DNA from: Ignavibacteriota bacterium | Lineage (GTDB): Bacteria > Bacteroidota > Ignavibacteria > Ignavibacteriales > Melioribacteraceae | NCBI GenBank assembly: GCA_002698995.1 | Contig: PAAX01000032.1 | Span: forward strand, 1 to 64,000 | Length of the DNA stretch: 64,000 bases | Reading direction: 5' to 3' | Notes under the pieces: generated by a model | Told to the model about the DNA's origin: nothing | The model's database searches: none | What the model saw: the letters and a program-made list of their open reading frames with translations, nothing else | In this document: in pieces, positions 1 to 64,000 of the stretch | Layout of the letters: each line of letters starts with the position of its first letter | Numbering within the stretch: the stretch's first letter is position 1 | Translations under genes and position numbers: made by a program

Positions 1-12
1 ATGTTGGTTACT

Positions 13-45
13 AAACTCCCGCAATTTTTTAAATTGCGGGAGTTT
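13..45 (+). terminator. Hairpin, GC-stem copy 1
   Basis: A 15-bp perfect stem (AAACTCCCGCAATTT and its complement) with a TTT loop is followed on the plus strand by TTTTTGTTT, which fits an intrinsic terminator for a gene upstream of the window. It also lies downstream of the minus-strand endonuclease gene, so it may serve both. The same stem recurs at 1839-1871 and 8838-8868. Confidence 0.75.
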
Positions 46-62
46 TTGTTTGTTCATTTTTG

Positions 63-92
63 CTCAATACTAAATACTTATTACTCAATACT
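63..92. repeat. Short direct repeat CTCAATACT at the 3' end of the endonuclease gene
   Basis: CTCAATACT occurs at 63-71 and 84-92, the second copy running into the stop codon of the endonuclease gene. The related 10-mer ACTCAATACT also lies in the sorting-domain coding sequence of both secreted proteins (295-304 and 2113-2122). Confidence 0.6.
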
Positions 93-1762
93 TATTTAAG
101 CAGCATCATCTTGCGGACTTGGGTGAATTTGCCAGCTTGGAGTTTGTAAATGTATAATCCGCTTGAAAGTTTGTCTCCATCAAAATTTACTATGTAATTT
201 CCCGATTCTTTCTGTTCATTTACTAATTCTGCAACTTCATTTCCAAGTATGTCATAAACTTTTAATGTTACATACTCACTACTCGGTACTGTGTACTCAA
301 TACTGGTAGTAGGGTTAAACGGATTTGGGTAATTTTGAAGTAATGCAAATTCTGTTGGTAGAGATGTTGCGCGCAACATCTCTACAGTAATTATTTCAGA
401 ATATTCAAAATTTCCGTCAAAATCTATCTGTTTTAAGCGGTATTGAAGATTTCCATCCAAACCTGCGAGGTTTTGTGAAACCTCTGAGGTTTTAGTATCT
501 ACAAATGAATATGATTTTGGTGAAGTTGAATTTCCTTCCCCTTCAACAAAACCAATTGTTTCCCATTGTAGGGACAAGTCGCGACTTGTCCCTACAACAG
601 AACGCTCAATTTCAAAACCAAGATTATTAATCTCTGTTGCAGTTGTCCAGTTTAGTTCAACATTTCCTTCATTAAAAATTCCGTTAAATGCAGTTAATTC
701 AACAGGAACAAATACTTCTGTGGTTAATGAAGAAATAGAATTTGGAATTATTGTAGTCTGTGATGTCGATTTTATATTATTCACTTTTACGTTATAAACT
801 TCACCGTCAATTAAATTTTTGGAGAAAGTTAGGACCACATTATTACTGTTTCCGCCAAATCCTTTTGAAGCAGCAATTGGTTTTCCTATTGATTTATCAA
901 TTGAATAATTGTTTATATTTTCTGCGGTTGTTTTATCTAAATCACGGTTAAAAGTAACCAGCACTTGGTTGTAAGATAATGCTTCTGCTTTTACTATTAT
1001 GAATTTATCACTGTTAAAAATTAAGTCCGCAAATTCAGGTCTATCAATAAAAGGATTTCTATTTAATTGGTATGACTGAACAACATCATTTCTATTTCTT
1101 TCAAAATCATTCGGCGGATCTTCTCTATGCCATTGAAGCAAAGTAGAGAGTTTTCCGAAAATCGGTTGAGAAGGAGTTCCGGTATAATCAACTAATTCAA
1201 GATCATATTTCGGTCCTTCGTATCTGACTGTCATATACATCATAGCTCTGGCAACATCACCTTTAACTGCATCGCGCGGTTCCCATGAATCCGAATCCGT
1301 ATATGTATCCGGTATTGGTGTGTAGGGACTTCCGCCGTTGTCAAAATCTTTGCTTCCTCTTGCGCTGTTTGCACTTTCCAAAGTAGGTCTTAAATGATGC
1401 ACATCTGTATAAGCAGTATCGGAACTATTAGGAAAGCCGTGCGAATTAGCCCAAACATGTTCACGATTCCATCCGTTTCCGCCATTATATTCTTGAGCAG
1501 CATTTACAGATAATCCCGAATAAAGGAGAATTACATTTGCACTGTTATTGGTATCTTTATCAGTCTGTTTAAGAATATCCCAAGTATCGGTAGAACTTGA
1601 AGAATAAGGAAATCTTTTATGATTATTAATAATGTTATGAAGGACTGATTTTAACTGAGCACCGGAGAGATTCTCAGTTCCATTGTAATAAGTAGTTTGA
1701 GAGAATAAAGAAATTGTAAATAAAATTAATAGAAGAAAAATTTGGTTGATTTTCGATATCAT
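92..1762 (-). CDS. Secreted endonuclease I (EndA/NucM family) with type IX sorting domain
   Basis: Extracellular or periplasmic DNA/RNA endonuclease of the endonuclease I family, 556 residues. Residues 1-22 form a signal peptide ending in FSQ. The family signature WNREHVWANSHG lies at 98-109, HHLRP at 122-126 and NSARG at 132-136, the usual metal/His active-site block. Residues about 255-350 resemble an Ig-like (SbsA-type) domain, then a fibronectin-like linker, then a C-terminal sorting domain of about 75 residues with NYPNPFNP and a KMMLLK end. This implies export by Sec and then by type IX secretion, anchored or released. Three palindromic insertions (358-385, 459-493, 566-597) are translated in frame within the linker. 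The protein may scavenge DNA or phosphate; that is inference. Confidence 0.9.
   Translation of the reverse strand: MISKINQIFLLLILFTISLFSQTTYYNGTENLSGAQLKSVLHNIINNHKRFPYSSSSTDTWDILKQTDKDTNNSANVILLYSGLSVNAAQEYNGGNGWNREHVWANSHGFPNSSDTAYTDVHHLRPTLESANSARGSKDFDNGGSPYTPIPDTYTDSDSWEPRDAVKGDVARAMMYMTVRYEGPKYDLELVDYTGTPSQPIFGKLSTLLQWHREDPPNDFERNRNDVVQSYQLNRNPFIDRPEFADLIFNSDKFIIVKAEALSYNQVLVTFNRDLDKTTAENINNYSIDKSIGKPIAASKGFGGNSNNVVLTFSKNLIDGEVYNVKVNNIKSTSQTTIIPNSISSLTTEVFVPVELTAFNGIFNEGNVELNWTTATEINNLGFEIERSVVGTSRDLSLQWETIGFVEGEGNSTSPKSYSFVDTKTSEVSQNLAGLDGNLQYRLKQIDFDGNFEYSEIITVEMLRATSLPTEFALLQNYPNPFNPTTSIEYTVPSSEYVTLKVYDILGNEVAELVNEQKESGNYIVNFDGDKLSSGLYIYKLQAGKFTQVRKMMLLK
358..385. repeat. Perfect 28-bp palindrome inside a coding sequence
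   Basis: Half-site GTAGAGATGTTGC, central GC, then the exact complement. It is translated in frame (LRATS region) between the last linker domain and the sorting domain of the endonuclease gene. The outer bases GTAG(A/G)GA match those of the palindrome at 566-597, suggesting one element family. Confidence 0.85.
459..493. repeat. Double AACCT/AGGTT palindromic repeat inside a coding sequence
   Basis: Two adjacent short inverted repeats of the form AAACCTnnGAGGTTTT (459-474 and 478-493) separated by GTG, translated in frame as part of the linker of the secreted endonuclease. Confidence 0.7.
566..597. repeat. Perfect 32-bp palindrome inside a coding sequence
   Basis: Half-site TTGTAGGGACAAGTCG followed by its exact complement. 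It is translated in frame (VVGTSRDLSLQ region of the endonuclease linker). The second secreted protein has a different repeat at the same place in its own linker (2347-2380). Confidence 0.85.
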
Positions 1763-1838
1763 TTAATTCACTTAGTTTTTATTGAAAAATTAGGAATGCA
1801 ATTTAAGGAAATAATACATTTTAACGGCTACAAATAAA

Positions 1839-1871
1839 AAACTCCCGCAATTTTTGAAATTGCGGGAGTTT
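1839..1871 (-). terminator. Hairpin, GC-stem copy 2
   Basis: Same 15-bp stem as at 13-45, with a TTG loop. Read on the minus strand it ends in TTTTTT, giving a good intrinsic terminator for the secreted protein gene at 1910-3175. Confidence 0.8.
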
Positions 1872-1880
1872 ATCAATTAT

Positions 1881-1912
1881 CTTTTGTCTAATAGTCTAAT
1901 GTCTTTTGTCTA
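1881..1912. repeat. Short repeat CTTTTGTCTA around a stop codon
   Basis: CTTTTGTCTA occurs at 1881-1890 and 1903-1912 with an AGTCTAATG spacer. The second copy contains the stop codon of the minus-strand secreted protein. The layout mirrors 63-92 at the end of the neighbouring sorted protein, with a different unit. Confidence 0.55.
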
Positions 1913-3175
1913 TTTAACCAGCATCATCTTCTTAACTTGTGTAAATCCACCTGCATTTATTGAGTAAAAATAAATGCCGCTTGTTAAGTTTGATGCATCA
2001 AATGTAACGTTGTACTTTCCAGCTTCTTTGGTTTCATTTACTAATGTTGAAACTGTATTCCCTAGTACATCATAGACTTTCAATGTTACAAATTCATTAC
2101 TCGGTACTGAGTACTCAATACTTGTACTTGGGTTAAATGGATTTGGATAATTTTGTGCAAGATTAAATTCCATTGGAACACCAACTTCTACATTAACTAT
2201 ACTTGAGTATTCAAACTGTCCGTCAAAATCAATTTGTTTTAAGCGGTATGAATATGATTGTCCGGCTCTAACAGAATTATCAACATAAGAATACTGCTTA
2301 GCAGAATTGCTGTTTCCATGTCCTTCAACAAAACCAACATTCTCCCAATTTGGAATTTGTAATTTGGAATTTGTAATTGTTCTTTCAATTTCAAACCCAT
2401 AATTATTAACTTCTGTAGCAGTTTCCCATGTAAGGTTAACTGTGTTGCTTTGAGATAAGGCTGAGAAACTTGTTAGTTCTACAGGGAGAGGAGAATCACT
2501 TCTTATTTCTAATGAATTAAAGAATAAATTATTTAAATCATTACCCACTTCTGTACTTCCAACATAAAACTCTACTTCGTCTATTCTTCCTCCAGCATTA
2601 ATTAAAGAAGAAGTGTAAATGTCAGATCCTCTAGAAATTCTAACATAAACTTGAGTTCCATTTACTTGTGTGATTTCTACTGTAAAAATTGATGTTTGTG
2701 AATAAGACCATCCTAAATCATCATAACTTCCCAATAATTCTCTTTTTTCATATTTATCAGAAGCTGCCTGGAATCTAAAAACATCAGATGTACCACTTCT
2801 TAATACCATTCCCTTATATCCATTTCTAAAAGCAATTGCTAATTTTGCAGAGAATGTATGACCATCTTGAAGTTCAGAATATGAACTACTATAATTAAAA
2901 TTTCTAATTGATTTAGCTTCATTGGCACCAAACGGATTACCATACATTCCAAAAGATTTTGAACTTACGTTAATATCACCAAATCCTTGACCAGCTGAAC
3001 TGGCAATAAACTGTCCAGCAGCACCTGAATTTGAAAATACCCAAGTGGTAAATCCATTTCCAGCATTATCACCATTTGACCATGTAGTATAATTACCTGC
3101 ATTGTCGCTCGCCAATTGACCAAAAATTGGATAGATTAAGTAAATTAAAAAGAAAAAAGTAATAATTTTCCTCAT
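1910..3175 (-). CDS. Secreted protein with type IX sorting domain, function unknown
   Basis: 421 residues. A signal peptide (about 1-19, ending IFGQ) leads into a 210-residue domain rich in Gly, Ser and aromatic residues with alternating strand-like segments. It could be a lectin-like jelly roll, but I do not recognise it. After PVELTSFSA comes a fibronectin-like linker (TWETATEVNNYGFEIER, residues about 245-265) and a C-terminal sorting domain with QNYPNPFNP and an end in VKKMMLVK. The last 190 residues are clearly homologous to those of the neighbouring endonuclease, while the N-terminal domain is not. A 14-bp tandem repeat (2347-2380) is translated within the linker. Cell-surface or released protein by type IX secretion (family knowledge). 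Confidence 0.75.
   Translation of the reverse strand: MRKIITFFFLIYLIYPIFGQLASDNAGNYTTWSNGDNAGNGFTTWVFSNSGAAGQFIASSAGQGFGDINVSSKSFGMYGNPFGANEAKSIRNFNYSSSYSELQDGHTFSAKLAIAFRNGYKGMVLRSGTSDVFRFQAASDKYEKRELLGSYDDLGWSYSQTSIFTVEITQVNGTQVYVRISRGSDIYTSSLINAGGRIDEVEFYVGSTEVGNDLNNLFFNSLEIRSDSPLPVELTSFSALSQSNTVNLTWETATEVNNYGFEIERTITNSKLQIPNWENVGFVEGHGNSNSAKQYSYVDNSVRAGQSYSYRLKQIDFDGQFEYSSIVNVEVGVPMEFNLAQNYPNPFNPSTSIEYSVPSNEFVTLKVYDVLGNTVSTLVNETKEAGKYNVTFDASNLTSGIYFYSINAGGFTQVKKMMLVK
2347..2380. repeat. Tandem 14-bp repeat inside a coding sequence
   Basis: AATTTGGAATTTGT occurs twice exactly (2347-2360, 2361-2374) followed by a partial third copy. It is translated on the minus strand as the variable ITNSKLQIPN stretch after FEIER, the point where the neighbouring gene carries the 32-bp palindrome. 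Confidence 0.75.
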
Positions 3176-3229
3176 ACACCATCCCTCAAAAGGTTTATTT
3201 TTTTGTGTTATTTTTATTTTGTAACGATT

Positions 3230-3253
3230 AAAGATTGCGCAAAATCAATCTTT
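3230..3253. repeat. Inverted repeat between divergent genes
   Basis: AAAGATTG (3230-3237) and its complement CAATCTTT (3246-3253) around an 8-base spacer, between the divergent secreted-protein and deaminase genes. It could be an operator or a weak hairpin; the sequence alone does not decide. Confidence 0.35.
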
Positions 3254-3311
3254 TCTTAAAAAAAGGCAAATTATTTTTTTAACTTTGCGCACGAAAAAGA
3301 ATAAAGGATTT

Positions 3312-3800
3312 ATGAGCGAAAAAAGTTCAAAAAGACCAAGCTGGGATGAATATTTTTTAAAGGTTGCAATGTTAGTTTCGGAAAGAGCAACTTGTCCGAG
3401 AATGCACTGCGGTTGTGTGCTTGTTAAGGATAAGCAAATTCTTTCAACCGGTTACAACGGATCAATCCCGGGGGATGGACACTGTGAAGATGACGGATGT
3501 ATAATTGTTGACAATCATTGTGTCCGAACGATTCATGCTGAAATGAATGCAATTCTGCAATGTGCTTCTCACGGTGTTAATACTCATGGTGCAACAGCTT
3601 ATGTTACAAATATGCCCTGTACAAACTGCGCAAAAGCTTTAATTGCGGCTGGAATTAAAGAAGTAATTGTATTTTCAGATTATCATTCAACTCTAGCAGA
3701 GGATTTCTTTAGAAAAGGTAATGTTACTTTGAGAAGACTTCCAAAACCGAATCATGAAATTGATTATGATTTGGATAGTTTCTCGTCTGCAAAAAAATGA
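3312..3800 (+). CDS. dCMP deaminase (ComEB family)
   Basis: Zinc-dependent deaminase converting dCMP to dUMP, feeding thymidylate synthesis in the cytoplasm. The translated protein of 162 residues has the zinc and proton-shuttle motif HAE at 75-77 and MPCTNC at 101-106, with the extra Cys/His cluster of the dCMP deaminase family in 28-70 (CPRMHCGC, HCEDDGC). The ATG at 3312 follows AAAGGA at 3303-3308 with normal spacing. An in-frame TTG at 3285 would add nine basic residues and has no ribosome site, so I reject it. It is followed by a MITE-like repeat rather than by an operon partner. Confidence 0.9.
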   Translation: MSEKSSKRPSWDEYFLKVAMLVSERATCPRMHCGCVLVKDKQILSTGYNGSIPGDGHCEDDGCIIVDNHCVRTIHAEMNAILQCASHGVNTHGATAYVTNMPCTNCAKALIAAGIKEVIVFSDYHSTLAEDFFRKGNVTLRRLPKPNHEIDYDLDSFSSAKK

Positions 3801-3812
3801 GTAATTAGTAGT

Positions 3813-3934
3813 TGTCTTCAAAGATTAAAATCGTCATTGCGAAGCGGTTTTTGCTGAAGCAATCTTTCTAATTCAACTCGAAAATGAGATCACTTCGCTT
3901 CGCTCGTGATGACATAGCTGTTTATGAGACAGAC
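3813..3934. mobile_element. MITE-like repeat, copy 1
   Basis: About 122 bp, nearly identical to 15160-15312: TGTCTtcAAAGATTAAAAT, GTCATTGCGAAGCGG, TGCTGAAGCAATCT, then GAGATCACTTCGCTTCGC, TCGTGATGACATAGCT and TGAGACAG. The two halves are imperfect inverted copies of each other. There is no coding capacity, so it is a non-autonomous or folded intergenic repeat. It fills most of the 3801-4048 gap between the deaminase and ppk. Nothing else is evident there except a likely ppk promoter region after 3960. Confidence 0.7.
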
Positions 3935-4048
3935 CCTTCATCATTTCAAATCTGCTCCATTACGATTTCGCTAATAGATTTATCCTTTATTTTGTAATTT
4001 CGTAGATAATTAAATCAAATTTGTAATAATCATACTAGTGATGTTATT

Positions 4049-6175
4049 ATGCTAAGTAAAGAATCATTAAGCAGATATTTTGAAGCAGCTAATTTTTTCA
4101 ACAGAGATTTAAGCTGGCTTGAGTTTAACAGACGAGTGCTTGAAGAAGCAACAAATCCTAATTTACCTTTACTGGATAGAATTAAATTCATATCGATATT
4201 CTTTTCTAATCTTGATGAATATTACATGATTCGCGTCTCCGGTATTAAAGAACAGATTGCGGCAAAAATTATTGAACCGACAATTGACGGATTAACTCCT
4301 TTACAGGAGCTGAAAAAAATTGAGCTTAATGTTAAAGAAATGCTTACCGAATTATATTCACTTTGGAAGAACTCAATTCTTCCTCAGCTTGAAGAAAATA
4401 ACATCCAAATTTTACAGTATGATCAGCTTGAAGATAATGAAAGAACCGCATTAAAAGAGTATTTCAACAAAGAAATTTATCCTGTTCTTACTCCGCTCGC
4501 TTTCGATCCGGGGAGACCATTTCCTTACATATCAAACCTAAGTTTAAGTTTTGCAATTCTGGTTAGAAACAAGAAAGGAGAAAAGCATTTTGCAAGAGTT
4601 AAAATTCCCGGAATTCTGCCAAGATTAATTAGAATAGAGAAAATAATCGGTAAAGAGCATTTACCGACTAATTCACATTTCTGCGCAAAGTTTATCTGGC
4701 TTGGTGATTTGATAAAAGCAAATCTCTCTACTCTTTTTCCAGGCTATCAAATTCTGCAGGCAAACAGATTCAGAATTACTCGCGATACCGATATTGAAAT
4801 TCAAGAAGATGAAGCTGATGATCTTTTAGAAGTGATTGAAGAAAATATCAGACAGAGAAGATTCGGTTCGGTAGTTAGATTGGAAGTTGAAAAAGAGATG
4901 CCTGAATTTATGATTGATACTCTTACTGAAAATCTGCAAATCTTAAGACAAGATGTACATGTTATTGATGGACCTTTAGGTCTGGCAGATATTATGCAGT
5001 TATACGAATTACCGCTTCATCACTTAAAGGAAAAACCGTTTCACCCAATTATGCCAAAGGTATTTGATGATGAAGAAAGCATTTTTTCATTAATCAAAAA
5101 AGAAGATATTTTACTTCATCATCCATTTGATTCATTTAGTCCGGTTGTAGATTTTATAAAAGAAGCTTCCAAAGATCCGGATGTGCTTGCAATTAAGCAG
5201 ACTTTATACAGAGTCGGTTCAAATTCACCAATTGTTAAAGCATTAATTGAAGCTGCAGAAAGGAAAAAGCAAGTTGCTGTTTTAGTTGAATTAAAAGCCA
5301 GATTTGATGAAGAGAACAATATTTACTGGGCAAAGGAACTTGAAAAAGCGGGTGTTCATGTTGTGTATGGTTTAGTTGGCTTAAAGACTCATTCCAAAAT
5401 GGTGCTTGTTGTTAGAAAGGAAAATGAAGGAGTTACAAGGTATGTTCATTTAGGAACGGGAAATTATAATCCTTCAACTGCTAAACTTTATACCGATTTA
5501 GGATTATTTACTTCCAACAATGAAATCTGCGCAGATGTAAGTGAAGTTTTCAATTACTTAACCGGTTATTCCGATCAAGAGGAATACAGAAAAATTGCAG
5601 TCTCACCACTTAACACAAGAGATACATTACTTAAGAATATTCAACAGGAAATTGAAAATGTTGAGAACGGAGGTGAAGGAAGAATCATATTCAAACTAAA
5701 TTCTATTGTTGATCCAACTACAATTGCGGCATTGTATGAAGCTTCAAATAAAGGAGTGAATATTGATTTAATTGTAAGAGGAATCTGCTGTCTTATACCG
5801 CAAGTTCCAAATCTAAGTGAAAATATTAGAGTAATTAGTATTGTAGGTAGATTTTTAGAACACAGCAGAATTTATTATTTCCATAATAATGGTGATGATA
5901 TAATTCTTTTAAGCAGTGCCGATATAATGCAGAGAAATTTAGATAGAAGAGTAGAAACTACTTTCCCGGTTGAGAATAAAAATCTGAAAAAATATTTAAA
6001 AGAAAATGTGCTGGATGTTGCTCTAGCAGATAATGAAAAATCAAGAGTTTTATTACCGACGGGTAAATATGTCTTTAACAGAAAAGTTTACACAGAAGAA
6101 AATATTAACCTTCAAGAGTATTTAATGGATTTAACTGTAAAGATAAATAAGCAAAGGCAAGGAGAAGTAATCTAG
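4049..6175 (+). CDS. ppk1: Polyphosphate kinase 1
   Basis: Reversibly transfers the gamma-phosphate of ATP to polyphosphate, storing phosphate and energy; a membrane-associated or cytoplasmic tetramer. At 708 residues it is the usual PPK1 length. The N-terminal domain shows FFNRDLSWLEFNRRV (about 17-31), followed by the head domain and two phospholipase-D-like C-terminal domains. The histidine predicted to be phosphorylated is H467 in YVHLGTGNYN, and the second conserved histidine is H605 in LEHSRIYYF. It stands alone, downstream of the MITE-like repeat and upstream of a 240-bp gap. Confidence 0.95.
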   Translation: MLSKESLSRYFEAANFFNRDLSWLEFNRRVLEEATNPNLPLLDRIKFISIFFSNLDEYYMIRVSGIKEQIAAKIIEPTIDGLTPLQELKKIELNVKEMLTELYSLWKNSILPQLEENNIQILQYDQLEDNERTALKEYFNKEIYPVLTPLAFDPGRPFPYISNLSLSFAILVRNKKGEKHFARVKIPGILPRLIRIEKIIGKEHLPTNSHFCAKFIWLGDLIKANLSTLFPGYQILQANRFRITRDTDIEIQEDEADDLLEVIEENIRQRRFGSVVRLEVEKEMPEFMIDTLTENLQILRQDVHVIDGPLGLADIMQLYELPLHHLKEKPFHPIMPKVFDDEESIFSLIKKEDILLHHPFDSFSPVVDFIKEASKDPDVLAIKQTLYRVGSNSPIVKALIEAAERKKQVAVLVELKARFDEENNIYWAKELEKAGVHVVYGLVGLKTHSKMVLVVRKENEGVTRYVHLGTGNYNPSTAKLYTDLGLFTSNNEICADVSEVFNYLTGYSDQEEYRKIAVSPLNTRDTLLKNIQQEIENVENGGEGRIIFKLNSIVDPTTIAALYEASNKGVNIDLIVRGICCLIPQVPNLSENIRVISIVGRFLEHSRIYYFHNNGDDIILLSSADIMQRNLDRRVETTFPVENKNLKKYLKENVLDVALADNEKSRVLLPTGKYVFNRKVYTEENINLQEYLMDLTVKINKQRQGEVI

Positions 6176-6248
6176 AATCATAATTCCAATACGGATAATT
6201 GTTTTCCAAGTTATATAAACAAAAGATTTTTATCATTTCAAAAAATCC

Positions 6249-6281
6249 TTTCATAAAAAACTGTTATGAATTTTTATGAAA
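6249..6281. repeat. AT-rich inverted repeat downstream of ppk1
   Basis: TTTCATAAAAA (6249-6259) and its exact complement TTTTTATGAAA (6271-6281) flank an 11-base loop. It could form a weak hairpin after ppk1. The rest of 6176-6407 is AT-rich with no open frame, RNA or repeat that I can recognise. Confidence 0.4.
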
Positions 6282-6417
6282 TTATTAATATCTCATTTCA
6301 TCTCATCTTTAGAGTAACAACCAATTCAATAAAAATACTTGATAATTAAACATTATTTGTGGATTTTGTTATCGCATTAATAATGCTCTTTATCAATCTA
6401 AAACATTGAGGTTGTAA

Positions 6418-6500
6418 ATGGAAAAACAAATCACCCCCCCCATCTTTTAAAGTCTATTTCTTATAATTTAAAAACATTCTTATTATTAGTAACAACCATC
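6418..6500 (+). other. Out-of-frame signal-peptide leader with C8 tract
   Basis: An ATG at 6418 follows TGAGG at 6407-6411. The frame is MEKQITPPIF and then stop at 6448-6450. It contains a run of eight C at 6434-6441. With one more C the frame would read PPHLLKSISYNLKTFLLLV and run straight into the lipoprotein at 6501, restoring a full lipoprotein signal peptide with Cys at residue 36. This is either a phase-variable tract, a slippage site or a sequencing indel. Confidence 0.7.
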
Positions 6501-7466
6501 ATGTTTATAGTATTGACAAGTTGTGATAATGTAACTGAAAATGAGATTCAAAAAGAACAAGAAAAAGCAAATCTTGGAAAAAATATAGGACCTCTTGCTC
6601 TAGAATATTTAGTAAAATACGTTTATTACTGGGATTTAGAAAAATATACACCCGTAAGTAATAAGAAGTTAGGAATTTGGATGTCATATAATACAAATTT
6701 ATTTTCCACAGTGCGAAATTACTGCGGATTTAGTAAAGTACTTGTAACTTCTACTACGGAATTACAAAAAGCTGTAACAAGTGGTTTCTCTAGAGGGAAT
6801 ATTACTGGGTTGATACCCCACGAAGAATCAACCTGGCAACAACAAATTGACAGTTATGGTATTATTGGAGCTTATTATATTGATGAACCAATTGAACGGG
6901 ATGAGTACACCCCCCAGTCTATCAACCAGATAATCTCTTATATTCGTAGTACAGAAGGTTTAATAAACACTGCACCATTTAAAATTGGAAGTTATAAAAC
7001 TGGGGTTACATTTGTTACCCAATATTGGCAAGTTATATTTGCAAATAATAACGTGTTTATGATGGATGATGCCTATGATGGTTTTTGGTCTGGAATTATG
7101 TGGTGGACAGATCAAAGACCTCACTGGACAGATTTTCAAAATGCTTATTCCGTTCTAAACAAAAGTAATTGGATTCATATCGAAAAAGATTATTCGGAAT
7201 ACAACGGTTTATTAGGACATGCAAATAATTTAGGTTTATCTGAAATATGGTTGTATGTTAATGAATTTAGTGAAGTTGAAGATCATCTCAATGCTTTTTC
7301 AGATCAAGCTTGGAAAACAGATTGGCTACTAAAGGTAGAGAGGAAATACAGAAAAGAATATAGATGCTATACAAAAGATTGTGATTTAGTTGCTAATTGG
7401 CAATTATATGAAACAGTCCCTTTAGATGAGTATAGAACAGTAGCTTACGATCAGGAGCAAAACTAA
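6501..7466 (+). CDS. Lipoprotein, possible glycosidase-like fold, start frameshifted
   Basis: 321 residues from the first in-frame ATG, but that start has no ribosome site and gives only a stub of a signal peptide (MFIVLTSC). The true N-terminus is very likely the leader at 6418-6500, which would give 349 residues. The lipobox LTSC implies lipid attachment and membrane anchoring. The body has IIGAYYIDEP (about 120-129), aromatic-rich segments (MWWTDQRPHW) and alternating strands and helices, recalling TIM-barrel glycosidase-like proteins. No certain catalytic residues can be named. It is followed after one base by the first of three small outer-membrane-type proteins, so probably co-transcribed. 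Function unknown. Confidence 0.65.
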   Translation: MFIVLTSCDNVTENEIQKEQEKANLGKNIGPLALEYLVKYVYYWDLEKYTPVSNKKLGIWMSYNTNLFSTVRNYCGFSKVLVTSTTELQKAVTSGFSRGNITGLIPHEESTWQQQIDSYGIIGAYYIDEPIERDEYTPQSINQIISYIRSTEGLINTAPFKIGSYKTGVTFVTQYWQVIFANNNVFMMDDAYDGFWSGIMWWTDQRPHWTDFQNAYSVLNKSNWIHIEKDYSEYNGLLGHANNLGLSEIWLYVNEFSEVEDHLNAFSDQAWKTDWLLKVERKYRKEYRCYTKDCDLVANWQLYETVPLDEYRTVAYDQEQN

Positions 7467-7467
7467 A

Positions 7468-8007
7468 ATGAAAAAACTTATATTATTATTTCTAATTACA
7501 ATATCTATTTCTGCACAAAGTTTAAAGTTTGGTGCTAACATTTCATTTAATTCAATTACCGTTGAAAAAATATACCTTCCTTTTGGTGATTTTCAACAAT
7601 CAAGTAGTGAAGAAAAAGGATTTGCCGCTATTTCTTTTAGTGGTGATTTATCTGCTTTTTTCAGTAAATATTTTGCAGCAGTTTTAGAATTAGGAGCTAC
7701 ACTAACACAAGAAACATCATCACAATATTCCACATTAGATTTTGGAATTCTTTATTCAACAAATCGATTATTTGAAAATATTTATTTCAAAACGGGATTT
7801 TATGGACATCTTAATGGCGGTGATAATTCACGATTTACTAACAATACTTTTTACACCACAGCATTCGGAGTTGGAATTCAAATATTTGATAATGCTGCTA
7901 TTGAAGGGAAATTTCAGATTCCGATGAATAAAAGTTATGCTAAAGATGAATTTACAGAATTTAAATTAACGCACATTTGGGGCTTTGGTTTAAAATTAAC
8001 TTTTTAA
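7468..8007 (+). CDS. Small outer-membrane beta-barrel-like protein, paralogue 1
   Basis: 179 residues with a signal peptide MKKLILLFLITISISAQ (1-17). Alternating hydrophobic strands with Gly and aromatic residues and a final ...GFGLKLTF, ending in phenylalanine, are typical of outer-membrane barrels. No family recognised. It is one of three tandem homologues (next at 8035 and 8612) downstream of the lipoprotein, with an intergenic gap of one base before it. Confidence 0.7.
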   Translation: MKKLILLFLITISISAQSLKFGANISFNSITVEKIYLPFGDFQQSSSEEKGFAAISFSGDLSAFFSKYFAAVLELGATLTQETSSQYSTLDFGILYSTNRLFENIYFKTGFYGHLNGGDNSRFTNNTFYTTAFGVGIQIFDNAAIEGKFQIPMNKSYAKDEFTEFKLTHIWGFGLKLTF

Positions 8008-8034
8008 TGGAATTTTCATAAGGTCTCACTTTCT

Positions 8035-8574
8035 ATGAAAAAATTAATACTATTATTACTATTTACAATTTCAATTTATGCGCAAGAATTTATTCTTGGG
8101 GCAAGTATTGATATTAAAGCCGGAAGAACACTAGATACAAAATTCGTTATCGCAAAAAACACACAATGGGATGAAAGGAGTCTTGGTTTATACGAAACCT
8201 TTTCAATAACCGGAAGCTTAGTATTAAATAACAATGCAATGCTAACAGCAAAATTAGGATATGGAACCGGACCATTAAGTTACAAAGGTTATGATCTAGG
8301 ACTGTTTTATAATTCTAATAACCTAATGAACAATTTTTTTATAAATGCCGGAATAAATGCGCATATCAATATACCATCTCGAGAAATCTATCTTTCAAGA
8401 ACTCTTTTTTCACCTCATTTAGGTTTCGGTTACAAAATCATTAAAAAAATATCATTAGAATTATTCTATGAATATGCTTTTCCGCAAATAGTAACCAAAG
8501 AAATACCAAGTGAAATTAATCATCAACTTTATTATTCAATCGGGTTAGGATTACAGATATACTTTATAAAATGA
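8035..8574 (+). CDS. Small outer-membrane beta-barrel-like protein, paralogue 2
   Basis: 179 residues, the same length as the preceding gene, with signal peptide MKKLILLLLFTISIYAQ and a final GLGLQIYFIK. It shares the pattern of strands (TAKLGYGTGP, YDLGLFYNSNNLMNN) with paralogue 1 (STLDFGILYSTNRLFEN), showing tandem duplication followed by strong divergence. Outer-membrane location is inferred from signal peptide and strand pattern; function unknown. Confidence 0.7.
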   Translation: MKKLILLLLFTISIYAQEFILGASIDIKAGRTLDTKFVIAKNTQWDERSLGLYETFSITGSLVLNNNAMLTAKLGYGTGPLSYKGYDLGLFYNSNNLMNNFFINAGINAHINIPSREIYLSRTLFSPHLGFGYKIIKKISLELFYEYAFPQIVTKEIPSEINHQLYYSIGLGLQIYFIK

Positions 8575-8611
8575 GAAGATAATTTGAATTGTGAAATAAT
8601 TAAGTAGAAAT

Positions 8612-8839
8612 ATGAAAAAGCTTATTCTATTTATAATGATGGTAAGTATTTATTCAGCACAAACAATAAATTTTGGAGTGAATGGTTCAATAAAATTCTC
8701 AAAATTCAATCGAGTTGGAATTGGAGAATTTGAGCAATGGCGGAATAATGAAATGCAAATTACAATATATTCTCTGAATTGTGATTGGGAATATGTTTTC
8801 AACAAAAATTTAGCGGCACTAGCTGAATTTAAATACTAA
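8612..8839 (+). pseudogene. Truncated third paralogue of the barrel-like family
   Basis: Only 75 residues. The signal peptide (MKKLILFIMMVSIYSAQ) and first third match paralogues 1 and 2; VFNKNLAALAEF aligns with FFSKYFAAVLEL of paralogue 1. The frame then stops at 8837-8839, and that TAA lies at the edge of the hairpin at 8838-8868, so the C-terminal 100 residues that would complete a barrel are missing. Most likely a remnant cut off by a deletion or by insertion of the hairpin element. Confidence 0.7.
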
Positions 8840-8868
8840 CTCCCGCAATTTTTGAAATTGCGGGAGTT
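8838..8868 (+). terminator. Hairpin, GC-stem copy 3
   Basis: 14-bp stem AACTCCCGCAATTT with TTG loop, then TTTCCTTTTT on the plus strand. It lies between the truncated barrel gene (plus) and the end of feoB (minus), so it may terminate both. It begins inside the stop codon of the truncated gene. Confidence 0.75.
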
Positions 8869-8885
8869 TCCTTTTTAATTCTTTT

Positions 8886-10304
8886 CTAAAATAATCTCCA
8901 AACTTGAGTAACAAAAAATGTAACTCCAATTCCCAATACAATAGGTAAAAAGGTTGAGACTAAAGTCCATTTAATGCTTTTAGTTTCTTTATAAATTGTA
9001 AATATTGTAGTAGAACAAGGATTATGCAGAAGACTGAAAAGCATAAGATTAATCCCGGTTAATAAAGTCCATCCGCCGGAATAAAGAATTGATGCAGTCT
9101 GTTCAACGGAATCTAGCTCAAACATAACTCCTGAACCTTCTCCCATTCCTGTTATTTTTGCCGTCATTACCGTAAGCATTAATATTGTTGGAATAACAAT
9201 TTCATTAGCGGGAATTGCAATAATGTATGCAAGAATTATAACTCCGTTTAATCCGAATAATAAAGCATAAGGATTTACATTTGTAATAAAATGTTCGGCA
9301 ATTGAGATATTGTTTATGTTAATGTTAGATACAAGCCAGATCACAATTCCAGCCGGAATAGCAAATACAATTGCTCTCCAAAGAACAAAAATTGTTCTGT
9401 CAATTAAGCTTGTGTAAAGTGTCTGTAACAATCTTGGCGGTCTGTAAGGAGGAAGTTCAAGACTAAAAGTTGAAGCTTCACCTCTTAAAACAGTTTTTGA
9501 TAATCCCCATGAAACCAAGAGACTGAATGCAATTCCAAGAACAGCAATAAAAACAACTGCACCGGCAGAAACAATTCCGGCAAGATAAGCCGGAACAGCA
9601 CCGCCGATAAAAATTGTAGCAATTAATATCTGCGTTGGCCATCTTCCATTGCACAATGAAAAATTATTGGTAATTATTGCAATCAATCTTTCTCTTGGTG
9701 AATCAATAACTCTCGTTGCAACAATTCCGGCTGCATTGCAGCCGAATCCCATAGCCATCGTTAAAGCCTGCTTTCCATGTGCGCCGACCTTCTTATATAG
9801 TCCATCCATATTAAATGCAACTCTGGGGAGATAACCAAAATCTTCAAGAAGAGTAAACAAAGGAAAGAAAATTGCCATTGGAGGGAGCATAACACTTATA
9901 ACCCAAGCCGCTGCTAAATAAGCTCCATCAATCAAAACTCCTGTTATAAAATTAGGAATGCTCCAATCAATAAAAAGATTTTTTAACATTGGATGAAAAG
10001 TATCAACCAATAAAGAAGCAAGCATACTTGACGGAACATTTGCTCCTTCAATTGTAATCCAAAAGACTGCTGCGAGCATTAAAAACATCAATGGAAGTCC
10101 AAACCATCTGCTTGTAATAATTCTATCTAATTTCTGATCCCATTTATATTTTTTTGATTCATCTTTAACCGTTACAACTTTAGAAGCAATTTTAGATGCA
10201 TCTTTGTAAATCGATTCCATCAATGAATCGTGCAATTCATTTCCAAGATCAATTCTAAGATTATTTGCTTCTGCAATTATTTTATCAAATTGATTATTCT
10301 TCAT
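8886..10304 (-). CDS. feoB: Ferrous iron transporter FeoB, membrane permease half
   Basis: 472-residue inner-membrane permease corresponding to the C-terminal part of FeoB. Residues 1-45 match the helical linker that normally follows the FeoB G domain. [13 protein letters not shown] (59-71) begins the membrane part, and the two Gate motifs are visible as GFGCNAAG (186-193, Cys conserved) and NPCSTTIF near residue 430. The start ATG overlaps the stop of the G-protein gene (TAATG), so translation is coupled. A frameshifted single feoB is unlikely because both halves end and begin at normal domain borders. Moves Fe2+ inward. Confidence 0.9.
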
Positions 10305-11107
10305 TATACATTCACCAATTCTTTTGATGAGATTTCAGTATTCAATAAATTTTTCAATTCACCCGATCTTACCGCTTCAATTATTGATTGATCCCCTTCT
10401 AAAAGGCGAAGTGCAACCCATCTCGAATTTGGAAGTCCGGGGAATGATTCTTCTATTTCTTTCTGTAGTTTTACCACAGCTTTAGAGAGGAGTTTTGAAT
10501 CATCACTAATTCTGTATGGTTTACAGACGTACTCGCCGTTTGCAACTTCATAAACAAATTTTAGAAGTTCGTCCATACCCTCTTTCTGTCTTGCCGCCGC
10601 CGCAATAACCGGAACTCCTAATTCCCGTGATAATGATCTTACATCAATTTCAATATTATGCCGTTCAGCTTCATCAATTAAATTAAGGCATACAACTATT
10701 CTATTTGTTATTTCTGCTACCTGCAGAACTAAATTCAAATTTCTTTCTAATCTTGTAGAATCAACTACAACAACAGTAACATCCGGCTGACCAAACAAAA
10801 TAAAATTACGCGCAACTTCTTCATCGGTACTTGTTGATAAAAGTGAATAAGTCCCGGGGAGATCAACAATCTTGAATTTTTTCGAGTTATATTCAAATGC
10901 CCCTTCTGCACGAGTTACAGTTTTACCTGGCCAATTTCCGGTATGCTGTCTCAATCCGGTTAAGTTATTAAATACAGTACTTTTTCCTGTATTTGGATTT
11001 CCAGCCAGAGCAACAACAAAATCATATTGCTCCATGTTTATTCCCAATTTCTTTAAGTTGCCGATATTATGAACCGGACAATTTTCACAATCTTGATTTA
11101 TTTTCAT
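10304..11107 (-). CDS. feoB: Ferrous iron transporter FeoB, G-protein half
   Basis: 267-residue GTPase matching the N-terminal domain of FeoB. G1 is GNPNTGKS (36-43), G3 is DLPG (82-85) and G4 is NLID near residue 141. A short N-terminal extension with CENCPVHN (7-14) could bind metal. GTP hydrolysis gates the permease encoded immediately downstream. The ATG directly abuts the stop of the DtxR-FeoA gene. The split of FeoB into two genes in one operon is the notable feature. Confidence 0.9.
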
Positions 11108-12136
11108 TTATGCTGCTTTCTTTATATTCTTAATAAATATTAAGTCTGATTGATTTTTTCTCAATGCCACACTAGTCCCACGTACTTTATAAGCGGTTGG
11201 ATCTCCTCCCAGACTTTTCATTTCTGCACTTATTTTAGTCCCGGGAACAATTCCAAAATCCATTAATCTTCTTCTCTGCATTCCAATACAAGCTTTAGAT
11301 ATTGCGACTACTTCAGCCTCTTCACCAATATCTAAAGAAGATAAAGTTCCGGTTGCTTCAGAAATTTCCGTTCTTGCTTTTGTTTTCTTTACCAGTACAT
11401 TTCTACAGAATGATTTTGCAAAAATGAATTCATCTCCATTACCTTCAAACTTTACACTGTTGCCGTTATTCTCAATAACTCTTATTTCCATTCCGTTATA
11501 AATTCCTTCTGTAACCAACTGTTCATATATTTCATGCGGTTCATCTTCAACATGAATAATCTTTGCAGTCTCTCCGTTAGAAAGATCATTAAGATGAATT
11601 CCCTCAACTTCAACGATTTCCCCTTTTTCATTTGGAATCGGATCGCCATGAGGATCAAAAATCGGATTTCCAATTTCAGCAGCTAATTTATTTGCATCTT
11701 CACTGCTTAGTTTGTGCTCAAATTTTTCTGCTTCTAAATGCCACTCTTTCGGGTTTACACCGGTTTTATCAGCAAGATAATATTCCCATAGTCTATGAAT
11801 TCTAATCACTTTTAATGCGTATGATCTTCCCTCTTCCGTAAGATGAAAAACATCTCCGTTCTGAGTTATAAGCTTTAGTGAATTTAATTTTTCAAGGAGC
11901 ATATTCAGTTTCTTCTGTGATACATTTAAAATTCCCTTAATGCTTTCATTTGTAGGCAAAAGATTTTTATTATGAAAATCATATAGGTGTTTTAAAGTAT
12001 CTTCAATCAAAACTCTCTCTTTATCTCTAGTTGATCTTTTTAATCTGGAAAGGATTCCCTTTCGTGGATAAATAAATATTATTGCTATAATTCCAATAAC
12101 CAGACCAATAGTTAAAGCAATCAACGGATTCGGCAT
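11108..12136 (-). CDS. Membrane-anchored DtxR-type regulator fused to FeoA domains
   Basis: 342 residues. A single hydrophobic helix (about 5-25, IALTIGLVIGIIAIIFIY) is followed by basic residues, a winged-helix domain (about 45-110) and the DtxR/MntR dimerisation domain with HRLWEYYLADKTG, EAEKFEH and FDPHGDPIP. Two SH3-like FeoA modules follow (about 185-250 and 265-338; GMQRRRLMDFGIVPGT is the FeoA signature). FeoA normally is a separate small partner of FeoB. The fusion suggests a protein that senses Fe2+ at the membrane and acts on FeoB rather than a free repressor (inference). It sits between the DtxR repressor and the FeoB G-protein, with no gap on either side. Confidence 0.85.
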   Translation of the reverse strand: MPNPLIALTIGLVIGIIAIIFIYPRKGILSRLKRSTRDKERVLIEDTLKHLYDFHNKNLLPTNESIKGILNVSQKKLNMLLEKLNSLKLITQNGDVFHLTEEGRSYALKVIRIHRLWEYYLADKTGVNPKEWHLEAEKFEHKLSSEDANKLAAEIGNPIFDPHGDPIPNEKGEIVEVEGIHLNDLSNGETAKIIHVEDEPHEIYEQLVTEGIYNGMEIRVIENNGNSVKFEGNGDEFIFAKSFCRNVLVKKTKARTEISEATGTLSSLDIGEEAEVVAISKACIGMQRRRLMDFGIVPGTKISAEMKSLGGDPTAYKVRGTSVALRKNQSDLIFIKNIKKAA

Positions 12137-12805
12137 TTAGTCCTCCTCAATTTCTTTAACAAAAATTTTATCTACTACTTTTTCACTTAATGAATGATTA
12201 ACATTATCAAGCATAACAATTATTGAGTTGTCAAAAGATAGTTTCTCAACAACTTCAATATTTGAATGAATATTCATACCGATTCTTCCTAAGTAACTAA
12301 TCAATTCAGATGGACTATCAACAACCCGCAGCACTTGATATTTTCTTCCTATCTCGCAGTTGTTAAGTGGAATTAATTTGGGCATTTCGGGGAGTACGCC
12401 ATCTTTACTTGGAATTGGAGCACCGTGCGGATCGAATTCAGGAAACCCTAAATATTCATCTATTTTATCAATTAAAAAATCAGATGTATGGTGCTCGAGC
12501 TTTTCTGCTTCATCATGCACTTCATCCCAGTTAAGGTTCAAGACCTTAATCATAAATAATTCCCAAAGTCTGTGCCGTCTCAAAATTTTAAGTGCAATTC
12601 TTTTTCCCTCTTTAGTAAGTTCAACTCCCTTATATTTTTCATAAGAGATTAATCCTAAATCATAAAGTTTTTTAGACATCTCACTTATTGCTGCATTCGA
12701 AATTTCGAGTTTGGCAGCTAAGTTTGAAGTTGATACTGCTTTATCATCTTGTAAATTAAGCGTATAAATAGATTTCAAGTAATCTTCTTTTGAAATTGTC
12801 GGCAT
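12137..12805 (-). CDS. DtxR/MntR-family metal-dependent repressor
   Basis: 222 residues, cytoplasmic. The N-terminal winged helix (EDYLKSIYTL, SNAAISEMSKKL) is followed by the dimerisation and metal domain with RRHRLWELF, DEAEKLEHHTSD and FDPHGAPIP, and a C-terminal SH3-like domain. The family represses iron or manganese uptake when metal is bound. It is the first gene of the Feo operon, so it probably controls itself and the transporter through the palindrome at 12829-12844. Whether iron or manganese is the effector cannot be told from sequence, but the feo genes favour iron. Confidence 0.9.
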   Translation of the reverse strand: MPTISKEDYLKSIYTLNLQDDKAVSTSNLAAKLEISNAAISEMSKKLYDLGLISYEKYKGVELTKEGKRIALKILRRHRLWELFMIKVLNLNWDEVHDEAEKLEHHTSDFLIDKIDEYLGFPEFDPHGAPIPSKDGVLPEMPKLIPLNNCEIGRKYQVLRVVDSPSELISYLGRIGMNIHSNIEVVEKLSFDNSIIVMLDNVNHSLSEKVVDKIFVKEIEED

Positions 12806-12828
12806 TTATTCCCAATATTTTTTTGATT

Positions 12829-12844
12829 TTTAAGCATGCTTAAA
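12829..12844 (-). promoter_or_regulatory. Candidate DtxR-type operator
   Basis: Perfect 16-bp palindrome TTTAAGCATGCTTAAA, 24 bases ahead of the first codon of the repressor gene and directly downstream of a TATAAT (12846-12851, minus strand). An operator over the transcription start would give autoregulation of the feo operon. Its length and dyad symmetry resemble MntR/DtxR sites; binding is inferred. Confidence 0.6.
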
Positions 12845-12845
12845 T

Positions 12846-12851
12846 ATTATA
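12846..12851 (-). promoter_or_regulatory. Candidate -10 box of the feo operon
   Basis: TATAAT on the minus strand, about 45 bases from the start codon and one base upstream of the palindrome at 12829-12844. A convincing -35 hexamer at 17 bases is not seen. Confidence 0.4.
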
Positions 12852-12902
12852 TAAAGCATTATGAATTTTCTTTTACAATTATACTAAAATTATGTTTCAT
12901 GC

Positions 12903-12946
12903 AAAAGATAATTATTGGATAAATCGTCCGAAATTATCTATCTTTT
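12903..12946. repeat. Inverted repeat upstream of mrp
   Basis: AAAAGATAATT (12903-12913) and AATTATCTATCTTTT (12932-12946) are complementary apart from a 4-base insertion in the right arm. It lies in the intergenic region between the divergent feo operon and mrp, about 60 bases before the mrp start; possible regulatory hairpin or operator. Confidence 0.35.
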
Positions 12947-13004
12947 GTTGCTAATAGAAGATTTATTATTTTTGTTATTCTATTTAAAAATGAAAGGATT
13001 TGTA

Positions 13005-14111
13005 ATGGCTGATGTAAGCAAAGATGCCGTCATCAATGCACTTAGAAAAGTTGACGACCCGGATTTAAAAAGAGATTTAGTTTCTCTTAATATGATTAAA
13101 GATGTTGTGATCGAAAAAAATAATGTTTCAGTAACAGTTGAATTAACCACTCCTGCTTGTCCGTTAAAAAACAAAATTGAACAAGACTGCATAAATGCTG
13201 TTAAATCGGAAGTTAAAGGTGTTGAGAATGTAAAAATCAATATGACAGCAAAAGTTACATCTCATAATGATTCAAAGAAAAATTCTATTCTGCCCGGAGT
13301 TAAAAATACAATTGCAGTTGCAAGCGGTAAAGGAGGTGTTGGTAAAAGTACTGTAGCCGTAAATCTTGCTGTTGCTTTAGCAAAAGACGGTGCAAAAGTT
13401 GGGCTGATTGATGCAGATATTTATGGTCCTTCTATTCCTCTAATGATGGGACTAACTGAGAAACCTAAAATATATCAAGATCAAGAAACACAAAAGATGC
13501 TTCCTTTAGAAAATTACGGCATCAAATTAATGTCGATTGGATTTTTAATAGATGATAATCAAGCTGTAATTTGGCGCGGACCTATGGCAAGCGGAGCAGT
13601 TAAACAGTTTATGTCGGATGTTAATTGGGGAGAATTAGATTACTTAATTTTTGATCTGCCTCCCGGAACCGGTGATATTCAATTAACCTTAGTACAGACA
13701 ATCCCTTTAACTGGAGCGGTTATAGTTACAACTCCTCAGGAAGTATCATTAATTGATGCTAAGAAAGGATTGAAAATGTTTGAAAGAGTTAATGTTCCGG
13801 TTTTTGGAATTATTGAAAATATGAGTTATTTTATCGCGCCCGATACAGGCAAAAGATATGAAATATTCGGTAACGGCGGGGGCGCAAAATTAGCCGAATC
13901 TTTAGGTACAAATTTCTTAGGAGGAATTCCAATCGATCCTAGAATTAGAGAAGGGGGAGATAAAGGAGTTCCGATGGTTTATGATTTACCGGATACTAAA
14001 GAATCCGAATTGATTATGGAAATTTCTAGAAAACTGGCTGCGCAAGTCAGTATTAACAATTTAAATACTGCATCTCCAAAAGTAGAAATCCTTTTGGGAG
14101 ATGAGAATTAA
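13005..14111 (+). CDS. mrp: Mrp/ApbC/NBP35-type iron-sulfur carrier P-loop ATPase
   Basis: 368 residues, cytoplasmic. Residues about 5-85 form the MIP18/DUF59 domain (VDDPDLKRDLVSLNMI). The rest is a ParA-like ATPase with the deviant Walker A motif GKGGVGKST, IDADIYGPS and FDLPPGTGD. Members bind and hand over Fe-S clusters to apoproteins. The ATG at 13005 follows AAAGG with normal spacing; a longer frame from TTG at 12915 lacks a ribosome site and adds a hydrophobic stretch not seen in the family. The Nfu gene follows 12 bases downstream, giving a two-gene Fe-S maturation unit next to the iron-uptake operon. Confidence 0.9.
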   Translation: MADVSKDAVINALRKVDDPDLKRDLVSLNMIKDVVIEKNNVSVTVELTTPACPLKNKIEQDCINAVKSEVKGVENVKINMTAKVTSHNDSKKNSILPGVKNTIAVASGKGGVGKSTVAVNLAVALAKDGAKVGLIDADIYGPSIPLMMGLTEKPKIYQDQETQKMLPLENYGIKLMSIGFLIDDNQAVIWRGPMASGAVKQFMSDVNWGELDYLIFDLPPGTGDIQLTLVQTIPLTGAVIVTTPQEVSLIDAKKGLKMFERVNVPVFGIIENMSYFIAPDTGKRYEIFGNGGGAKLAESLGTNFLGGIPIDPRIREGGDKGVPMVYDLPDTKESELIMEISRKLAAQVSINNLNTASPKVEILLGDEN

Positions 14112-14123
14112 TCGGGAGTACAA

Positions 14124-14360
14124 ATGAACGAAAATTTTCAAGATAGAGTAAAGCAGGCTCTGGAAACAATTCGTCCTTATTTAAAAGCTGACGGCGGTGA
14201 TGTTGAACTTGTCCGGATTACCGAAGAAGGTATTGTTGAAGTTCGGTTAACCGGTGCGTGTGTCGGCTGCCCAATGTCTCATATGACATTAAGAGCAGGC
14301 GTTGAAAGAGCACTTATTCGTGAAGTTCCCGGAATTAGAAGAGTTGAAGCAGTTAACTAA
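14124..14360 (+). CDS. NifU-like (Nfu) iron-sulfur scaffold domain protein
   Basis: 78 residues, a stand-alone Nfu domain. The cluster-binding CxxC is CVGC in TGACVGCPMSHMTL, preceded by the typical LKADGGDVELV. Holds a transient Fe-S cluster between two subunits and passes it to targets. Its position right after mrp supports a joint role. Confidence 0.92.
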   Translation: MNENFQDRVKQALETIRPYLKADGGDVELVRITEEGIVEVRLTGACVGCPMSHMTLRAGVERALIREVPGIRRVEAVN

Positions 14361-14393
14361 TATTTTGTTTTATCAATTTACTTAGGAAAATAT

Positions 14394-15149
14394 ATGCGTA
14401 AAATGGTTATTGCCGGAAACTGGAAAATGCACGGCGAGTTAAATGAAACAGTCAATTTGATTTCTGGAATTAAAAATTTATTAGAAGATTACGATTTAAA
14501 ATGTGATGTAATTGTTGCTCCACCTTTCACTTCCTTGGAAACAGCAAATACTTTAGTTAAAGATTCTCAAATTAAATTATCTGCTCAAAATATGCACTTT
14601 GAAGATAAAGGTGCTTTTACTGGAGAAATTTCTCATTCAATGCTGAAATCTGTTGGGTGCGAATATGTAATTTTAGGACATTCAGAAAGAAGATCAATTT
14701 TTGGTGAAACCGATGAGATAATCAACAAGAAAATTATTAAAGCACTCTCCGTCGGATTAAATCCAATTTTCTGCATCGGTGAAACGTTGGAAGAAAGAGA
14801 AGCAAACATTACGGAAAAAGTTGTTGAAACCCAAATTAGAAAAGGGCTGGAAAATGTTTCCGAATCCGATTTGGCAAAGATTATTGTTGCCTACGAACCT
14901 GTTTGGGCAATTGGAACCGGAAAAGTTGCTACTCCAGAACAAGCACAAGATGTACATTATTTTATCAGAAATTTAATTTCTCAAATGTACAGCAAAGAAA
15001 CGGCAGAAAATTTAACCATTCAATATGGCGGAAGTGTTAAACCGGATAATGCAGCAGGACTTTTAAGCAAACCCGATATTGACGGCGCATTAGTAGGTGG
15101 CGCTTGCCTAAAAGCCGATTCATTTGTTGATATTATAAAAGCTTGTTAA
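14394..15149 (+). CDS. tpiA: Triosephosphate isomerase
   Basis: 251 residues, the usual length. Catalytic and substrate residues are visible: AGNWKMH (N9, K11) at the N-terminus, the electrophilic His in GHSERR, and the base Glu in the loop-6 region YEPVWAIGTGK; the phosphate loop is QYGGSVKPDN. Interconverts dihydroxyacetone phosphate and glyceraldehyde-3-phosphate. It follows nfu by 33 bases and is followed by a MITE-like element. Confidence 0.97.
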   Translation: MRKMVIAGNWKMHGELNETVNLISGIKNLLEDYDLKCDVIVAPPFTSLETANTLVKDSQIKLSAQNMHFEDKGAFTGEISHSMLKSVGCEYVILGHSERRSIFGETDEIINKKIIKALSVGLNPIFCIGETLEEREANITEKVVETQIRKGLENVSESDLAKIIVAYEPVWAIGTGKVATPEQAQDVHYFIRNLISQMYSKETAENLTIQYGGSVKPDNAAGLLSKPDIDGALVGGACLKADSFVDIIKAC

Positions 15150-15159
15150 TCTTTATTGG

Positions 15160-15312
15160 GGCTGTCTCAAAAGATTAAAATGGTCATTGCGAAGCGGTTT
15201 TTGCTGAAGCAATCTGTTGAATTCAACTCGAAAATGAGATCACTTCGCTTCCTGCCTCGCTTTGCTCAGCAAGGCGGGCGCTCGTGATGACATAGCTATT
15301 TTTGAGACAGCC
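15160..15312. mobile_element. MITE-like repeat, copy 2, with terminal inverted repeats
   Basis: Begins GGCTGTCTCAAAA and ends with the complementary TTTTTGAGACAGCC, a 13-base terminal inverted repeat. The interior is shared with 3813-3934 (GTCATTGCGAAGCGG, GCTGAAGCAATCT, ATTCAACTCGAAAATGAGAT, TCGTGATGACATAGCT). It carries an extra 28 bases at 15251-15278. No transposase and no obvious target duplication. It fills the first half of the 340-bp gap after tpiA. Confidence 0.75.
15251..15278. repeat. Nested 28-bp imperfect palindrome within the MITE-like element
   Basis: Present in copy 2 and absent from copy 1 at the matching position. Arms CCTGCCT and AGGCGGG pair except for one wobble pair. 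It looks like a small palindrome that inserted into a larger one. Confidence 0.6.
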
Positions 15313-15359
15313 AAATATTTTTACTTTTTTGCACTACAAATTTTGAATTAAAATTCCCC

Positions 15360-15387
15360 TTGCAGAGTTAACTTCTTTAGGTATAAT
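15360..15387 (+). promoter_or_regulatory. Candidate promoter for the GH2-like membrane protein gene
   Basis: TTGCAG (15360-15365), 16 bases, TATAAT (15382-15387), about 100 bases before the gene at 15491 and just beyond the MITE-like element. Confidence 0.35.
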
Positions 15388-15490
15388 ATCTTAACGATTT
15401 TGTTTCAATTTTTATCTTTCTTAGCTTTAATTGATTTCCCCTCCTTTCTTTAGTATATTTGTAATCTTTATTTATTATTGATTGGACGGA

Positions 15491-18040
15491 ATGAATAGCA
15501 CAAAATTTCTTTTTTTGTTCCTCTTTTTTCTTTTAAGCAATTCTCTATTTTCTCAAATTAAAATCAAAGAAATTGAACTTGATTCTATTTTTGAAGATTC
15601 TCTTTATTTAAATATTTCTGAAAGCAGACCGATAATTCCACTCGTAAAAAACTGGGAAGTTTTTAATCCGGAATCTCCAGAAACCAAAACCACTGTAAAT
15701 ATTCCCAGCAATTTTTCTAACATTGAAGAACTTACCTTCAATAAAAAAGTGAGAATTAATTCATCCGATCTGCTTAAACATGATTTAAAGATTTTCTTCA
15801 ACGGAATTAATTATGCATCTGAAGTTTTGTTTAATGATGTTAGTCTTTATAAACACTTTGGCGGTGAAATTCCTTTCGAAGTTATGATTCCAAATGATAT
15901 TATAAAACTTAATGAAGAAAATTTAATTACAGTTAAGGTTTTTCATAATCTCTCTTCCGATGAAACAATTCCGGTTAAACAACGATTTTTATTTCCGGCA
16001 AACCGCGGAGGAATTTTAAAAGAATCATTTATTCAGTTCATTCCTAAATTTCATATAAATAATCCTAAATTCAAAAATTCTGTAAATGTTGAAAAAAGTA
16101 GTGCGGTAGTTGAAGTTAAATTCGATTTGATTAATTCGAGAAGCAAAAAATCAAATCCAATTACCAACCTTAGAGCCGACTTAAAGATTACAGAAATCAA
16201 TGGAAATTTTACACAGACTACCACCGTTAACTTAAATCAGAATATCAAATCTGCTGAAATTTCATCTCAATTAAATGGAATAAAACTTTGGGATATTTCT
16301 AATCCCGTTAACTATAAAGCTGAAATTATTATCAGAAATGACTCGACAATTTTTGATTCATACAGCAGTCTTTTGTCATTTTACCAATTAAAAAAAGATG
16401 AAGATAAATTTCTTTTAAACAACTTCTTATTCTCCTTTAAAGGGACAACTTATTTTGTAAATGATAAAGAAAATTTTAATCTGGTTTCACTTGAGCAGTT
16501 AAGAGAAGATTTACAAAAAATAAAAAGTCTTGGATTTAATTCGGTAAGATTCAGCAAAGCAATTACAAATAATTACCTCCTTAAACTCTGTTCTGAAATA
16601 GGATTGTTTGCATTTGTTGAACTCCCTATAAATTCAATTCCGGATGAAATTATAAGTTCTTCGGCATTTATTGAAAGATCGGAAGGTATTGCAAATAAAT
16701 ACATTGAACAAATATCTCAATTTCCTTCTGTAGCAGCTTTGGGAATCGGAAGTTCATTTTTATATAAGTCAGAAGCTCAAAAAAGTTTTATCAAAAAAAT
16801 TGCAAATCAATTAAACCAGAGCAGCAATTTATATTTATATGCTTCATTCAAAAACTATGATCTTTTTGAAGTTAACGAAATTGATTTAATAGGAGTTGAA
16901 TTATTTGATGCAGACTTGAGCAGTTTTAATCAGTTTGTAAAAGATAATCCGACTCTTAAAAATAAAATTTTTATAAGTGAAGCAACTTATCCGGCATACA
17001 ATGGAAGCACAAACGGCTATTTAAACAATTATTCTTTTGAAGCCCAGGCAAAATACTTTGAAGAGATTATTCAACTTTCCGAGGATAATGATCTACTTGG
17101 ATTTTTTATCAATTCAATGTTCGATTATCATGGTGATTTTGCTTCCCTCTCAACAGGTTATAATGATGAAAATCTTTACCAAATAGGAATTGTAAGAGAG
17201 GATAGAATTGTAAATACAATTGCATCTCAAGTAATTGCTTCAAAGCTGACAGACAGTGAAAGAGTAACAATTCCATTGGGAAGTAAATCAGATGATTCAC
17301 CGATGATGTATATTATTATTGGTGTAGTACTTTCACTTATTATGGCTTTGCTATTTAATTCAAAAAGAAAATTCCGTGAAGATGCAACTAGAGCTTTACT
17401 CCGTCCATACAATTTTTATGCTGATATTCGAGATCACAGAATTCTTTCCGGATTGCATGCAACAATTTTGATGTTAATTCTTTCTGCCGCAATGTCGTTA
17501 TTTTTATCGAGTCTTTTGTTTTACTTTAAAGACAGTAAGTTTATTGAGCAGATTTTATTATCCTTTGGTTCAGAAAATTTAATTTCATTATACGGATACT
17601 TAGCATGGAATCCGATTGAAGGATTGATTTATTTATTCGTCATATCGGTAATACTTGTATTGTTAACTTCGGCTGTTATAAAACTCGCATCCTTTTTTAT
17701 TAAGACTAAGGTTTTCTACTCGTCGATATTTTTTATGGTTATTTGGTCAAGTCTACCTCTAGCAATTTTGCTTCCATTAATTTTAGTTTTGTATAGAATA
17801 TTAGCTGCAGAAGTTATAAATCTTTACATACTGATTTTTATAGGAATTTATTTCTTGTGGCTTTTCCAAAGATTGATAAAAGGAATTTATGTAATATTTG
17901 ATGTGAACAGAGTAGCAGTATATTTTTATGCTTTCGTTTTTATGTTTTTGATTTTTGGTTCATTCGTATTCTTTTATCAATTGAATTACTCAACATTTTA
18001 TTACATAAAAAATTCACTTATGCAGTTTGGCATTATTTAA
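15491..18040 (+). CDS. GH2-like (probably inactive) extracytoplasmic domain fused to a membrane domain
   Basis: 849 residues from ATG 15491 (a TTG at 15482 is also in frame). Signal peptide 1-22, then a jelly-roll and Ig-like region resembling the non-catalytic domains of glycoside hydrolase family 2 (about 30-310), then a TIM-barrel-like stretch with LREDLQKIKSLGFNSVRFSK (about 335-354). Where family members have a GNE acid/base motif this has GIGSS (about 418-422). A Glu at 497 in FISEATYP may match the nucleophile. Residues about 605-849 hold six or more membrane helices. The combination suggests a binding or sensing role rather than catalysis. It precedes smc by 11 bases; function unknown. 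Confidence 0.7.
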   Translation: MNSTKFLFLFLFFLLSNSLFSQIKIKEIELDSIFEDSLYLNISESRPIIPLVKNWEVFNPESPETKTTVNIPSNFSNIEELTFNKKVRINSSDLLKHDLKIFFNGINYASEVLFNDVSLYKHFGGEIPFEVMIPNDIIKLNEENLITVKVFHNLSSDETIPVKQRFLFPANRGGILKESFIQFIPKFHINNPKFKNSVNVEKSSAVVEVKFDLINSRSKKSNPITNLRADLKITEINGNFTQTTTVNLNQNIKSAEISSQLNGIKLWDISNPVNYKAEIIIRNDSTIFDSYSSLLSFYQLKKDEDKFLLNNFLFSFKGTTYFVNDKENFNLVSLEQLREDLQKIKSLGFNSVRFSKAITNNYLLKLCSEIGLFAFVELPINSIPDEIISSSAFIERSEGIANKYIEQISQFPSVAALGIGSSFLYKSEAQKSFIKKIANQLNQSSNLYLYASFKNYDLFEVNEIDLIGVELFDADLSSFNQFVKDNPTLKNKIFISEATYPAYNGSTNGYLNNYSFEAQAKYFEEIIQLSEDNDLLGFFINSMFDYHGDFASLSTGYNDENLYQIGIVREDRIVNTIASQVIASKLTDSERVTIPLGSKSDDSPMMYIIIGVVLSLIMALLFNSKRKFREDATRALLRPYNFYADIRDHRILSGLHATILMLILSAAMSLFLSSLLFYFKDSKFIEQILLSFGSENLISLYGYLAWNPIEGLIYLFVISVILVLLTSAVIKLASFFIKTKVFYSSIFFMVIWSSLPLAILLPLILVLYRILAAEVINLYILIFIGIYFLWLFQRLIKGIYVIFDVNRVAVYFYAFVFMFLIFGSFVFFYQLNYSTFYYIKNSLMQFGII

Positions 18041-18051
18041 TAAGGTGATAT

Positions 18052-21000
18052 TTGTATCTATCTAAATTAGAAATATTTGGTTTCAAGTCTTTTGCAAATA
18101 AGACTAACATAAATTTCACTAAAGGCATAACCGGAATTGTTGGTCCAAATGGCTGCGGTAAAACAAACATTGTAGATGCCATCCGCTGGGTTTTAGGGGA
18201 ACAAAAAAGTTCTACCTTAAGAAGCGATAAAATGGAGAACGTAATTTTTAACGGAACCAAAAATCGCAAACCAATGGGTATGTCCGAGGTTTCTCTTACT
18301 TTAGTTAATGATAAAGGAATTCTTCCTACCGAATATTCCGAAGTTACAATTACAAGAAGAATTTTCAGATCAGGTGAAAGTGAATATTTACTAAATAGAA
18401 ATTTATGCCGTCTTAAAGACATAACAAATCTATTTATGGATACTGGAATGGGCTCGAATGCTTATTCTGTAATCGAGTTAAAAATGATTGAAACTATCTT
18501 AAGCAGCAAAGCTGAAGAGAGAAGAAGACTTTTTGAGGAAGCTGCCGGAGTTAACAAATATAAATTAAGAAGAAGACTTTCACTTAAAAAATTAGATGAT
18601 GTAAAAGCAGATTTAACCCGTGTAAACGATATCGTTTCGGAAGTTGAAAAAACTGTAAGATCTTTAGAAAGACAAGCAAAAAAAGCTGATAAATATAATC
18701 AGATTCAAACAGTATTAAGAGAAAAAGAAATTGATTTAGCTGAAAGAGAATTTTATTCATTCCATAAAGAAAATTCAGAACTTCATGAAAAGAAATCAAC
18801 TTTAATTACCAGAAAGAATGAAATTGATACAGACATCAGAAAAATTGAAAATGAATTAATTCTTTTTAGAGATCAGATAAGTGAAGTTGATTCTGCCTTA
18901 AGTGAAAAGAGAAGTGAACTTTCGGAAAATACAAATGCACTTCACGAACTTCAGAAAAACATTTCTGTATCTGAAGAAAGAATAAAATCATTAGAAAGAA
19001 ATCTTGAAAAATATACTCAGGAAATTGAAGAGTTAAAGTATCAGAAGGAAGAAAATGAAGAACTGATAAGTTCAAACAGAATTTCAATTACTGAATATGA
19101 ATCCAAACTTTCGGGTAAAGATAAAGAGATTGAAGAAAAGCAGAATGAAATAGGGAATCAAAAGTCATTTCTTGAAGAAAAACGTGAACTATTAAAAGTA
19201 AAGAATGACGAGTCATTAAATAAATTCAAAGAATTATCACAAAAAGAAAATGAACTGAAGAATTTAAAATCTTCCCATGCAAGAATTAATACTTCAATTG
19301 AAACACTTAATCATAAAATTCAGAAGACAACTACCAGCATTGCTAAATCTGTTGGTTACCTTGAAGAATTAGAAAACGAAAAGTTAGAAGTACAGAAAAA
19401 ATTAGAAGAATCTGAATCAACTTATTTACAGAAGCAGAAAGAAAAAGAAAATCTTGAGAAAGAAATTTCTTCCTTAAAAGGAAAAGAACTTGAAGGAAAA
19501 AGTGCTCTTAATGAACTCAAAAATAAAATCGATTTTCTTCATACATTAATCACAAATCTTGAAGGCGTTTCCAAAGCATCTAAGCAATTAATTGAAAGTG
19601 AAGGCTGGACTGATAAAGATAAAACTCTTTTTGCGGATGTTGGAAATACTGAAGAGAAATTCAGATTTGCATTAGAAGCTTCATTAAAAAATGTGCTTAA
19701 TAATCTTCTCCTTGAAAAATATGATGATTTAGAAAAAGCTATAGATTACTTAAAGAAAAATGATTTGGGAAAAGCTTCCTTCTTTATTTTACAGTTAAAT
19801 GACACTGAGAAGAAAAGTTTTATTCAAAAACTTTATGAATATTCTATTAAGAGAAAAGAAAAGAAAATTCAAAAAGAGAGCGAATTTTTAAGCTGGGCAT
19901 ATCAACTTGTTGAAACTTCTGAAAACTGGAAACCTTATTTCGAGAAAATATTAAATAAAACTGTAATTACTGAAAATCTTGAATCAGCTATTACGCTTCA
20001 CAAAAAATACTCTGATTTTAACTTTGCTACTTTGGACGGTGATTTTGTAAATAAAGATGGAATTGTGGAAGCCGGTTCTTCACCAAAACTAGATGAAACA
20101 CTTTTTGGTAGAAAGCAGCTTGTAGAGAACCTTAAGAATGAAATTCCAAAGCATGAAGAAAAAATTAAATCCATTCAAGAAAAAATAATTTCTAAAGAGG
20201 AAGAATTAAGTAAAATCGATCTTAAGGAACTTTCCGATCGCGGAAAGATTTTAATGAATGAAGTAAACAGTATCGATAAGCAGATTTCGCAGATTGAGTT
20301 TGAAGTAAAAAAATCGAATGAAGAGATTGATAAAGCTCAGCAGGAAATTAATAGTCTTGCAAGTGAATCCAATCAGTTGGATGCAAGAATAGATAAGTTG
20401 GGAAATGATATTTCTAATGAGACTCAGCAGCGGGATGAATCACAAGAAGAATTAAGGAAACTTGAGAACGAAGTAAAAATATTTGAAGAAGAATATAATA
20501 CCAATCTTGATGAGTTTAATAAAAATAAAGTAGAACTTGAGAGACTAAAAGGACAGTTAGAAAATCTCCACAACTCAATAGATAGAGCATATAAAACAGA
20601 AGAAACAATTATTGCAACTCTTTCAAAAAGAGAAAGTGATATTAATAGTGCCAATGAAGAAATCAGCACAATAATAGTAATTATTGAAGAAAAACAGTTT
20701 GAGTATGATGAGCTTTATGAAATCAGAAATAAATTGGAAACTGAAGCAAGTGAGATTCAATCTCGATTAAAATCATTAAAAGAAGAAGCATCAAGTTTCG
20801 AAAAAAAACTGCATTCAATTAGAAATGAAAGACAAAATATTTCCGACGCAGTTCACGAAATAGAGATAAGATTAAATGAAATTAAACTCCGTTTGGAAAA
20901 TCTTTTCAATCATATTAAAGAAGAATATTCTCTTGACTTGGAATTAAAAGAATATGATGACTTGGAAAATTTTGATTTCAAAGAAAGATCAAGAGAAGTG

Positions 21001-21642
21001 CATGGATTAAAAGAGCAGCTTAAGAATCTTGGTCCAATTAACCTCCTTGCCTATTCAGAATATGAAGAAGAAAAAGAACGGCTTGATTTTCTTGAGAAAC
21101 AACGGAATGATTTAATTGAATCCGAAAAAGATATTATAAATACAATAAAAGAAATTAATAATACAGCACAGACATTATTTTTAGATACATTTAACGAGAT
21201 TAGAGAAAACTTCAGAAAAATATTTCAAACATTGTTTAATCCGGGTGATGAAGCTGATTTAATTCTTGAAGAAAATGTTGATCCTCTTGAAGCAAAGATT
21301 GAAATTATTGCGAAACCAAAAGGTAAACGTCCAACCGGAATTGAATTACTTTCCGGAGGTGAAAAAACTTTAACTGCTACTGCTCTTCTCTTTGCTATTT
21401 ATCTTGTAAAGCCAAGTCCATTCTGTATTCTGGATGAAGTTGATGCACCGCTTGATGATGCAAACATAGATAGATTTACAAAACTGCTTAAAGAGTTCAG
21501 TTCAAACACTCAGTTTATAATTGTAACTCATAATAAACGTACAATGGAAGCCGCCGAAAATATGTACGGTGTTACAATTCAAGAGGAAGGTGTTTCTAAA
21601 CTTGCTGCAGTTCAATTTAACGAAGATTTACCAGTTCAATAA
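18052..21642 (+). CDS. smc: Chromosome segregation protein SMC
   Basis: 1196 residues, the usual length. The N-terminal head has Walker A GPNGCGKT (31-38). Long coiled coils run to about 510 and from about 690, with a hinge between (LEGVSKASKQLIESEGW onwards). The C-terminal head carries the signature LLSGGEKTLTA and Walker B CILDEVDAPLDDAN. Condenses and orients the chromosome as a dimer with ScpA/B. The start is TTG at 18052, preceded by AAGGTGA; translation from it gives the family's usual N-terminus YLSKLEIFGFKSFA, which no nearby ATG would. It is the first of a chain of overlapping genes. Confidence 0.97.
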   Translation: MYLSKLEIFGFKSFANKTNINFTKGITGIVGPNGCGKTNIVDAIRWVLGEQKSSTLRSDKMENVIFNGTKNRKPMGMSEVSLTLVNDKGILPTEYSEVTITRRIFRSGESEYLLNRNLCRLKDITNLFMDTGMGSNAYSVIELKMIETILSSKAEERRRLFEEAAGVNKYKLRRRLSLKKLDDVKADLTRVNDIVSEVEKTVRSLERQAKKADKYNQIQTVLREKEIDLAEREFYSFHKENSELHEKKSTLITRKNEIDTDIRKIENELILFRDQISEVDSALSEKRSELSENTNALHELQKNISVSEERIKSLERNLEKYTQEIEELKYQKEENEELISSNRISITEYESKLSGKDKEIEEKQNEIGNQKSFLEEKRELLKVKNDESLNKFKELSQKENELKNLKSSHARINTSIETLNHKIQKTTTSIAKSVGYLEELENEKLEVQKKLEESESTYLQKQKEKENLEKEISSLKGKELEGKSALNELKNKIDFLHTLITNLEGVSKASKQLIESEGWTDKDKTLFADVGNTEEKFRFALEASLKNVLNNLLLEKYDDLEKAIDYLKKNDLGKASFFILQLNDTEKKSFIQKLYEYSIKRKEKKIQKESEFLSWAYQLVETSENWKPYFEKILNKTVITENLESAITLHKKYSDFNFATLDGDFVNKDGIVEAGSSPKLDETLFGRKQLVENLKNEIPKHEEKIKSIQEKIISKEEELSKIDLKELSDRGKILMNEVNSIDKQISQIEFEVKKSNEEIDKAQQEINSLASESNQLDARIDKLGNDISNETQQRDESQEELRKLENEVKIFEEEYNTNLDEFNKNKVELERLKGQLENLHNSIDRAYKTEETIIATLSKRESDINSANEEISTIIVIIEEKQFEYDELYEIRNKLETEASEIQSRLKSLKEEASSFEKKLHSIRNERQNISDAVHEIEIRLNEIKLRLENLFNHIKEEYSLDLELKEYDDLENFDFKERSREVHGLKEQLKNLGPINLLAYSEYEEEKERLDFLEKQRNDLIESEKDIINTIKEINNTAQTLFLDTFNEIRENFRKIFQTLFNPGDEADLILEENVDPLEAKIEIIAKPKGKRPTGIELLSGGEKTLTATALLFAIYLVKPSPFCILDEVDAPLDDANIDRFTKLLKEFSSNTQFIIVTHNKRTMEAAENMYGVTIQEEGVSKLAAVQFNEDLPVQ

Positions 21643-22373
21643 TGAGAAAACTTATAGATAAAAATTTCAAAATATTTGTTGACTTCGATGGGACGATTAC
21701 AAAGACCGATGTAGGAGAAGCTCTTTTCTTAGTCTTTGGTGATGCAGATGAATCGAGAAGAATTATTGAAAGATGGATTAATAAAGAAATTACTTCAATT
21801 GAATCATGGCAATTGCTTTGCAATACCGTTAAAGAATTTGATGAAAATGAATTCGATAAATTTTTAACAACTATAGAAATTGATAATTCATTTCATGATT
21901 TGGTTAAGTACTGCAAAGAGAATAAATATGACATTTATGTTTTGAGTGACGGGTTAGATTATTACATAAAGAAAATTTTGAAAAGAGAAGGATTGAGTGA
22001 GATAAAAGTTTTTTCAAATCATCTTGAATTCTCTGAAAAAATGGAGTTAATTCCTTCATTCCCTTATACAGATGAAGAATGCAAAAGATGTGCAAACTGC
22101 AAAAGGAATCATATACTTGATAATAGTGACGATGATGATTTCACAATTTATATAGGTGACGGTTACTCTGATACTTGTGCAGCACAATTTACTGATTTTA
22201 TTTTTGCGAAAAGCTCATTGTTGAAATTTTGTGAGATCAACAGAATTTCATTCTTCCCATTTGATTCGTTTTCTGATGTAATTAACAGAATAGAATCATT
22301 GGGTAATAAAAAAAGATTAAAAAAAAGGCATCAAGCCGAACTAAAAAGAAGAGAAGTATACTTACAAGGATAA
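21642..22373 (+). CDS. HAD-family phosphatase (MtnX/phosphoserine phosphatase-like)
   Basis: 243 residues. HAD motif I is DFDGTITKTD (about 14-23), motif II is VLSDG near 101-105 and motif IV is YIGDGYSD. A Cys-rich insert CKRCANCK resembles that of MtnX-type enzymes of the methionine salvage pathway, but no other salvage gene is near, so the substrate is open. Start ATG overlaps the smc stop by one base (TAATG). A basic C-terminal tail (KKRLKKRHQAELKRR) is unusual. Confidence 0.75.
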   Translation: MRKLIDKNFKIFVDFDGTITKTDVGEALFLVFGDADESRRIIERWINKEITSIESWQLLCNTVKEFDENEFDKFLTTIEIDNSFHDLVKYCKENKYDIYVLSDGLDYYIKKILKREGLSEIKVFSNHLEFSEKMELIPSFPYTDEECKRCANCKRNHILDNSDDDDFTIYIGDGYSDTCAAQFTDFIFAKSSLLKFCEINRISFFPFDSFSDVINRIESLGNKKRLKKRHQAELKRREVYLQG

Positions 22374-22375
22374 TC

Positions 22376-22960
22376 ATGAAAGCTTTTTCACAATTTTTAT
22401 TTAGAAATAGAAGTTACACTCCAATCCCCTTTCTGCTGGTTATGTTTTATTTTCAGCAGGCAACTTGGTGGAGTTTACTAATTGGTTTTGCTGTTGCTTT
22501 CGGTGGTGAACTGATCAGACTTTGGGGTGTAAGTTACGCTGGAAGTGAAACTAGAACTACTGGTCCGGTTGGCGGAACTTATTTAGTAATTTCCGGTGCG
22601 TTTAGTTACGTACGCAATCCTTTATATCTTGGAAATATGATGATGTATGTTGGAATTGGTATTATGTCTTGGGCATTATTCCCATACTTGCAAATAGTTG
22701 CAATGCTGTTTTTTTATTATCAGTATTATTTCATAATAAGAGAAGAAGAAGGTTATTTAAGAACAACTTTTGGCGAGCAATATGAAAGATATTTTAAGAA
22801 TGTACCTAGACTTCTTCCAAGATTAACATCATACAAAGACGGTAATGTTGAACAACCACAGTACGATATAAAAAAAGGATTGAAATCGGAGACAAGAACT
22901 TTACAGGCTTTCTTTTTCGTTACTATAATTTTAATAATACTTTTTGTAGTGAATAATTGA
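22376..22960 (+). CDS. Isoprenylcysteine/phospholipid methyltransferase-like membrane protein
   Basis: 194 residues with four to five membrane helices. The C-terminal signature YVRNPLYLGNMMMYVG (about 81-96) and REEEGYLRTTFGEQYERYFKNVPR (about 121-144) is that of the ICMT/PEMT-type methyltransferase family, which uses S-adenosylmethionine at the membrane. Substrate unknown in bacteria. Between a HAD phosphatase and lpxB; overlaps lpxB by four bases. Confidence 0.75.
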   Translation: MKAFSQFLFRNRSYTPIPFLLVMFYFQQATWWSLLIGFAVAFGGELIRLWGVSYAGSETRTTGPVGGTYLVISGAFSYVRNPLYLGNMMMYVGIGIMSWALFPYLQIVAMLFFYYQYYFIIREEEGYLRTTFGEQYERYFKNVPRLLPRLTSYKDGNVEQPQYDIKKGLKSETRTLQAFFFVTIILIILFVVNN

Positions 22961-24093
22961 ATAAAAGTTTAATGATAATAGCAGGTGAGGCTTCGGGAGA
23001 TATGCACGGAGCAGCTTTAGTAAAGGATATTCTTGAAAAGGATTCATCAATTAACATCTTTGGAATTGGCGGAGATAAGATGATTGCCGAAGGATTGAAA
23101 TCTGAATATCATATTAAAGATCTTGCTTTTCTGGGGTTCACTGAGATTATCAGACATCTTCCATTTATTAAAAAAGTTCAGAGAAGATTAATCGAAATTA
23201 TAAAAGAAAATAATATCAGAACTGTTGTACTGATTGATTATCCTGGCTTTAATTTGAATCTGGCAAAGAAACTAAAAAAGCTTGGAATAAAAATTATTTA
23301 TTACATCTCTCCGCAAGTCTGGGCTTGGGGACAAAAGAGAGTCCATAAAATAAGAAGACTTATTGACAAAATGCTGGTTGTCTTCCCTTTTGAAAAAGAG
23401 TTTTATCAAAAGCATAATGTAGAAGTTGAATATGTGGGACATCCACTCATCAAAAGAATTAGTGAATATGAATTTGAATCTGAAGTTTCTTTTAGGAAAA
23501 GATTAAATCTTGATGAGAAAAAAGAGATTCTTTTAATTCTTCCCGGAAGTAGAAATCATGAAATTGAAAAAATCTTTCCGGAGGTAATAGAAGCAGCTTC
23601 AAAAATTTCCGAGAAACACAATCTTCAAACTGTTGTTGCATGTGCTTCAAATATTGATGAAACTATTTTTGATGAGTATAAGAATGAATTCCATTTCAGA
23701 ATAGTTAAAGAAAAAACTTATGAATTGATGAAATACTCAAAATTCGGAATCATTAAGTCTGGCACTTCAACTTTGGAAGCCGGTTTGTTTAAACTTCCTT
23801 TTGTTGTTGTTTATTCAACTTCAAACTTGACTTACAAAATTATGAAGTCACTCATAAAAGTAGATAAAATTGCCATGGCAAATATCATCTTAAAAGATAA
23901 TGTAGTTCCGGAATTAATTCAGCATGAAGCTAATTCCGAAAATATTATAAAAACTGTTGATGAAATATTAAGCAGTGAGCAGAGAATCAGAGAAATAAAA
24001 AATAAGTTCTCGTCTCTTTGGGATGAGTTAAAATTATCGGATGAAAATCCGAATGCAGCAGAAATAATAATTCAGTATGTAAATGCAAATTAA
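22957..24093 (+). CDS. lpxB: Lipid-A-disaccharide synthase
   Basis: 378 residues. Joins UDP-diacylglucosamine to lipid X at the inner face of the inner membrane. Recognised by MIIAGEASGDMHGA at the N-terminus, GIGGDKM, the SPQVWAWGQKRVHKI stretch (about 123-137) and GHPLIKRI with LPGSRNHEI. The TTG at 22957 overlaps the previous stop; ATG at 22972 is the alternative. Followed by an acyltransferase-like gene and lpxK with overlaps. Confidence 0.93.
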   Translation: MNKSLMIIAGEASGDMHGAALVKDILEKDSSINIFGIGGDKMIAEGLKSEYHIKDLAFLGFTEIIRHLPFIKKVQRRLIEIIKENNIRTVVLIDYPGFNLNLAKKLKKLGIKIIYYISPQVWAWGQKRVHKIRRLIDKMLVVFPFEKEFYQKHNVEVEYVGHPLIKRISEYEFESEVSFRKRLNLDEKKEILLILPGSRNHEIEKIFPEVIEAASKISEKHNLQTVVACASNIDETIFDEYKNEFHFRIVKEKTYELMKYSKFGIIKSGTSTLEAGLFKLPFVVVYSTSNLTYKIMKSLIKVDKIAMANIILKDNVVPELIQHEANSENIIKTVDEILSSEQRIREIKNKFSSLWDELKLSDENPNAAEIIIQYVNAN

Positions 24094-24748
24094 AGAATTA
24101 AAACAGAACATTCTTCGTTCTTTAGGTAATGTTGTAATTTCAAGATTGATAAACCTTCTTCTTGCAACTGTTAAGATAAATATAAGAAATAGAGAAGTTC
24201 TTATTGAATTGGAAAAAGATAAGATACCATACATTGCAGCTTTTTGGCATGGCAAAATGTTAATCGGTTGGAATTTATTTAAAGGGAAAAACTTTTCTGC
24301 TCTTGTAAGTCAAAGTAAAGACGGTGAGCTTTTAACTAGATTATTAAAAAAGTGGAAGTATGATGTAGTCAGAGGTTCAAGTCATAAAGGAGGAAAAGAA
24401 GCTTTATCAAAAATGATTGATCTAGCAAAAGAGAATAAGTCTATTGCTGTTACTCCGGATGGACCAACCGGACCAATAAATAAATTTAAAGCCGGAGCGG
24501 TAATAACAGCAAGAGAAAGCGGAATTCCAATTGTTTTAATAGGAATAGGAATAAGCAATAAAAAGAATTTAAGGAGCTGGGATAAATTCGAAATTCCGAA
24601 ACCTTTTTCAAAAGCAGAAGTAATATTATCTGAAAAAATTTATGTTGATAAAAATTTTGATTACGATAAAACTAATGACCTGATTTTGATGTGCGAGGAA
24701 AAGTTAAACGAGTTAAATAGAAAGGCAGAAATAGTTTGCTCGAATTAA
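24083..24748 (+). CDS. DUF374-type lysophospholipid acyltransferase-like protein
   Basis: 221 residues. DUF374 signature: AFWHGKMLIGW (about 53-63), SQSKDGELLTRLLKKW, VRGSSHKGGKEAL and TPDGPTGPINKFKAGAV. The His in FWHGK corresponds to the usual HxxxxD-like catalytic position. Its place between lpxB and lpxK suggests an acyl transfer in lipid A assembly (inference; the family is often annotated only as DUF374). Overlaps lpxB by 11 bases and lpxK by 13. Confidence 0.8.
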   Translation: MQIKELKQNILRSLGNVVISRLINLLLATVKINIRNREVLIELEKDKIPYIAAFWHGKMLIGWNLFKGKNFSALVSQSKDGELLTRLLKKWKYDVVRGSSHKGGKEALSKMIDLAKENKSIAVTPDGPTGPINKFKAGAVITARESGIPIVLIGIGISNKKNLRSWDKFEIPKPFSKAEVILSEKIYVDKNFDYDKTNDLILMCEEKLNELNRKAEIVCSN

Positions 24749-25794
24749 TTCAAAAAATATTGGCACCCTTTGTGTTTGTATATGGTTTTGTAACATCTAT
24801 AAGAAATTTGTTCTTTGATAAAGGAATTTTTCATCAGAAGAAAGTTGATGCAAAAGTTATTTCTATTGGCAATTTAACTGTCGGCGGATCAGGCAAAACT
24901 CCGCTTGTTATTTATGTTACCAATTTATTAAAGGAAAAATTTAATGTTGGTGTAATTAGCAGAGGTTACGGCAGAACTACATCAGGATATTTACAGGTGT
25001 CCTCAAAAGATAAAATTCTAGTTGATGTTCAAGAATCTGGTGATGAAATGTATTTAATTGCCGATGAATGTAAAGTTACTTCTGCAGTCTCTGAAAAAAG
25101 AGTTGAAGGAGCAAAAAGATTATTGACTTCTGAGGACTTGGATGTTCTTATACTTGATGATGCCTTTCAGCACAGATGGATTTCAAGAGATTCAGACATT
25201 CTAATTTTTGATCAGAGATTTCTGCATAAAATTGGATCGCAAGAACAAAAACTGCTGCCGCTTGGAATTATGCGCGAATCTTTCTCTTCAATTAAACGTG
25301 CAGATATTGTAATAATTAATTCCAAGTTTTCTGATAAACTTGAAATTCCCGAAAAACTAAAAAAGCATTTTGAAGGGAAAAAAATATTCTTTGCTAATTA
25401 TAAAAATGACGGCATTTATGATTTAAAGACTCATAAGCATTATACTTTGGAAGAATTCAAAGGTCAAAAAAGTTTGGTAGTATGCGGTATTGCCAGACCA
25501 TTTTCATTCTTGAATATTTTAGAAAAGAGCGGAATTAATATTGATAATAAAATGATATTTGCTGATCATAAAGATTATAACGAAAAAGAGATTCAGCAGA
25601 TAAGAAAGAAATTTTACGATACCAATTCATTTGATGTTTTGACTACCCAGAAAGATGCAGTTAAACTAACTCATTTTTCAAAGGATATGGATGATATTGA
25701 TATTTTTTATCTAAAGATTGATTTGGTAATTGAGAAACATGAAGAATTTAATCAACTAATACTAAATAAATTAGCAAATAAAACTAACAACTAA
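24736..25794 (+). CDS. lpxK: Tetraacyldisaccharide 4'-kinase
   Basis: 352 residues. Phosphorylates the lipid A disaccharide at the 4' position. N-terminal membrane-associating helix, P-loop [13 protein letters not shown] (about 46-58) and [11 protein letters not shown], with [11 protein letters not shown]. The start appears to be TTG at 24736 in the end of the acyltransferase gene; no in-frame ATG lies near the N-terminus. With lpxB it completes part of the lipid A pathway. Confidence 0.93.
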
Positions 25795-25816
25795 ACGTCA
25801 TAATTGGAGGTATTTG

Positions 25817-28639
25817 ATGGCTAAAGCTAAGACACCAAAATATGTCTATTTCTTCGGTGGCAAAAAAGCTGAAGGAAAAGCAGACATGAAAAGTCTGCTA
25901 GGTGGTAAAGGTGCAAATCTAGCTGAAATGGTAAATATTGGTTTACCTGTACCAGCTGGTTTCACAATTACAACAGAAGTTTGTACTTATTACTATGCAA
26001 ACAAAAGAAAATATCCAAAAGAATTAAAAGATCAAGTATTAAAGGCACTTGCTAAAGTAGAAAAAGAAATGGGAGCTAAATTTGGAGATAAGAAAAATCC
26101 ACTTTTACTTTCTGTTAGATCTGGCGCAAGAGCTTCTATGCCTGGAATGATGGATACTATTCTTAACCTTGGTTTGAACGATACAACTGTTCAAGCATTA
26201 ATTGAAAAAACAAACAACCCTAGATTTGCTTATGATTCATATAGAAGATTTGTTGCAATGTACGGTGATGTTGTTTTAGGATTAAGACCTGTTGACAAAC
26301 ATGATGCTGATCCTTTTGAAGAAATATTAGATAAAAAGAAAGAAGAAAGAGGAATTACAAAAGACACTGATTTAACTGCTGATGATCTTAAAGAATTAGT
26401 AGCTGAATTTAAAGCTGCTATTAAAGAAAAATTAGGTGTTAAATTCCCAGAAAATCCAATGGATCAGTTATGGGGAGCAGTTGGTGCTGTATTCAGTTCT
26501 TGGATGAATGAAAGAGCAATTGTATACAGAAAATTGAACAATATTCCAGCTGAATGGGGAACTGCTGTAAACATTCAATCAATGGTATTTGGTAACATGG
26601 GTGAAGATTCAGGTACAGGTGTTGCTTTCACTCGTGATCCAGCTTCTGGTGAAAATGTATTCTACGGCGAATATTTATATAATGCTCAAGGTGAAGATGT
26701 TGTTGCTGGTATTAGGACTCCACTACCAATTGCTGATCTTAAAAAAGATGATAAAGGAGTTAGCAAAGAGTTAAGAAACGCTAGAAAAAAAATATACTTA
26801 GAGTTAGAAAAGTTTAGAAAAGTGCTTGAAAAGCATTATAAAGATATGCTTGATATCGAATTCACAATTCAACAGGGCAAACTATGGATGCTTCAATGCC
26901 GCGTTGGTAAGAGAACAGGTTTTGCTGCTATTAAAATAGCAGTTGATATGGTTCGTGAAAGATTAATATCTAAAGAAACAGCTTTATTAAGAATTGAACC
27001 TGATCAATTAAATCAGTTACTTAGACCAATTTTTGATATGTCAGAAAAATCAAAAGCAATTTCTGAAGGAAGATTATTGGCAAAAGGATTAAATGCTGGT
27101 CCAGGTGCTGCTTCTGGTAAAGTAGCTTTCTCCGCTCATGATGCAGAATTAATGGCTGCTAAAGGGGACAAAGTAATTCTTGTAAGAATTGAAACCTCTC
27201 CTGAAGATATTAAAGGTATGAATGCCGCTGATGGTATTTTAACTGCTCGCGGTGGTATGACTTCTCACGCTGCTTTGGTAGCAAGACAAATGGGTAAAGT
27301 TTGTGTTGCCGGCTGCGGTGCTCTTCAAATCGATTATAAAAAATTAGAGATGAGAGCCGAAGGTAAAGACATCGTTGTTAAGGAAGGTGATTATATATCA
27401 ATTGACGGTACAACCGGTGAAGTAATTGCGGGTGAATTAACAACCAAACCTTCTGAAGTTGTTCAAGTTCTTATAACCAAAGAAATGAAAGCTAACCAAT
27501 CTCCGGTTTATAAAACTTATGCTGATTTAATGAAATGGGCAGACAGCATCAGAACTATGAATGTAAGAACAAATGCCGATCAACCTGATCAATCTTCAAA
27601 CGCAATTGCATTTGGAGCCGAAGGTATTGGTCTATGCCGTACAGAGCACATGTTCTTTGGCGGTGATAGAATTCTTGCAGTAAGAGAAATGATTCTAGCT
27701 GAAAATGAAGAAGGAAGAAAGAAAGCATTGGCTAAATTACTTCCTCATCAAAGAGAAGACTTTGAAGGTATCTTTGAAGTAATGGCCGGTAAACCGGTTA
27801 CAGTTAGAACATTGGATCCACCTTTACATGAATTCCTGCCTCATGATGAAAAAGACATCAAAGAAATGGCTCAAATTCTTGAAATTCCTGTTAAGAAAGT
27901 AAAAGATAAACTAGAGTCTTTACATGAATTCAATCCTATGTTAGGATTTAGAGGCTGCCGTTTAGGTGTTAGTTATCCTGAAATTACCGAAATGCAGGCA
28001 AGAGCAATTTTTGAAGCTGCAGTTAATGTTGCTAAGAAAGGAAAGAAAGTTTTACCTGAAATCATGATTCCTTTAGTTGGACATGTAAATGAGTTAAAAC
28101 TTCAAGAAGCGATAGTAAGAAAAGTTGCTAACGAAGTATTTGCTGAAAAGAAGAAAAAAATAAATTACTTAGTTGGTACAATGATCGAATTACCAAGAGC
28201 TGCTTTAACTGCTGATCAAATAGCTGGTGTAGCAGAATTCTTCAGCTTTGGTACAAACGATTTAACTCAAACAACTTTCGGTCTTTCAAGAGATGATGCC
28301 GGCGGATTCTTACCAAGATATATCGAAAGAGATATATTACCGCGCGATCCTTTTGAAGCTTTGGATCAAGAAGGTGTTGGTCAATTAGTACAAATTGGAA
28401 CCGAAAGAGGCAGATCAATCAGACAAAACTTGAAAGTTGGTATCTGCGGCGAACATGGCGGCGAACCATCTTCAGTTGATTTCTGTCATAGAACCGGTTT
28501 GAATTATGTAAGCTGTTCTCCTTTTAGAGTACCGATAGCAAGATTAGCAGCTGCTAGAGCGGCTTTACTACATCCTGCTGCTAAAAAAACTGCAACTAAA
28601 AAATCTGCAGTAAAAAAAACTGCTAAAAAGAAAAAATAA
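25817..28639 (+). CDS. ppdK: Pyruvate, phosphate dikinase
   Basis: 940 residues from ATG 25817, preceded by GGAGG. Interconverts pyruvate + ATP + Pi and phosphoenolpyruvate + AMP + PPi. The N-terminal ATP-grasp domain opens with [12 protein letters not shown]. The phosphohistidine is in [16 protein letters not shown], and the C-terminal PEP/pyruvate barrel carries the Cys in [11 protein letters not shown] lysine- and alanine-rich C-terminal tail of about 25 residues, resembling histone H1 tails, follows the end of the normal protein. An intrinsic terminator follows. It stands as a single transcription unit with its own strong ribosome site. Confidence 0.96.
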
Positions 28640-28650
28640 ATTAATTTAGG

Positions 28651-28682
28651 GCGGCAGGGAATTTCTCTGCCGCTGTTTTTTG
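28651..28682 (+). terminator. Intrinsic terminator of ppdK
   Basis: GCGGCAG paired with CTGCCGC (28651-28657 and 28667-28673) around GGAATTTCT, followed by TGTTTTTTG. Confidence 0.85.
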
Positions 28683-28720
28683 TTGAAAGTTGTTGGTTTA
28701 AGTACAAGTTAGGAGTAAGG

Positions 28721-29758
28721 ATGAAATTATCAGATTTCAAATACAATATGCCCAAAACAGTTATCGCCAAGCATCCGGCAGAACCAAGAGATATTGCAAA
28801 ACTAATGGTTATGGATAAAAAAACCGGCGATATTGAGCATAAAATTTTTAAGGATATTGTTGATTATTTTTCAAAAGGAGATGTTCTTGTAGTTAACGAA
28901 ACTAAAGTTATGCAGGCTCGCCTTTACGGAAAGAAAGAAAGAACTAATGCCAAAATTGAAGTTTTCGTTTTAAGAGAATTAAACCGCGATGAGAATATTT
29001 GGGATGTAATTGTTGATCCCGCAAGAAAAGTTAGAATAGGCAACAGAATTTATTTTAATGATAAATTATGGTGCGAGGTTATTGATAATACAACTTCAAG
29101 AGGAAGAACTGTCCGCTTTAATGAAGATGCCGGAGACATATATAAAGCTATTGAAAAATTAGGTCAAACTCCTCTTCCTCCTTATATTAAAAGAGATGTT
29201 GTTGATAAAGACCGTGAAGACTATCAAACTATTTTTGCTAAATATGACGGTTCAGTTGCTGCACCTACAGCAGGACTTCATTTCACACCTGATCTTATAA
29301 AAGAAATTAAAGCTAAAGGGGTAAAAGTAGTTACGGTTCTTTTACATATTGGTTTAGGAACTTTCAGACCTGTAGAAGTTGAAGATTTAACAAAACATAA
29401 AATGGATTCGGAGTATTTTGAAATTCCTGATGAATCAGCAAAAGCTATTAATAAAGCTTTAGAAACAAAGAAAAATGTTTTTGTTGTTGGTACAAGCGCA
29501 ACCAGAGCATTGGAAAGCAGCGTAACTGCTGAAGGTTTTGTTAAACCTAATTTCGGCTGGACTGATAAATTTATCTTTCCACCATACGAATTTAAAATTA
29601 CAAAAAAATTAATAACTAACTTCCATCAGCCTGAATCTACACTTCTTATGCTTGCCGCAGCATTTGGCGGTTATGATAACATTATGAAGAACTATAAAAA
29701 AGCAATGAAAGAGGGATATAGATTCTTAAGTTACGGCGATGCAATGTTAATTATATAG
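28721..29758 (+). CDS. queA: S-adenosylmethionine:tRNA ribosyltransferase-isomerase
   Basis: 345 residues. Transfers the ribosyl part of S-adenosylmethionine to 7-aminomethyl-7-deazaguanine in tRNA, giving epoxyqueuosine. Diagnostic segments: MKLSDFKYNMPKTVIAKHP at the N-terminus, GQTPLPPYIKRD, AAPTAGLHFT and LHIGLGTFRPV, and the C-terminal TNFHQPESTLLMLAAAF. Five bases separate it from ispD. Confidence 0.96.
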   Translation: MKLSDFKYNMPKTVIAKHPAEPRDIAKLMVMDKKTGDIEHKIFKDIVDYFSKGDVLVVNETKVMQARLYGKKERTNAKIEVFVLRELNRDENIWDVIVDPARKVRIGNRIYFNDKLWCEVIDNTTSRGRTVRFNEDAGDIYKAIEKLGQTPLPPYIKRDVVDKDREDYQTIFAKYDGSVAAPTAGLHFTPDLIKEIKAKGVKVVTVLLHIGLGTFRPVEVEDLTKHKMDSEYFEIPDESAKAINKALETKKNVFVVGTSATRALESSVTAEGFVKPNFGWTDKFIFPPYEFKITKKLITNFHQPESTLLMLAAAFGGYDNIMKNYKKAMKEGYRFLSYGDAMLII

Positions 29759-29762
29759 ATAG

Positions 29763-30449
29763 ATGAAAAAGATTGTCATAATTCCATCGGGCGGTAAAGG
29801 ATTAAGACTTGGGACTGATATTCCTAAGCAGTATGTAAAAGTTAATAACAAAGAATTAATTGCATATACAATTGATGTTTTTGAACAATGTGATGAAATA
29901 GATGAAATTGTAATTGCAGCCCAAAAAGATTATTTCGATCTTTTGAATAAAATTATCAAAAAATATTCATTCAAAAAAGTTCTTAAAATTGTTGAAGGCG
30001 GAAAAGAAAGACAGGATTCGGTTTATAATGCCCTGTCTTCCCTTTCGGCTAGTAACCGTGATTTAATTTTAGTTCATGATGCAGCTCGTCCGCTTCTCCC
30101 TCAAAAAGTCCTTCTAAGCGCTTTACAATCTGCAGAAAATTTCGATAATGTAGTTGTTGGTATTAAAGCTAAAGATACTTTAATAAAAGGATCTGATTCT
30201 GTTCTTAGTTATGTTGATAGATCGGAAGTTTTTTATGCACAAACACCGCAAATTTTTCGATACGGAATTCTTAAATCAGCTATGGAAAAAGCAATTAGGA
30301 AGAGCTTTCTAGGAACGGATGAATCAATGTTGGTACATAAAGCATCTTATAAAGTAAAATTAGTCGAGGGTTCGGTCTTCAACTTTAAGGTAACAACAAA
30401 GGATGATTTAGACTTATTTACGAGTCTTGTAAATAATAAGCTTTATTAA
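29763..30449 (+). CDS. ispD: 2-C-methyl-D-erythritol 4-phosphate cytidylyltransferase
   Basis: 228 residues. Makes CDP-methylerythritol in the MEP isoprenoid pathway. Nucleotide-binding N-terminus IPSGGKGLRLGTDIPKQY, the family's VHDAARPLL (about 101-109) and AQTPQIF with TDESMLV. The first motif has PSGGKGLRLG rather than the usual AAGxGxRMG but keeps the essential Arg and Lys. The alternative, a ribitol-5-phosphate cytidylyltransferase, cannot be excluded by sequence alone. Confidence 0.9.
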   Translation: MKKIVIIPSGGKGLRLGTDIPKQYVKVNNKELIAYTIDVFEQCDEIDEIVIAAQKDYFDLLNKIIKKYSFKKVLKIVEGGKERQDSVYNALSSLSASNRDLILVHDAARPLLPQKVLLSALQSAENFDNVVVGIKAKDTLIKGSDSVLSYVDRSEVFYAQTPQIFRYGILKSAMEKAIRKSFLGTDESMLVHKASYKVKLVEGSVFNFKVTTKDDLDLFTSLVNNKLY

Positions 30450-30503
30450 TAGATTGAATATCAACATATATTTATATAATTTTCGAAAAAAATTGGAATA
30501 CAA

Positions 30504-31169
30504 ATGCTTAATCTTCTTGTGATAGTAGTACTTTCTTATTTAGTCGGTTCAATTCCCACAAGTATATTAATCAGCCGCAAAGTTCGCGGAATAGATATAA
30601 GAGAACATGGCTCCGGTAATGCCGGCGGTTCAAATGTTTTCAGAGTTTTAGGTTGGAAGTACGGAGTTTTAGTAATTTTACTTGATGCCCTAAAAGGTGC
30701 GCTTGCAGTTATTTTAATTGCAAGATTATATTTGGGAAGTTTTCCTTTCCCTAATGCTACTCCTTTTGATGATTTTACATTAGTTCAAATTATTGCGGGA
30801 TTAGCTGCTGTTGTCGGTCATATTTGGACAATCTTTGCTAACTTCAAAGGGGGCAAAGGAATTGCAACAGCACTCGGATTTTTGATTACCATCATTACTG
30901 TTGATATGCTTATTGCTTTCGGAATATTTTTAATTGTTGTTTTTGTTTCAAGATACATTTCATTAGGTTCAATTACTGCAGCAGTTTCTATTCCATTAAT
31001 TTTGGTTGCAAGAGAAAATATTTTTGGTGTAGATATTCAAAGTTATCATACCATTCTACCATTTGTAATAGCTATCGCACTTTTGGTAATTTATACTCAT
31101 CGTGCTAACTTAATACGGTTATTAAATGGTAATGAAAATAAAATCTCATTAAATAAAAAATCAAAATAA
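30504..31169 (+). CDS. plsY: Glycerol-3-phosphate acyltransferase PlsY
   Basis: 221 residues with five to six membrane helices. Transfers acyl groups from acyl-phosphate to glycerol-3-phosphate, starting phospholipid synthesis. Motifs: GSGNAGGSNVFRVLG (about 36-50), GHIWTIFANFKGGKGIAT (about 107-124) and the C-terminal HRANLIRLLNGNE. gpsA, which supplies its glycerol-3-phosphate, follows after six bases. Confidence 0.95.
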   Translation: MLNLLVIVVLSYLVGSIPTSILISRKVRGIDIREHGSGNAGGSNVFRVLGWKYGVLVILLDALKGALAVILIARLYLGSFPFPNATPFDDFTLVQIIAGLAAVVGHIWTIFANFKGGKGIATALGFLITIITVDMLIAFGIFLIVVFVSRYISLGSITAAVSIPLILVARENIFGVDIQSYHTILPFVIAIALLVIYTHRANLIRLLNGNENKISLNKKSK

Positions 31170-31175
31170 ACTCTT

Positions 31176-32174
31176 ATGAAAGTTTCTGTTCTTGGTGCAG
31201 GCGGCTGGGGTACTACCCTTGCTATTCTTTTACATAATAATGGTCACAATGTAACGTTGTGGGAATACAAAAGAAATTACGCTAAAGTTCTTTCCAAGCA
31301 TAGAGAAAATAAAACTTACTTACCCGGTGTAAAAATACCAAAAGAAATAGTGATAACTCATTCACTTGAAGACGCATGTGAAAATCAATATATGATAGTA
31401 ATTGCTGTTCCTTCTCAATTTATTAGAAGTGTTCTGGATAAAATTAAATATATTGATTATGGTGATGCTCTTTTTGTAAGCGTTTCAAAAGGGATTGAAA
31501 ACGATACCTTACTAACAGTTTCACAAATTATTAAAGATGATCTTAAAGATATTGATGAAAATAAAATAGGTGTTTTATCCGGTCCAAGTCATGCAGAAGA
31601 AGTAGTAAAAAAAATACCAACCGCAGTAGTTGCCGCTTCAAAGAATGAAGAAACCGCAAAGAAAATTCAAATAGCATTTATGACCTCATACTTTAGAGTT
31701 TATTCTTCTACGGATATTATTGGTGTTGAACTTGGCGGGGCTTTAAAAAATGTAATTGCAATTGGAGCCGGAATAATTGACGGTGCCGGATTTGGAGACA
31801 ATACTAAAGCAGCTATAATGACGAGAGGAATTGCTGAAATAAGTAAAATGGGTATTTCTCTTGGAGCAAAACCTGAAACCTTTGCCGGTCTTTCCGGAAT
31901 GGGAGATTTAATAGTTACCTGTATGAGTAAGCACAGTAGAAACCGTTATGTTGGTGAACAAATTGGTAAAGGGAAAAAACTTAAAGATGTTCTTAAATCT
32001 ATGGAAATGGTTGCCGAAGGTGTAAGAACTTGCAAATCTGTTTACGAACTTTCTACAAAGTATAATATAGAAGCTCCAATTGTTGAAGCAGTTTATAATA
32101 TTCTTTATCTGGAAAAAGATCCTTTCAATATTACTTATGATTTAATGACCCGTGAAATGAAATCTGAACATTAA
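31176..32174 (+). CDS. gpsA: Glycerol-3-phosphate dehydrogenase [NAD(P)+]
   Basis: 332 residues. Reduces dihydroxyacetone phosphate to glycerol-3-phosphate. Nucleotide-binding VLGAGGWGTTLA (4-15), SKGIE, LSGPSHAEEV and the catalytic-region ELGGALKNVIAIGAG are all in place, with GLSGMGDLIVTCMS. Paired with plsY. Confidence 0.96.
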   Translation: MKVSVLGAGGWGTTLAILLHNNGHNVTLWEYKRNYAKVLSKHRENKTYLPGVKIPKEIVITHSLEDACENQYMIVIAVPSQFIRSVLDKIKYIDYGDALFVSVSKGIENDTLLTVSQIIKDDLKDIDENKIGVLSGPSHAEEVVKKIPTAVVAASKNEETAKKIQIAFMTSYFRVYSSTDIIGVELGGALKNVIAIGAGIIDGAGFGDNTKAAIMTRGIAEISKMGISLGAKPETFAGLSGMGDLIVTCMSKHSRNRYVGEQIGKGKKLKDVLKSMEMVAEGVRTCKSVYELSTKYNIEAPIVEAVYNILYLEKDPFNITYDLMTREMKSEH

Positions 32175-32176
32175 TT

Positions 32177-32210
32177 TTTTTATTTTCTTATTTTCCCAAG
32201 AAAATAAAAA
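32177..32210 (+). terminator. AT-rich inverted repeat after gpsA
   Basis: TTTTTATTTTCTT (32177-32189) and its exact complement AAGAAAATAAAAA (32198-32210) around an 8-base loop. An A/T-only stem makes it a weak terminator candidate between gpsA and recG. Confidence 0.4.
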
Positions 32211-32218
32211 TATGTTTG

Positions 32219-34402
32219 ATGATCAGTAATCCTTTACAAAATTCAATTCAATATATTAAGTCAGTCGGACCCAAACGGGCTGAGTCTTTTCGAAAAATAG
32301 GTCTTAATACTATTAAGGATTTGCTCTTCTATTTTCCCTACAAACATTTGGACCGGTCTTCAATCCTAAACACATCTGATGTTGTAAAAATTGCAAGCGG
32401 TGGTTTTGATGGTGAAGTAACAATTCTTGGTAAAGTTATTGAGTCCGAATTAATTCGTTACGGTAAAAAACAACTCTTAAAAGTGCAGTTTAAAGATCAG
32501 CATGGTTACTTTGAATGCGTATGGTTTCAAGGTATAAAATTTTTTAAAGATACATTTCATTCAGGTGATACTTATGCTATTTCTTCTAAACCGGTTTTAA
32601 CACGTTACGGTCATCTACAATTTGCTCATCCCGACTTTGATAAAATCTCAAAGGAAGAAAGCGATGAATTTATTAACACAGGTAAAATCATACCTTATTA
32701 TACTCTACCAAAAGCTCTTAAGGATAAACATATTGGCGACTTAAGCATTAGGAAAATTGTAAGAAATGCAGTTGAAAGCTATGCTGAATTATTAGAAGAA
32801 ACTTTACCTGAAGATATAGTTCATTCTAATAAACTCTTCAATTTGAGTGAAGCAGTTAAAAGTATCCATTTCCCGGAATCATTAGAAAATCTGAACAAAG
32901 CCTTTCTCAGATTTAAATATGAAGAATTGTTCTACCTAGAAATTTTGGTTGCATTAAGAAAAAGCAAGATAAAAGATTTTAATAAAGGAATTAGTTTTGT
33001 AACTAATAAGGAAAGAATAAAAGAGTTTTTAGATAATCTTCCATTCGATTTGACTGATGATCAAATAAAAGTTCTGCATGAAATTCGTTTAGATATGGAA
33101 TCTCCAAAACCAATGAACAGACTTTTACAAGGAGACGTTGGAAGCGGAAAAACTATTGTAGCTTTAATTGCAATGCTCCTTTGCGTTAATCATGGTTATC
33201 AAGCAGTTCTTATGGTTCCAACAGAAATTCTTGCCGACCAGCACTTTAAGAATATAACAAAGCTTTTAGACTTTAATCAAGATTATAAATTATCTTTATT
33301 AATCGGCGGACAATCAAAGAAACAGAGAGAAAAGAACTTAGCAGATATTTCAAGTGGTGATTCCCAAATAATTATTGGTACTCATGCTCTATTTGAAGAT
33401 ATAATTCAGTTTAACAAATTAGGTCTGGTTATTATTGATGAACAACATCGTTTTGGTGTTGCTCAAAGAGCGAAATTAATAGATAAAGGAATTCTTCCGG
33501 ATGTTCTGGTAATGACTGCTACACCAATTCCAAGAACTTTAAGCATGACTGTTTACGGAGATTTAGATGTATCTGTAATTCTTAACAAACCTAAAAACAG
33601 AAAAGAGATTAAAACAATTGTAAGAAGTGAAAGTAAACTGCCGGAAATATATAACTTTATAAAAACAAAAGCTTTTGAAGGGAATCAATCATTTATTGTT
33701 TACCCTTTAGTTGAAGAATCTGAAAAGCTGGATTTAAAATCTGTGCTGGAAGAATATGAAGCACTAAAATCCACTTACTTTAGTGATATAAAAGTTGGAT
33801 TAATACATGGTAAAATGAAATGGCAGCAGAAAGAAGAAGTAATGCTTGATTTTGCAGATAAAAAGTATGACGTTTTATTTTCAACTACTGTGATAGAAGT
33901 AGGAATAGATATTCCCAATGCTAATATAATCGTAATCAATGATGCATTCAGATTCGGACTTTCTCAACTTCACCAGCTTAGAGGAAGAGTTGGAAGAGGA
34001 AATGAACAAGCATACTGCATTCTTATTGCCAAAGAAGGAATGGCTGCTAAATCTTCAAAAATGAATTTCAATTTTGAATACCTTTCCAAACAGCAGATTG
34101 AGAAAAATAAATCAGCTATAAGATTAAACTCGATGATAAAATATTCAAGCGGTTTTGATTTATCTGAAATTGATTTGAAGTTGAGAGGTCCAGGTGATTT
34201 GTTTGGAACAAAACAAAGCGGTTTACCTGAACTAAAGTTTGTTAGCATAACTGAGGACACCGAAATAATAATCAAAGCGAAAGAAGATGCCTTTAAAATC
34301 ATTCATAACGATCCAACTCTTAACAATCATTCTAACCAATTAATCAAAAAAAATCTGCTTAAAAACTTCAAAGAAAATCTGCAGTATTATAACATTGCTT
34401 AA
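32219..34402 (+). CDS. recG: ATP-dependent DNA helicase RecG
   Basis: 727 residues. Remodels stalled forks and Holliday junctions. The N-terminal wedge/OB domain (about 1-260) precedes a superfamily 2 motor: GDVGSGKTIVA (Walker A), DEQHRFGVAQR, MTATPIPRTLSM and QLRGRVGRG with the C-terminal KLRGPGDLFGTKQSG. ATG at 32219; a TTG one codon earlier is not needed. Confidence 0.95.
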   Translation: MISNPLQNSIQYIKSVGPKRAESFRKIGLNTIKDLLFYFPYKHLDRSSILNTSDVVKIASGGFDGEVTILGKVIESELIRYGKKQLLKVQFKDQHGYFECVWFQGIKFFKDTFHSGDTYAISSKPVLTRYGHLQFAHPDFDKISKEESDEFINTGKIIPYYTLPKALKDKHIGDLSIRKIVRNAVESYAELLEETLPEDIVHSNKLFNLSEAVKSIHFPESLENLNKAFLRFKYEELFYLEILVALRKSKIKDFNKGISFVTNKERIKEFLDNLPFDLTDDQIKVLHEIRLDMESPKPMNRLLQGDVGSGKTIVALIAMLLCVNHGYQAVLMVPTEILADQHFKNITKLLDFNQDYKLSLLIGGQSKKQREKNLADISSGDSQIIIGTHALFEDIIQFNKLGLVIIDEQHRFGVAQRAKLIDKGILPDVLVMTATPIPRTLSMTVYGDLDVSVILNKPKNRKEIKTIVRSESKLPEIYNFIKTKAFEGNQSFIVYPLVEESEKLDLKSVLEEYEALKSTYFSDIKVGLIHGKMKWQQKEEVMLDFADKKYDVLFSTTVIEVGIDIPNANIIVINDAFRFGLSQLHQLRGRVGRGNEQAYCILIAKEGMAAKSSKMNFNFEYLSKQQIEKNKSAIRLNSMIKYSSGFDLSEIDLKLRGPGDLFGTKQSGLPELKFVSITEDTEIIIKAKEDAFKIIHNDPTLNNHSNQLIKKNLLKNFKENLQYYNIA

Positions 34403-34475
34403 TGATTTTTATAATGAATTTGTTAATAAATCTTGCATATAATTTTATAATAATTATATTGCAGTAAATTTTTTT

Positions 34476-34492
34476 AAAGGATTAATAAAATT
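34476..34492 (+). promoter_or_regulatory. Ribosome site and ATT start of the first ATP-grasp gene
   Basis: TTTAAAGG ends at 34480, nine bases before an ATT at 34490. The frame is closed by TAA at 34475-34477, and no ATG, GTG or TTG exists in frame between that stop and 34550. ATT at 34490 (or 34493) is therefore the best start that keeps the first strand of the fold. Confidence 0.5.
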
Positions 34493-35548
34493 ATTAACGC
34501 TGTTCCAAAAAGAAGATTAAACGTTGTACTAACATTTAATCAAAAGCCTATGAATACTGGCTCTCCCACAGGTACCCCTAATTCAAAATTTTCTGACGAT
34601 ACTTATGCAGAGTGGGATTCTTTTGAAACAATTGATGCAATTAGAGAAGCAATTTCTATTTACCATAATGTTACATTAATTGAAGCCGATGAAAAATGTT
34701 TTAACAGATTTATTGAAGTAAAACCTGATATAGTTTTTAATATTTCCGAAGGTAAAAATGGTAGAAGCAGAGAAGCTCAAATTCCTGCTATATTAGAAAT
34801 GCTTAACATTCCATATACCGGTTCCGATCCTTGGACATTGACAACTTGCTTAGACAAACAACGAACAAAAGAATTTTTAACATATCATAAAATACCTACA
34901 CCAAAATTTTTAGTAGTTAATAGTGATATTGACTTAGAGAACTTCAGTCTTACATTTCCTGTAATTATTAAACCCATCGCTGAAGGTTCTAGCAAAGGAA
35001 TTTTTAATTCATCTATCTTTAGTGATTTTGCAACACTAAAGACTTCGGTTTTAGAAAAAATCAAAGAATATAATCAGCCTTTTTTAATTGAAGAGTTTTT
35101 AGATGGAAGAGAGTTTACGGTTGGCATATTAGGAAATTCTCCAAATGCTGTTGTTCTTCCGATAGTAGAAATCAATTTTGAAAGTCTGCCAAGCGAATTA
35201 AATCCAATTTATTCTTATGAAGCAAAATGGATTTATGATACAACTGAAAATCCTTTGGATATTTTTAGCTGTCCTGCTAATCTTACAAACGAACTAAGTG
35301 ATGCAATTAAGAAAATTGCTCTTCGTTCTTATAATTTATTTAATTGTAAAGATTGGTGCCGTATTGACATAAGACTTGATAAAAATAACATCCCGAATGT
35401 TATTGAGTTAAATCCTTTACCAGGGGTTCTACCCGATCCGAAGGATAATTCTTGTCTTCCAAAAGCAGCTAGAACATTCGGACTTTCATATAATGAATTA
35501 ATTAATTCTGTTTTAAACTTTGCTATAGAACGAAACAAATTAGCTTAA
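34490..35548 (+). CDS. ATP-grasp ligase, D-Ala-D-Ala ligase-like, first copy
   Basis: 332 residues from the first ATG (34550), 352 from the proposed ATT start. The upstream codons read RRLNVVLTFNQKP, which matches the first strand of the fold (KNKILVCYNDP in the next gene). ATP-grasp features: VIKPIAEGSSKGIF, LIEEFLDGREFTVGIL, DWCRIDIRLD and VIELNPLPGV, with metal-binding D/E/N. The family joins a carboxylate to an amine with ATP. The usual peptidoglycan ligase lacks a second copy and radical SAM partner, so the substrate is probably another amino acid or peptide. One base separates it from its paralogue. Confidence 0.8.
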   Translation: MINAVPKRRLNVVLTFNQKPMNTGSPTGTPNSKFSDDTYAEWDSFETIDAIREAISIYHNVTLIEADEKCFNRFIEVKPDIVFNISEGKNGRSREAQIPAILEMLNIPYTGSDPWTLTTCLDKQRTKEFLTYHKIPTPKFLVVNSDIDLENFSLTFPVIIKPIAEGSSKGIFNSSIFSDFATLKTSVLEKIKEYNQPFLIEEFLDGREFTVGILGNSPNAVVLPIVEINFESLPSELNPIYSYEAKWIYDTTENPLDIFSCPANLTNELSDAIKKIALRSYNLFNCKDWCRIDIRLDKNNIPNVIELNPLPGVLPDPKDNSCLPKAARTFGLSYNELINSVLNFAIERNKLA

Positions 35549-35549
35549 A

Positions 35550-36608
35550 ATGAAAAATAAAATATTAGTCTGTTATAACGATCCGGTTTCGTTATATGAT
35601 AACTACTTGGGAAAGGAATTATCATCTAATGAAGAGTTTACAGATTTATCTGAAAAAGGTTTTTCTCAGCAGATAGATTTTATCAAAAACGAACTTGAGA
35701 AGAATTTTTCAGAAGTTTATACTCTAGGATTTAACAGAGATATTTTATCAATCATTAATAGTATTAAAAATATTAATCCCGATGTAATTGTAAACTTTGT
35801 TGAATCAATTGATGGGGATGCGGAGTATGAAAGTCATGTTACCGGACTTTACGAATTATTAGGAATTAGATACACCGGTAATTACGGATTTTGTTTGGCT
35901 AATTGTTTAAGTAAAACAAGAACTAAGCAAATTTTGTCATCACACAAAATAAGTACACCTAAGTTTTTAACATTAGCAGTTAATGAAAAGCTAGAAGAAT
36001 CAAAATTGAATATGAGTTTTCCATTAATTGTTAAGTTAGCAAGAGAAGATGCAAGTATTGGAATTTCGGAATTATCTGTAGTTAAAGATTCAGCCGAATT
36101 AAAAAGGCAAATCAACTTCTTAAGAAAAAATTATAAGCAATCGGTAATTATTGAAGAGTACATAGAAGGAAGAGAAATTAATGTTTCTATTCTAGGAGAT
36201 AAGGTTTTACCTTTATCCGAGATTAGATTTGACGGACTTCCGGAAAATTATCCCAAGATTATTACCTATGAAGCAAAATGGTCACCAAATTCAATTTATT
36301 ATAAAAACACAGTTCCCAAATGCCCTGCTGATGTTTCAGATAAGTTGAGAATAAAAATTGAACAAATTGCCTATGAAGCATTTAATGCGTTAGGCTGCAG
36401 AGATTATGCAAGAGTTGATATAAGATTATCAAACAAAAATGTTCCTTATGTTATTGAAGTGAATCCGAATCCGGATATATCGGTTGATTCCGGCTTTGTG
36501 CGTTCTGCATCTTATGCCGGATTAAATTACAGTGATTTATTAAAAACATTAGTTGAATTTGCATTAAACAGAAAAGCATATGATACGACCTTTGCAGTTG
36601 AAGGATAA
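35550..36608 (+). CDS. ATP-grasp ligase, D-Ala-D-Ala ligase-like, second copy
   Basis: 352 residues, paralogous to the preceding gene. VNFVESIDGDAEYESHVTGLYELLG matches the first copy's VFNISEGKNGRSREAQIPAILEML. The ATP-grasp core is IVKLAREDASIGI, IIEEYIEGREINVSIL and YARVDIRLSNKNVPYVIEVNPNPD. Both copies have complete metal-binding residues, so both are probably active with different substrates. The 3' end overlaps the GNAT gene by 29 bases. Confidence 0.8.
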   Translation: MKNKILVCYNDPVSLYDNYLGKELSSNEEFTDLSEKGFSQQIDFIKNELEKNFSEVYTLGFNRDILSIINSIKNINPDVIVNFVESIDGDAEYESHVTGLYELLGIRYTGNYGFCLANCLSKTRTKQILSSHKISTPKFLTLAVNEKLEESKLNMSFPLIVKLAREDASIGISELSVVKDSAELKRQINFLRKNYKQSVIIEEYIEGREINVSILGDKVLPLSEIRFDGLPENYPKIITYEAKWSPNSIYYKNTVPKCPADVSDKLRIKIEQIAYEAFNALGCRDYARVDIRLSNKNVPYVIEVNPNPDISVDSGFVRSASYAGLNYSDLLKTLVEFALNRKAYDTTFAVEG

Positions 36609-37059
36609 AGATACTTTATTCAAAATTATTAATTCAATTAATCTTTTTAGTGAAGATGAAAAAACTGTAGCAAAGGAATTAATTGAAGAGGTTCTTTATA
36701 ATAAGTTTCAAGATTATTATAATGTTTTTGTTTATGAAAATGAAACTGACGGAAAAGTTCATGGTTATCATTGTACCGGTAAAAGATCAATGACAGAAGG
36801 TGTTTATGATATGTACTGGATAGCTGTTGATCCAAATTATCATAACAAAGGAGTTGGTAAGTTATTAATTAATCATGCAGAGAAATTTGTTAAAGATCAA
36901 AATGGGAATTTAATATTGGCTGAAACTTCATCAAAAGACTCGTACATAAATACGAGGTCTTTCTATAAAGCAAATAATTATGAAGTTCTGGCTGAGATAA
37001 AAGATTTTTATAAAAAGGATGACAACCTTATAATATTTGGTAAATATATAAGAATATAA
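36580..37059 (+). CDS. GNAT-family N-acetyltransferase
   Basis: 159 residues. GNAT acetyl-CoA motif: MYWIAVDPNYHNKGVGKLLINHAE (about 78-101), with the C-terminal NTRSFYKANNYEVLAEIKDFY. Typically transfers acetyl from acetyl-CoA to an amine. Located between the ATP-grasp pair and the aminomutase; in archaea and some bacteria an aminomutase gene is paired with an acetyltransferase (AblB) that acetylates beta-lysine, but this protein is shorter than AblB, so identity is not established. Confidence 0.8.
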   Translation: MIRPLQLKDKDTLFKIINSINLFSEDEKTVAKELIEEVLYNKFQDYYNVFVYENETDGKVHGYHCTGKRSMTEGVYDMYWIAVDPNYHNKGVGKLLINHAEKFVKDQNGNLILAETSSKDSYINTRSFYKANNYEVLAEIKDFYKKDDNLIIFGKYIRI

Positions 37060-37070
37060 AGGGCAACTAC

Positions 37071-38237
37071 ATGGAACTTTGGCAACAAATGATCCGAGAC
37101 AGTGTTCATTCAGTAGATCAATTAGTTAAAAAATTTGGTCTAAAGAAAGAAGTAGCTGAACAACTTGATGAATTTTTTCAAGCAAGAATTAATCCATACT
37201 ATCTCAGCTTAATTCGATATCCGGGTGATCCGATTTGGATGCAGTCAGTACCGGATAAAATTGAGTTAGAAGATATGGATGGGCTTGAAGATCCGTTAAA
37301 TGAAGATATGATGAGTCCGGTTCCTAATATCACTCACCGATATCCAGACAGATGCCTATTCCTTGTCACAAGTCAATGCGGTATGTATTGCCGATTCTGC
37401 ACAAGAAAAAGAAAAGTTGGTGATTCCGGTAAAATTTCTATGAAAGAATTGGAATCTGCTTTCAATTATATTGAACAGCATACCGAGATTAGAGATGTAA
37501 TTCTTTCCGGCGGCGATCCTTTAATGCTTACAGATGTAATGTTAGAAAAAATCTTAAGCAGATTAAGAGAAATTAAGCATGTGGAAATTATTAGACTTGG
37601 TACAAAAATGCCCTGCGTACTTCCTCAGCGCATAACTCCTAATTTGGTAGATATGCTTAAGAAGTATCATCCAATTTATATTAACACACACTTTAATCAT
37701 CCTTGGGAAATTACTCCCGAAAGTACTAAAGCCTGTACCATGCTTGCAGATGCCGGCTGTCCGGTTCAAAACCAAGCAGTATTAATGAAAGGTGTTAATG
37801 ACAATGCGGAAATTCTAAAAGAGTTATTCCAGAAACTTCTAAAAATAAGAGTAAAACCTTATTATTTATTTATGGCAGATGAAACTAAAGGTGCTAGTCA
37901 TTTTAGAACTTCTGTTGAAAAAGGTTTGGAAGTAATTGATAAACTAAGAGGACACACATCAGGATTAGCAATTCCTCATTTCGTAATTGATGCACCGGGC
38001 GGCGGTGGAAAAATCCCTTTGCTTCCTAAATATGTCCTTCATCAAGATGATGAAAGAATTATTATGAGAAATTACAAAAATGATATTTATGTTTATCGCA
38101 ATGTGAATGATGAATTAAGTAAGAGCAAAGTTGAGATTGAAGTTGTAAATAATAAGAAGAACGGACATAGTAAAATTAAAGAGCCAAAAAATCTTAAAAA
38201 TATACAAAAAATAGAAGTAGAAGAAATTACGAATTAA
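37071..38237 (+). CDS. KamA-family radical SAM aminomutase (lysine 2,3-aminomutase-like)
   Basis: 388 residues. Uses a 4Fe-4S cluster, S-adenosylmethionine and PLP to move an alpha-amino group to the beta position. Cluster motif CGMYCRFC (CxxxCxxC, about 102-109). The PLP-lysine motif PGGGGK is preceded by VIDA, and MADETKGASHFRT holds the acidic residue before the HFR block. The two Asp residues that bind the lysine substrate in the Clostridium enzyme are both present, favouring lysine over glutamate. A Lys-rich C-terminal tail of about 40 residues is extra. Last gene of the cassette, followed by a terminator. Product predicted: beta-lysine (inference). Confidence 0.85.
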   Translation: MELWQQMIRDSVHSVDQLVKKFGLKKEVAEQLDEFFQARINPYYLSLIRYPGDPIWMQSVPDKIELEDMDGLEDPLNEDMMSPVPNITHRYPDRCLFLVTSQCGMYCRFCTRKRKVGDSGKISMKELESAFNYIEQHTEIRDVILSGGDPLMLTDVMLEKILSRLREIKHVEIIRLGTKMPCVLPQRITPNLVDMLKKYHPIYINTHFNHPWEITPESTKACTMLADAGCPVQNQAVLMKGVNDNAEILKELFQKLLKIRVKPYYLFMADETKGASHFRTSVEKGLEVIDKLRGHTSGLAIPHFVIDAPGGGGKIPLLPKYVLHQDDERIIMRNYKNDIYVYRNVNDELSKSKVEIEVVNNKKNGHSKIKEPKNLKNIQKIEVEEITN

Positions 38238-38241
38238 ATAT

Positions 38242-38270
38242 AGAGGCTGATCTTTCAGCCTCTTCTTATT
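38242..38270 (+). terminator. Bidirectional intrinsic terminator
   Basis: GAGGCTGA, loop TCTT, TCAGCCTC (38242-38261) followed by TTCTTATTT. Lies between kamA-like (plus) and the thioredoxin-like gene (minus). Confidence 0.85.
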
Positions 38271-38765
38271 TTAGTTGTTTAGAATATCAAGTAAATCCAT
38301 TTCCAAAGTTTCAACCGGCGTTTCAATAATTCTTCCTTTTTCACCTTGATCATTAATCAAAATAAATGTTGGGACTAATTCAATATTTTTTGAATCAATA
38401 TTACCGTCAGGTGAATTTTTATCCCTATCAACGGCAATAAGTGGAAGGTTATTTAAATCATAACTTAGCATATCTAGTATTTTCATAAATCTTGGTACTT
38501 CTCTTTTGCTATCGCTGCACCAAGTTCCCAAAACAATTTCAATTTTGTAACTATTTAATCTTTCTCCAATATTGTTTATAACTTCCTCATCCGGTTCATA
38601 GTTTTCAAATTCGGAATTATACCACCAAGCAAAACTTGAATCTTGAAAAGCATCAATATTGCAGTATCCAAGAAGCATCGGTTTTTCAGTTTTAGAATCG
38701 GTAACCATTTTATTTTGCGCAGAAATAGAAATGGAAATAAAAAGAATTACGAGAATTATTTTCAT
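38271..38765 (-). CDS. Secreted thioredoxin-fold protein with single-Cys WCSDS motif
   Basis: 164 residues with signal peptide ending ISAQ (1-17). The thioredoxin-like core contains GTWCSDSKREVPRFMKIL (about 99-116) and a cis-Pro segment VPTFILIND. Where thioredoxins have CxxC this has CSDS, so only the attacking Cys is present. In the Bacteroidota this WCSDS type is common; a disulfide exchange or reducing role outside the cytoplasm is inferred. Last gene of the 16-gene run; its ATG overlaps the nadK stop by one base. Confidence 0.75.
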   Translation of the reverse strand: MKIILVILFISISISAQNKMVTDSKTEKPMLLGYCNIDAFQDSSFAWWYNSEFENYEPDEEVINNIGERLNSYKIEIVLGTWCSDSKREVPRFMKILDMLSYDLNNLPLIAVDRDKNSPDGNIDSKNIELVPTFILINDQGEKGRIIETPVETLEMDLLDILNN

Positions 38766-39658
38766 TATTTATCCTTATCCAAATTTTCATTTCTTATGTC
38801 TAGTCCCCAGAAAAGCTTATTTCGTAAAATCTGATAATAATTATTGCCGGGTACATGAACCAACCTTACAGGATGAATTGATTTAGTAATTTCGATTTTT
38901 ACCGGTGCTTTGTAATCATAAACTCTTTGTCCATCGCAGCTTACTTGCACTTGTTTATTAGGAACTCTAATCTCAACAATAATTTTTTGATTTGAAGATA
39001 CTACAAGAGGACGCATAGTTAATGTATGAGGCGAAATCGGACTAATTGTTATTGCATCAGAATTAGGACTAACAATAGGTCCTCCAACTGAAAGAGAATA
39101 ACCTGTTGAACCTGTTGGCGTTGCAATTATAATTCCATCGGCAGAAAAAGTAGAGACATAATCATCATCAACTTTCAAGGTTATTTCAATCATTTTTGGC
39201 CAAGGACCTTTATCAATAACTATATCATTAATTGCATATAGTTTTTCTTCATCTGATTTTTGAGATGATATTCCATCTAAAGCAATTCTTTCGTCAATTG
39301 TATAATTTTCATTTTTTATATAATCCAAAAAGTCTTCAAGATTTGATAAGTCAATTTCTGCTAGAAATCCGAGTTTACCAAAATTTACTCCGGCTAAAGC
39401 AGTATTGTAATTCCTTGCATGAAAAGCAGTGTTCAGCATTGTTCCATCACCACCAAGTGATACAATTATATCACTGGTTTTAAACAACTCTTCATTAGGA
39501 AGAAAAAGTTTAGGATTAATCTCTCCTTCGTTAAATTCATCATAAATGTTATTGCTAATTGAGTAATCTAAATAACGATCATCCAATTTACTGATAATCA
39601 TTCTTAACAACTCTCTAACATTAGCTTTAGAAGTGTTTGGAATTAGACCGATTTTCAT
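38765..39658 (-). CDS. nadK: NAD kinase
   Basis: 297 residues. Phosphorylates NAD to NADP in the cytoplasm. SLGGDGTMLNTAF (about 70-82) holds the catalytic GGDG, followed by GVNFGKLGFLAE, and TPTGSTGYSLSVGGPIV binds the nucleotide. The remainder is the usual beta-rich domain. Sits between a glycosyltransferase and the thioredoxin-like gene; one base separates it from the glycosyltransferase. Confidence 0.95.
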   Translation of the reverse strand: MKIGLIPNTSKANVRELLRMIISKLDDRYLDYSISNNIYDEFNEGEINPKLFLPNEELFKTSDIIVSLGGDGTMLNTAFHARNYNTALAGVNFGKLGFLAEIDLSNLEDFLDYIKNENYTIDERIALDGISSQKSDEEKLYAINDIVIDKGPWPKMIEITLKVDDDYVSTFSADGIIIATPTGSTGYSLSVGGPIVSPNSDAITISPISPHTLTMRPLVVSSNQKIIVEIRVPNKQVQVSCDGQRVYDYKAPVKIEITKSIHPVRLVHVPGNNYYQILRNKLFWGLDIRNENLDKDK

Positions 39659-39659
39659 A

Positions 39660-40424
39660 TCAGTTCCTTTTTAACTCCCATAGTTTACAATATTTTGTAA
39701 AAACATATGCAGATGAAAATGATGCTAAAATAAATCCTTGAATACCATCAAGAAAACCAAGTTTGAAAAAATACATCTTAATAAAAATAAAAAACGGACG
39801 TAAAATAATATCGGTTACTTTAAATGATTTTTTCTTATTTACTAAATCTGCTGCAGCAAGAGTTGTGTACCTGTTAAATTTTTCAAAATAATGTTCGATT
39901 GAAGGATCGGTAAAGTGGTTTAAGTCATTTTTTAAGTGACCGACTTTACCTGTATAAACCAAATATTCGTGTACATTATTTTCACTAAACTTCACAAAAT
40001 TTTTATTGAAAAGTCTTTCTACTCTGCCAGGATACCAACCGCTGTGTTTTATCCATCTTCCTAAAAAATAAGCTCTTCTTGCAACGTCAAAAACAACCTC
40101 TTCCTTTTCCCTCTTTTTGAAATTATTAATTTCATCGGATAATTCTTTAGTTATTGTTTCATCGGCATCAATCCAAAAAATCCAATCATTAGAAGCAATG
40201 TCAGCAGCGTTTTGTTTAGTTTTAGCGTAACCTTCCCAATCGGTAATTTTACAAATTACTTTTGAATATGACTCTGCAATTTCCTTTGTTTTATCTTTTG
40301 ATTTACTATCAACAAAAACTATAATTTCATCTATGCAGTCTAATTGGCTTTCTATGCAATTTTTAATATTCTTTTCTTCATCTTTAGCAATAACAATTGA
40401 TGATATTTTGATGTCGTTCTTCAT
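39660..40424 (-). CDS. Family 2 glycosyltransferase, LPS core type (WaaE/KdtX-like)
   Basis: 254 residues. GT-A domain SSIVIAKDEEKNIKNCIES at the N-terminus, VFVDSKSKDKT, NDWIFWIDADETIT with the metal-binding DAD (about 86-92), then a C-terminal membrane-associating segment. The family adds a sugar to the lipopolysaccharide core. One base overlaps the O-antigen ligase gene, and an MsbA-like exporter is next to it, so a role in surface glycolipid assembly is likely. Confidence 0.85.
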   Translation of the reverse strand: MKNDIKISSIVIAKDEEKNIKNCIESQLDCIDEIIVFVDSKSKDKTKEIAESYSKVICKITDWEGYAKTKQNAADIASNDWIFWIDADETITKELSDEINNFKKREKEEVVFDVARRAYFLGRWIKHSGWYPGRVERLFNKNFVKFSENNVHEYLVYTGKVGHLKNDLNHFTDPSIEHYFEKFNRYTTLAAADLVNKKKSFKVTDIILRPFFIFIKMYFFKLGFLDGIQGFILASFSSAYVFTKYCKLWELKRN

Positions 40425-42457
40425 TATTTTTTCTGTAATTTATAAATTTTATTAACCGCCAAATTCAAAGCAAGCGTAAACCAAACCATTGTAATAATTT
40501 CATGATCACCAAAATTCCATTCTGCCAATCCGGAAACTAAAAATCCGACAAAACTTGCAAATGAACCTAATGAAATTGTTGATAATAGCTTTTCATTCTT
40601 TACTGTACTATAAATTACATAATGCTTTTTTAGAATCATGAATAACATCATCATAACAATTATAAATCCATAGCTTCCTAAAATAACTAAAAGATGTACA
40701 TAATTATTGTGCAAATGTCCGTATGTAAATTTTTCAAAAGGTTTTTTGTATTCTTTGTAAAGTTTGTGCAAATCAATATCACCAACTCCAAACAACGGAT
40801 AATCTTCAAACATACGCAGACCAGCACTCCATTGATTAAATCTTTCCAAATTAGTATCATGATAAGGATCAATAATGGAAGCAAATCTATTTATTTTATT
40901 TTGTGTAATTACTAATTGATCTTTGTAAGGATAAAAATCAGAAATATTATACTCATTCTTATAAACTAGTTCGAATGTTAAATTCATATTGTTAATAAAT
41001 ATTTCATAAATTTTATTATCAAACGAAAGTGCAAAGATCTTTGATTTATATTTTCTAATTGATTTAATCCCATGAAGATTATTCTGATTACCGATTTCAA
41101 GTAAATTGCTGCTAGTGAATTTATAAATTTTCAATCCAGAATCACTCTGAACAAAAACAACTGAATCCGAAACCCAAACAAACCCAGAATAGAAATCGTA
41201 TTCATCTTCAAATAGAAGTGAATCAATAAATCCGTTTTTAAGATTATAAATCTTTAATCTTTTTTCTTTTGTCGAATATCCTGCGATATGATTATTATCT
41301 ATTGAAATATTATTGAAATTATTGAACTTAGGGTAGTTAACAAAATCAGATGGATTATTAAAAATGGTCAGCCCGCTGTCAAGATCTAGAACATAAAGTC
41401 TGTTTTGATAAACATCGAAATCAATACTTCTTCCTTTTGTATAAAATTTTGATACCTCTCGAATTTTATTGTTGCGGATATCAAAAAGAAAAAGCTCAAG
41501 ATTTACAGAAGCGGCAAATATTGTACTGTCGTTAAGTTTATCTACATTTACTGCCGGATAATCAAGAGCATAATTATTTTTTAGGTTAAGTTCTGAATCT
41601 AATATGTTAATTCCGTTTTGATAATCGGCTTGTATAATTATCGAACTATCTGCAAATAAATTCCATGCTCTGCCTTCAGTTTCAATTACTTTTTCTTCTT
41701 TTGAATTGAGATTTAATACTTTTACTTCACTAATTGTTGATATTCCAAACAAGAGATAAAAGGCTGCAACTGAAGCTGGAACAACAATTAACCAAATCCT
41801 TTTTACTACAAGAATTATAAATAATCCGGCTAAAGCTCCAATCCATGCAGCTCTGGTATAACTTGCCAGCAAAGCAATAAATGAAAGAGCAAATAAAATA
41901 ATCGATAATAGTTTCCATATAAGTTTTTGTTTTTCATTTATTACATAAGCAAAAAGAATTATTGTTGTAAAGCTTATCAAACCTCCTGCAGTCATAACAT
42001 ACTGAAAGGTTGAAGGTCCTTTTGATTCAATTTGATAAAGATGAGATGCAAAGTGTTTATAAGCATCAAATAAATAAATAGAAAAAGTTATTATTGAAGC
42101 AGCCAAAAATAGATAAAATACTTTTCTTAAATCAGCATAATTATTTACTGATGAAAAAACAGTATAAACAACCGGTATAAGAAGTACTCTTTTTAATAAA
42201 TTATGAAATGATTGAGCTGAATCAACTGCAAATAGTGTAGATAAAACTTCGGCAGAAATAAAAAGAAGAAAAATTACTTCCAATCCCGTTTTCTGAAACT
42301 GAATTTCTTTCTTTTTTACCGACTTAAAAACAATTAAAAGAAGAGCACCAAAGTAACCAATCTGATTAAGAAAAATAGAATTGTTTAGTGTAGCAATAAA
42401 CAGAAACAAAAAACTAATTAAAGCAGTGTTATAAATCTTATCATGTTTTGAATTCAT
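40424..42457 (-). CDS. O-antigen ligase-like membrane protein with a large inserted domain
   Basis: 677 residues. About ten membrane helices in residues 10-240 and 545-670. Motifs of the Wzy/WaaL ligase fold: TRAAWIGALAGL (201-212), RFNQWSAGLRMFEDYPLFGVG (539-559) and HLHNNYVHLLVILGSYGF (581-598) with the conserved His. Residues about 260-530 are an extra soluble domain with repeated strand units (RLYVLDLDSGLTIFNN, GLKIYKFTSS), probably a beta-propeller, between the usual TRAAW helix and the ligase core. In known ligases this loop is much shorter. Likely joins polysaccharide to lipid A core in the periplasm. Confidence 0.8.
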   Translation of the reverse strand: MNSKHDKIYNTALISFLFLFIATLNNSIFLNQIGYFGALLLIVFKSVKKKEIQFQKTGLEVIFLLFISAEVLSTLFAVDSAQSFHNLLKRVLLIPVVYTVFSSVNNYADLRKVFYLFLAASIITFSIYLFDAYKHFASHLYQIESKGPSTFQYVMTAGGLISFTTIILFAYVINEKQKLIWKLLSIILFALSFIALLASYTRAAWIGALAGLFIILVVKRIWLIVVPASVAAFYLLFGISTISEVKVLNLNSKEEKVIETEGRAWNLFADSSIIIQADYQNGINILDSELNLKNNYALDYPAVNVDKLNDSTIFAASVNLELFLFDIRNNKIREVSKFYTKGRSIDFDVYQNRLYVLDLDSGLTIFNNPSDFVNYPKFNNFNNISIDNNHIAGYSTKEKRLKIYNLKNGFIDSLLFEDEYDFYSGFVWVSDSVVFVQSDSGLKIYKFTSSNLLEIGNQNNLHGIKSIRKYKSKIFALSFDNKIYEIFINNMNLTFELVYKNEYNISDFYPYKDQLVITQNKINRFASIIDPYHDTNLERFNQWSAGLRMFEDYPLFGVGDIDLHKLYKEYKKPFEKFTYGHLHNNYVHLLVILGSYGFIIVMMMLFMILKKHYVIYSTVKNEKLLSTISLGSFASFVGFLVSGLAEWNFGDHEIITMVWFTLALNLAVNKIYKLQKK

Positions 42458-42464
42458 AAATCTC

Positions 42465-44318
42465 TTAATCTCTAAATTGCATTTCGTATAATTTGCTGTA
42501 AATGCCGCTTTTATCCATTAATAAATCGTCATGTTTTCCAATCTGAACAATTTTTCCCTTATCCATAACAATTATTTTATCGGCGTTTCTTATAGTACTT
42601 AATCTGTGTGCTATAACAAATGTTGTTCTATCAAACATTAATCTTTCAATTGCTTCCTGCACTAATATTTCAGATTCATTATCAAGTGCTGAGGTAGCTT
42701 CATCAAAAATCATAATTGGTGGGTTTTTCAATAAAGCTCTTGCAATCGAAATTCTCTGCCGTTGTCCACCGGAAAGTTTTGTTCCTTTTTCACCAATGAT
42801 TGTGTTGAATCCATTCGGTAATTCATTTATAAACTTCTCTGCGTTAGCTGCTTTAACTGCCGCAATAATTTTATCTTCGGGATAGTCTGTCAAACCATAT
42901 GCAATATTATTTCTTACTGTATCGTTAAACAAAACAGTTTCTTGAGTTACAATTCCCATTAGTTTACGAAGGGAACTTAATTTTATTTTTTTAATGTCAG
43001 TTCCATCAATATAAATGGTACCGGAAGTGGGATCAAAAAACCTTGGTATTAAATCAACAAGAGTTGTTTTGCCGGCTCCGCTGCTTCCTACAAAAGCAAT
43101 TATTTCCCCTTTTTTTACGGAGAGATTTATATCCTTGAGAATTAATTCATCGGAATCATCATAATGAAAAGAGACATTCTTAAATTCGACTGTATTGTTA
43201 AACTCATTTAAAGGTTGTGAATCCGGTTCATCTTTTATTGAAGGTTCTATATCAAGAATGCTGAAAATTCTGTCCCCGGCAGCACTGGATTCCTGAATTC
43301 TATTGTTAATGCTGCTTAATTCTTTAACGGGAGGCATTAAAGAAAAAATTGCAAATAAAAATCCTAAAAACTCACTTGCCTTTAATGTACCGTCTATTAG
43401 AACTAATTGTCCGCCGTAATAAATAATTACAACTCCAACAAGAACACTTAATATTTCGGTGATTGGTGAAGCAGCATTACGTATTCTAACCATCCTAAGA
43501 AAAATTCTTCTTAAACCATTTGTTTCATTTACGAATTTCTGGTTTTCAAATTTTTCCATACCAAAAGCTTTTACAATTTTTACACCTGAAATAGTTTCAT
43601 GAATTACAGTAGTTAGATCAGCCATTTTTTCTTGAAGAATAGCACTCTCTTTTCTTAGTTTTATTCCAATCCATGCTATAAAAAAAAGTGAAAAAGGAAG
43701 AACGACAAAGGAAAATAAAGTAAGCTCCCAACTAATTGATATTGCAATGATCAGAAAAACCAATATTGTCAATGGTTCCCTAATAAGATTAAAAAATATA
43801 AGTGAAACGCTTGTTTGAACAACATAAACATCATTAATAATTCTTGAAATTAAATTGCCGGTTTTTTCTTCCTTAAAATAGCTCATCGGCAGCTTCTGCA
43901 GATGTTCATAAAGTCTATCTCTAATATCCTTAATTACCGTCTGCTCAACATACGCAAGAAAAAAAGCCTGCAGATAACCAAAGATGTTTTTTCCTAAATA
44001 AACGATAAAAATTAGAAGGCATATTTTAATCAGCACTTCCGATTGAGATCCACTGAATACAAATTCTTGAAATGAACTTTTCATATCATCAAAAAAAGAA
44101 GTGAAACCATTGGGAATAACTTCAGGAACATTTGTCTGCTCCAATTCAGTTGTTTGTTCGGTTTGACTATTACTTTGAAATAAAGTATCCAGAAGAGGAA
44201 TAGTTAAATAAACCGAAGCACCGTTTAGTATAGCGTACATAATCGTAAAGCCAATAGAAAGCATTACATGCCTCCAATAAGGCATAACATATTTAAGTAA
44301 TCGAAGATAAGTTTTCAT
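42465..44318 (-). CDS. MsbA-like ABC lipid/lipid A flippase
   Basis: 617 residues: a six-helix exporter domain (about 1-340) and a nucleotide-binding domain with Walker A GSSGAGKTTL, the signature LSGGQRQRISIARALL, Walker B IMIFDEATSALD and H-loop IAHRLSTI. A 45-residue Gln/Glu-rich stretch (SNSQTEQTTELEQ) sits in the first periplasmic loop. Place in the run, next to LPS-assembly genes, supports lipid A core flipping (inference). Confidence 0.85.
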   Translation of the reverse strand: MKTYLRLLKYVMPYWRHVMLSIGFTIMYAILNGASVYLTIPLLDTLFQSNSQTEQTTELEQTNVPEVIPNGFTSFFDDMKSSFQEFVFSGSQSEVLIKICLLIFIVYLGKNIFGYLQAFFLAYVEQTVIKDIRDRLYEHLQKLPMSYFKEEKTGNLISRIINDVYVVQTSVSLIFFNLIREPLTILVFLIIAISISWELTLFSFVVLPFSLFFIAWIGIKLRKESAILQEKMADLTTVIHETISGVKIVKAFGMEKFENQKFVNETNGLRRIFLRMVRIRNAASPITEILSVLVGVVIIYYGGQLVLIDGTLKASEFLGFLFAIFSLMPPVKELSSINNRIQESSAAGDRIFSILDIEPSIKDEPDSQPLNEFNNTVEFKNVSFHYDDSDELILKDINLSVKKGEIIAFVGSSGAGKTTLVDLIPRFFDPTSGTIYIDGTDIKKIKLSSLRKLMGIVTQETVLFNDTVRNNIAYGLTDYPEDKIIAAVKAANAEKFINELPNGFNTIIGEKGTKLSGGQRQRISIARALLKNPPIMIFDEATSALDNESEILVQEAIERLMFDRTTFVIAHRLSTIRNADKIIVMDKGKIVQIGKHDDLLMDKSGIYSKLYEMQFRD

Positions 44319-44321
44319 TCG

Positions 44322-45542
44322 TTATTCCGGAATTTGAGGATATGTATAAATTCCCAAACCACATTTATGTTCAACAATTCTTATAAAACTATTCTTTCTG
44401 AAATCATAAAAATAAATTTTAGAATTAGTCTCAATTCCATCATCAAAAACAATAGTATTTCCAAAGATAAAAAAGTTTTTTATACCTTCGCCGTTTATTT
44501 GATTAACAATTCTTTGTTCATCGTTATTATAAATTATGAGCGTAGATTTAAGTTTATTTTTGTTTTTTTCTTGATATAATTCCGCAGTTTTTATGAAGGA
44601 AAAAGTGTCATCATAACTCCATTCGATTTGCAGAAGTTCTTCTGATGTATAATAAATTGCCGAAGAATCTCCCTTTATTTCGTTATAGAGCGAGATAGTG
44701 TTTAGAGTATCTTTAATTCCAGTAATAATTCTATACTTATTTGATGGTGAAAAGAAATTTAAATTTTTCTTAGGTGGAAGCGGAAATCCTCCTGAGAGCA
44801 AATCAAATTCTGATGAATCTCTGTTAATCAAATTGCCTTTAACTTCATATTCAAAGTGGAATCTTTTCATGATAGAGGTTTTTACGGAATCGAGATAATA
44901 GAAATAAAGATTAAAATTATCTTCCAGCCAAAAACCATTTATTAAATTTCCCTTTCCAATAATTCTCTTTCTTTTAATTGTTTCCTTGTAATTATCAAGG
45001 TAATATAATCTTGCATTTAATATGTAAGGAATTCCTCCTCTTCTTCCCCATGAAAGTGAAGTTAAGAAATAGGTAATATTATTCTCTTCATGCGGATAAA
45101 GACCAAAAACATTTCTTCCCCATTCACCCCAAATTAAATCAAATTTTTCAGTGTGAAAATCATAAGTATAGATTGAAGGAATATCTTTGAACAGACTGAC
45201 AAATCTAAACTTTGAATTGAATTTTGATTTTAGAGAATCATTCTTGAATAAAGAATATTCTGTAATAACCGAATCTAAAATCAAATTTTCGGCAAACGAT
45301 TTTGCTTCTTGATATTGATCGAAATATCCAAGAACAACTGAATTTACTTTATTTGAGGGAATATAAATTGTATCAAGTTCCAGTGTATTGAACTTGGTTA
45401 TAGAGGATTGAAAATCACTTGTAAAATTATCTATTAAAATGGAATATGGTTTGTGCTTAATTTTTTGATCTTCAGAATTGGTGCACGATAAGAGCATGAA
45501 TACAAAAGAAATTAAAAGAAGTTTGTATGTTATTGATTTCAT
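44322..45542 (-). CDS. Lipoprotein with SPOR-like domain, function unknown
   Basis: 406 residues. Signal peptide with lipobox LLSC (Cys 20). Residues about 66-100 (VVLGYFDQYQEAKSFAENL) resemble a SPOR domain, which binds glycan strands stripped of stem peptides. The remaining 300 residues are strand-rich with repeats of the type YDFHTEKFDLIWGEWG and recall a propeller. Its start overlaps the xerD stop by four bases. Confidence 0.6.
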   Translation of the reverse strand: MKSITYKLLLISFVFMLLSCTNSEDQKIKHKPYSILIDNFTSDFQSSITKFNTLELDTIYIPSNKVNSVVLGYFDQYQEAKSFAENLILDSVITEYSLFKNDSLKSKFNSKFRFVSLFKDIPSIYTYDFHTEKFDLIWGEWGRNVFGLYPHEENNITYFLTSLSWGRRGGIPYILNARLYYLDNYKETIKRKRIIGKGNLINGFWLEDNFNLYFYYLDSVKTSIMKRFHFEYEVKGNLINRDSSEFDLLSGGFPLPPKKNLNFFSPSNKYRIITGIKDTLNTISLYNEIKGDSSAIYYTSEELLQIEWSYDDTFSFIKTAELYQEKNKNKLKSTLIIYNNDEQRIVNQINGEGIKNFFIFGNTIVFDDGIETNSKIYFYDFRKNSFIRIVEHKCGLGIYTYPQIPE

Positions 45543-46435
45543 TTTCCCCTCGGATGATGATTTCTGTGAACTTCCTTAATATAATCTCTATCAATATGCG
45601 TATATATTTGAGTTGTAGAAATATCTGAATGACCTAGCATTTCTTGAACGGCGCGAAGATCAGCCCCGCCCTCTATTAAATGAGTTGCAAACGAATGCCT
45701 CAAAACATGCGGGTGAACATCTTTTGTAATTCCCGCTTCCTTAGCATATTTGTCCAAAATTTTCCAAATTCCCATGCGGGAAAGTTTTGTTCCCCTTTTG
45801 TTAAGAAATACAATGTTAGCACTTTTTATTTTATTTTCAAGGATTGGACGAGAAAACTTTAAATATTCAGTTACCCAATTTATTGCACTCGTTCCAATCG
45901 GAACTAACCGTTGTTTGGATCCTTTCCCAATTACTCTAATCACTTCTTCGTTAAAAAAAAGATCGCTGATTTTTAAGTTAATCAATTCACTTACTCTTAA
46001 TCCACATGAATATGCAATCTCCAGCATTGCCTTATCTCTTAAACCGAGCGGAATATCGGCATGATTTATTTTATCTAAAATTAATTCAATTTCGTTAAAT
46101 GTTAAATATGAAGGAAGTTTACGAGAAATTTTTGTTGACGCTAATTTATCAACGGGATTTTTTTCTATATATTGATTTTTACTTAAGTACTTAAAGAATC
46201 CTTTTAAGGAAGAACGATATCTTGCAGTTGTTCCGCTTGAAACACCTTCTTTTTTTTGAATCTCAAAAAATTTTCTTATAAGCGGAAAATCAATTTCATT
46301 TAGATCATTTACTTTTTCTGATTCAGCAAAGTTTAATAATTTTGATAAATCATTTCTATAAGATTGAATTGAATTTTCAGATAAATTTTTTTCGAATTTT
46401 AGGAAGGCTAAATATTCTTTAAGGAATTCTTTCAT
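45539..46435 (-). CDS. xerD: Tyrosine recombinase XerD/XerC
   Basis: 298 residues, the usual length. N-terminal SAM-like core-binding domain (YLAFLKFEKNLSENSIQSY), then the catalytic domain with Arg in SCGLRVSEL, HVLRHSFATH, LGHSD and the nucleophile Tyr in TTQIYTH. Resolves chromosome dimers at dif. Whether it is XerC or XerD cannot be fixed from one copy. Overlaps both neighbours by four bases. Confidence 0.9.
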   Translation of the reverse strand: MKEFLKEYLAFLKFEKNLSENSIQSYRNDLSKLLNFAESEKVNDLNEIDFPLIRKFFEIQKKEGVSSGTTARYRSSLKGFFKYLSKNQYIEKNPVDKLASTKISRKLPSYLTFNEIELILDKINHADIPLGLRDKAMLEIAYSCGLRVSELINLKISDLFFNEEVIRVIGKGSKQRLVPIGTSAINWVTEYLKFSRPILENKIKSANIVFLNKRGTKLSRMGIWKILDKYAKEAGITKDVHPHVLRHSFATHLIEGGADLRAVQEMLGHSDISTTQIYTHIDRDYIKEVHRNHHPRGK

Positions 46436-48636
46436 TTATCAGCTGAGGCTTCGTTTTCCATTTCATCCTGTTTAGGATATCTAATTCTTTTGTGATGCTG
46501 ACTAACTAAAATATTCAAAAATTCTTTTTTGATTTTTGTTAAATCACTAAGCGTTAAAGGAGCTTCATCTAATTGACCATCATCTAATCTTATCTTAAAT
46601 AGATTGTTAATTACGTTTTCAATCTTTTGCTGATCAGGTTCATTCATTGCTCTTACAGTAGATTCACATGCATCAGCAAGCATTAATATGGCAGTTTCTT
46701 TTGTATTTGGTTTTGGTCCGGGATATCTAAAATTACTAATATCAACATTTTCTTTACCATAAAGCTCTTTAGCTTTCTCATAGAAAAATGATACTACCAT
46801 TGTTCCATGGTGCATCGGAATGAAATTTATAACCTCTTGAGGAAGTTTATATTTTTCTGCTGTTTCTATTCCTTTTAAAACGTGCCCTATTATAATTTTT
46901 GCACTTTCTTCAGGTTTTAGATTTTCATGCAGATTTGCACTTCCCATTTGATTTTCAACAAAACTGTCTGGACTTGAAGCTTTACCAATATCATGATAAT
47001 ATGCACCTACTCTTGCCAAAGTAGAATTGGCGCCAATTGCTTCTGAAGCACTTTCAACCAGCGAACCAATAGTCATTGAATGAGAAAAGGTTCCCGGGGC
47101 ATTTTTAGATAGTTCCTTCAGCATAGGATTATTAAAATCGGTCAATTCTAAAAGTGTTAGATCAGTAGTAATTTTAAATATTCTTTCGATAAATATGATT
47201 AATCCGTATGTAAGAACAGGACTTATAAGTGCATTCGATGCTGCAAACGCTGATGTAACAAGCATTTGATCTATTGGGGCAAATCTTTCAAACCCAAATG
47301 CAATTATTGAAGTTAAATAACCGATTAAAATAAATAAAAATGAACGAAAAATTTGGTTTCTATTCTTGATATCTCTAACAGTGTATGCTGCCAGCCCACC
47401 GGCTACAATGTTCATAACGGCAAATGCATAATCATTGCCTCTTAAACCGCCGGCAATTAAAGCGATTACTATTGTTCCGTAAAATCCTAATCTTGAATCA
47501 AATACAATTGTAAACAGCATAGAAAGAACCGGAACTAAAATCAACATTTCAACCGGAGCTTTTACATTTATTTGATGAACTAGGTAAGTTAAAAAACTTA
47601 TGAATAGGATTATTAGTGAGATTAAAAGAAGTTTGTAATTATCGTTAAAAATTCTTTTTCTAAAAAGATAAAGATAAATAATGAACAAAGTAAAAATAAC
47701 TAGAATATGAAGAAACTTTCCGATTGTTTGAGAAATTCTTCCCCAAATGCCTATTTCAGTTCCTTTCGCAATTCTATATGAATCAATTTTTAATTTTATT
47801 TCTGGTGTAATTCTATCATGCTTAGCAACAATTCTTTCATTTTCATTTACAATACCTACGTTTCTTGTAACCTTATTTTTGGCCAATTCAACAGCAGCGT
47901 TTGTCAATTCAGGACTATATAAAATGTTTGGAGCTACAAATCTGTATACATATTCTTTTACCGCATTACTTAGTTCATTGGATACGCCAAGCTGAGAAAG
48001 ATAATCTTCAATAAAATCATTCAATAGATTTGAATCGTAATAATTACTTTTGCTTACAAGCTTTTCAAATTTCCCTTCTCTTAAAGCAATAGTATCTTTA
48101 GATATGTTTTCATATAACTGATTTAAATAGCCTCTTCTTTCAACAGCAAGAATTATATCTGATGAGATTCTAAAAAAATCATTTAAATTAAGGCTTTGTG
48201 ATGCAGTAAGGCTGTTCTCTTTAATTCTGATATTCTTTAAAGTTTCATAAGCCTGAGGCGAAAGAAAGGTCTGCCTAAAATCATTTATCTCATCGGATTG
48301 ATAAATATCCTTATCAATAATTTCTCTTATTACTTTATTATAACTTCTAATCGAATCTAAGGAACTGTCTATAACTTTTTCATCTAAAATAAAAACCGGA
48401 TTCACATTTTGTAATGCTCTTTGAACTTCTCTATCGTACTGCTCTTTACTTTTCAGAATTTCAAATGTTGTGGAGGCTATTAAGTCTTCTTGGATCCAAA
48501 TTGAACCGACATTAACTTCTGATTCTAATGCTTCTCCTTTGGGAAACATAAATACTATTAATCCGATAGTTAAAAGAAGTAAAAGTAATTTTACTCTATA
48601 ACTAGTTTTTAATTTATTTTTTGTTTCCTGCTTCAT
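46432..48636 (-). CDS. 7TMR-HD phosphodiesterase (YqfF/PgpH-like)
   Basis: 734 residues. An N-terminal helix, an extracytoplasmic domain (about 35-295), seven membrane helices (about 300-490) and a cytoplasmic HD domain. Motifs HSMTIGSLVESASEAIG and VGAYYHDIGK, then MHHGTMVVSFFYEKA and ILMLADACESTVRAM. In Listeria the homologue PgpH degrades cyclic di-AMP; the same is inferred here. Stop overlaps the start of xerD by four bases. Confidence 0.85.
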   Translation of the reverse strand: MKQETKNKLKTSYRVKLLLLLLTIGLIVFMFPKGEALESEVNVGSIWIQEDLIASTTFEILKSKEQYDREVQRALQNVNPVFILDEKVIDSSLDSIRSYNKVIREIIDKDIYQSDEINDFRQTFLSPQAYETLKNIRIKENSLTASQSLNLNDFFRISSDIILAVERRGYLNQLYENISKDTIALREGKFEKLVSKSNYYDSNLLNDFIEDYLSQLGVSNELSNAVKEYVYRFVAPNILYSPELTNAAVELAKNKVTRNVGIVNENERIVAKHDRITPEIKLKIDSYRIAKGTEIGIWGRISQTIGKFLHILVIFTLFIIYLYLFRKRIFNDNYKLLLISLIILFISFLTYLVHQINVKAPVEMLILVPVLSMLFTIVFDSRLGFYGTIVIALIAGGLRGNDYAFAVMNIVAGGLAAYTVRDIKNRNQIFRSFLFILIGYLTSIIAFGFERFAPIDQMLVTSAFAASNALISPVLTYGLIIFIERIFKITTDLTLLELTDFNNPMLKELSKNAPGTFSHSMTIGSLVESASEAIGANSTLARVGAYYHDIGKASSPDSFVENQMGSANLHENLKPEESAKIIIGHVLKGIETAEKYKLPQEVINFIPMHHGTMVVSFFYEKAKELYGKENVDISNFRYPGPKPNTKETAILMLADACESTVRAMNEPDQQKIENVINNLFKIRLDDGQLDEAPLTLSDLTKIKKEFLNILVSQHHKRIRYPKQDEMENEASADK

Positions 48637-49493
48637 GAATTATTTTTCTTTTTCACCTTGTAAAGCATTTCTAAAAATTCCGCTGTTCCGTCTTCATCAT
48701 TTGTTTTTTGCGTAATATAATCTGCATTATTTTTTATTTCGGGAACGGCATTTGCTACAGCTATTTTTACAGCATTAGTTTTAAAGAGTTCTCTATCATT
48801 GTACCAGTCCCCCATAACAACAGTATTTCTCATTCCCAAATTAAGATGTTTAAGAAGTCGTTTTAATCCGGTACCTTTATTAACTCCATGCTTTCTAATT
48901 TCCAAATAATAAATTCCTTTTTGGCTGTATGATTTAAAGAAATTTGTATACAAACCCCATGTATAAGGAAACATCATTTTACTTTCAATAGTTTTAAGAG
49001 AGTTTTTATAATCACCCGCAAAAACTATTTCTAAAGTTTTTGATTTATGATAACTGCTGTATTCTTCAACTTCTTTATAATCTGCACCAAACTTATCAAG
49101 CAGATTTGGAATTAAGGAATTATGTTCAGTATAATAAATAGCTTCGTCAAGACAAAGTGCAATTTTTACAAGGAAATGATCAGCTAATTTAATTGCTCTC
49201 TTAACATACTTTTCTTTAATGTAAGATTCAGAAATAATTTGATTATTGGTTACACTTTTAATCAACGAACCATCAAGAGAAATTAGAGGAGTCTGCAGTT
49301 CAAGTTCTTGAGCATACTTAATAATAGCGCTGTGAAGTCTTCCGGATGCGAAAGAAAATCTTACACCTAAACTTCTAAGTTCTTTAACCAAATGTTTTGT
49401 AGATTCACCAATCTCACCGGAGCTGTTTAATAATGTACCATCCAAATCAAATACTACAAGCTGAATATTTTTTAAAATATCTTTGTTAATCAT
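48633..49493 (-). CDS. Cof-type HAD-superfamily phosphatase
   Basis: 286 residues. HAD motif I VVFDLDGTLLNSSGEI (13-28), motif II in FSFASGRLH (about 55-63), an inserted C2 cap, and motif IV VVMGDWYNDRELFKT. Members dephosphorylate sugar phosphates or cofactors; substrate unknown. Next to the two symporter genes and the HD phosphodiesterase. Confidence 0.85.
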   Translation of the reverse strand: MINKDILKNIQLVVFDLDGTLLNSSGEIGESTKHLVKELRSLGVRFSFASGRLHSAIIKYAQELELQTPLISLDGSLIKSVTNNQIISESYIKEKYVKRAIKLADHFLVKIALCLDEAIYYTEHNSLIPNLLDKFGADYKEVEEYSSYHKSKTLEIVFAGDYKNSLKTIESKMMFPYTWGLYTNFFKSYSQKGIYYLEIRKHGVNKGTGLKRLLKHLNLGMRNTVVMGDWYNDRELFKTNAVKIAVANAVPEIKNNADYITQKTNDEDGTAEFLEMLYKVKKKNNS

Positions 49494-49494
49494 T

Positions 49495-51249
49495 TTAGTT
49501 TATTATACTCCAATCTTGTTTAGAGAGTAATTTATAAATAACAAAAAGAGAAATAACTGCGAGCAGAGTATAAATTATAGTTTCAGTATAATTCATAAAA
49601 AGAAGACTTCCAATAGCAAATAATGAAGAATAAACCAGAACAACTCCCATAAACCAACTCAAAAACATTCCCGCAAAAGCAGTATTAGTTTTAATTTCAG
49701 GAAGTTGATCGGAAATCTTCTTCCATAATATTCCACCGGGATAAACTTTTTTATAAAATTCTTTCAACTTATCATCATTTACGGGTTTAGTTAAAAATGT
49801 TACTGTTAACCAGACAAGTGTAGTTACACCGGTTAAATAAAAAAGTGATTCCGGAAATTTGATATCAAACAAAAGCATAAAAGGATAAACAACAAAAGGA
49901 GTAATCATTGCCGAAATTTCAGACCAAGCATTAATTCTCCACCAAAACCATCTTAAGATAAGAACTAATCCTAATCCCGCACCGCATTGCAAAATAAATT
50001 CCCAAGCGCCGGAAATTCTGTTAATAAAAAGAGTAACTATAACTGATACAATCATTAATAATATTGTAATAGCTCTTGATGCAAGAACATAATGATTTTC
50101 ATCCCTGCCAACAGAGTAAAACCTTCTGTAAAGATCATTCAATAAATACGAAGTTCCCCAATTAAGATGTGTAGCAATTGTTGACATATATGCTGCAAAA
50201 AAAGCTGCAATCATTAATCCTTTTAGTCCGACCGGAAGAAAATCCCTCATAGCATAAATGTACCCCAAACCTTTTTCTGAATAGCTTAATTCAGGATAGA
50301 TAACCAATGAAGCAATTCCAACTAAAATCCAAGGCCATGGTCTAATAGCATAATGTGCTACTTGGAAAAAGAGAGTTGCGAAAAGTGAATGTTTTTCATC
50401 TTTAGCAGACATCATTCTTTGAGCAGTATAACCTCCGCCCCCTGGTTCAGCACCAGGATACCAAGAAGCCCACCATTGAATTCCAATATAGGCTAAGAAC
50501 GACGTTAAGGTTAATGCAAATGCTGTTCCATAAGATGAAGCATCGGCTTCAGAAGAAATTGTGGGAAAGAAATCAAAGATAAATTCCGGTAGTTTACTCT
50601 GTAATCCTTCTATTCCATTAATTTGCGGAGAATTAATTACAAGTACGGCAAGAATTATAGATCCACCCATTGCCATAAAAAATTGAAATGCATCGGTAAC
50701 AACAACTCCCCACAAACCGGAAAGAGCAGAATAAAGCGCTACAAAAATCATAGCACCAAACACATAATAAATAACTATTGATTCTTCAATACCGAAAAAT
50801 CCAGTTAGAATGGAAGTCATTGCTTTATTTACCCAGCCCATAATTATGATATTCATAAATAGACCGAGGTAAACAGCTCTAAATCCTCTTAAAAAAGAAG
50901 CGGATTTACCTGAATATCTAATTTCAGCAAATTCTGCTTCTGTCATTATTCCAGCTCTCCGCCACAATCTTGCAAAGAAGAAAACAGTAAGCATTCCGCC
51001 AAAAGCAAAATTCCACCAAACCCAATTTCCTGAAATACCATTTTTGGCAACAAGCTCTGTAACTGCAAGAGGAGTATCAGCAGCAAATGTTGTTGCCACA
51101 AGTGAAAGTCCCGCTAAATACCAGGGTAAATTTCTACCGGAAAGGAAAAATTCATCTGTATTTTTACCTGCTCTTTTTGAATAATAGAGTGCAATTAAAA
51201 GACTGGCAGCAAAGTAAACTGCTATGATTAGGTAATCTAAAATTTCCAC
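49495..51249 (-). CDS. Sodium:solute symporter family protein (584 aa)
   Basis: About 14 membrane helices. SSS-family features: YYSKRAGKNTDEFFLSGRNL (about 23-42), GLSLVATTFAADTPLAVTE and GLKGLMIAAFFAAYMSTIATHLN (about 344-366), the last a sodium-binding helix. Transported solute unknown. Lies next to a second SSS transporter of different length and a STAS protein. Confidence 0.85.
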   Translation of the reverse strand: MEILDYLIIAVYFAASLLIALYYSKRAGKNTDEFFLSGRNLPWYLAGLSLVATTFAADTPLAVTELVAKNGISGNWVWWNFAFGGMLTVFFFARLWRRAGIMTEAEFAEIRYSGKSASFLRGFRAVYLGLFMNIIIMGWVNKAMTSILTGFFGIEESIVIYYVFGAMIFVALYSALSGLWGVVVTDAFQFFMAMGGSIILAVLVINSPQINGIEGLQSKLPEFIFDFFPTISSEADASSYGTAFALTLTSFLAYIGIQWWASWYPGAEPGGGGYTAQRMMSAKDEKHSLFATLFFQVAHYAIRPWPWILVGIASLVIYPELSYSEKGLGYIYAMRDFLPVGLKGLMIAAFFAAYMSTIATHLNWGTSYLLNDLYRRFYSVGRDENHYVLASRAITILLMIVSVIVTLFINRISGAWEFILQCGAGLGLVLILRWFWWRINAWSEISAMITPFVVYPFMLLFDIKFPESLFYLTGVTTLVWLTVTFLTKPVNDDKLKEFYKKVYPGGILWKKISDQLPEIKTNTAFAGMFLSWFMGVVLVYSSLFAIGSLLFMNYTETIIYTLLAVISLFVIYKLLSKQDWSIIN

Positions 51250-51264
51250 AATACTTTTATCTAT

Positions 51265-52698
51265 TTATTTTGAAGACAATTTACTTAATAGAGTACCGAC
51301 AAACATAGTTGTTATAACACCAACTAAAGTGAACCATGTCCATGCAACCAATTGGAGAGAAATTACAGTAATCATCACAAAAATACCTGCTGTAAATCCG
51401 GCTAAAGCATCTTCCTGTTTTGCTTTTTTTACAAATAATCCAAGCATAAATGTACCAAGCAGACCTCCGTATGTGAAAGAGGCAATACTTAATGCAAGTT
51501 CAACAACTGTTTGAGGAGAATTCATAAAAAAGAGTGCAGAAAGTATAAGCATACCAGCCCAGAAGAAAGTAAACATTCTGGAAATTTTCAATTCTTTTTC
51601 AGGATTATCAATACCGGTAATTGGTTTGTATAAATCAATTAAAGTAGATGAAGAAAGCGAACTAATAGAGCCGGCAAGTGTTGACATAGCCGCAGCAAAT
51701 AATCCTGCTACAATAATTCCGGTTACACCAACAGGTAATTCTTCAATAATAAATTTAGGAAAGATTTCATCCGATCTTATATCAAGAGTTCCGTAATATG
51801 CATAAAGAGCAACACCAACAAGCATAAAAACAATAAATTGGAAAATGATAATTATACCGCTTCCGATAATTGCTTTTTGTCCGGATTTTAAATCTTTTGT
51901 AGTGAGTAATCTTTGAACAATCAACTGGTCGGTTCCATGAGATGCCATTGAGAGAAAAGCACCGCCAAGCAATCCGCCTAATAGAGTGTAAGGATCGGAG
52001 AAAAAGCCGCTTATGCCGTTTGAAAATCCTAAATTAAAGACTGCTAATTTATCTGCAGAACTTGCTGCAGCAATAACAGACTGAACACCGTTTGGCAGCA
52101 GATATTCAATTAAATAAAATCCAGCAGCTAATGCGCCCCCTAAGTAAATAAACATCTGAATAACATCTACCCAAATTACTCCTTTAACTCCGCCGGTAAC
52201 AGTATATACCAAGGTAATTAAAGTAATAAGAACAATTGCAGTTGGATAATCAATATCAAGCATAAGTTTAAGAGGAATAGCTGTAGCAAACAACCTTACA
52301 CCATCAGCTGCAGTTCTGGTAAAAAGAAAGACTACTGATGAAAAAGTTCTGGTTTTATTGCCAAATCTGTTTTGAAGAAAAGAATAAGCAGTTTTCAATT
52401 CACCTTTGTTATATGCCGGAAGAAAATAAACGGCTACAATAATTCTTCCTATTAAATAACCGACAGTGACTTGAATAAAATTTAGATTTGATATGTAAGC
52501 TAATCCTGGAATTGAAATAAAAGTTAAAGTGCTTGTTTCAGCAGCAACGATGGAAAAACAAACAGCCCACCAAGGAACTGATTTTGAACCAAGGAAATAA
52601 TCATTAACACTTTTTTGTTTTCCTCCCCTAATAACACCAAACGCCGCTACACCTATTAAATAGGCAGCAATAATAATAAAGTCAATTGTATTAATCAC
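51265..52698 (-). CDS. Sodium:solute symporter family protein (477 aa)
   Basis: About 13 membrane helices. SSS features: VNDYFLGSKSVPWWAVCFSIVAAETSTLTFI at the first helices (about 31-61) and VGVTGIIVAGLFAAAMSTLAGSISSLSS (about 318-345). Fifteen bases from the other SSS transporter; the two are clearly different members rather than a recent duplication. Solute unknown. Confidence 0.85.
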   Translation of the reverse strand: MINTIDFIIIAAYLIGVAAFGVIRGGKQKSVNDYFLGSKSVPWWAVCFSIVAAETSTLTFISIPGLAYISNLNFIQVTVGYLIGRIIVAVYFLPAYNKGELKTAYSFLQNRFGNKTRTFSSVVFLFTRTAADGVRLFATAIPLKLMLDIDYPTAIVLITLITLVYTVTGGVKGVIWVDVIQMFIYLGGALAAGFYLIEYLLPNGVQSVIAAASSADKLAVFNLGFSNGISGFFSDPYTLLGGLLGGAFLSMASHGTDQLIVQRLLTTKDLKSGQKAIIGSGIIIIFQFIVFMLVGVALYAYYGTLDIRSDEIFPKFIIEELPVGVTGIIVAGLFAAAMSTLAGSISSLSSSTLIDLYKPITGIDNPEKELKISRMFTFFWAGMLILSALFFMNSPQTVVELALSIASFTYGGLLGTFMLGLFVKKAKQEDALAGFTAGIFVMITVISLQLVAWTWFTLVGVITTMFVGTLLSKLSSK

Positions 52699-52709
52699 GT
52701 AGTTCCGCC

Positions 52710-53069
52710 TTAAAGCTTTTTAAGATCTTCTATTGCTTCTTCTATATTATTAAAAATTGGTAGTACTCTATCTAATTGAGAAATTTCGATTAAAGATCGT
52801 ACATTTTTTGTGGGTGAAGCCAATCTAATATGGCCTTCATTTGATTGTAAAATTCTAAATGCAAGTAAAATTGCACTTAAACCTGAACTGTCGCAATATT
52901 CTACTTCGGATAGATCAATAATAAGTTTAGTTACTTCATCGGTATGTAGTAAAATTGTGAATTCCCCTTTTACCAAACCGGCTATTGATGCATCAAATCT
53001 GCTTTCATTTAATTTGAATACTGCTATATCGCCATCTTTTTTAAGCTCAAAATTGATATTATCGCTCAT
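52710..53069 (-). CDS. STAS-domain anti-sigma factor antagonist-like protein
   Basis: 119 residues, a complete STAS domain. The phosphorylatable serine region is EVEYCDSSGLSAILLAF (about 55-71). In sporulation and general-stress networks such proteins are switched by serine kinases and PP2C phosphatases; none of those is nearby, so the partner is unknown. It is 11 bases before the first symporter. Confidence 0.85.
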   Translation of the reverse strand: MSDNINFELKKDGDIAVFKLNESRFDASIAGLVKGEFTILLHTDEVTKLIIDLSEVEYCDSSGLSAILLAFRILQSNEGHIRLASPTKNVRSLIEISQLDRVLPIFNNIEEAIEDLKKL

Positions 53070-53097
53070 ATTTTTCTCATCTGATAAATTAAGTTTA

Positions 53098-53622
53098 TTA
53101 AAACATCAAAAGTGAATTTAACAAATTTCTATATGAAATTTCGGAATTAATTGATGAATTTGATATCTGGAAATTATAGTATAAATCCGATTTTTCTTTC
53201 TTAAATCCAACTTTATAATTTGAATTTGATTGTTTTGTTAAATATCCTGAAATCAAATTTTCTTTTGTTTCCAAATCAATTGTTATATCAAAAAGTTCAC
53301 TTCTAAATTGATCCAGAAATTCTCTTTTGGGCAGATTCAACCAATTGTAATCATGCTCCTTAAGATTAATAATTTCTGTTGTATTTAACATCGATATTTT
53401 GACGGAAGCTATTCTCAAAAGTTTTATTGATTTCTTTTTTTCTACAAGAAATTGATACACTTCATCAATTTTATCTGCATCTTCCTGTAAAGTAGGAATG
53501 ATCATTAAAATTTTATTTGATTTAGTAAAAAACTTATTGAAATCGGTTTCCGGATCTGCAAGTTTTCTGCAACTTTTTTCAACCGATTTTTCTGCTATTT
53601 TATATTTAAGCTTTTCAAACAT
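53098..53622 (-). CDS. Conserved protein of unknown function (DUF6913-like)
   Basis: 174 residues, no signal peptide or membrane helix. Pattern KILMIIPTLQEDADKIDEV near the N-terminus, ELFDITIDLETKENLISGYLT (about 112-132) and NYKVGF (about 138-143) resemble short proteins of the Bacteroidota annotated DUF6913. I am not sure of the assignment. Two bases downstream of ligA and 28 upstream of the STAS gene. Confidence 0.55.
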   Translation of the reverse strand: MFEKLKYKIAEKSVEKSCRKLADPETDFNKFFTKSNKILMIIPTLQEDADKIDEVYQFLVEKKKSIKLLRIASVKISMLNTTEIINLKEHDYNWLNLPKREFLDQFRSELFDITIDLETKENLISGYLTKQSNSNYKVGFKKEKSDLYYNFQISNSSINSEISYRNLLNSLLMF

Positions 53623-53624
53623 TT

Positions 53625-55625
53625 TTATGAAATTAATTTAAGAAATTCATCTTCTTCTAAAATTTTAATGCCAAGTTTTTTTGCATTATCTAATTTTGAT
53701 CCGGCACTTTCACCTACTACTACAAAATCAGTTTTTGCACTAACACTTGAAACAACTTTTCCCCCTTTAGCAATTATTTTATCTTTTGCTTCATCTCTTG
53801 TTAAAGAGGATAATGTTCCGGTTAAAACAAAACTTTTATCTTTTAATTCATCTGAAACATTTTCACTTTGCATCGATTCAAAAACTAATCCCGCTTCTTT
53901 TAATTTTTGAATGATTAATAGATTATCTTCATTTTCAAAATAAGTTTTTATGCTTTCACTTATTCTCGGTCCAATTTCGGGCACAGATTCAATTTCCTCA
54001 GCAGAAGCTTTCATCAAATTATCTATTGAATTAAAATGCAGTGCTAGTTTTTGAGCTGCTCCAGTTCCAACGTATCTAATTCCCAATGCAAACAGTACTT
54101 TGTTAAATGGTCTGGTCTTACTTTCTTCAATTGAATTTAATAAGTTTTCAATACTTTTTTTACCAAATCTTTCAAGATTTTCCAGTTCATCTTTTTTGAG
54201 ATACAATTCATATATATCAGCAACGGACTTTAAATAACCTAAATCAACAAAAAGATTTACAATTGATTCTCCCAATCCTTCAATATCCATTGCACCGCGT
54301 GAAGCAAAATGCTCAATCTTACCTTTAACTTGTGCTTCACACAAAACATTCTGACAGTAAATCGCTACTTCACCTTCCGGTTGAAAAAGCTGTGAATTAC
54401 AAACAGGACAGAATTTAGGTTTCTCAATTTTTTTTGATTCTTCAGTTTCAATTCTACTTACAACTTTAGGTATTACATCTCCCCCTTTTTCTATAATAAC
54501 CAAATCCCCTTCATGAATATCTTTTTTAAGAATTTCATCGAAATTATGAAGCGTTGCTCTGGAAATTGTAGAACCGGCAAGAAGAATCGGCTCAAGTTCT
54601 GCAACGGGAGTTAAAGCCCCGGTTCTGCCAACCTGCCATGTTACTTTATTCAACTTGGTTTTTGCCTGCTTAGCCTTAAATTTATAAGCTGTTGCCCATC
54701 TAGGGGATTTTGCAATATTTCCCAAAATTTTCTGTTGCATAATTGAATTTACTTTAACAACAACTCCGTCAATTTCATAAGGAAGATTTTCACGCTGTTC
54801 GCCCCAATATCTGCAAAATTCAATAACTTCATTTATATCTTTGCAAAGTTTATAATTTGGATTAACCTTCAAACCAAGTTTCTTAAGTAATTCTAAATTT
54901 TCATTCTGTGTTTCAAACTCAAAATTTTGAGATGATAAAAAATAAACAAATACATCCAACGGACGGGATGCAACAATTCTTGGATCTTGAAGTTTCAATG
55001 TGCCGGCTGTAGAGTTTCTTGGATTTGCAAATAACTTTTCACCGGATTCTTCTCTTTGCCTGTTTAATTTTTCAAATCCATTTATTTCCATAAATACTTC
55101 CCCTCTTACTTCAATTTCGGAAAGGTCATTTTTACTATTTATATTTTTTAGCTTAAGTGGAATTGATCGGATAGTTTTTATATTATTTGTAATTTCTTCT
55201 CCTACAGTTCCATCTCCTCTTGTAGCAGCAGTAGTTAAATAACCATCATTATATTTTATACTTACTGAAACTCCGTCAATTTTTAATTCAGTAACATATT
55301 CAACAGTTTGGTTTGATGGAAGATTTTCTCTTACTCTTCTGTCAAAATCCTTTAGCTCATCTTCACTGTATGTGTTTGATAAGCTAAGCATGGGAATTGC
55401 ATGCTGAACCGGATTAAATTCTTTGGTTAAATCGGAACCGACTCTCTGCGTTGGAGAATCCGGGGTTATAAACTGCGGATTTTCAATTTCAAGTTTTTCT
55501 AATTCTTTAAGAAGCTGATCATATTGATAATCACTTACTTTTGGTTGAGCAAGAACATAGTAATTATAATCGAGTTCTTTAATCTCTTCTTTTAATTTTT
55601 CAATTCTTTCTTTAATCGAACTCAT
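53625..55625 (-). CDS. ligA: NAD-dependent DNA ligase
   Basis: 666 residues, normal length. Seals nicks using NAD. The adenylated Lys is K115 in TELKIDGVS. Other blocks: FANPRNSTAGTLKLQD, EIDGVVVKV, a Cys4 zinc finger (CPVCNSQL, YCQNVLC), helix-hairpin-helix repeats and a C-terminal BRCT domain (KSFVLTGTLSSLTRDEAKDK, about 590-666). Part of the long minus-strand run. Confidence 0.97.
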   Translation of the reverse strand: MSSIKERIEKLKEEIKELDYNYYVLAQPKVSDYQYDQLLKELEKLEIENPQFITPDSPTQRVGSDLTKEFNPVQHAIPMLSLSNTYSEDELKDFDRRVRENLPSNQTVEYVTELKIDGVSVSIKYNDGYLTTAATRGDGTVGEEITNNIKTIRSIPLKLKNINSKNDLSEIEVRGEVFMEINGFEKLNRQREESGEKLFANPRNSTAGTLKLQDPRIVASRPLDVFVYFLSSQNFEFETQNENLELLKKLGLKVNPNYKLCKDINEVIEFCRYWGEQRENLPYEIDGVVVKVNSIMQQKILGNIAKSPRWATAYKFKAKQAKTKLNKVTWQVGRTGALTPVAELEPILLAGSTISRATLHNFDEILKKDIHEGDLVIIEKGGDVIPKVVSRIETEESKKIEKPKFCPVCNSQLFQPEGEVAIYCQNVLCEAQVKGKIEHFASRGAMDIEGLGESIVNLFVDLGYLKSVADIYELYLKKDELENLERFGKKSIENLLNSIEESKTRPFNKVLFALGIRYVGTGAAQKLALHFNSIDNLMKASAEEIESVPEIGPRISESIKTYFENEDNLLIIQKLKEAGLVFESMQSENVSDELKDKSFVLTGTLSSLTRDEAKDKIIAKGGKVVSSVSAKTDFVVVGESAGSKLDNAKKLGIKILEEDEFLKLIS

Positions 55626-55629
55626 AAGA

Positions 55630-56439
55630 TTACTTAACGTTATAAAGTCCTTTTGAATCTATCATAACACTTTTCACTTCTCCTTTTTTACCGGAGAAAT
55701 TAAGTTTTTGATTATTCATATAAATTTCAATTCCAGCACTATTACCAATCAATAATTCAAATTTATTTTTTGCAGCTAAAACTTTTTCTCTTCTTGGAAG
55801 AAGAATAAATTCAGTAGTATCTTTAGCATCTTTAACAAATTTGACCCATGAAGAATCAATAGCTTTTAAATTAATTCTCAAACTATCTGCAGCTGAAGTA
55901 TTATCAATTTGATTTGAAGTTGTTTCTTCAACCTCAAATCTATCAGCATTTTCATCAATTAATTCTTCAACCGGATTTTCTTTCACAATAATGCTGTTGT
56001 CATTCTTTATAAATAAGAAATAAACCGCAGTTAAAGCACCAATTAAAATTACAGCACTTATTATAATTATTGAATTACTATTTGATTTTGATTTCGATTC
56101 GGTCGGTTCAGATTCATCTGTATCTGATTCAAATGCTTTTGTTTCCTGCGTAGGTTTTTTTTCTTCTTTCTGCTTTGGTTGTTTATCTTCAACCTTTCCT
56201 TTTTTTGCAAGCTCAAAATTTTTAAGGACTTCATTATAATCCAAATCAACTGCCTGCGCATAAGATTTTATGAATGCTTTAATATAAATTTCAGGAAGCA
56301 CATCAAAATTACAATCCTCAATAGCTTTAAGAAATTTGATATCTATTCTGAATTTCGAATGAATTTCTTCAAGAGAAATACCAACTTCTTCTCTTCTTGA
56401 TTTTAAATCATCTGAAAACTTCTTTAAAAGTTCATTCAT
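55630..56439 (-). CDS. RodZ-like helix-turn-helix membrane protein
   Basis: 269 residues. N-terminal HTH (REEVGISLEEIHSKFRIDIKFLKAIE, about 16-41) as in RodZ, a charged Lys/Glu/Ser linker (about 88-122), a membrane helix (IIIISAVILIGALTAVYFLF, about 123-142) and a C-terminal extracytoplasmic domain with SWVKFVKDAKD (DUF4115). Links the cell-shape machinery to the membrane in other bacteria; here inferred. Confidence 0.8.
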   Translation of the reverse strand: MNELLKKFSDDLKSRREEVGISLEEIHSKFRIDIKFLKAIEDCNFDVLPEIYIKAFIKSYAQAVDLDYNEVLKNFELAKKGKVEDKQPKQKEEKKPTQETKAFESDTDESEPTESKSKSNSNSIIIISAVILIGALTAVYFLFIKNDNSIIVKENPVEELIDENADRFEVEETTSNQIDNTSAADSLRINLKAIDSSWVKFVKDAKDTTEFILLPRREKVLAAKNKFELLIGNSAGIEIYMNNQKLNFSGKKGEVKSVMIDSKGLYNVK

Positions 56440-56447
56440 AATATTTT

Positions 56448-57827
56448 CTATTTTTTCTTAAGTAATTTTGCTGCAAAAGCTCCGTCAGTACCATGAATAT
56501 TGGGGAAAGTCTGGACACATCCGTTAGAATCCAAAATATCATCGTCAAAAATTCCATGTCCGCTAACTAATTCAAAATCAGGATGTTCAAACAAGAATTG
56601 TTTTATAATCTCATAATTTTCTTCAGGTTCAATTGTACAAGTGCTGTAAACTAAAAATCCATTTGGTTTAAGAAGTTCAGCTCCTTTATTCAATAAGCTG
56701 CTTTGAATAGGAGTAATTTTTCTAAAATCTCCAATATCTCTTTTCCATTTGATATCAGGTTTTTTAGTAAGTGTTCCTAAACCGGAACAAGGAGCATCGA
56801 TTAAAACTCTATCAAATCCCTCTTCATTAAACTCAAGCGCATCAGTAACTTCCGTTCTAACATTTTGAACGCCTAATCTCTCAAGATTCTTTTTTAGGAT
56901 TTTAATACGGCTTTCATATTTATCTAAAGCAACAATTTCACCTTCATTTTTCATTCTGTCTGCTAAAAGCCCTGTCTTACCTCCGGGAGCAGCACATAAA
57001 TCAAGTACTTTCATTCCAGGTTTTACATCTAAAAGATAAACCGGAAGTGCTGTACTTTCATCTTGCACACTAAAATAACCTTTAGTAAAATATTCCCAAT
57101 CGGTTATATTTACTAGGTTATGGAGCCTTACAAAATCGGGTGCATACTTTCCTTTTGAGTACTTTAGATTAACTTTTTTAAGAAGATTTTCAAACTCATT
57201 ATAGTTTGTTTTAAGATTGTTAACTCTGAGCATTAACTTAGGTTTATCATTATTTGCAATCAAAAGCTGTTCAGTAAAATCATTTCCGTATCTGCTAATC
57301 CATCTTTTTACTATCCAAGAAGGGTGGGAATAATAAGCACTGAAATAATTATTAATATCCTCATCAGGATTGGGATATCGAATACCTTCTTTACTTCGAA
57401 TAATATTTCTCAATACACCATTAGTTAAATCGGCAGGCTTTTGCCCTTGAAGCTTTTTTACAAATTCAACTGCTTCATTGACAGCTGCATAATCGGGTAC
57501 TTTATCTAAAAATAAAATTTGATAGAGAGCAACGCGCATTGCATTTTTAACATTCGGAATACATTTAGAGAACTGTCCTTTATAAAATCCGTTAAGAATC
57601 CAGTCGATTCTACCGAGCCATCTAATAACACCGTGAACAATTTCGAAGAGAAGAGCTTTATCCTGCCCGGACAATTCAGAATTTTTCAACTCTATATCTA
57701 AAAGTTTATCCAGATATGCATCGGTTCTATCAATTCTATTTAGAACTTTTACAGCGGCTCCTCTAACACCAGAATATAAATTTAAACCGATATTTTCTTC
57801 TTGTATTTCGTTTAATTCATTTTCCAT
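56448..57827 (-). CDS. rsmB: 16S rRNA m5C967 methyltransferase RsmB
   Basis: 459 residues. N-terminal NusB-like domain (about 15-155), then the methyltransferase: CAAPGGKTGLLADRM binds S-adenosylmethionine, IDAPCSGLGTLTKKPDIKWKR and YSTCTIEPEENYEII contain the two catalytic cysteines. Uses normal RsmB length. First gene of the 16-gene minus-strand run. Confidence 0.93.
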   Translation of the reverse strand: MENELNEIQEENIGLNLYSGVRGAAVKVLNRIDRTDAYLDKLLDIELKNSELSGQDKALLFEIVHGVIRWLGRIDWILNGFYKGQFSKCIPNVKNAMRVALYQILFLDKVPDYAAVNEAVEFVKKLQGQKPADLTNGVLRNIIRSKEGIRYPNPDEDINNYFSAYYSHPSWIVKRWISRYGNDFTEQLLIANNDKPKLMLRVNNLKTNYNEFENLLKKVNLKYSKGKYAPDFVRLHNLVNITDWEYFTKGYFSVQDESTALPVYLLDVKPGMKVLDLCAAPGGKTGLLADRMKNEGEIVALDKYESRIKILKKNLERLGVQNVRTEVTDALEFNEEGFDRVLIDAPCSGLGTLTKKPDIKWKRDIGDFRKITPIQSSLLNKGAELLKPNGFLVYSTCTIEPEENYEIIKQFLFEHPDFELVSGHGIFDDDILDSNGCVQTFPNIHGTDGAFAAKLLKKK

Positions 57828-57903
57828 AAAAACCCATTAATCAATAAAAGAAAATACTAAAAATAATCTTTTTGAAAGAATTTTGGTTAAATAAGTTGGA
57901 AGG

Positions 57904-57930
57904 TATAAAAAAAGCTGCCTAAGCAGCTTT
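57904..57930 (-). terminator. Intrinsic terminator of rpmE2
   Basis: AAAGCTGC, loop CTAA, GCAGCTTT (57911-57930). Read on the minus strand the stem is followed by TTTTTTT. It separates L31 from the long operon that begins with rsmB. Confidence 0.88.
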
Positions 57931-57937
57931 AGAAAAT

Positions 57938-58189
57938 TTACTTTGTTTTCTTAGCGTATCTTCTGTTGAATTTCTCAACCATACCTGCAGAATCAAGAAT
58001 TTTTTGCTTACCAGTAAAAAATGGATGAGACTTGTGAGAAATTTCTAATTTCACCAAAGGATATTCTTTTCCATCTTCCCAAACAATCGTTTCTTTTGTA
58101 TCAACTGTTGACTTTGTCAAAAATGAATAATCAATCGACATATCCTTAAAAACAACAGGTCTATATTTTGGATGAATACCGTTTTTCAT
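57938..58189 (-). CDS. rpmE2: 50S ribosomal protein L31, type B
   Basis: 83 residues: [18 protein letters not shown] at the start, [21 protein letters not shown] near the end. It has no cysteines, so it is the zinc-free (type B) form, often used when zinc is scarce. Followed by a clear terminator; a single-gene unit. Confidence 0.96.
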
Positions 58190-58261
58190 TTCTAATCCTC
58201 AAAAATAATTAGACTACTAAATTATAAAATTGTATAAAAAAATCCAATCAAAAACTTTAAT

Positions 58262-58945
58262 TTACTTAACACCTTTTTTATTCGATTTAGCTGATAACGA
58301 ATCCTCTTTAGATTTATTTTTCAGCAATGAATCTCTTTCATCTTTGTTCTTGATTATAAATCCCTCAAAATTTGAAGATTTTTCTCCGCCGCTTACTAAA
58401 TTTGCGGGTGATGCTGGAGAAGAATTAACTGCTTTGCCATTTATAAATTTGTCAATATCAACCTGTTTGCTAGGATCAAAAGGAATTGCTGTTTTTTCTT
58501 TTACCACAACATCATTGGGCTGCACTTTAATTTTATTATTTACTGTATTTTTTTGCTCGGTATTAATATTCGTTTCTTCAAATGATGATTTATTTTTATC
58601 ATTTCCAAAATCAACTACAGCAGATTGAGAGGTTAATTCAGCCTGTTTTGCAGAATCAATTACCTGCAGAGGAGAAAATTGAAGAAGACTGCTATTCTCA
58701 ATTGTTTGTTCTGGAATAAAAAAGAAAGCTAAAACAGCGGCAGCAACAACAGCAGGAGCCGGCAGTATCTTCCAAAGAAAAGAGATTTTTTTCTTCTCAG
58801 TTTTTAATTCAAAATTTTTATTATTGATCTTTACCATCAAATTGTATTCAAAATTATCCGGTGCATCAACTTTTGGCAAAGATTTTAGTTTGTCTATTGT
58901 TTCTTTGAATTCTGTTTCTTCCAAATTGTAAAAGTTTTTTCCCAT
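58262..58945 (-). CDS. Membrane protein next to an ECF sigma factor, possible anti-sigma
   Basis: 227 residues. Residues 1-56 are cytoplasmic (NLEETEFKETIDKLKSLPKVDAP), then one membrane helix (FLWKILPAPAVVAAAVLAFFFIP, about 56-78) and a long Ser/Asn/Lys-rich extracytoplasmic tail. Four bases after the sigma gene, the usual place for an anti-sigma factor. It lacks the HxxxCxxC zinc motif of ZAS-type anti-sigmas, so this role is inferred from position and topology only. Confidence 0.6.
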   Translation of the reverse strand: MGKNFYNLEETEFKETIDKLKSLPKVDAPDNFEYNLMVKINNKNFELKTEKKKISFLWKILPAPAVVAAAVLAFFFIPEQTIENSSLLQFSPLQVIDSAKQAELTSQSAVVDFGNDKNKSSFEETNINTEQKNTVNNKIKVQPNDVVVKEKTAIPFDPSKQVDIDKFINGKAVNSSPASPANLVSGGEKSSNFEGFIIKNKDERDSLLKNKSKEDSLSAKSNKKGVK

Positions 58946-58949
58946 AAGC

Positions 58950-59534
58950 CTACTCTTTATAAATGTTTTTTAAAAGTTTTTGAAGTTGAGTTCTCCCCCT
59001 ATTAATTCTGGATTTTACAGTTCCAATTGATAAACCTGTTATATCGGCAATTTCTTCATAAGAAAATGCTTCAATATCTCTAAGAATAACAACTTCTCTG
59101 TACACAGGTTTTACTTTCAACAAAGCTTTTTGAATCATTTTATTTTTGATTTCGCCGTCGGTATATCTATCGGGCGCCACAAAAGTTTTGTCTTCAATCT
59201 GAACCGGTGCTTCATCCTCATCAGTATGCAAAGAAAGAAAAGAACGACGCTTTCTCCTTTTCAACTCATTTTTTGCCAAATTTCCGGCAATGGTGTAAAT
59301 CCATGTAGAAAACTTAGCAAATGATTTGTAAGAATCTTTGTTCAAGTAAAATTTAATCATAGTATCCTGAACTACATCCGTACAAATGTCTTTGTCGCCA
59401 AGAAAACGGTAAACAAAGTTCATTAAAGGATCTTTGTACCGTTTCACCAAAATTTCATAAGCTTCAATTGTGTTATTATCTTGAAACTCTTTTATTAACT
59501 CTTCGTCTTTTAATGAAGAAAGATTTTTATTCAA
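58950..59534 (-). CDS. ECF-type RNA polymerase sigma factor
   Basis: 194 residues. Sigma region 2 (YEILVKRYKDPLMNFVYRF, DVVQDTMIKFY, FSTWIYTIAGNLAKNELKRRKR) and region 4 (VILRDIEAFSYEEIADITGLSIGTVKSRINRGRTQL) joined by a variable linker. Directs RNA polymerase to a small regulon. The next gene is a likely membrane partner. No cognate promoter motif could be defined here. Confidence 0.93.
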   Translation of the reverse strand: MNKNLSSLKDEELIKEFQDNNTIEAYEILVKRYKDPLMNFVYRFLGDKDICTDVVQDTMIKFYLNKDSYKSFAKFSTWIYTIAGNLAKNELKRRKRRSFLSLHTDEDEAPVQIEDKTFVAPDRYTDGEIKNKMIQKALLKVKPVYREVVILRDIEAFSYEEIADITGLSIGTVKSRINRGRTQLQKLLKNIYKE

Positions 59535-59597
59535 TTATTTTTATACTCTATTTTTTTTGAAAGGTTTCACTAAAAATACAATTTTTACATGGAAAAT

Positions 59598-60611
59598 TTA
59601 ACGACCTTTTACAGGAAGAATAGTTGATACTAATTCTGCTGCAATTGTTTTTTCATCACTGCCAGAAGTCTTAAGTTCCAAATCTGCTTTAGCCAAAGCC
59701 CTAACTGCTCTTCTCAAATTTTCACTATCCCTAAAATATTTGGCATTAGTACAATTTTGATAAAAGTATTTTGAAGTTTTTAATTTTCTTGCTGCAATAT
59801 CATCCGGAATTCTATCTTTTGCAAATTCAATTGATGAGGCAATTATTGAAAAAAACTTTGTAAGCATGCCAATTATTTGATTTATATCTTCACCATTTTC
59901 CAAAAGATTATTAAATGATTTGAGAGCTTTTACTCTTTCATTCCTCCCCAAAGCATTCAATAAATCGAAAACTGAATTTTGTCTTGTAGCAATTACATTT
60001 TTTTTAATGTCATCAAGAGTTATAACATCTTTTTCACCAACATACTCAATCAGTTTATAAATCTGCATTTCAATTATTGATCTTGAATCACCGACTAATT
60101 CTACTAAAGCTTCTGCATCTTCTTGAGAAATTTTTTTCTTTTTAGAATTAATAAGAGAAATTACAAGTCCGGCAAATTCTATTCCTTTAAGTTCTTTTGC
60201 TTCAAAACAAAAATTATTTTCAATTAAAGATTTATAAGGATCTGATTTCCCGTCCGGTTTCTTTTCAAAATGAGTAATTATTAAAACAGAAAAATCATTT
60301 GGTGATTTTATATAATCGGTAAGATTTTTTTTATCCTTAAGTGCACTAAAGTTTTTAACAACAACAAGTTTTTTCTCTGAACCAAATGGATAAGCAGAAA
60401 CTGAATCTAAAATTGTATTTGCATTTATTCCTTTTTCACAATTAATTATTTCTTTATCAAGTTCACTTGCAAGCAAAGGTTCAACTGTTTTTTCAATTGC
60501 TTTTAATGCATTATCAATTGCAACTGAATCTTCTCCACACAGATAAAATACCGGAAGTAATTTTTCCGGCTTTAAATAATTTTTTACTGCATTAATATTT
60601 TGAATACTCAT
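59598..60611 (-). CDS. holA: DNA polymerase III delta subunit
   Basis: 337 residues, normal length. Loads the sliding clamp as part of the clamp loader. N-terminal PVFYLCGEDSVAIDNALKAIE (about 20-40) and VSAYPFGSEKKLVVVKNF; the middle and C-terminal parts fit HolA (ELVGDSRSIIEMQIYKLIEY). Its ATG overlaps the stop of the MetS-like subunit (ATGA). Confidence 0.88.
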   Translation of the reverse strand: MSIQNINAVKNYLKPEKLLPVFYLCGEDSVAIDNALKAIEKTVEPLLASELDKEIINCEKGINANTILDSVSAYPFGSEKKLVVVKNFSALKDKKNLTDYIKSPNDFSVLIITHFEKKPDGKSDPYKSLIENNFCFEAKELKGIEFAGLVISLINSKKKKISQEDAEALVELVGDSRSIIEMQIYKLIEYVGEKDVITLDDIKKNVIATRQNSVFDLLNALGRNERVKALKSFNNLLENGEDINQIIGMLTKFFSIIASSIEFAKDRIPDDIAARKLKTSKYFYQNCTNAKYFRDSENLRRAVRALAKADLELKTSGSDEKTIAAELVSTILPVKGR

Positions 60612-60712
60612 TTTAATTTTTCGTTTTTAACCGCATTAAAGAGAAGATAAATAAATCCTCCCCAAATAATTCCAGCAACAATTGTAAATGTAATTATAGC
60701 TAAAAAACTCAT
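60608..60712 (-). CDS. MetS-like small subunit of an NSS transporter, 34 residues
   Basis: One membrane helix with an AGIIWGGFIYLLFNAV core and a Lys-rich end. Its ATG overlaps the TGA of the large transporter (60709) by four bases, and its own TGA overlaps the holA ATG by four bases. Position, length and the Trp-Gly-Gly segment match the small subunits (MetS family) that accompany sodium-dependent amino-acid transporters such as MetP in Corynebacterium. Confidence 0.8.
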   Translation of the reverse strand: MSFLAIITFTIVAGIIWGGFIYLLFNAVKNEKLK

Positions 60713-62175
60713 CTGTTCTTTTTTATTAATTCTACAATTTTTTTATTTAATAAATAAAGAATTATTAAAACAATAGACCATTGAAAAATTGCAGTCCCCA
60801 AATTTTCGGGTCTAAAAGGATTCCACCATTCCGCATCCCAAGAAATTGATGAAATGAGCCACCATCCTAAAAGGATTACAGCTTGAATCGGAATTAGATA
60901 TGAAATCACAAAATTATACCATTTCCCAATTTTTACATCACTATCATCAGAATTAATAATTTCTTCTCTAAATTTATTTACACCGTATGTTTTAATTGAG
61001 TAAGCAATTATAGCGCCGCTTATTATTAATCCAACTCCCCAAACCCAATCTTGATTAGTAAATATATTTAAATTGAGTGCAGATGGAATTCCCAATAAAA
61101 AACCAACAACAGTAATAATTAAAATTGATTTTTTCTTAGACATTCCAAAATCAACCAGTGATCTTGTTGATAATTCAATCAATGAAATCAAGGAAGATAA
61201 TGCGGCAAAAGAAAGAGCAGTAAAAAACAGAACAGCTAAAGATGAATTAAGAAATAAATTATCAGAAATTTTTGAGAATAATAATGGAAGGTAAATAAAT
61301 GTTAAACCGGTATTTGCAGGTCCGGATTGAGTAATTTGATTCATTGCATCAACGGAGGATAAAGAAAAGACTGTTGCAAAAATCATAATACCGGCAATTA
61401 AAGAAATTGAATTATTTCCAAATCCAATTAAAGCTGCGTTTAGAGGAATGTCTTCCTTTTTTCTCATATAAACCGCATAAGCTAAAATCAATCCCCAGCC
61501 TGCTCCTGTATCCCATGCATTCTGGGTTAAAGCTGCTAGCCAGACTTTATAATCAAGTAAATATTCCAATTTGGGGGTAAAGAAGTAATTTAAACCATCA
61601 ATTGCATTTGGAAGGGTTAATGCTCGTATTAATAACAACAAAAGAATTATTACTAAAGTAGAGACCAAAAATTTATTTACTTTTTCTATTCCTTTTACAA
61701 CTCCTCTGTAAATAACAACTGCTGATATGCTGATTGCTATAAAATGGAATAGAATTGTTAAACCGCTTTCTGAAAACTGATTCCAGAATTCGAAGTGATT
61801 CTCTGTTATAAATAAATTTCCATTAACTGCTGAAGTTAAATAATAGAAACACCATCCGGTTACAACTGAATAATAAAACATAATTGCAGTTGAAACCAAA
61901 GCTACAAAAGCACCCAGCCACCCAAACTTATTTCCGGCAGTTAATGTAATAGCTCCAATTGGACCTTTACGAGTTGATTTTCCAAGTGCGAATTCTGAAA
62001 TGATTAGCGGGAGCGACCAAATAAGCAAGAAAATTACCCAAGGAATTAAGAAAGAACCGCCGCCGTTTTGTGCGACGATTCTTGAAAATCTCCAGATATT
62101 TCCAGTACCAACAGCAATTCCAAGAGTTGCTAAAATTAATCCCCAGCGAGATGTAAAAAACTCTTGATGCTTCAT
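60709..62175 (-). CDS. Neurotransmitter:sodium symporter family transporter
   Basis: 488 residues with about 12 membrane helices. NSS signature GLILATLGIAVGTGNIWRF (about 13-31), the unwound first helix that binds substrate and sodium, and GWGLILAYAVYM near 230. Usually an amino-acid importer. Followed by the MetS-like subunit, so likely a two-subunit methionine/alanine-type system; substrate not provable here. Confidence 0.9.
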   Translation of the reverse strand: MKHQEFFTSRWGLILATLGIAVGTGNIWRFSRIVAQNGGGSFLIPWVIFLLIWSLPLIISEFALGKSTRKGPIGAITLTAGNKFGWLGAFVALVSTAIMFYYSVVTGWCFYYLTSAVNGNLFITENHFEFWNQFSESGLTILFHFIAISISAVVIYRGVVKGIEKVNKFLVSTLVIILLLLLIRALTLPNAIDGLNYFFTPKLEYLLDYKVWLAALTQNAWDTGAGWGLILAYAVYMRKKEDIPLNAALIGFGNNSISLIAGIMIFATVFSLSSVDAMNQITQSGPANTGLTFIYLPLLFSKISDNLFLNSSLAVLFFTALSFAALSSLISLIELSTRSLVDFGMSKKKSILIITVVGFLLGIPSALNLNIFTNQDWVWGVGLIISGAIIAYSIKTYGVNKFREEIINSDDSDVKIGKWYNFVISYLIPIQAVILLGWWLISSISWDAEWWNPFRPENLGTAIFQWSIVLIILYLLNKKIVELIKKNR

Positions 62176-62184
62176 TTATCTCAA

Positions 62185-62823
62185 TTATTTTTTTCTTTTT
62201 TCTACAGTTACTTTTTCCATTACAACATCCTGCAATGGTTTATCGAATGGTTTTGAAGTTTCAACTTTTCCAATTGCTTGAACAACCTCTAAACCATAAA
62301 TAACTTTACCGAAAACAGTGTGTTTCCCATTTAGCCAAGGAGTTGGAACTAGTGTAATAAAGAACTGACTTCCATTTGTATTTGGTCCGGCATTTGCCAT
62401 CGATAAAATTCCGGCTGCATCATGCTGTAATTGAAGAACAATTTCATCTTCAAATTTACCGCCATAAAAAGATTCTCCACCTCTGCCGGTGCCGGTTGGA
62501 TCCCCACCTTGAATCATAAAATTATCAATTACTCTGTGGAAAATAATTCCATCATAAAATCCTTTTTGGATTAGTCCGGCAAAGTTCTTAACAGTTTTAG
62601 GAGTTTCTTTTGCAAATAACTGAAATTCAATTGTACCCATATTTGTCTGCATAGTAGCGACTAATATTTCGTCATCAGCTAAATCAATTAATTTATCCAA
62701 TTCACTAACCTCTTTATTTTGTTGATTATCTACTTTTTCTATTTCTTGATCCGTAATTTCTTTTGTACATCCAAAAGTTAAAAAAGAGAAGACTGCAAAT
62801 AATATAAGGATTGACCTTTTCAT
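62185..62823 (-). CDS. Peptidyl-prolyl cis-trans isomerase, cyclophilin lipoprotein
   Basis: 212 residues. Signal peptide with lipobox FGC (Cys 19), a Glu-rich linker, then the cyclophilin domain: [22 protein letters not shown] (catalytic Arg and Gln), [16 protein letters not shown] and [12 protein letters not shown]. Helps fold proteins at the membrane surface. ATG ahead of uppP's neighbour on the same strand. Confidence 0.92.
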
Positions 62824-62835
62824 TAATTTCCTCCT

Positions 62836-63684
62836 TTATGGATTTAATATATTAATTCCCAATAAAACAAAAATAGTTAAACCGATAAAAATTCTGTAAA
62901 AAACAAAAATAAATGTTGTATTGTTTTTTAGAAATCTCAATAAAAATTCAATTGTTAAATATCCACTGACGGCAGATGCAATTGTAGCAATAATTAAACT
63001 TATCAATCCTGATGAATCAATATATTCTAATGATTCATAAAACTGTAGAAGTCCGCTTCCTAAAATTGCCGGAACGGAGAGCAAGAATGAAAATCTAGCT
63101 GCTGTTTCTCTTTTCAATCCGATAAATAATCCTGCTGTAATAGTAGTTCCCGATCTAGATGAACCCGGAATTAAAGCTATTGATTGAGCAACACCAACTA
63201 TTAGTGCATCTTTCCAAGTTATATCTTTCATTTCTTTTTTGAATTTACCGAACTTTTCTGCTAGAGCTAAAATAATTCCAAGTGCAATTAAACTGGAAGC
63301 AATTACATAAAGATTTTTTGTGAAAGCCCCTTCAATTATATCTTTAAAACCAAGACCAATTATAACAACCGGGATAGAACCAATAATTACATACCAACCT
63401 AATTTTGAGTGGGAAGACTGTTCTGAAAAACCTTTTCTTTTAAAGATATTATCCCGCAAGAACTCAATTGTAATATTCCACAAATCTTTCCAGAAATAAA
63501 TTAAAATTGCGAGCAGTGTTCCAAGTTGAATCACTGCAATAAAGGATGTCCATCTTTCCGGGTTCTGATCTGAAATTAAATTCATCAGTTTACCGGCTAC
63601 TGTTAAATGTCCGGTACTACTGATAGGTAAAAACTCTGTTAAACCTTGTATAATTCCCAAAAATATTGCTTCAATAGCGTTCAC
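62836..63684 (-). CDS. uppP: Undecaprenyl-diphosphatase (UppP/BacA)
   Basis: 282 residues with about eight membrane helices. Recycles the lipid carrier for peptidoglycan and surface polymers. Motifs: GIIQGLTEFLPISSTGHL (about 9-26) with the acidic Glu, and GSSRSGTTITAGLFIGLKRE (about 173-192) with the catalytic Ser and Arg. Confidence 0.95.
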   Translation of the reverse strand: MNAIEAIFLGIIQGLTEFLPISSTGHLTVAGKLMNLISDQNPERWTSFIAVIQLGTLLAILIYFWKDLWNITIEFLRDNIFKRKGFSEQSSHSKLGWYVIIGSIPVVIIGLGFKDIIEGAFTKNLYVIASSLIALGIILALAEKFGKFKKEMKDITWKDALIVGVAQSIALIPGSSRSGTTITAGLFIGLKRETAARFSFLLSVPAILGSGLLQFYESLEYIDSSGLISLIIATIASAVSGYLTIEFLLRFLKNNTTFIFVFYRIFIGLTIFVLLGINILNP

Positions 63685-63693
63685 AAGTTCTCC

Positions 63694-64000
63694 TTAAAAA
63701 AAGTATGATATACCAATTCGAATTGATACTGACAAAGAATTTATATCTACAGATTGATTACTCACCTGTCCGAGAGTATTACCATTTTTATCTTCCGGTT
63801 GTCCAACAGAATCATATCTTAAATCGAGTCCGACATTCGCATAAACATTTCCTCCTAATAGGGTATGCCCTTGTATTCTTCCCAATAAGCCAAATCCAGT
63901 TTTTGAATAATTTAAAGAATTAACTGAAGAAGGAAGTTTTTCATCAAGACTTAATAAACGGGGACCAACGCCGCCGCCAAACTTAAATTTGTAACCTGCT
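63694..64000 (-). CDS. C-terminal part of an outer-membrane beta-barrel protein, cut by the window edge
   Basis: Open to the window edge on the minus strand (about 102 codons, no start). KFKFGGGVGPRLLSL, LGGNVYANVGLDLRYDS and the end SIRIGISYFF, with final Phe, fit the last strands of a barrel. The apparent TTG start at 63885 is internal. Confidence 0.65.
   Translation of the reverse strand, partial: AGYKFKFGGGVGPRLLSLDEKLPSSVNSLNYSKTGFGLLGRIQGHTLLGGNVYANVGLDLRYDSVGQPEDKNGNTLGQVSNQSVDINSLSVSIRIGISYFF

Follow-up and report, generated by a model that had tools for sequence, protein, structure and literature searches.

A conserved four-gene block of Ignavibacteria with two Ddl-type ligases, an acetyltransferase and a lysine-2,3-aminomutase-like enzyme: a possible route to an acetylated beta-lysine peptide

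Carnosine synthase (ATP-grasp domain protein 1) makes a dipeptide from beta-alanine and histidine, and D-alanine-D-alanine (Ddl) and D-aspartate ligases supply units for peptidoglycan. Regarding the aminomutases, the methanogen pair AblA/AblB makes the osmolyte N-epsilon-acetyl-beta-lysine, and its aminomutase and acetyltransferase genes lie in one operon, as described in the available portion of PMC1224877. In the Pbo cluster of Pseudomonas syringae, pboF and pboG are a KamA-like gene and an ATP-grasp ligase gene (available portion of PMC8473136). Here we describe a block of four genes in the window, that is, the whole stretch of 64,000 nucleotides that was analysed. Its features are the following:

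34476 to 34481, + strand: Shine-Dalgarno-like AAAGGA of ligase A (sequence and Shine-Dalgarno scan)
34490 to 35548, + strand: ligase A, a Ddl-type ATP-grasp enzyme (Pfam and NCBIfam), with a probable ATT start at 34490
35550 to 36608, + strand: ligase B, a Ddl-type ATP-grasp enzyme and paralogue of A (Pfam, NCBIfam, model and tree)
36580 to 37059, + strand: G, a GNAT acetyltransferase (Pfam and NCBIfam; closest solved relative 2r7h)
37071 to 38237, + strand: K, a KamA-family, lysine-2,3-aminomutase-like radical SAM enzyme (Pfam, NCBIfam and key residues)
38242 to 38263, + strand: terminator-like hairpin 3' of K (hairpin search and folding)

The open reading frame coordinates give spacings of 1, -29 and 11 bases for A-B, B-G and G-K, the last 29 bases of B being also the first 29 of G, which bears out the tight packing on one strand reported here by the first-pass annotation. 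Its block start at 34490 stands as the probable start of gene A, but the codon there is ATT and no ATG, GTG or TTG is present at the N terminus. The terminator that it had placed at the end of the block was also recovered as a terminator-like hairpin: directly 3' of K and between convergent genes, 9 pairs are followed by TCTTATTTTA, and positions 38236-38285 fold at -16.4 kcal/mol (z -4.2 against shuffles). Rfam gave no match within 34300-38400.

The order A-B-G-K, on the same strand, was found in 75 of 80 loci of relatives, and the remaining 5 are interrupted by contig ends; these loci are the best 80 of 160 ranked by similarity to K, and all of them lie in or near one class, the Ignavibacteria. 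In a profile search all four genes were present in 41 of 247 genomes of the phylum. The class accounts for 35 of these (34 with the whole block and one, G196, with the block split over contigs), and the other 6 represent only two lineages, five genomes of one family (f33) plus G086. In these 6 genomes, where K and G were assigned by profile score, the four genes are scattered and none adjoins another. A lone A+B pair without G and K occurred only in G047, among the 247 genomes, and this pair ends at a contig end.

General synteny as the sole cause of the conserved order was rejected, because three deeper loci of the class (L085, L087 and L099) have different flanks, without recG upstream, and still keep the four genes together, and because the genes are unlinked in the 6 genomes outside the class. 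Since they are co-inherited even without linkage, the four genes appear to belong to one pathway. The earlier proposal that they act together is thus strengthened, and the observation that would have spoken against it, an order conserved nowhere else, is not what the 80 loci display.

Plasmids were searched as well. G gave 9 records, and of the 6 regions inspected one had no annotation; the 5 annotated regions held no ligase or KamA gene near the G relatives. The searches with A and K returned 620 and 137 records respectively, and among the six regions inspected only a Thioflavicoccus plasmid had relatives of both A and K, in convergent orientation. No relative of A was found in viral contigs. 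In GC-rich genomes, what looked like long fusions involving G or A were overlapping open frames.

Regarding the aminomutase, Pfam matches K to Radical_SAM and to the first half of LAM_C, and the KamA family model (TIGR00238) scores it at 313.4 bits, above its cut-off of 199.2. The alignment to lysine 2,3-aminomutase (2a5h) agrees with the first reading of K: it keeps the CxxxCxxC cluster (C103, C107 and C110), PGGGGK at 309-314 with the PLP lysine K314, and Asp270 and Asp307, which align with the Asp residues of YQCD and VVDAPGGGGK, presumably D293 and D330 of 2a5h. We take these two Asp to be the residues that bind the epsilon amino group of lysine. In an alignment that mixes cassette proteins with other KamA proteins, 114 of 114 rows have the three cluster Cys, and every cassette row has D270 and D307.

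Judged from its residues, the Asp pair fits lysine, and also other basic amino acids including arginine. K missed all the equivalog cut-offs tested, scoring 466.5 of 525.4 bits for lysine (AblA, TIGR03820), 442 of 650 for glutamate and 358.5 of 600 for arginine. It is therefore conceivable, but unlikely, that K acts on arginine, ornithine or the end of a dipeptide and that the other three enzymes make a conjugate from the resulting beta-amino acid. Actually, all 8 of the K proteins examined from a related two-gene module carry Gln in place of the first Asp, so the KamA family here does change substrate; nevertheless, the lysine model is the nearest to K and the cassette rows all keep both Asp. 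We also considered that K could be EpmB-like and help to beta-lysylate elongation factor P, a ligase taking the part of EpmA. K is the only KamA match in its genome at E 1e-60, the elongation factor P of this genome (L113) has the lysine in PGKGG, and no EpmA above cut-off was found there. However, K reaches 242.8 bits, well under the EpmB cut-off of 369.3 (TIGR03821), and its neighbours are two small-molecule ligases and a GNAT instead of efp, and we regard this role as highly improbable.

G matches GNAT domains in Pfam, and its closest solved relative is 2r7h (E 3.2e-23), a GNAT relative of known structure that hints at relatives of G in other phyla. The AblB model (TIGR03827, cut-off 205.1 bits) gave no match for G at E 0.001, whereas in the same test a control from another Bacteroidota genome (L122) scored 289.9 bits, beside a true AblA of 769.4 bits. 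With K under the AblA cut-off, G unmatched by AblB and the control above both cut-offs, identity with AblA/AblB was rejected; the block is not the known osmolyte pair, as the first-pass annotation had maintained. A variant in which K and G make N-epsilon-acetyl-beta-lysine and the ligases do something else would share with AblA/AblB the aminomutase beside the acetyltransferase (available portion of PMC1224877). Besides the scores of G, its difficulty is that the ligases co-occur with K and G even when unlinked, which a separate job would not explain, and this variant seems quite unlikely to us.

Both ligases match the Ddl C-terminal domain (Dala_Dala_lig_C, PF07478), with 114 bits for A and 121 for B, far above their RimK domain scores (19.8 for A, under the cut-off of 21, and 34.2 for B); RimK-type ligases include LysX/ArgX of the amino-group carrier pathway, which work with the carrier protein LysW. 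With the predicted structures (pLDDT 82 for A and 88 for B), all 50 Foldseek matches listed for each were Ddl-family ligases, in agreement with the two ATP-grasp ligases first read from the sequence. As D-Ala-D-Ala ligases, however, both fall under the curated cut-offs of TIGR01205 (245.65 bits) and NF002378 (243 bits), with 147.4 and 183.5 bits for A and 145.9 and 160 for B. The possibility that they are the only Ddl enzymes of the genome, raised at the outset as a way for the proposal to fail, was discarded, because a separate true Ddl (G000:C23) passes both cut-offs with 320.7 and 335.4 bits.

Sequence comparison places the catalytic Ddl residues, including those for ATP and Mg, intact in both ligases. 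Glu replaces the His of HGxxGEDG in all 38 A and all 36 B compared, and the KY of Ddl is KW in all 74 sequences; by these residues, the substrate pocket of A and B differs from that of Ddl. In a tree built with A and B from 16 of the 75 loci (L098 was dropped), the A of all 6 genomes outside the class falls within the A clade (100/98), and the B of the 4 such genomes entered falls within the B clade (100/97). The predicted Ddl fold of both ligases would also suit the attachment of a lysine or beta-lysine unit to the cell wall or to a lipid, but the block has no envelope gene, the genome has its own Ddl, and an acetyl group would block the cross-bridge amine. We therefore consider such an attachment very unlikely.

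Ligase A probably begins at AUU 34490, as read from the sequence. This ATT lies 8 nt after the AAAGGA and is followed by a second ATT at 34493, and the ATG at 34550 chosen by the ORF caller would cut off the conserved first strand. A Shine-Dalgarno scan called an ATT start (rarely ATC or ATA) for A in 64 of 71 loci, and 21 of the 71 A have no NTG at all within the searched 22 codons; the start-codon count omits L016, L017, L026, L049 and L074, whose frame is open at a contig end, and the A counts omit L059 and L077, where the A match was on B, and L002, L009 and L050, which have no A. NTG was available in the searched codons of 75/75 B, 78/78 G and 80/80 K, and likewise in the comparison genes (62 recG, 39 thio, 46 nadK and 34 gpsA). 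The scan alone is not specific, as it also called ATT, ATC or ATA in 6 of 75 B (NTG in 14) and 12 of 78 G (NTG in 8), with most B and G receiving no call; it is the 64 non-NTG calls together with the 21 genes without any NTG that set A apart. The other 50 loci have some NTG, often a TTG encoding the first-strand Leu, and A may start at a TTG in these; an ATG is present too in L003, one of the 64. Of 19 A genes that are more distant, the first strand carries ATG in 11, TTG occurs at that place or 4 codons earlier in another 4, and the motif missed the remaining 4. The AUU start hints at a control of translation initiation.

The genes share an operon and are co-inherited across the class, the ligase fold and ATP/Mg residues are kept, and K retains its cluster, its PLP lysine and both Asp. 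We give a probability of roughly 0.5 to the reading that the four genes form one operon whose product is an acetylated beta-lysine-containing di- or tripeptide. K would move the amino group of L-lysine, its presumed substrate, from C2 to C3, yielding beta-lysine, and G would acetylate one of the amino groups of beta-lysine, probably that at the epsilon position. A and B would activate a carboxylate as acyl phosphate with ATP and link it to a second and a third building block through their amino groups, with partners and order that we can only propose. Ordinary peptidases should handle such a product poorly, and it might be a solute with a protective or osmotic function; it is not marked as an osmolyte or an antibiotic by any transporter, regulator or resistance gene. 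The non-AUG start might further keep the dose of ligase A low. A bolder version, doubtful in our opinion, is that the Ignavibacteria have a core metabolite not seen before, an acetylated tripeptide with beta-lysine, that the quartet makes it, and that the output of the quartet is set by the AUU start of the first ligase, against which initiation factor 3 (IF3) would discriminate.

If the acetylated beta-lysine peptide is real, these common but little-studied bacteria produce, as a whole class, a beta-amino-acid conjugate that nobody sought, and the four enzymes behind it are defined and could be expressed and tested together. Aminomutase chemistry would then reach beyond single acetylated osmolytes to the assembly of peptides by ATP-grasp enzymes. 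As a conserved feature, the AUU start would add a natural metabolic-gene case, kept across many species, to infC and pcnB, which the available portion of PMC9410913 names as the only two genes of E. coli with such a start.

Regarding the known systems, our searches found no description of the four-gene set, which fits the first claim of an undescribed pathway, but neighbouring KamA and ATP-grasp genes are already known from pboF-pboG (available portion of PMC8473136). Like the block, that operon combines a lysine-2,3-aminomutase-like gene with a gene for an ATP-grasp amino acid ligase, the two there being direct neighbours; compared by its description, however, Pbo is a 16-gene natural-product cluster with one ligase, which that text likens to the L-amino acid ligase of Bacillus licheniformis and not to Ddl, and the available portion of its gene table has no GNAT. 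The AblA/AblB operon likewise places a KamA-family aminomutase gene next to an acetyltransferase gene (available portion of PMC1224877), whereas the block adds two ligases and its K and G fail the AblA/AblB tests. The two-gene ligase-KamA module of other Bacteroidota (G003, G147, G199 and others) occurs together in 17 of 17 genomes and is adjacent in 12; its ligase is a distant A-type (158-187 bits) with its own clade in the tree, and the module differs in lacking G and B and in the Gln at the first Asp. Carnosine synthase, likened by description only, is also an ATP-grasp enzyme making a dipeptide with a beta-amino acid, although from beta-alanine and histidine. Finally, A and B share with Ddl the fold and the ATP/Mg residues, and differ from it in their scores under the Ddl cut-offs, in the altered substrate pocket and in standing beside a separate true Ddl in the same genome.

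On the plus strand of the window, recG is followed by four genes and a hairpin terminator, after which convergent genes begin:

34490-35548, plus strand: A, ATP-grasp ligase of the D-Ala-D-Ala ligase (Ddl) type
35550-36608, plus strand: B, second Ddl-type ATP-grasp ligase
36580-37059, plus strand: G, GNAT
37071-38237, plus strand: K, KamA-family radical SAM enzyme

The genome (4.23 Mb in 36 contigs) has as its nearest relatives, in a scan of genome contigs, entries named Melioribacter, Melioribacteraceae and Ignavibacteria. That scan, made with K, found 160 relatives, and the best 80 of them made up our locus set. In 75 of these 80 loci A, B, G and K follow one another in this order on a single strand, an arrangement whose conservation in related genomes the first-pass annotation had proposed as a check; in the other five (L002, L009, L050, L059 and L077) a contig ends inside the block. 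B and G overlap in 72 of the 75 (median -26 by BLAST start). Since the loci were chosen by similarity to K, the set gives no measure of the rate of loss of the block.

Profiles of each gene were searched against one 247-genome sample of the phylum. All four genes occur as a block in 35 genomes of the class Ignavibacteria, including G196, where the block is divided over contigs and B and G lie about 0.9 kb apart. In G047 the profile search found A and a cut B at a contig end, and G and K were absent. All four are also present in six genomes outside the class, representing two lineages only (G079, G125, G133, G137 and G237, of one family, and G086), with 432-454 bits for A, 346-377 for B, 130-150 for G and 482-551 for K (405 in G133, where a contig end cuts the gene). 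None of the four adjoins another in these six; the smallest distance, about 29 kb, separates B from K in G079. Beyond the 41 four-gene genomes, the G profile gave two weak matches (G087, 100 bits; G231, 53 bits), the B profile matched in G152, G005, G162, G227 and G047, and the K profile in 38 further genomes (226-455 bits). Thus, in this sample the four genes come and go together whether linked or unlinked, which bears out the earlier claim that they act together, and we consider it highly probable that the four enzymes cooperate in one pathway. As its putative product we propose an acetylated beta-lysine peptide, at about even odds (0.5).

Regarding the ligases, a tree of 94 sequences separated an A clade (38 rows, support 100/98) from a B clade (46 rows, 100/97), with relatives from the outside genomes at the base of each (6 of 6 genomes for A, all 4 included for B). 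Separate clades with unlinked relatives at their bases indicate that A and B diverged before the class arose. The possibility that they are the genome's only Ddl enzymes, named earlier as an objection, falls away, because a separate Ddl of 330 aa scores above the Ddl cut-offs. In comparison with this Ddl, the lysines for ATP, the Arg and Asp of the RxD motif and the Mg-site E/D-x-N are all present in A and B, whereas the His of HGxxGEDG is Glu in 38/38 A and 36/36 B and the Tyr of KY is Trp in all 74. The Ser with which Ddl binds the second carboxylate is present in 38/38 A and 14/36 B. Predicted models of A and B (pLDDT 82 and 88) matched Ddl-family ligases only, among the 50 matches listed for each. 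The kept ATP and Mg residues, the changed His and Tyr and these model matches point to active-looking ligases, predicted to use substrates other than those of Ddl.

The genome also has a third ligase (G000:C10:29717-30778; L128:7733-8806), which branches within the B clade. It is divergent to a gene labelled by eye as C39-type-peptidase-like, and the pair was seen in 7 of the 10 genomes opened.

Ligase A seems to begin at ATT, judging from sequence comparison. In the window (34476-34500) an ATT codon is the apparent start, 3' of AAAGGA. A scan of 71 starts (that of the window and those of 70 loci) for the codon in the best position behind a Shine-Dalgarno-like stretch chose ATT in 55, ATC in 5, ATA in 4 and NTG in 1 and made no call in 6, so that ATT, ATC or ATA is indicated in 64/71. 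A protein-guided alignment put 46 ATT, 5 ATA and 5 ATC in one column. In A, 21 of the 71 loci lack any NTG in the 22 codons searched at the conserved strand, whereas one is always present in that range in B (75 loci), G (78) and K (80).

The match of K to 2a5h spans 341 residues (E 8.7e-123), and both lysine-selecting Asp residues attributed to K are indeed kept in this alignment. Among 114 KamA-family proteins the three Cys are invariant (114/114), D307 is kept in 113 and D270 in 105; the other D270 rows are Gln in eight, and one is cut at the site. All eight Gln rows belong to a two-gene ligase-KamA module of other Bacteroidota (for example L130, L132, L133, L134, L135 and L136; also G008, G050, G058, G155, G195 and G199), and Gln replaces the first substrate Asp in 8/8 module K proteins examined. 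A distant A-type ligase (158-187 bits) occurs in 17 other genomes of the 247, all 17 with a KamA match, and the two genes are adjacent or at most 0.9 kb apart in 12 (layout viewed in seven). The EF-P of the genome (L113:1492-2058) carries PGKGG, and no EpmA above the cut-off was found.

No description of the four-gene set was found in open-access papers. Among such papers, aminomutase occurs together with ATP-grasp in two, the Pbo paper (PMC8473136) and one that has ATP-grasp in its reference list, and beta-lysine with ATP-grasp in four, in one of which the co-mention is confined to the reference list. The Pbo cluster contains pboF-pboG, a lysine-2,3-aminomutase-like gene and an ATP-grasp ligase gene side by side. 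On a Thioflavicoccus plasmid (L107:6691-12172) a KamA gene is convergent with a Ddl-like ligase gene, beside sbnA-like genes. With its genes for ornithine cyclodeaminase, sbnA and diaminobutyrate transaminase, the region resembles a small cluster for a diamino-acid product. Models of AblA and AblB, the known aminomutase and acetyltransferase pair for N-epsilon-acetyl-beta-lysine, recognised a true pair in the control locus L122. G, however, does not match the AblB model; its closest match is 2r7h, a 'Putative D-alanine N-acetyltransferase' according to its depositors.
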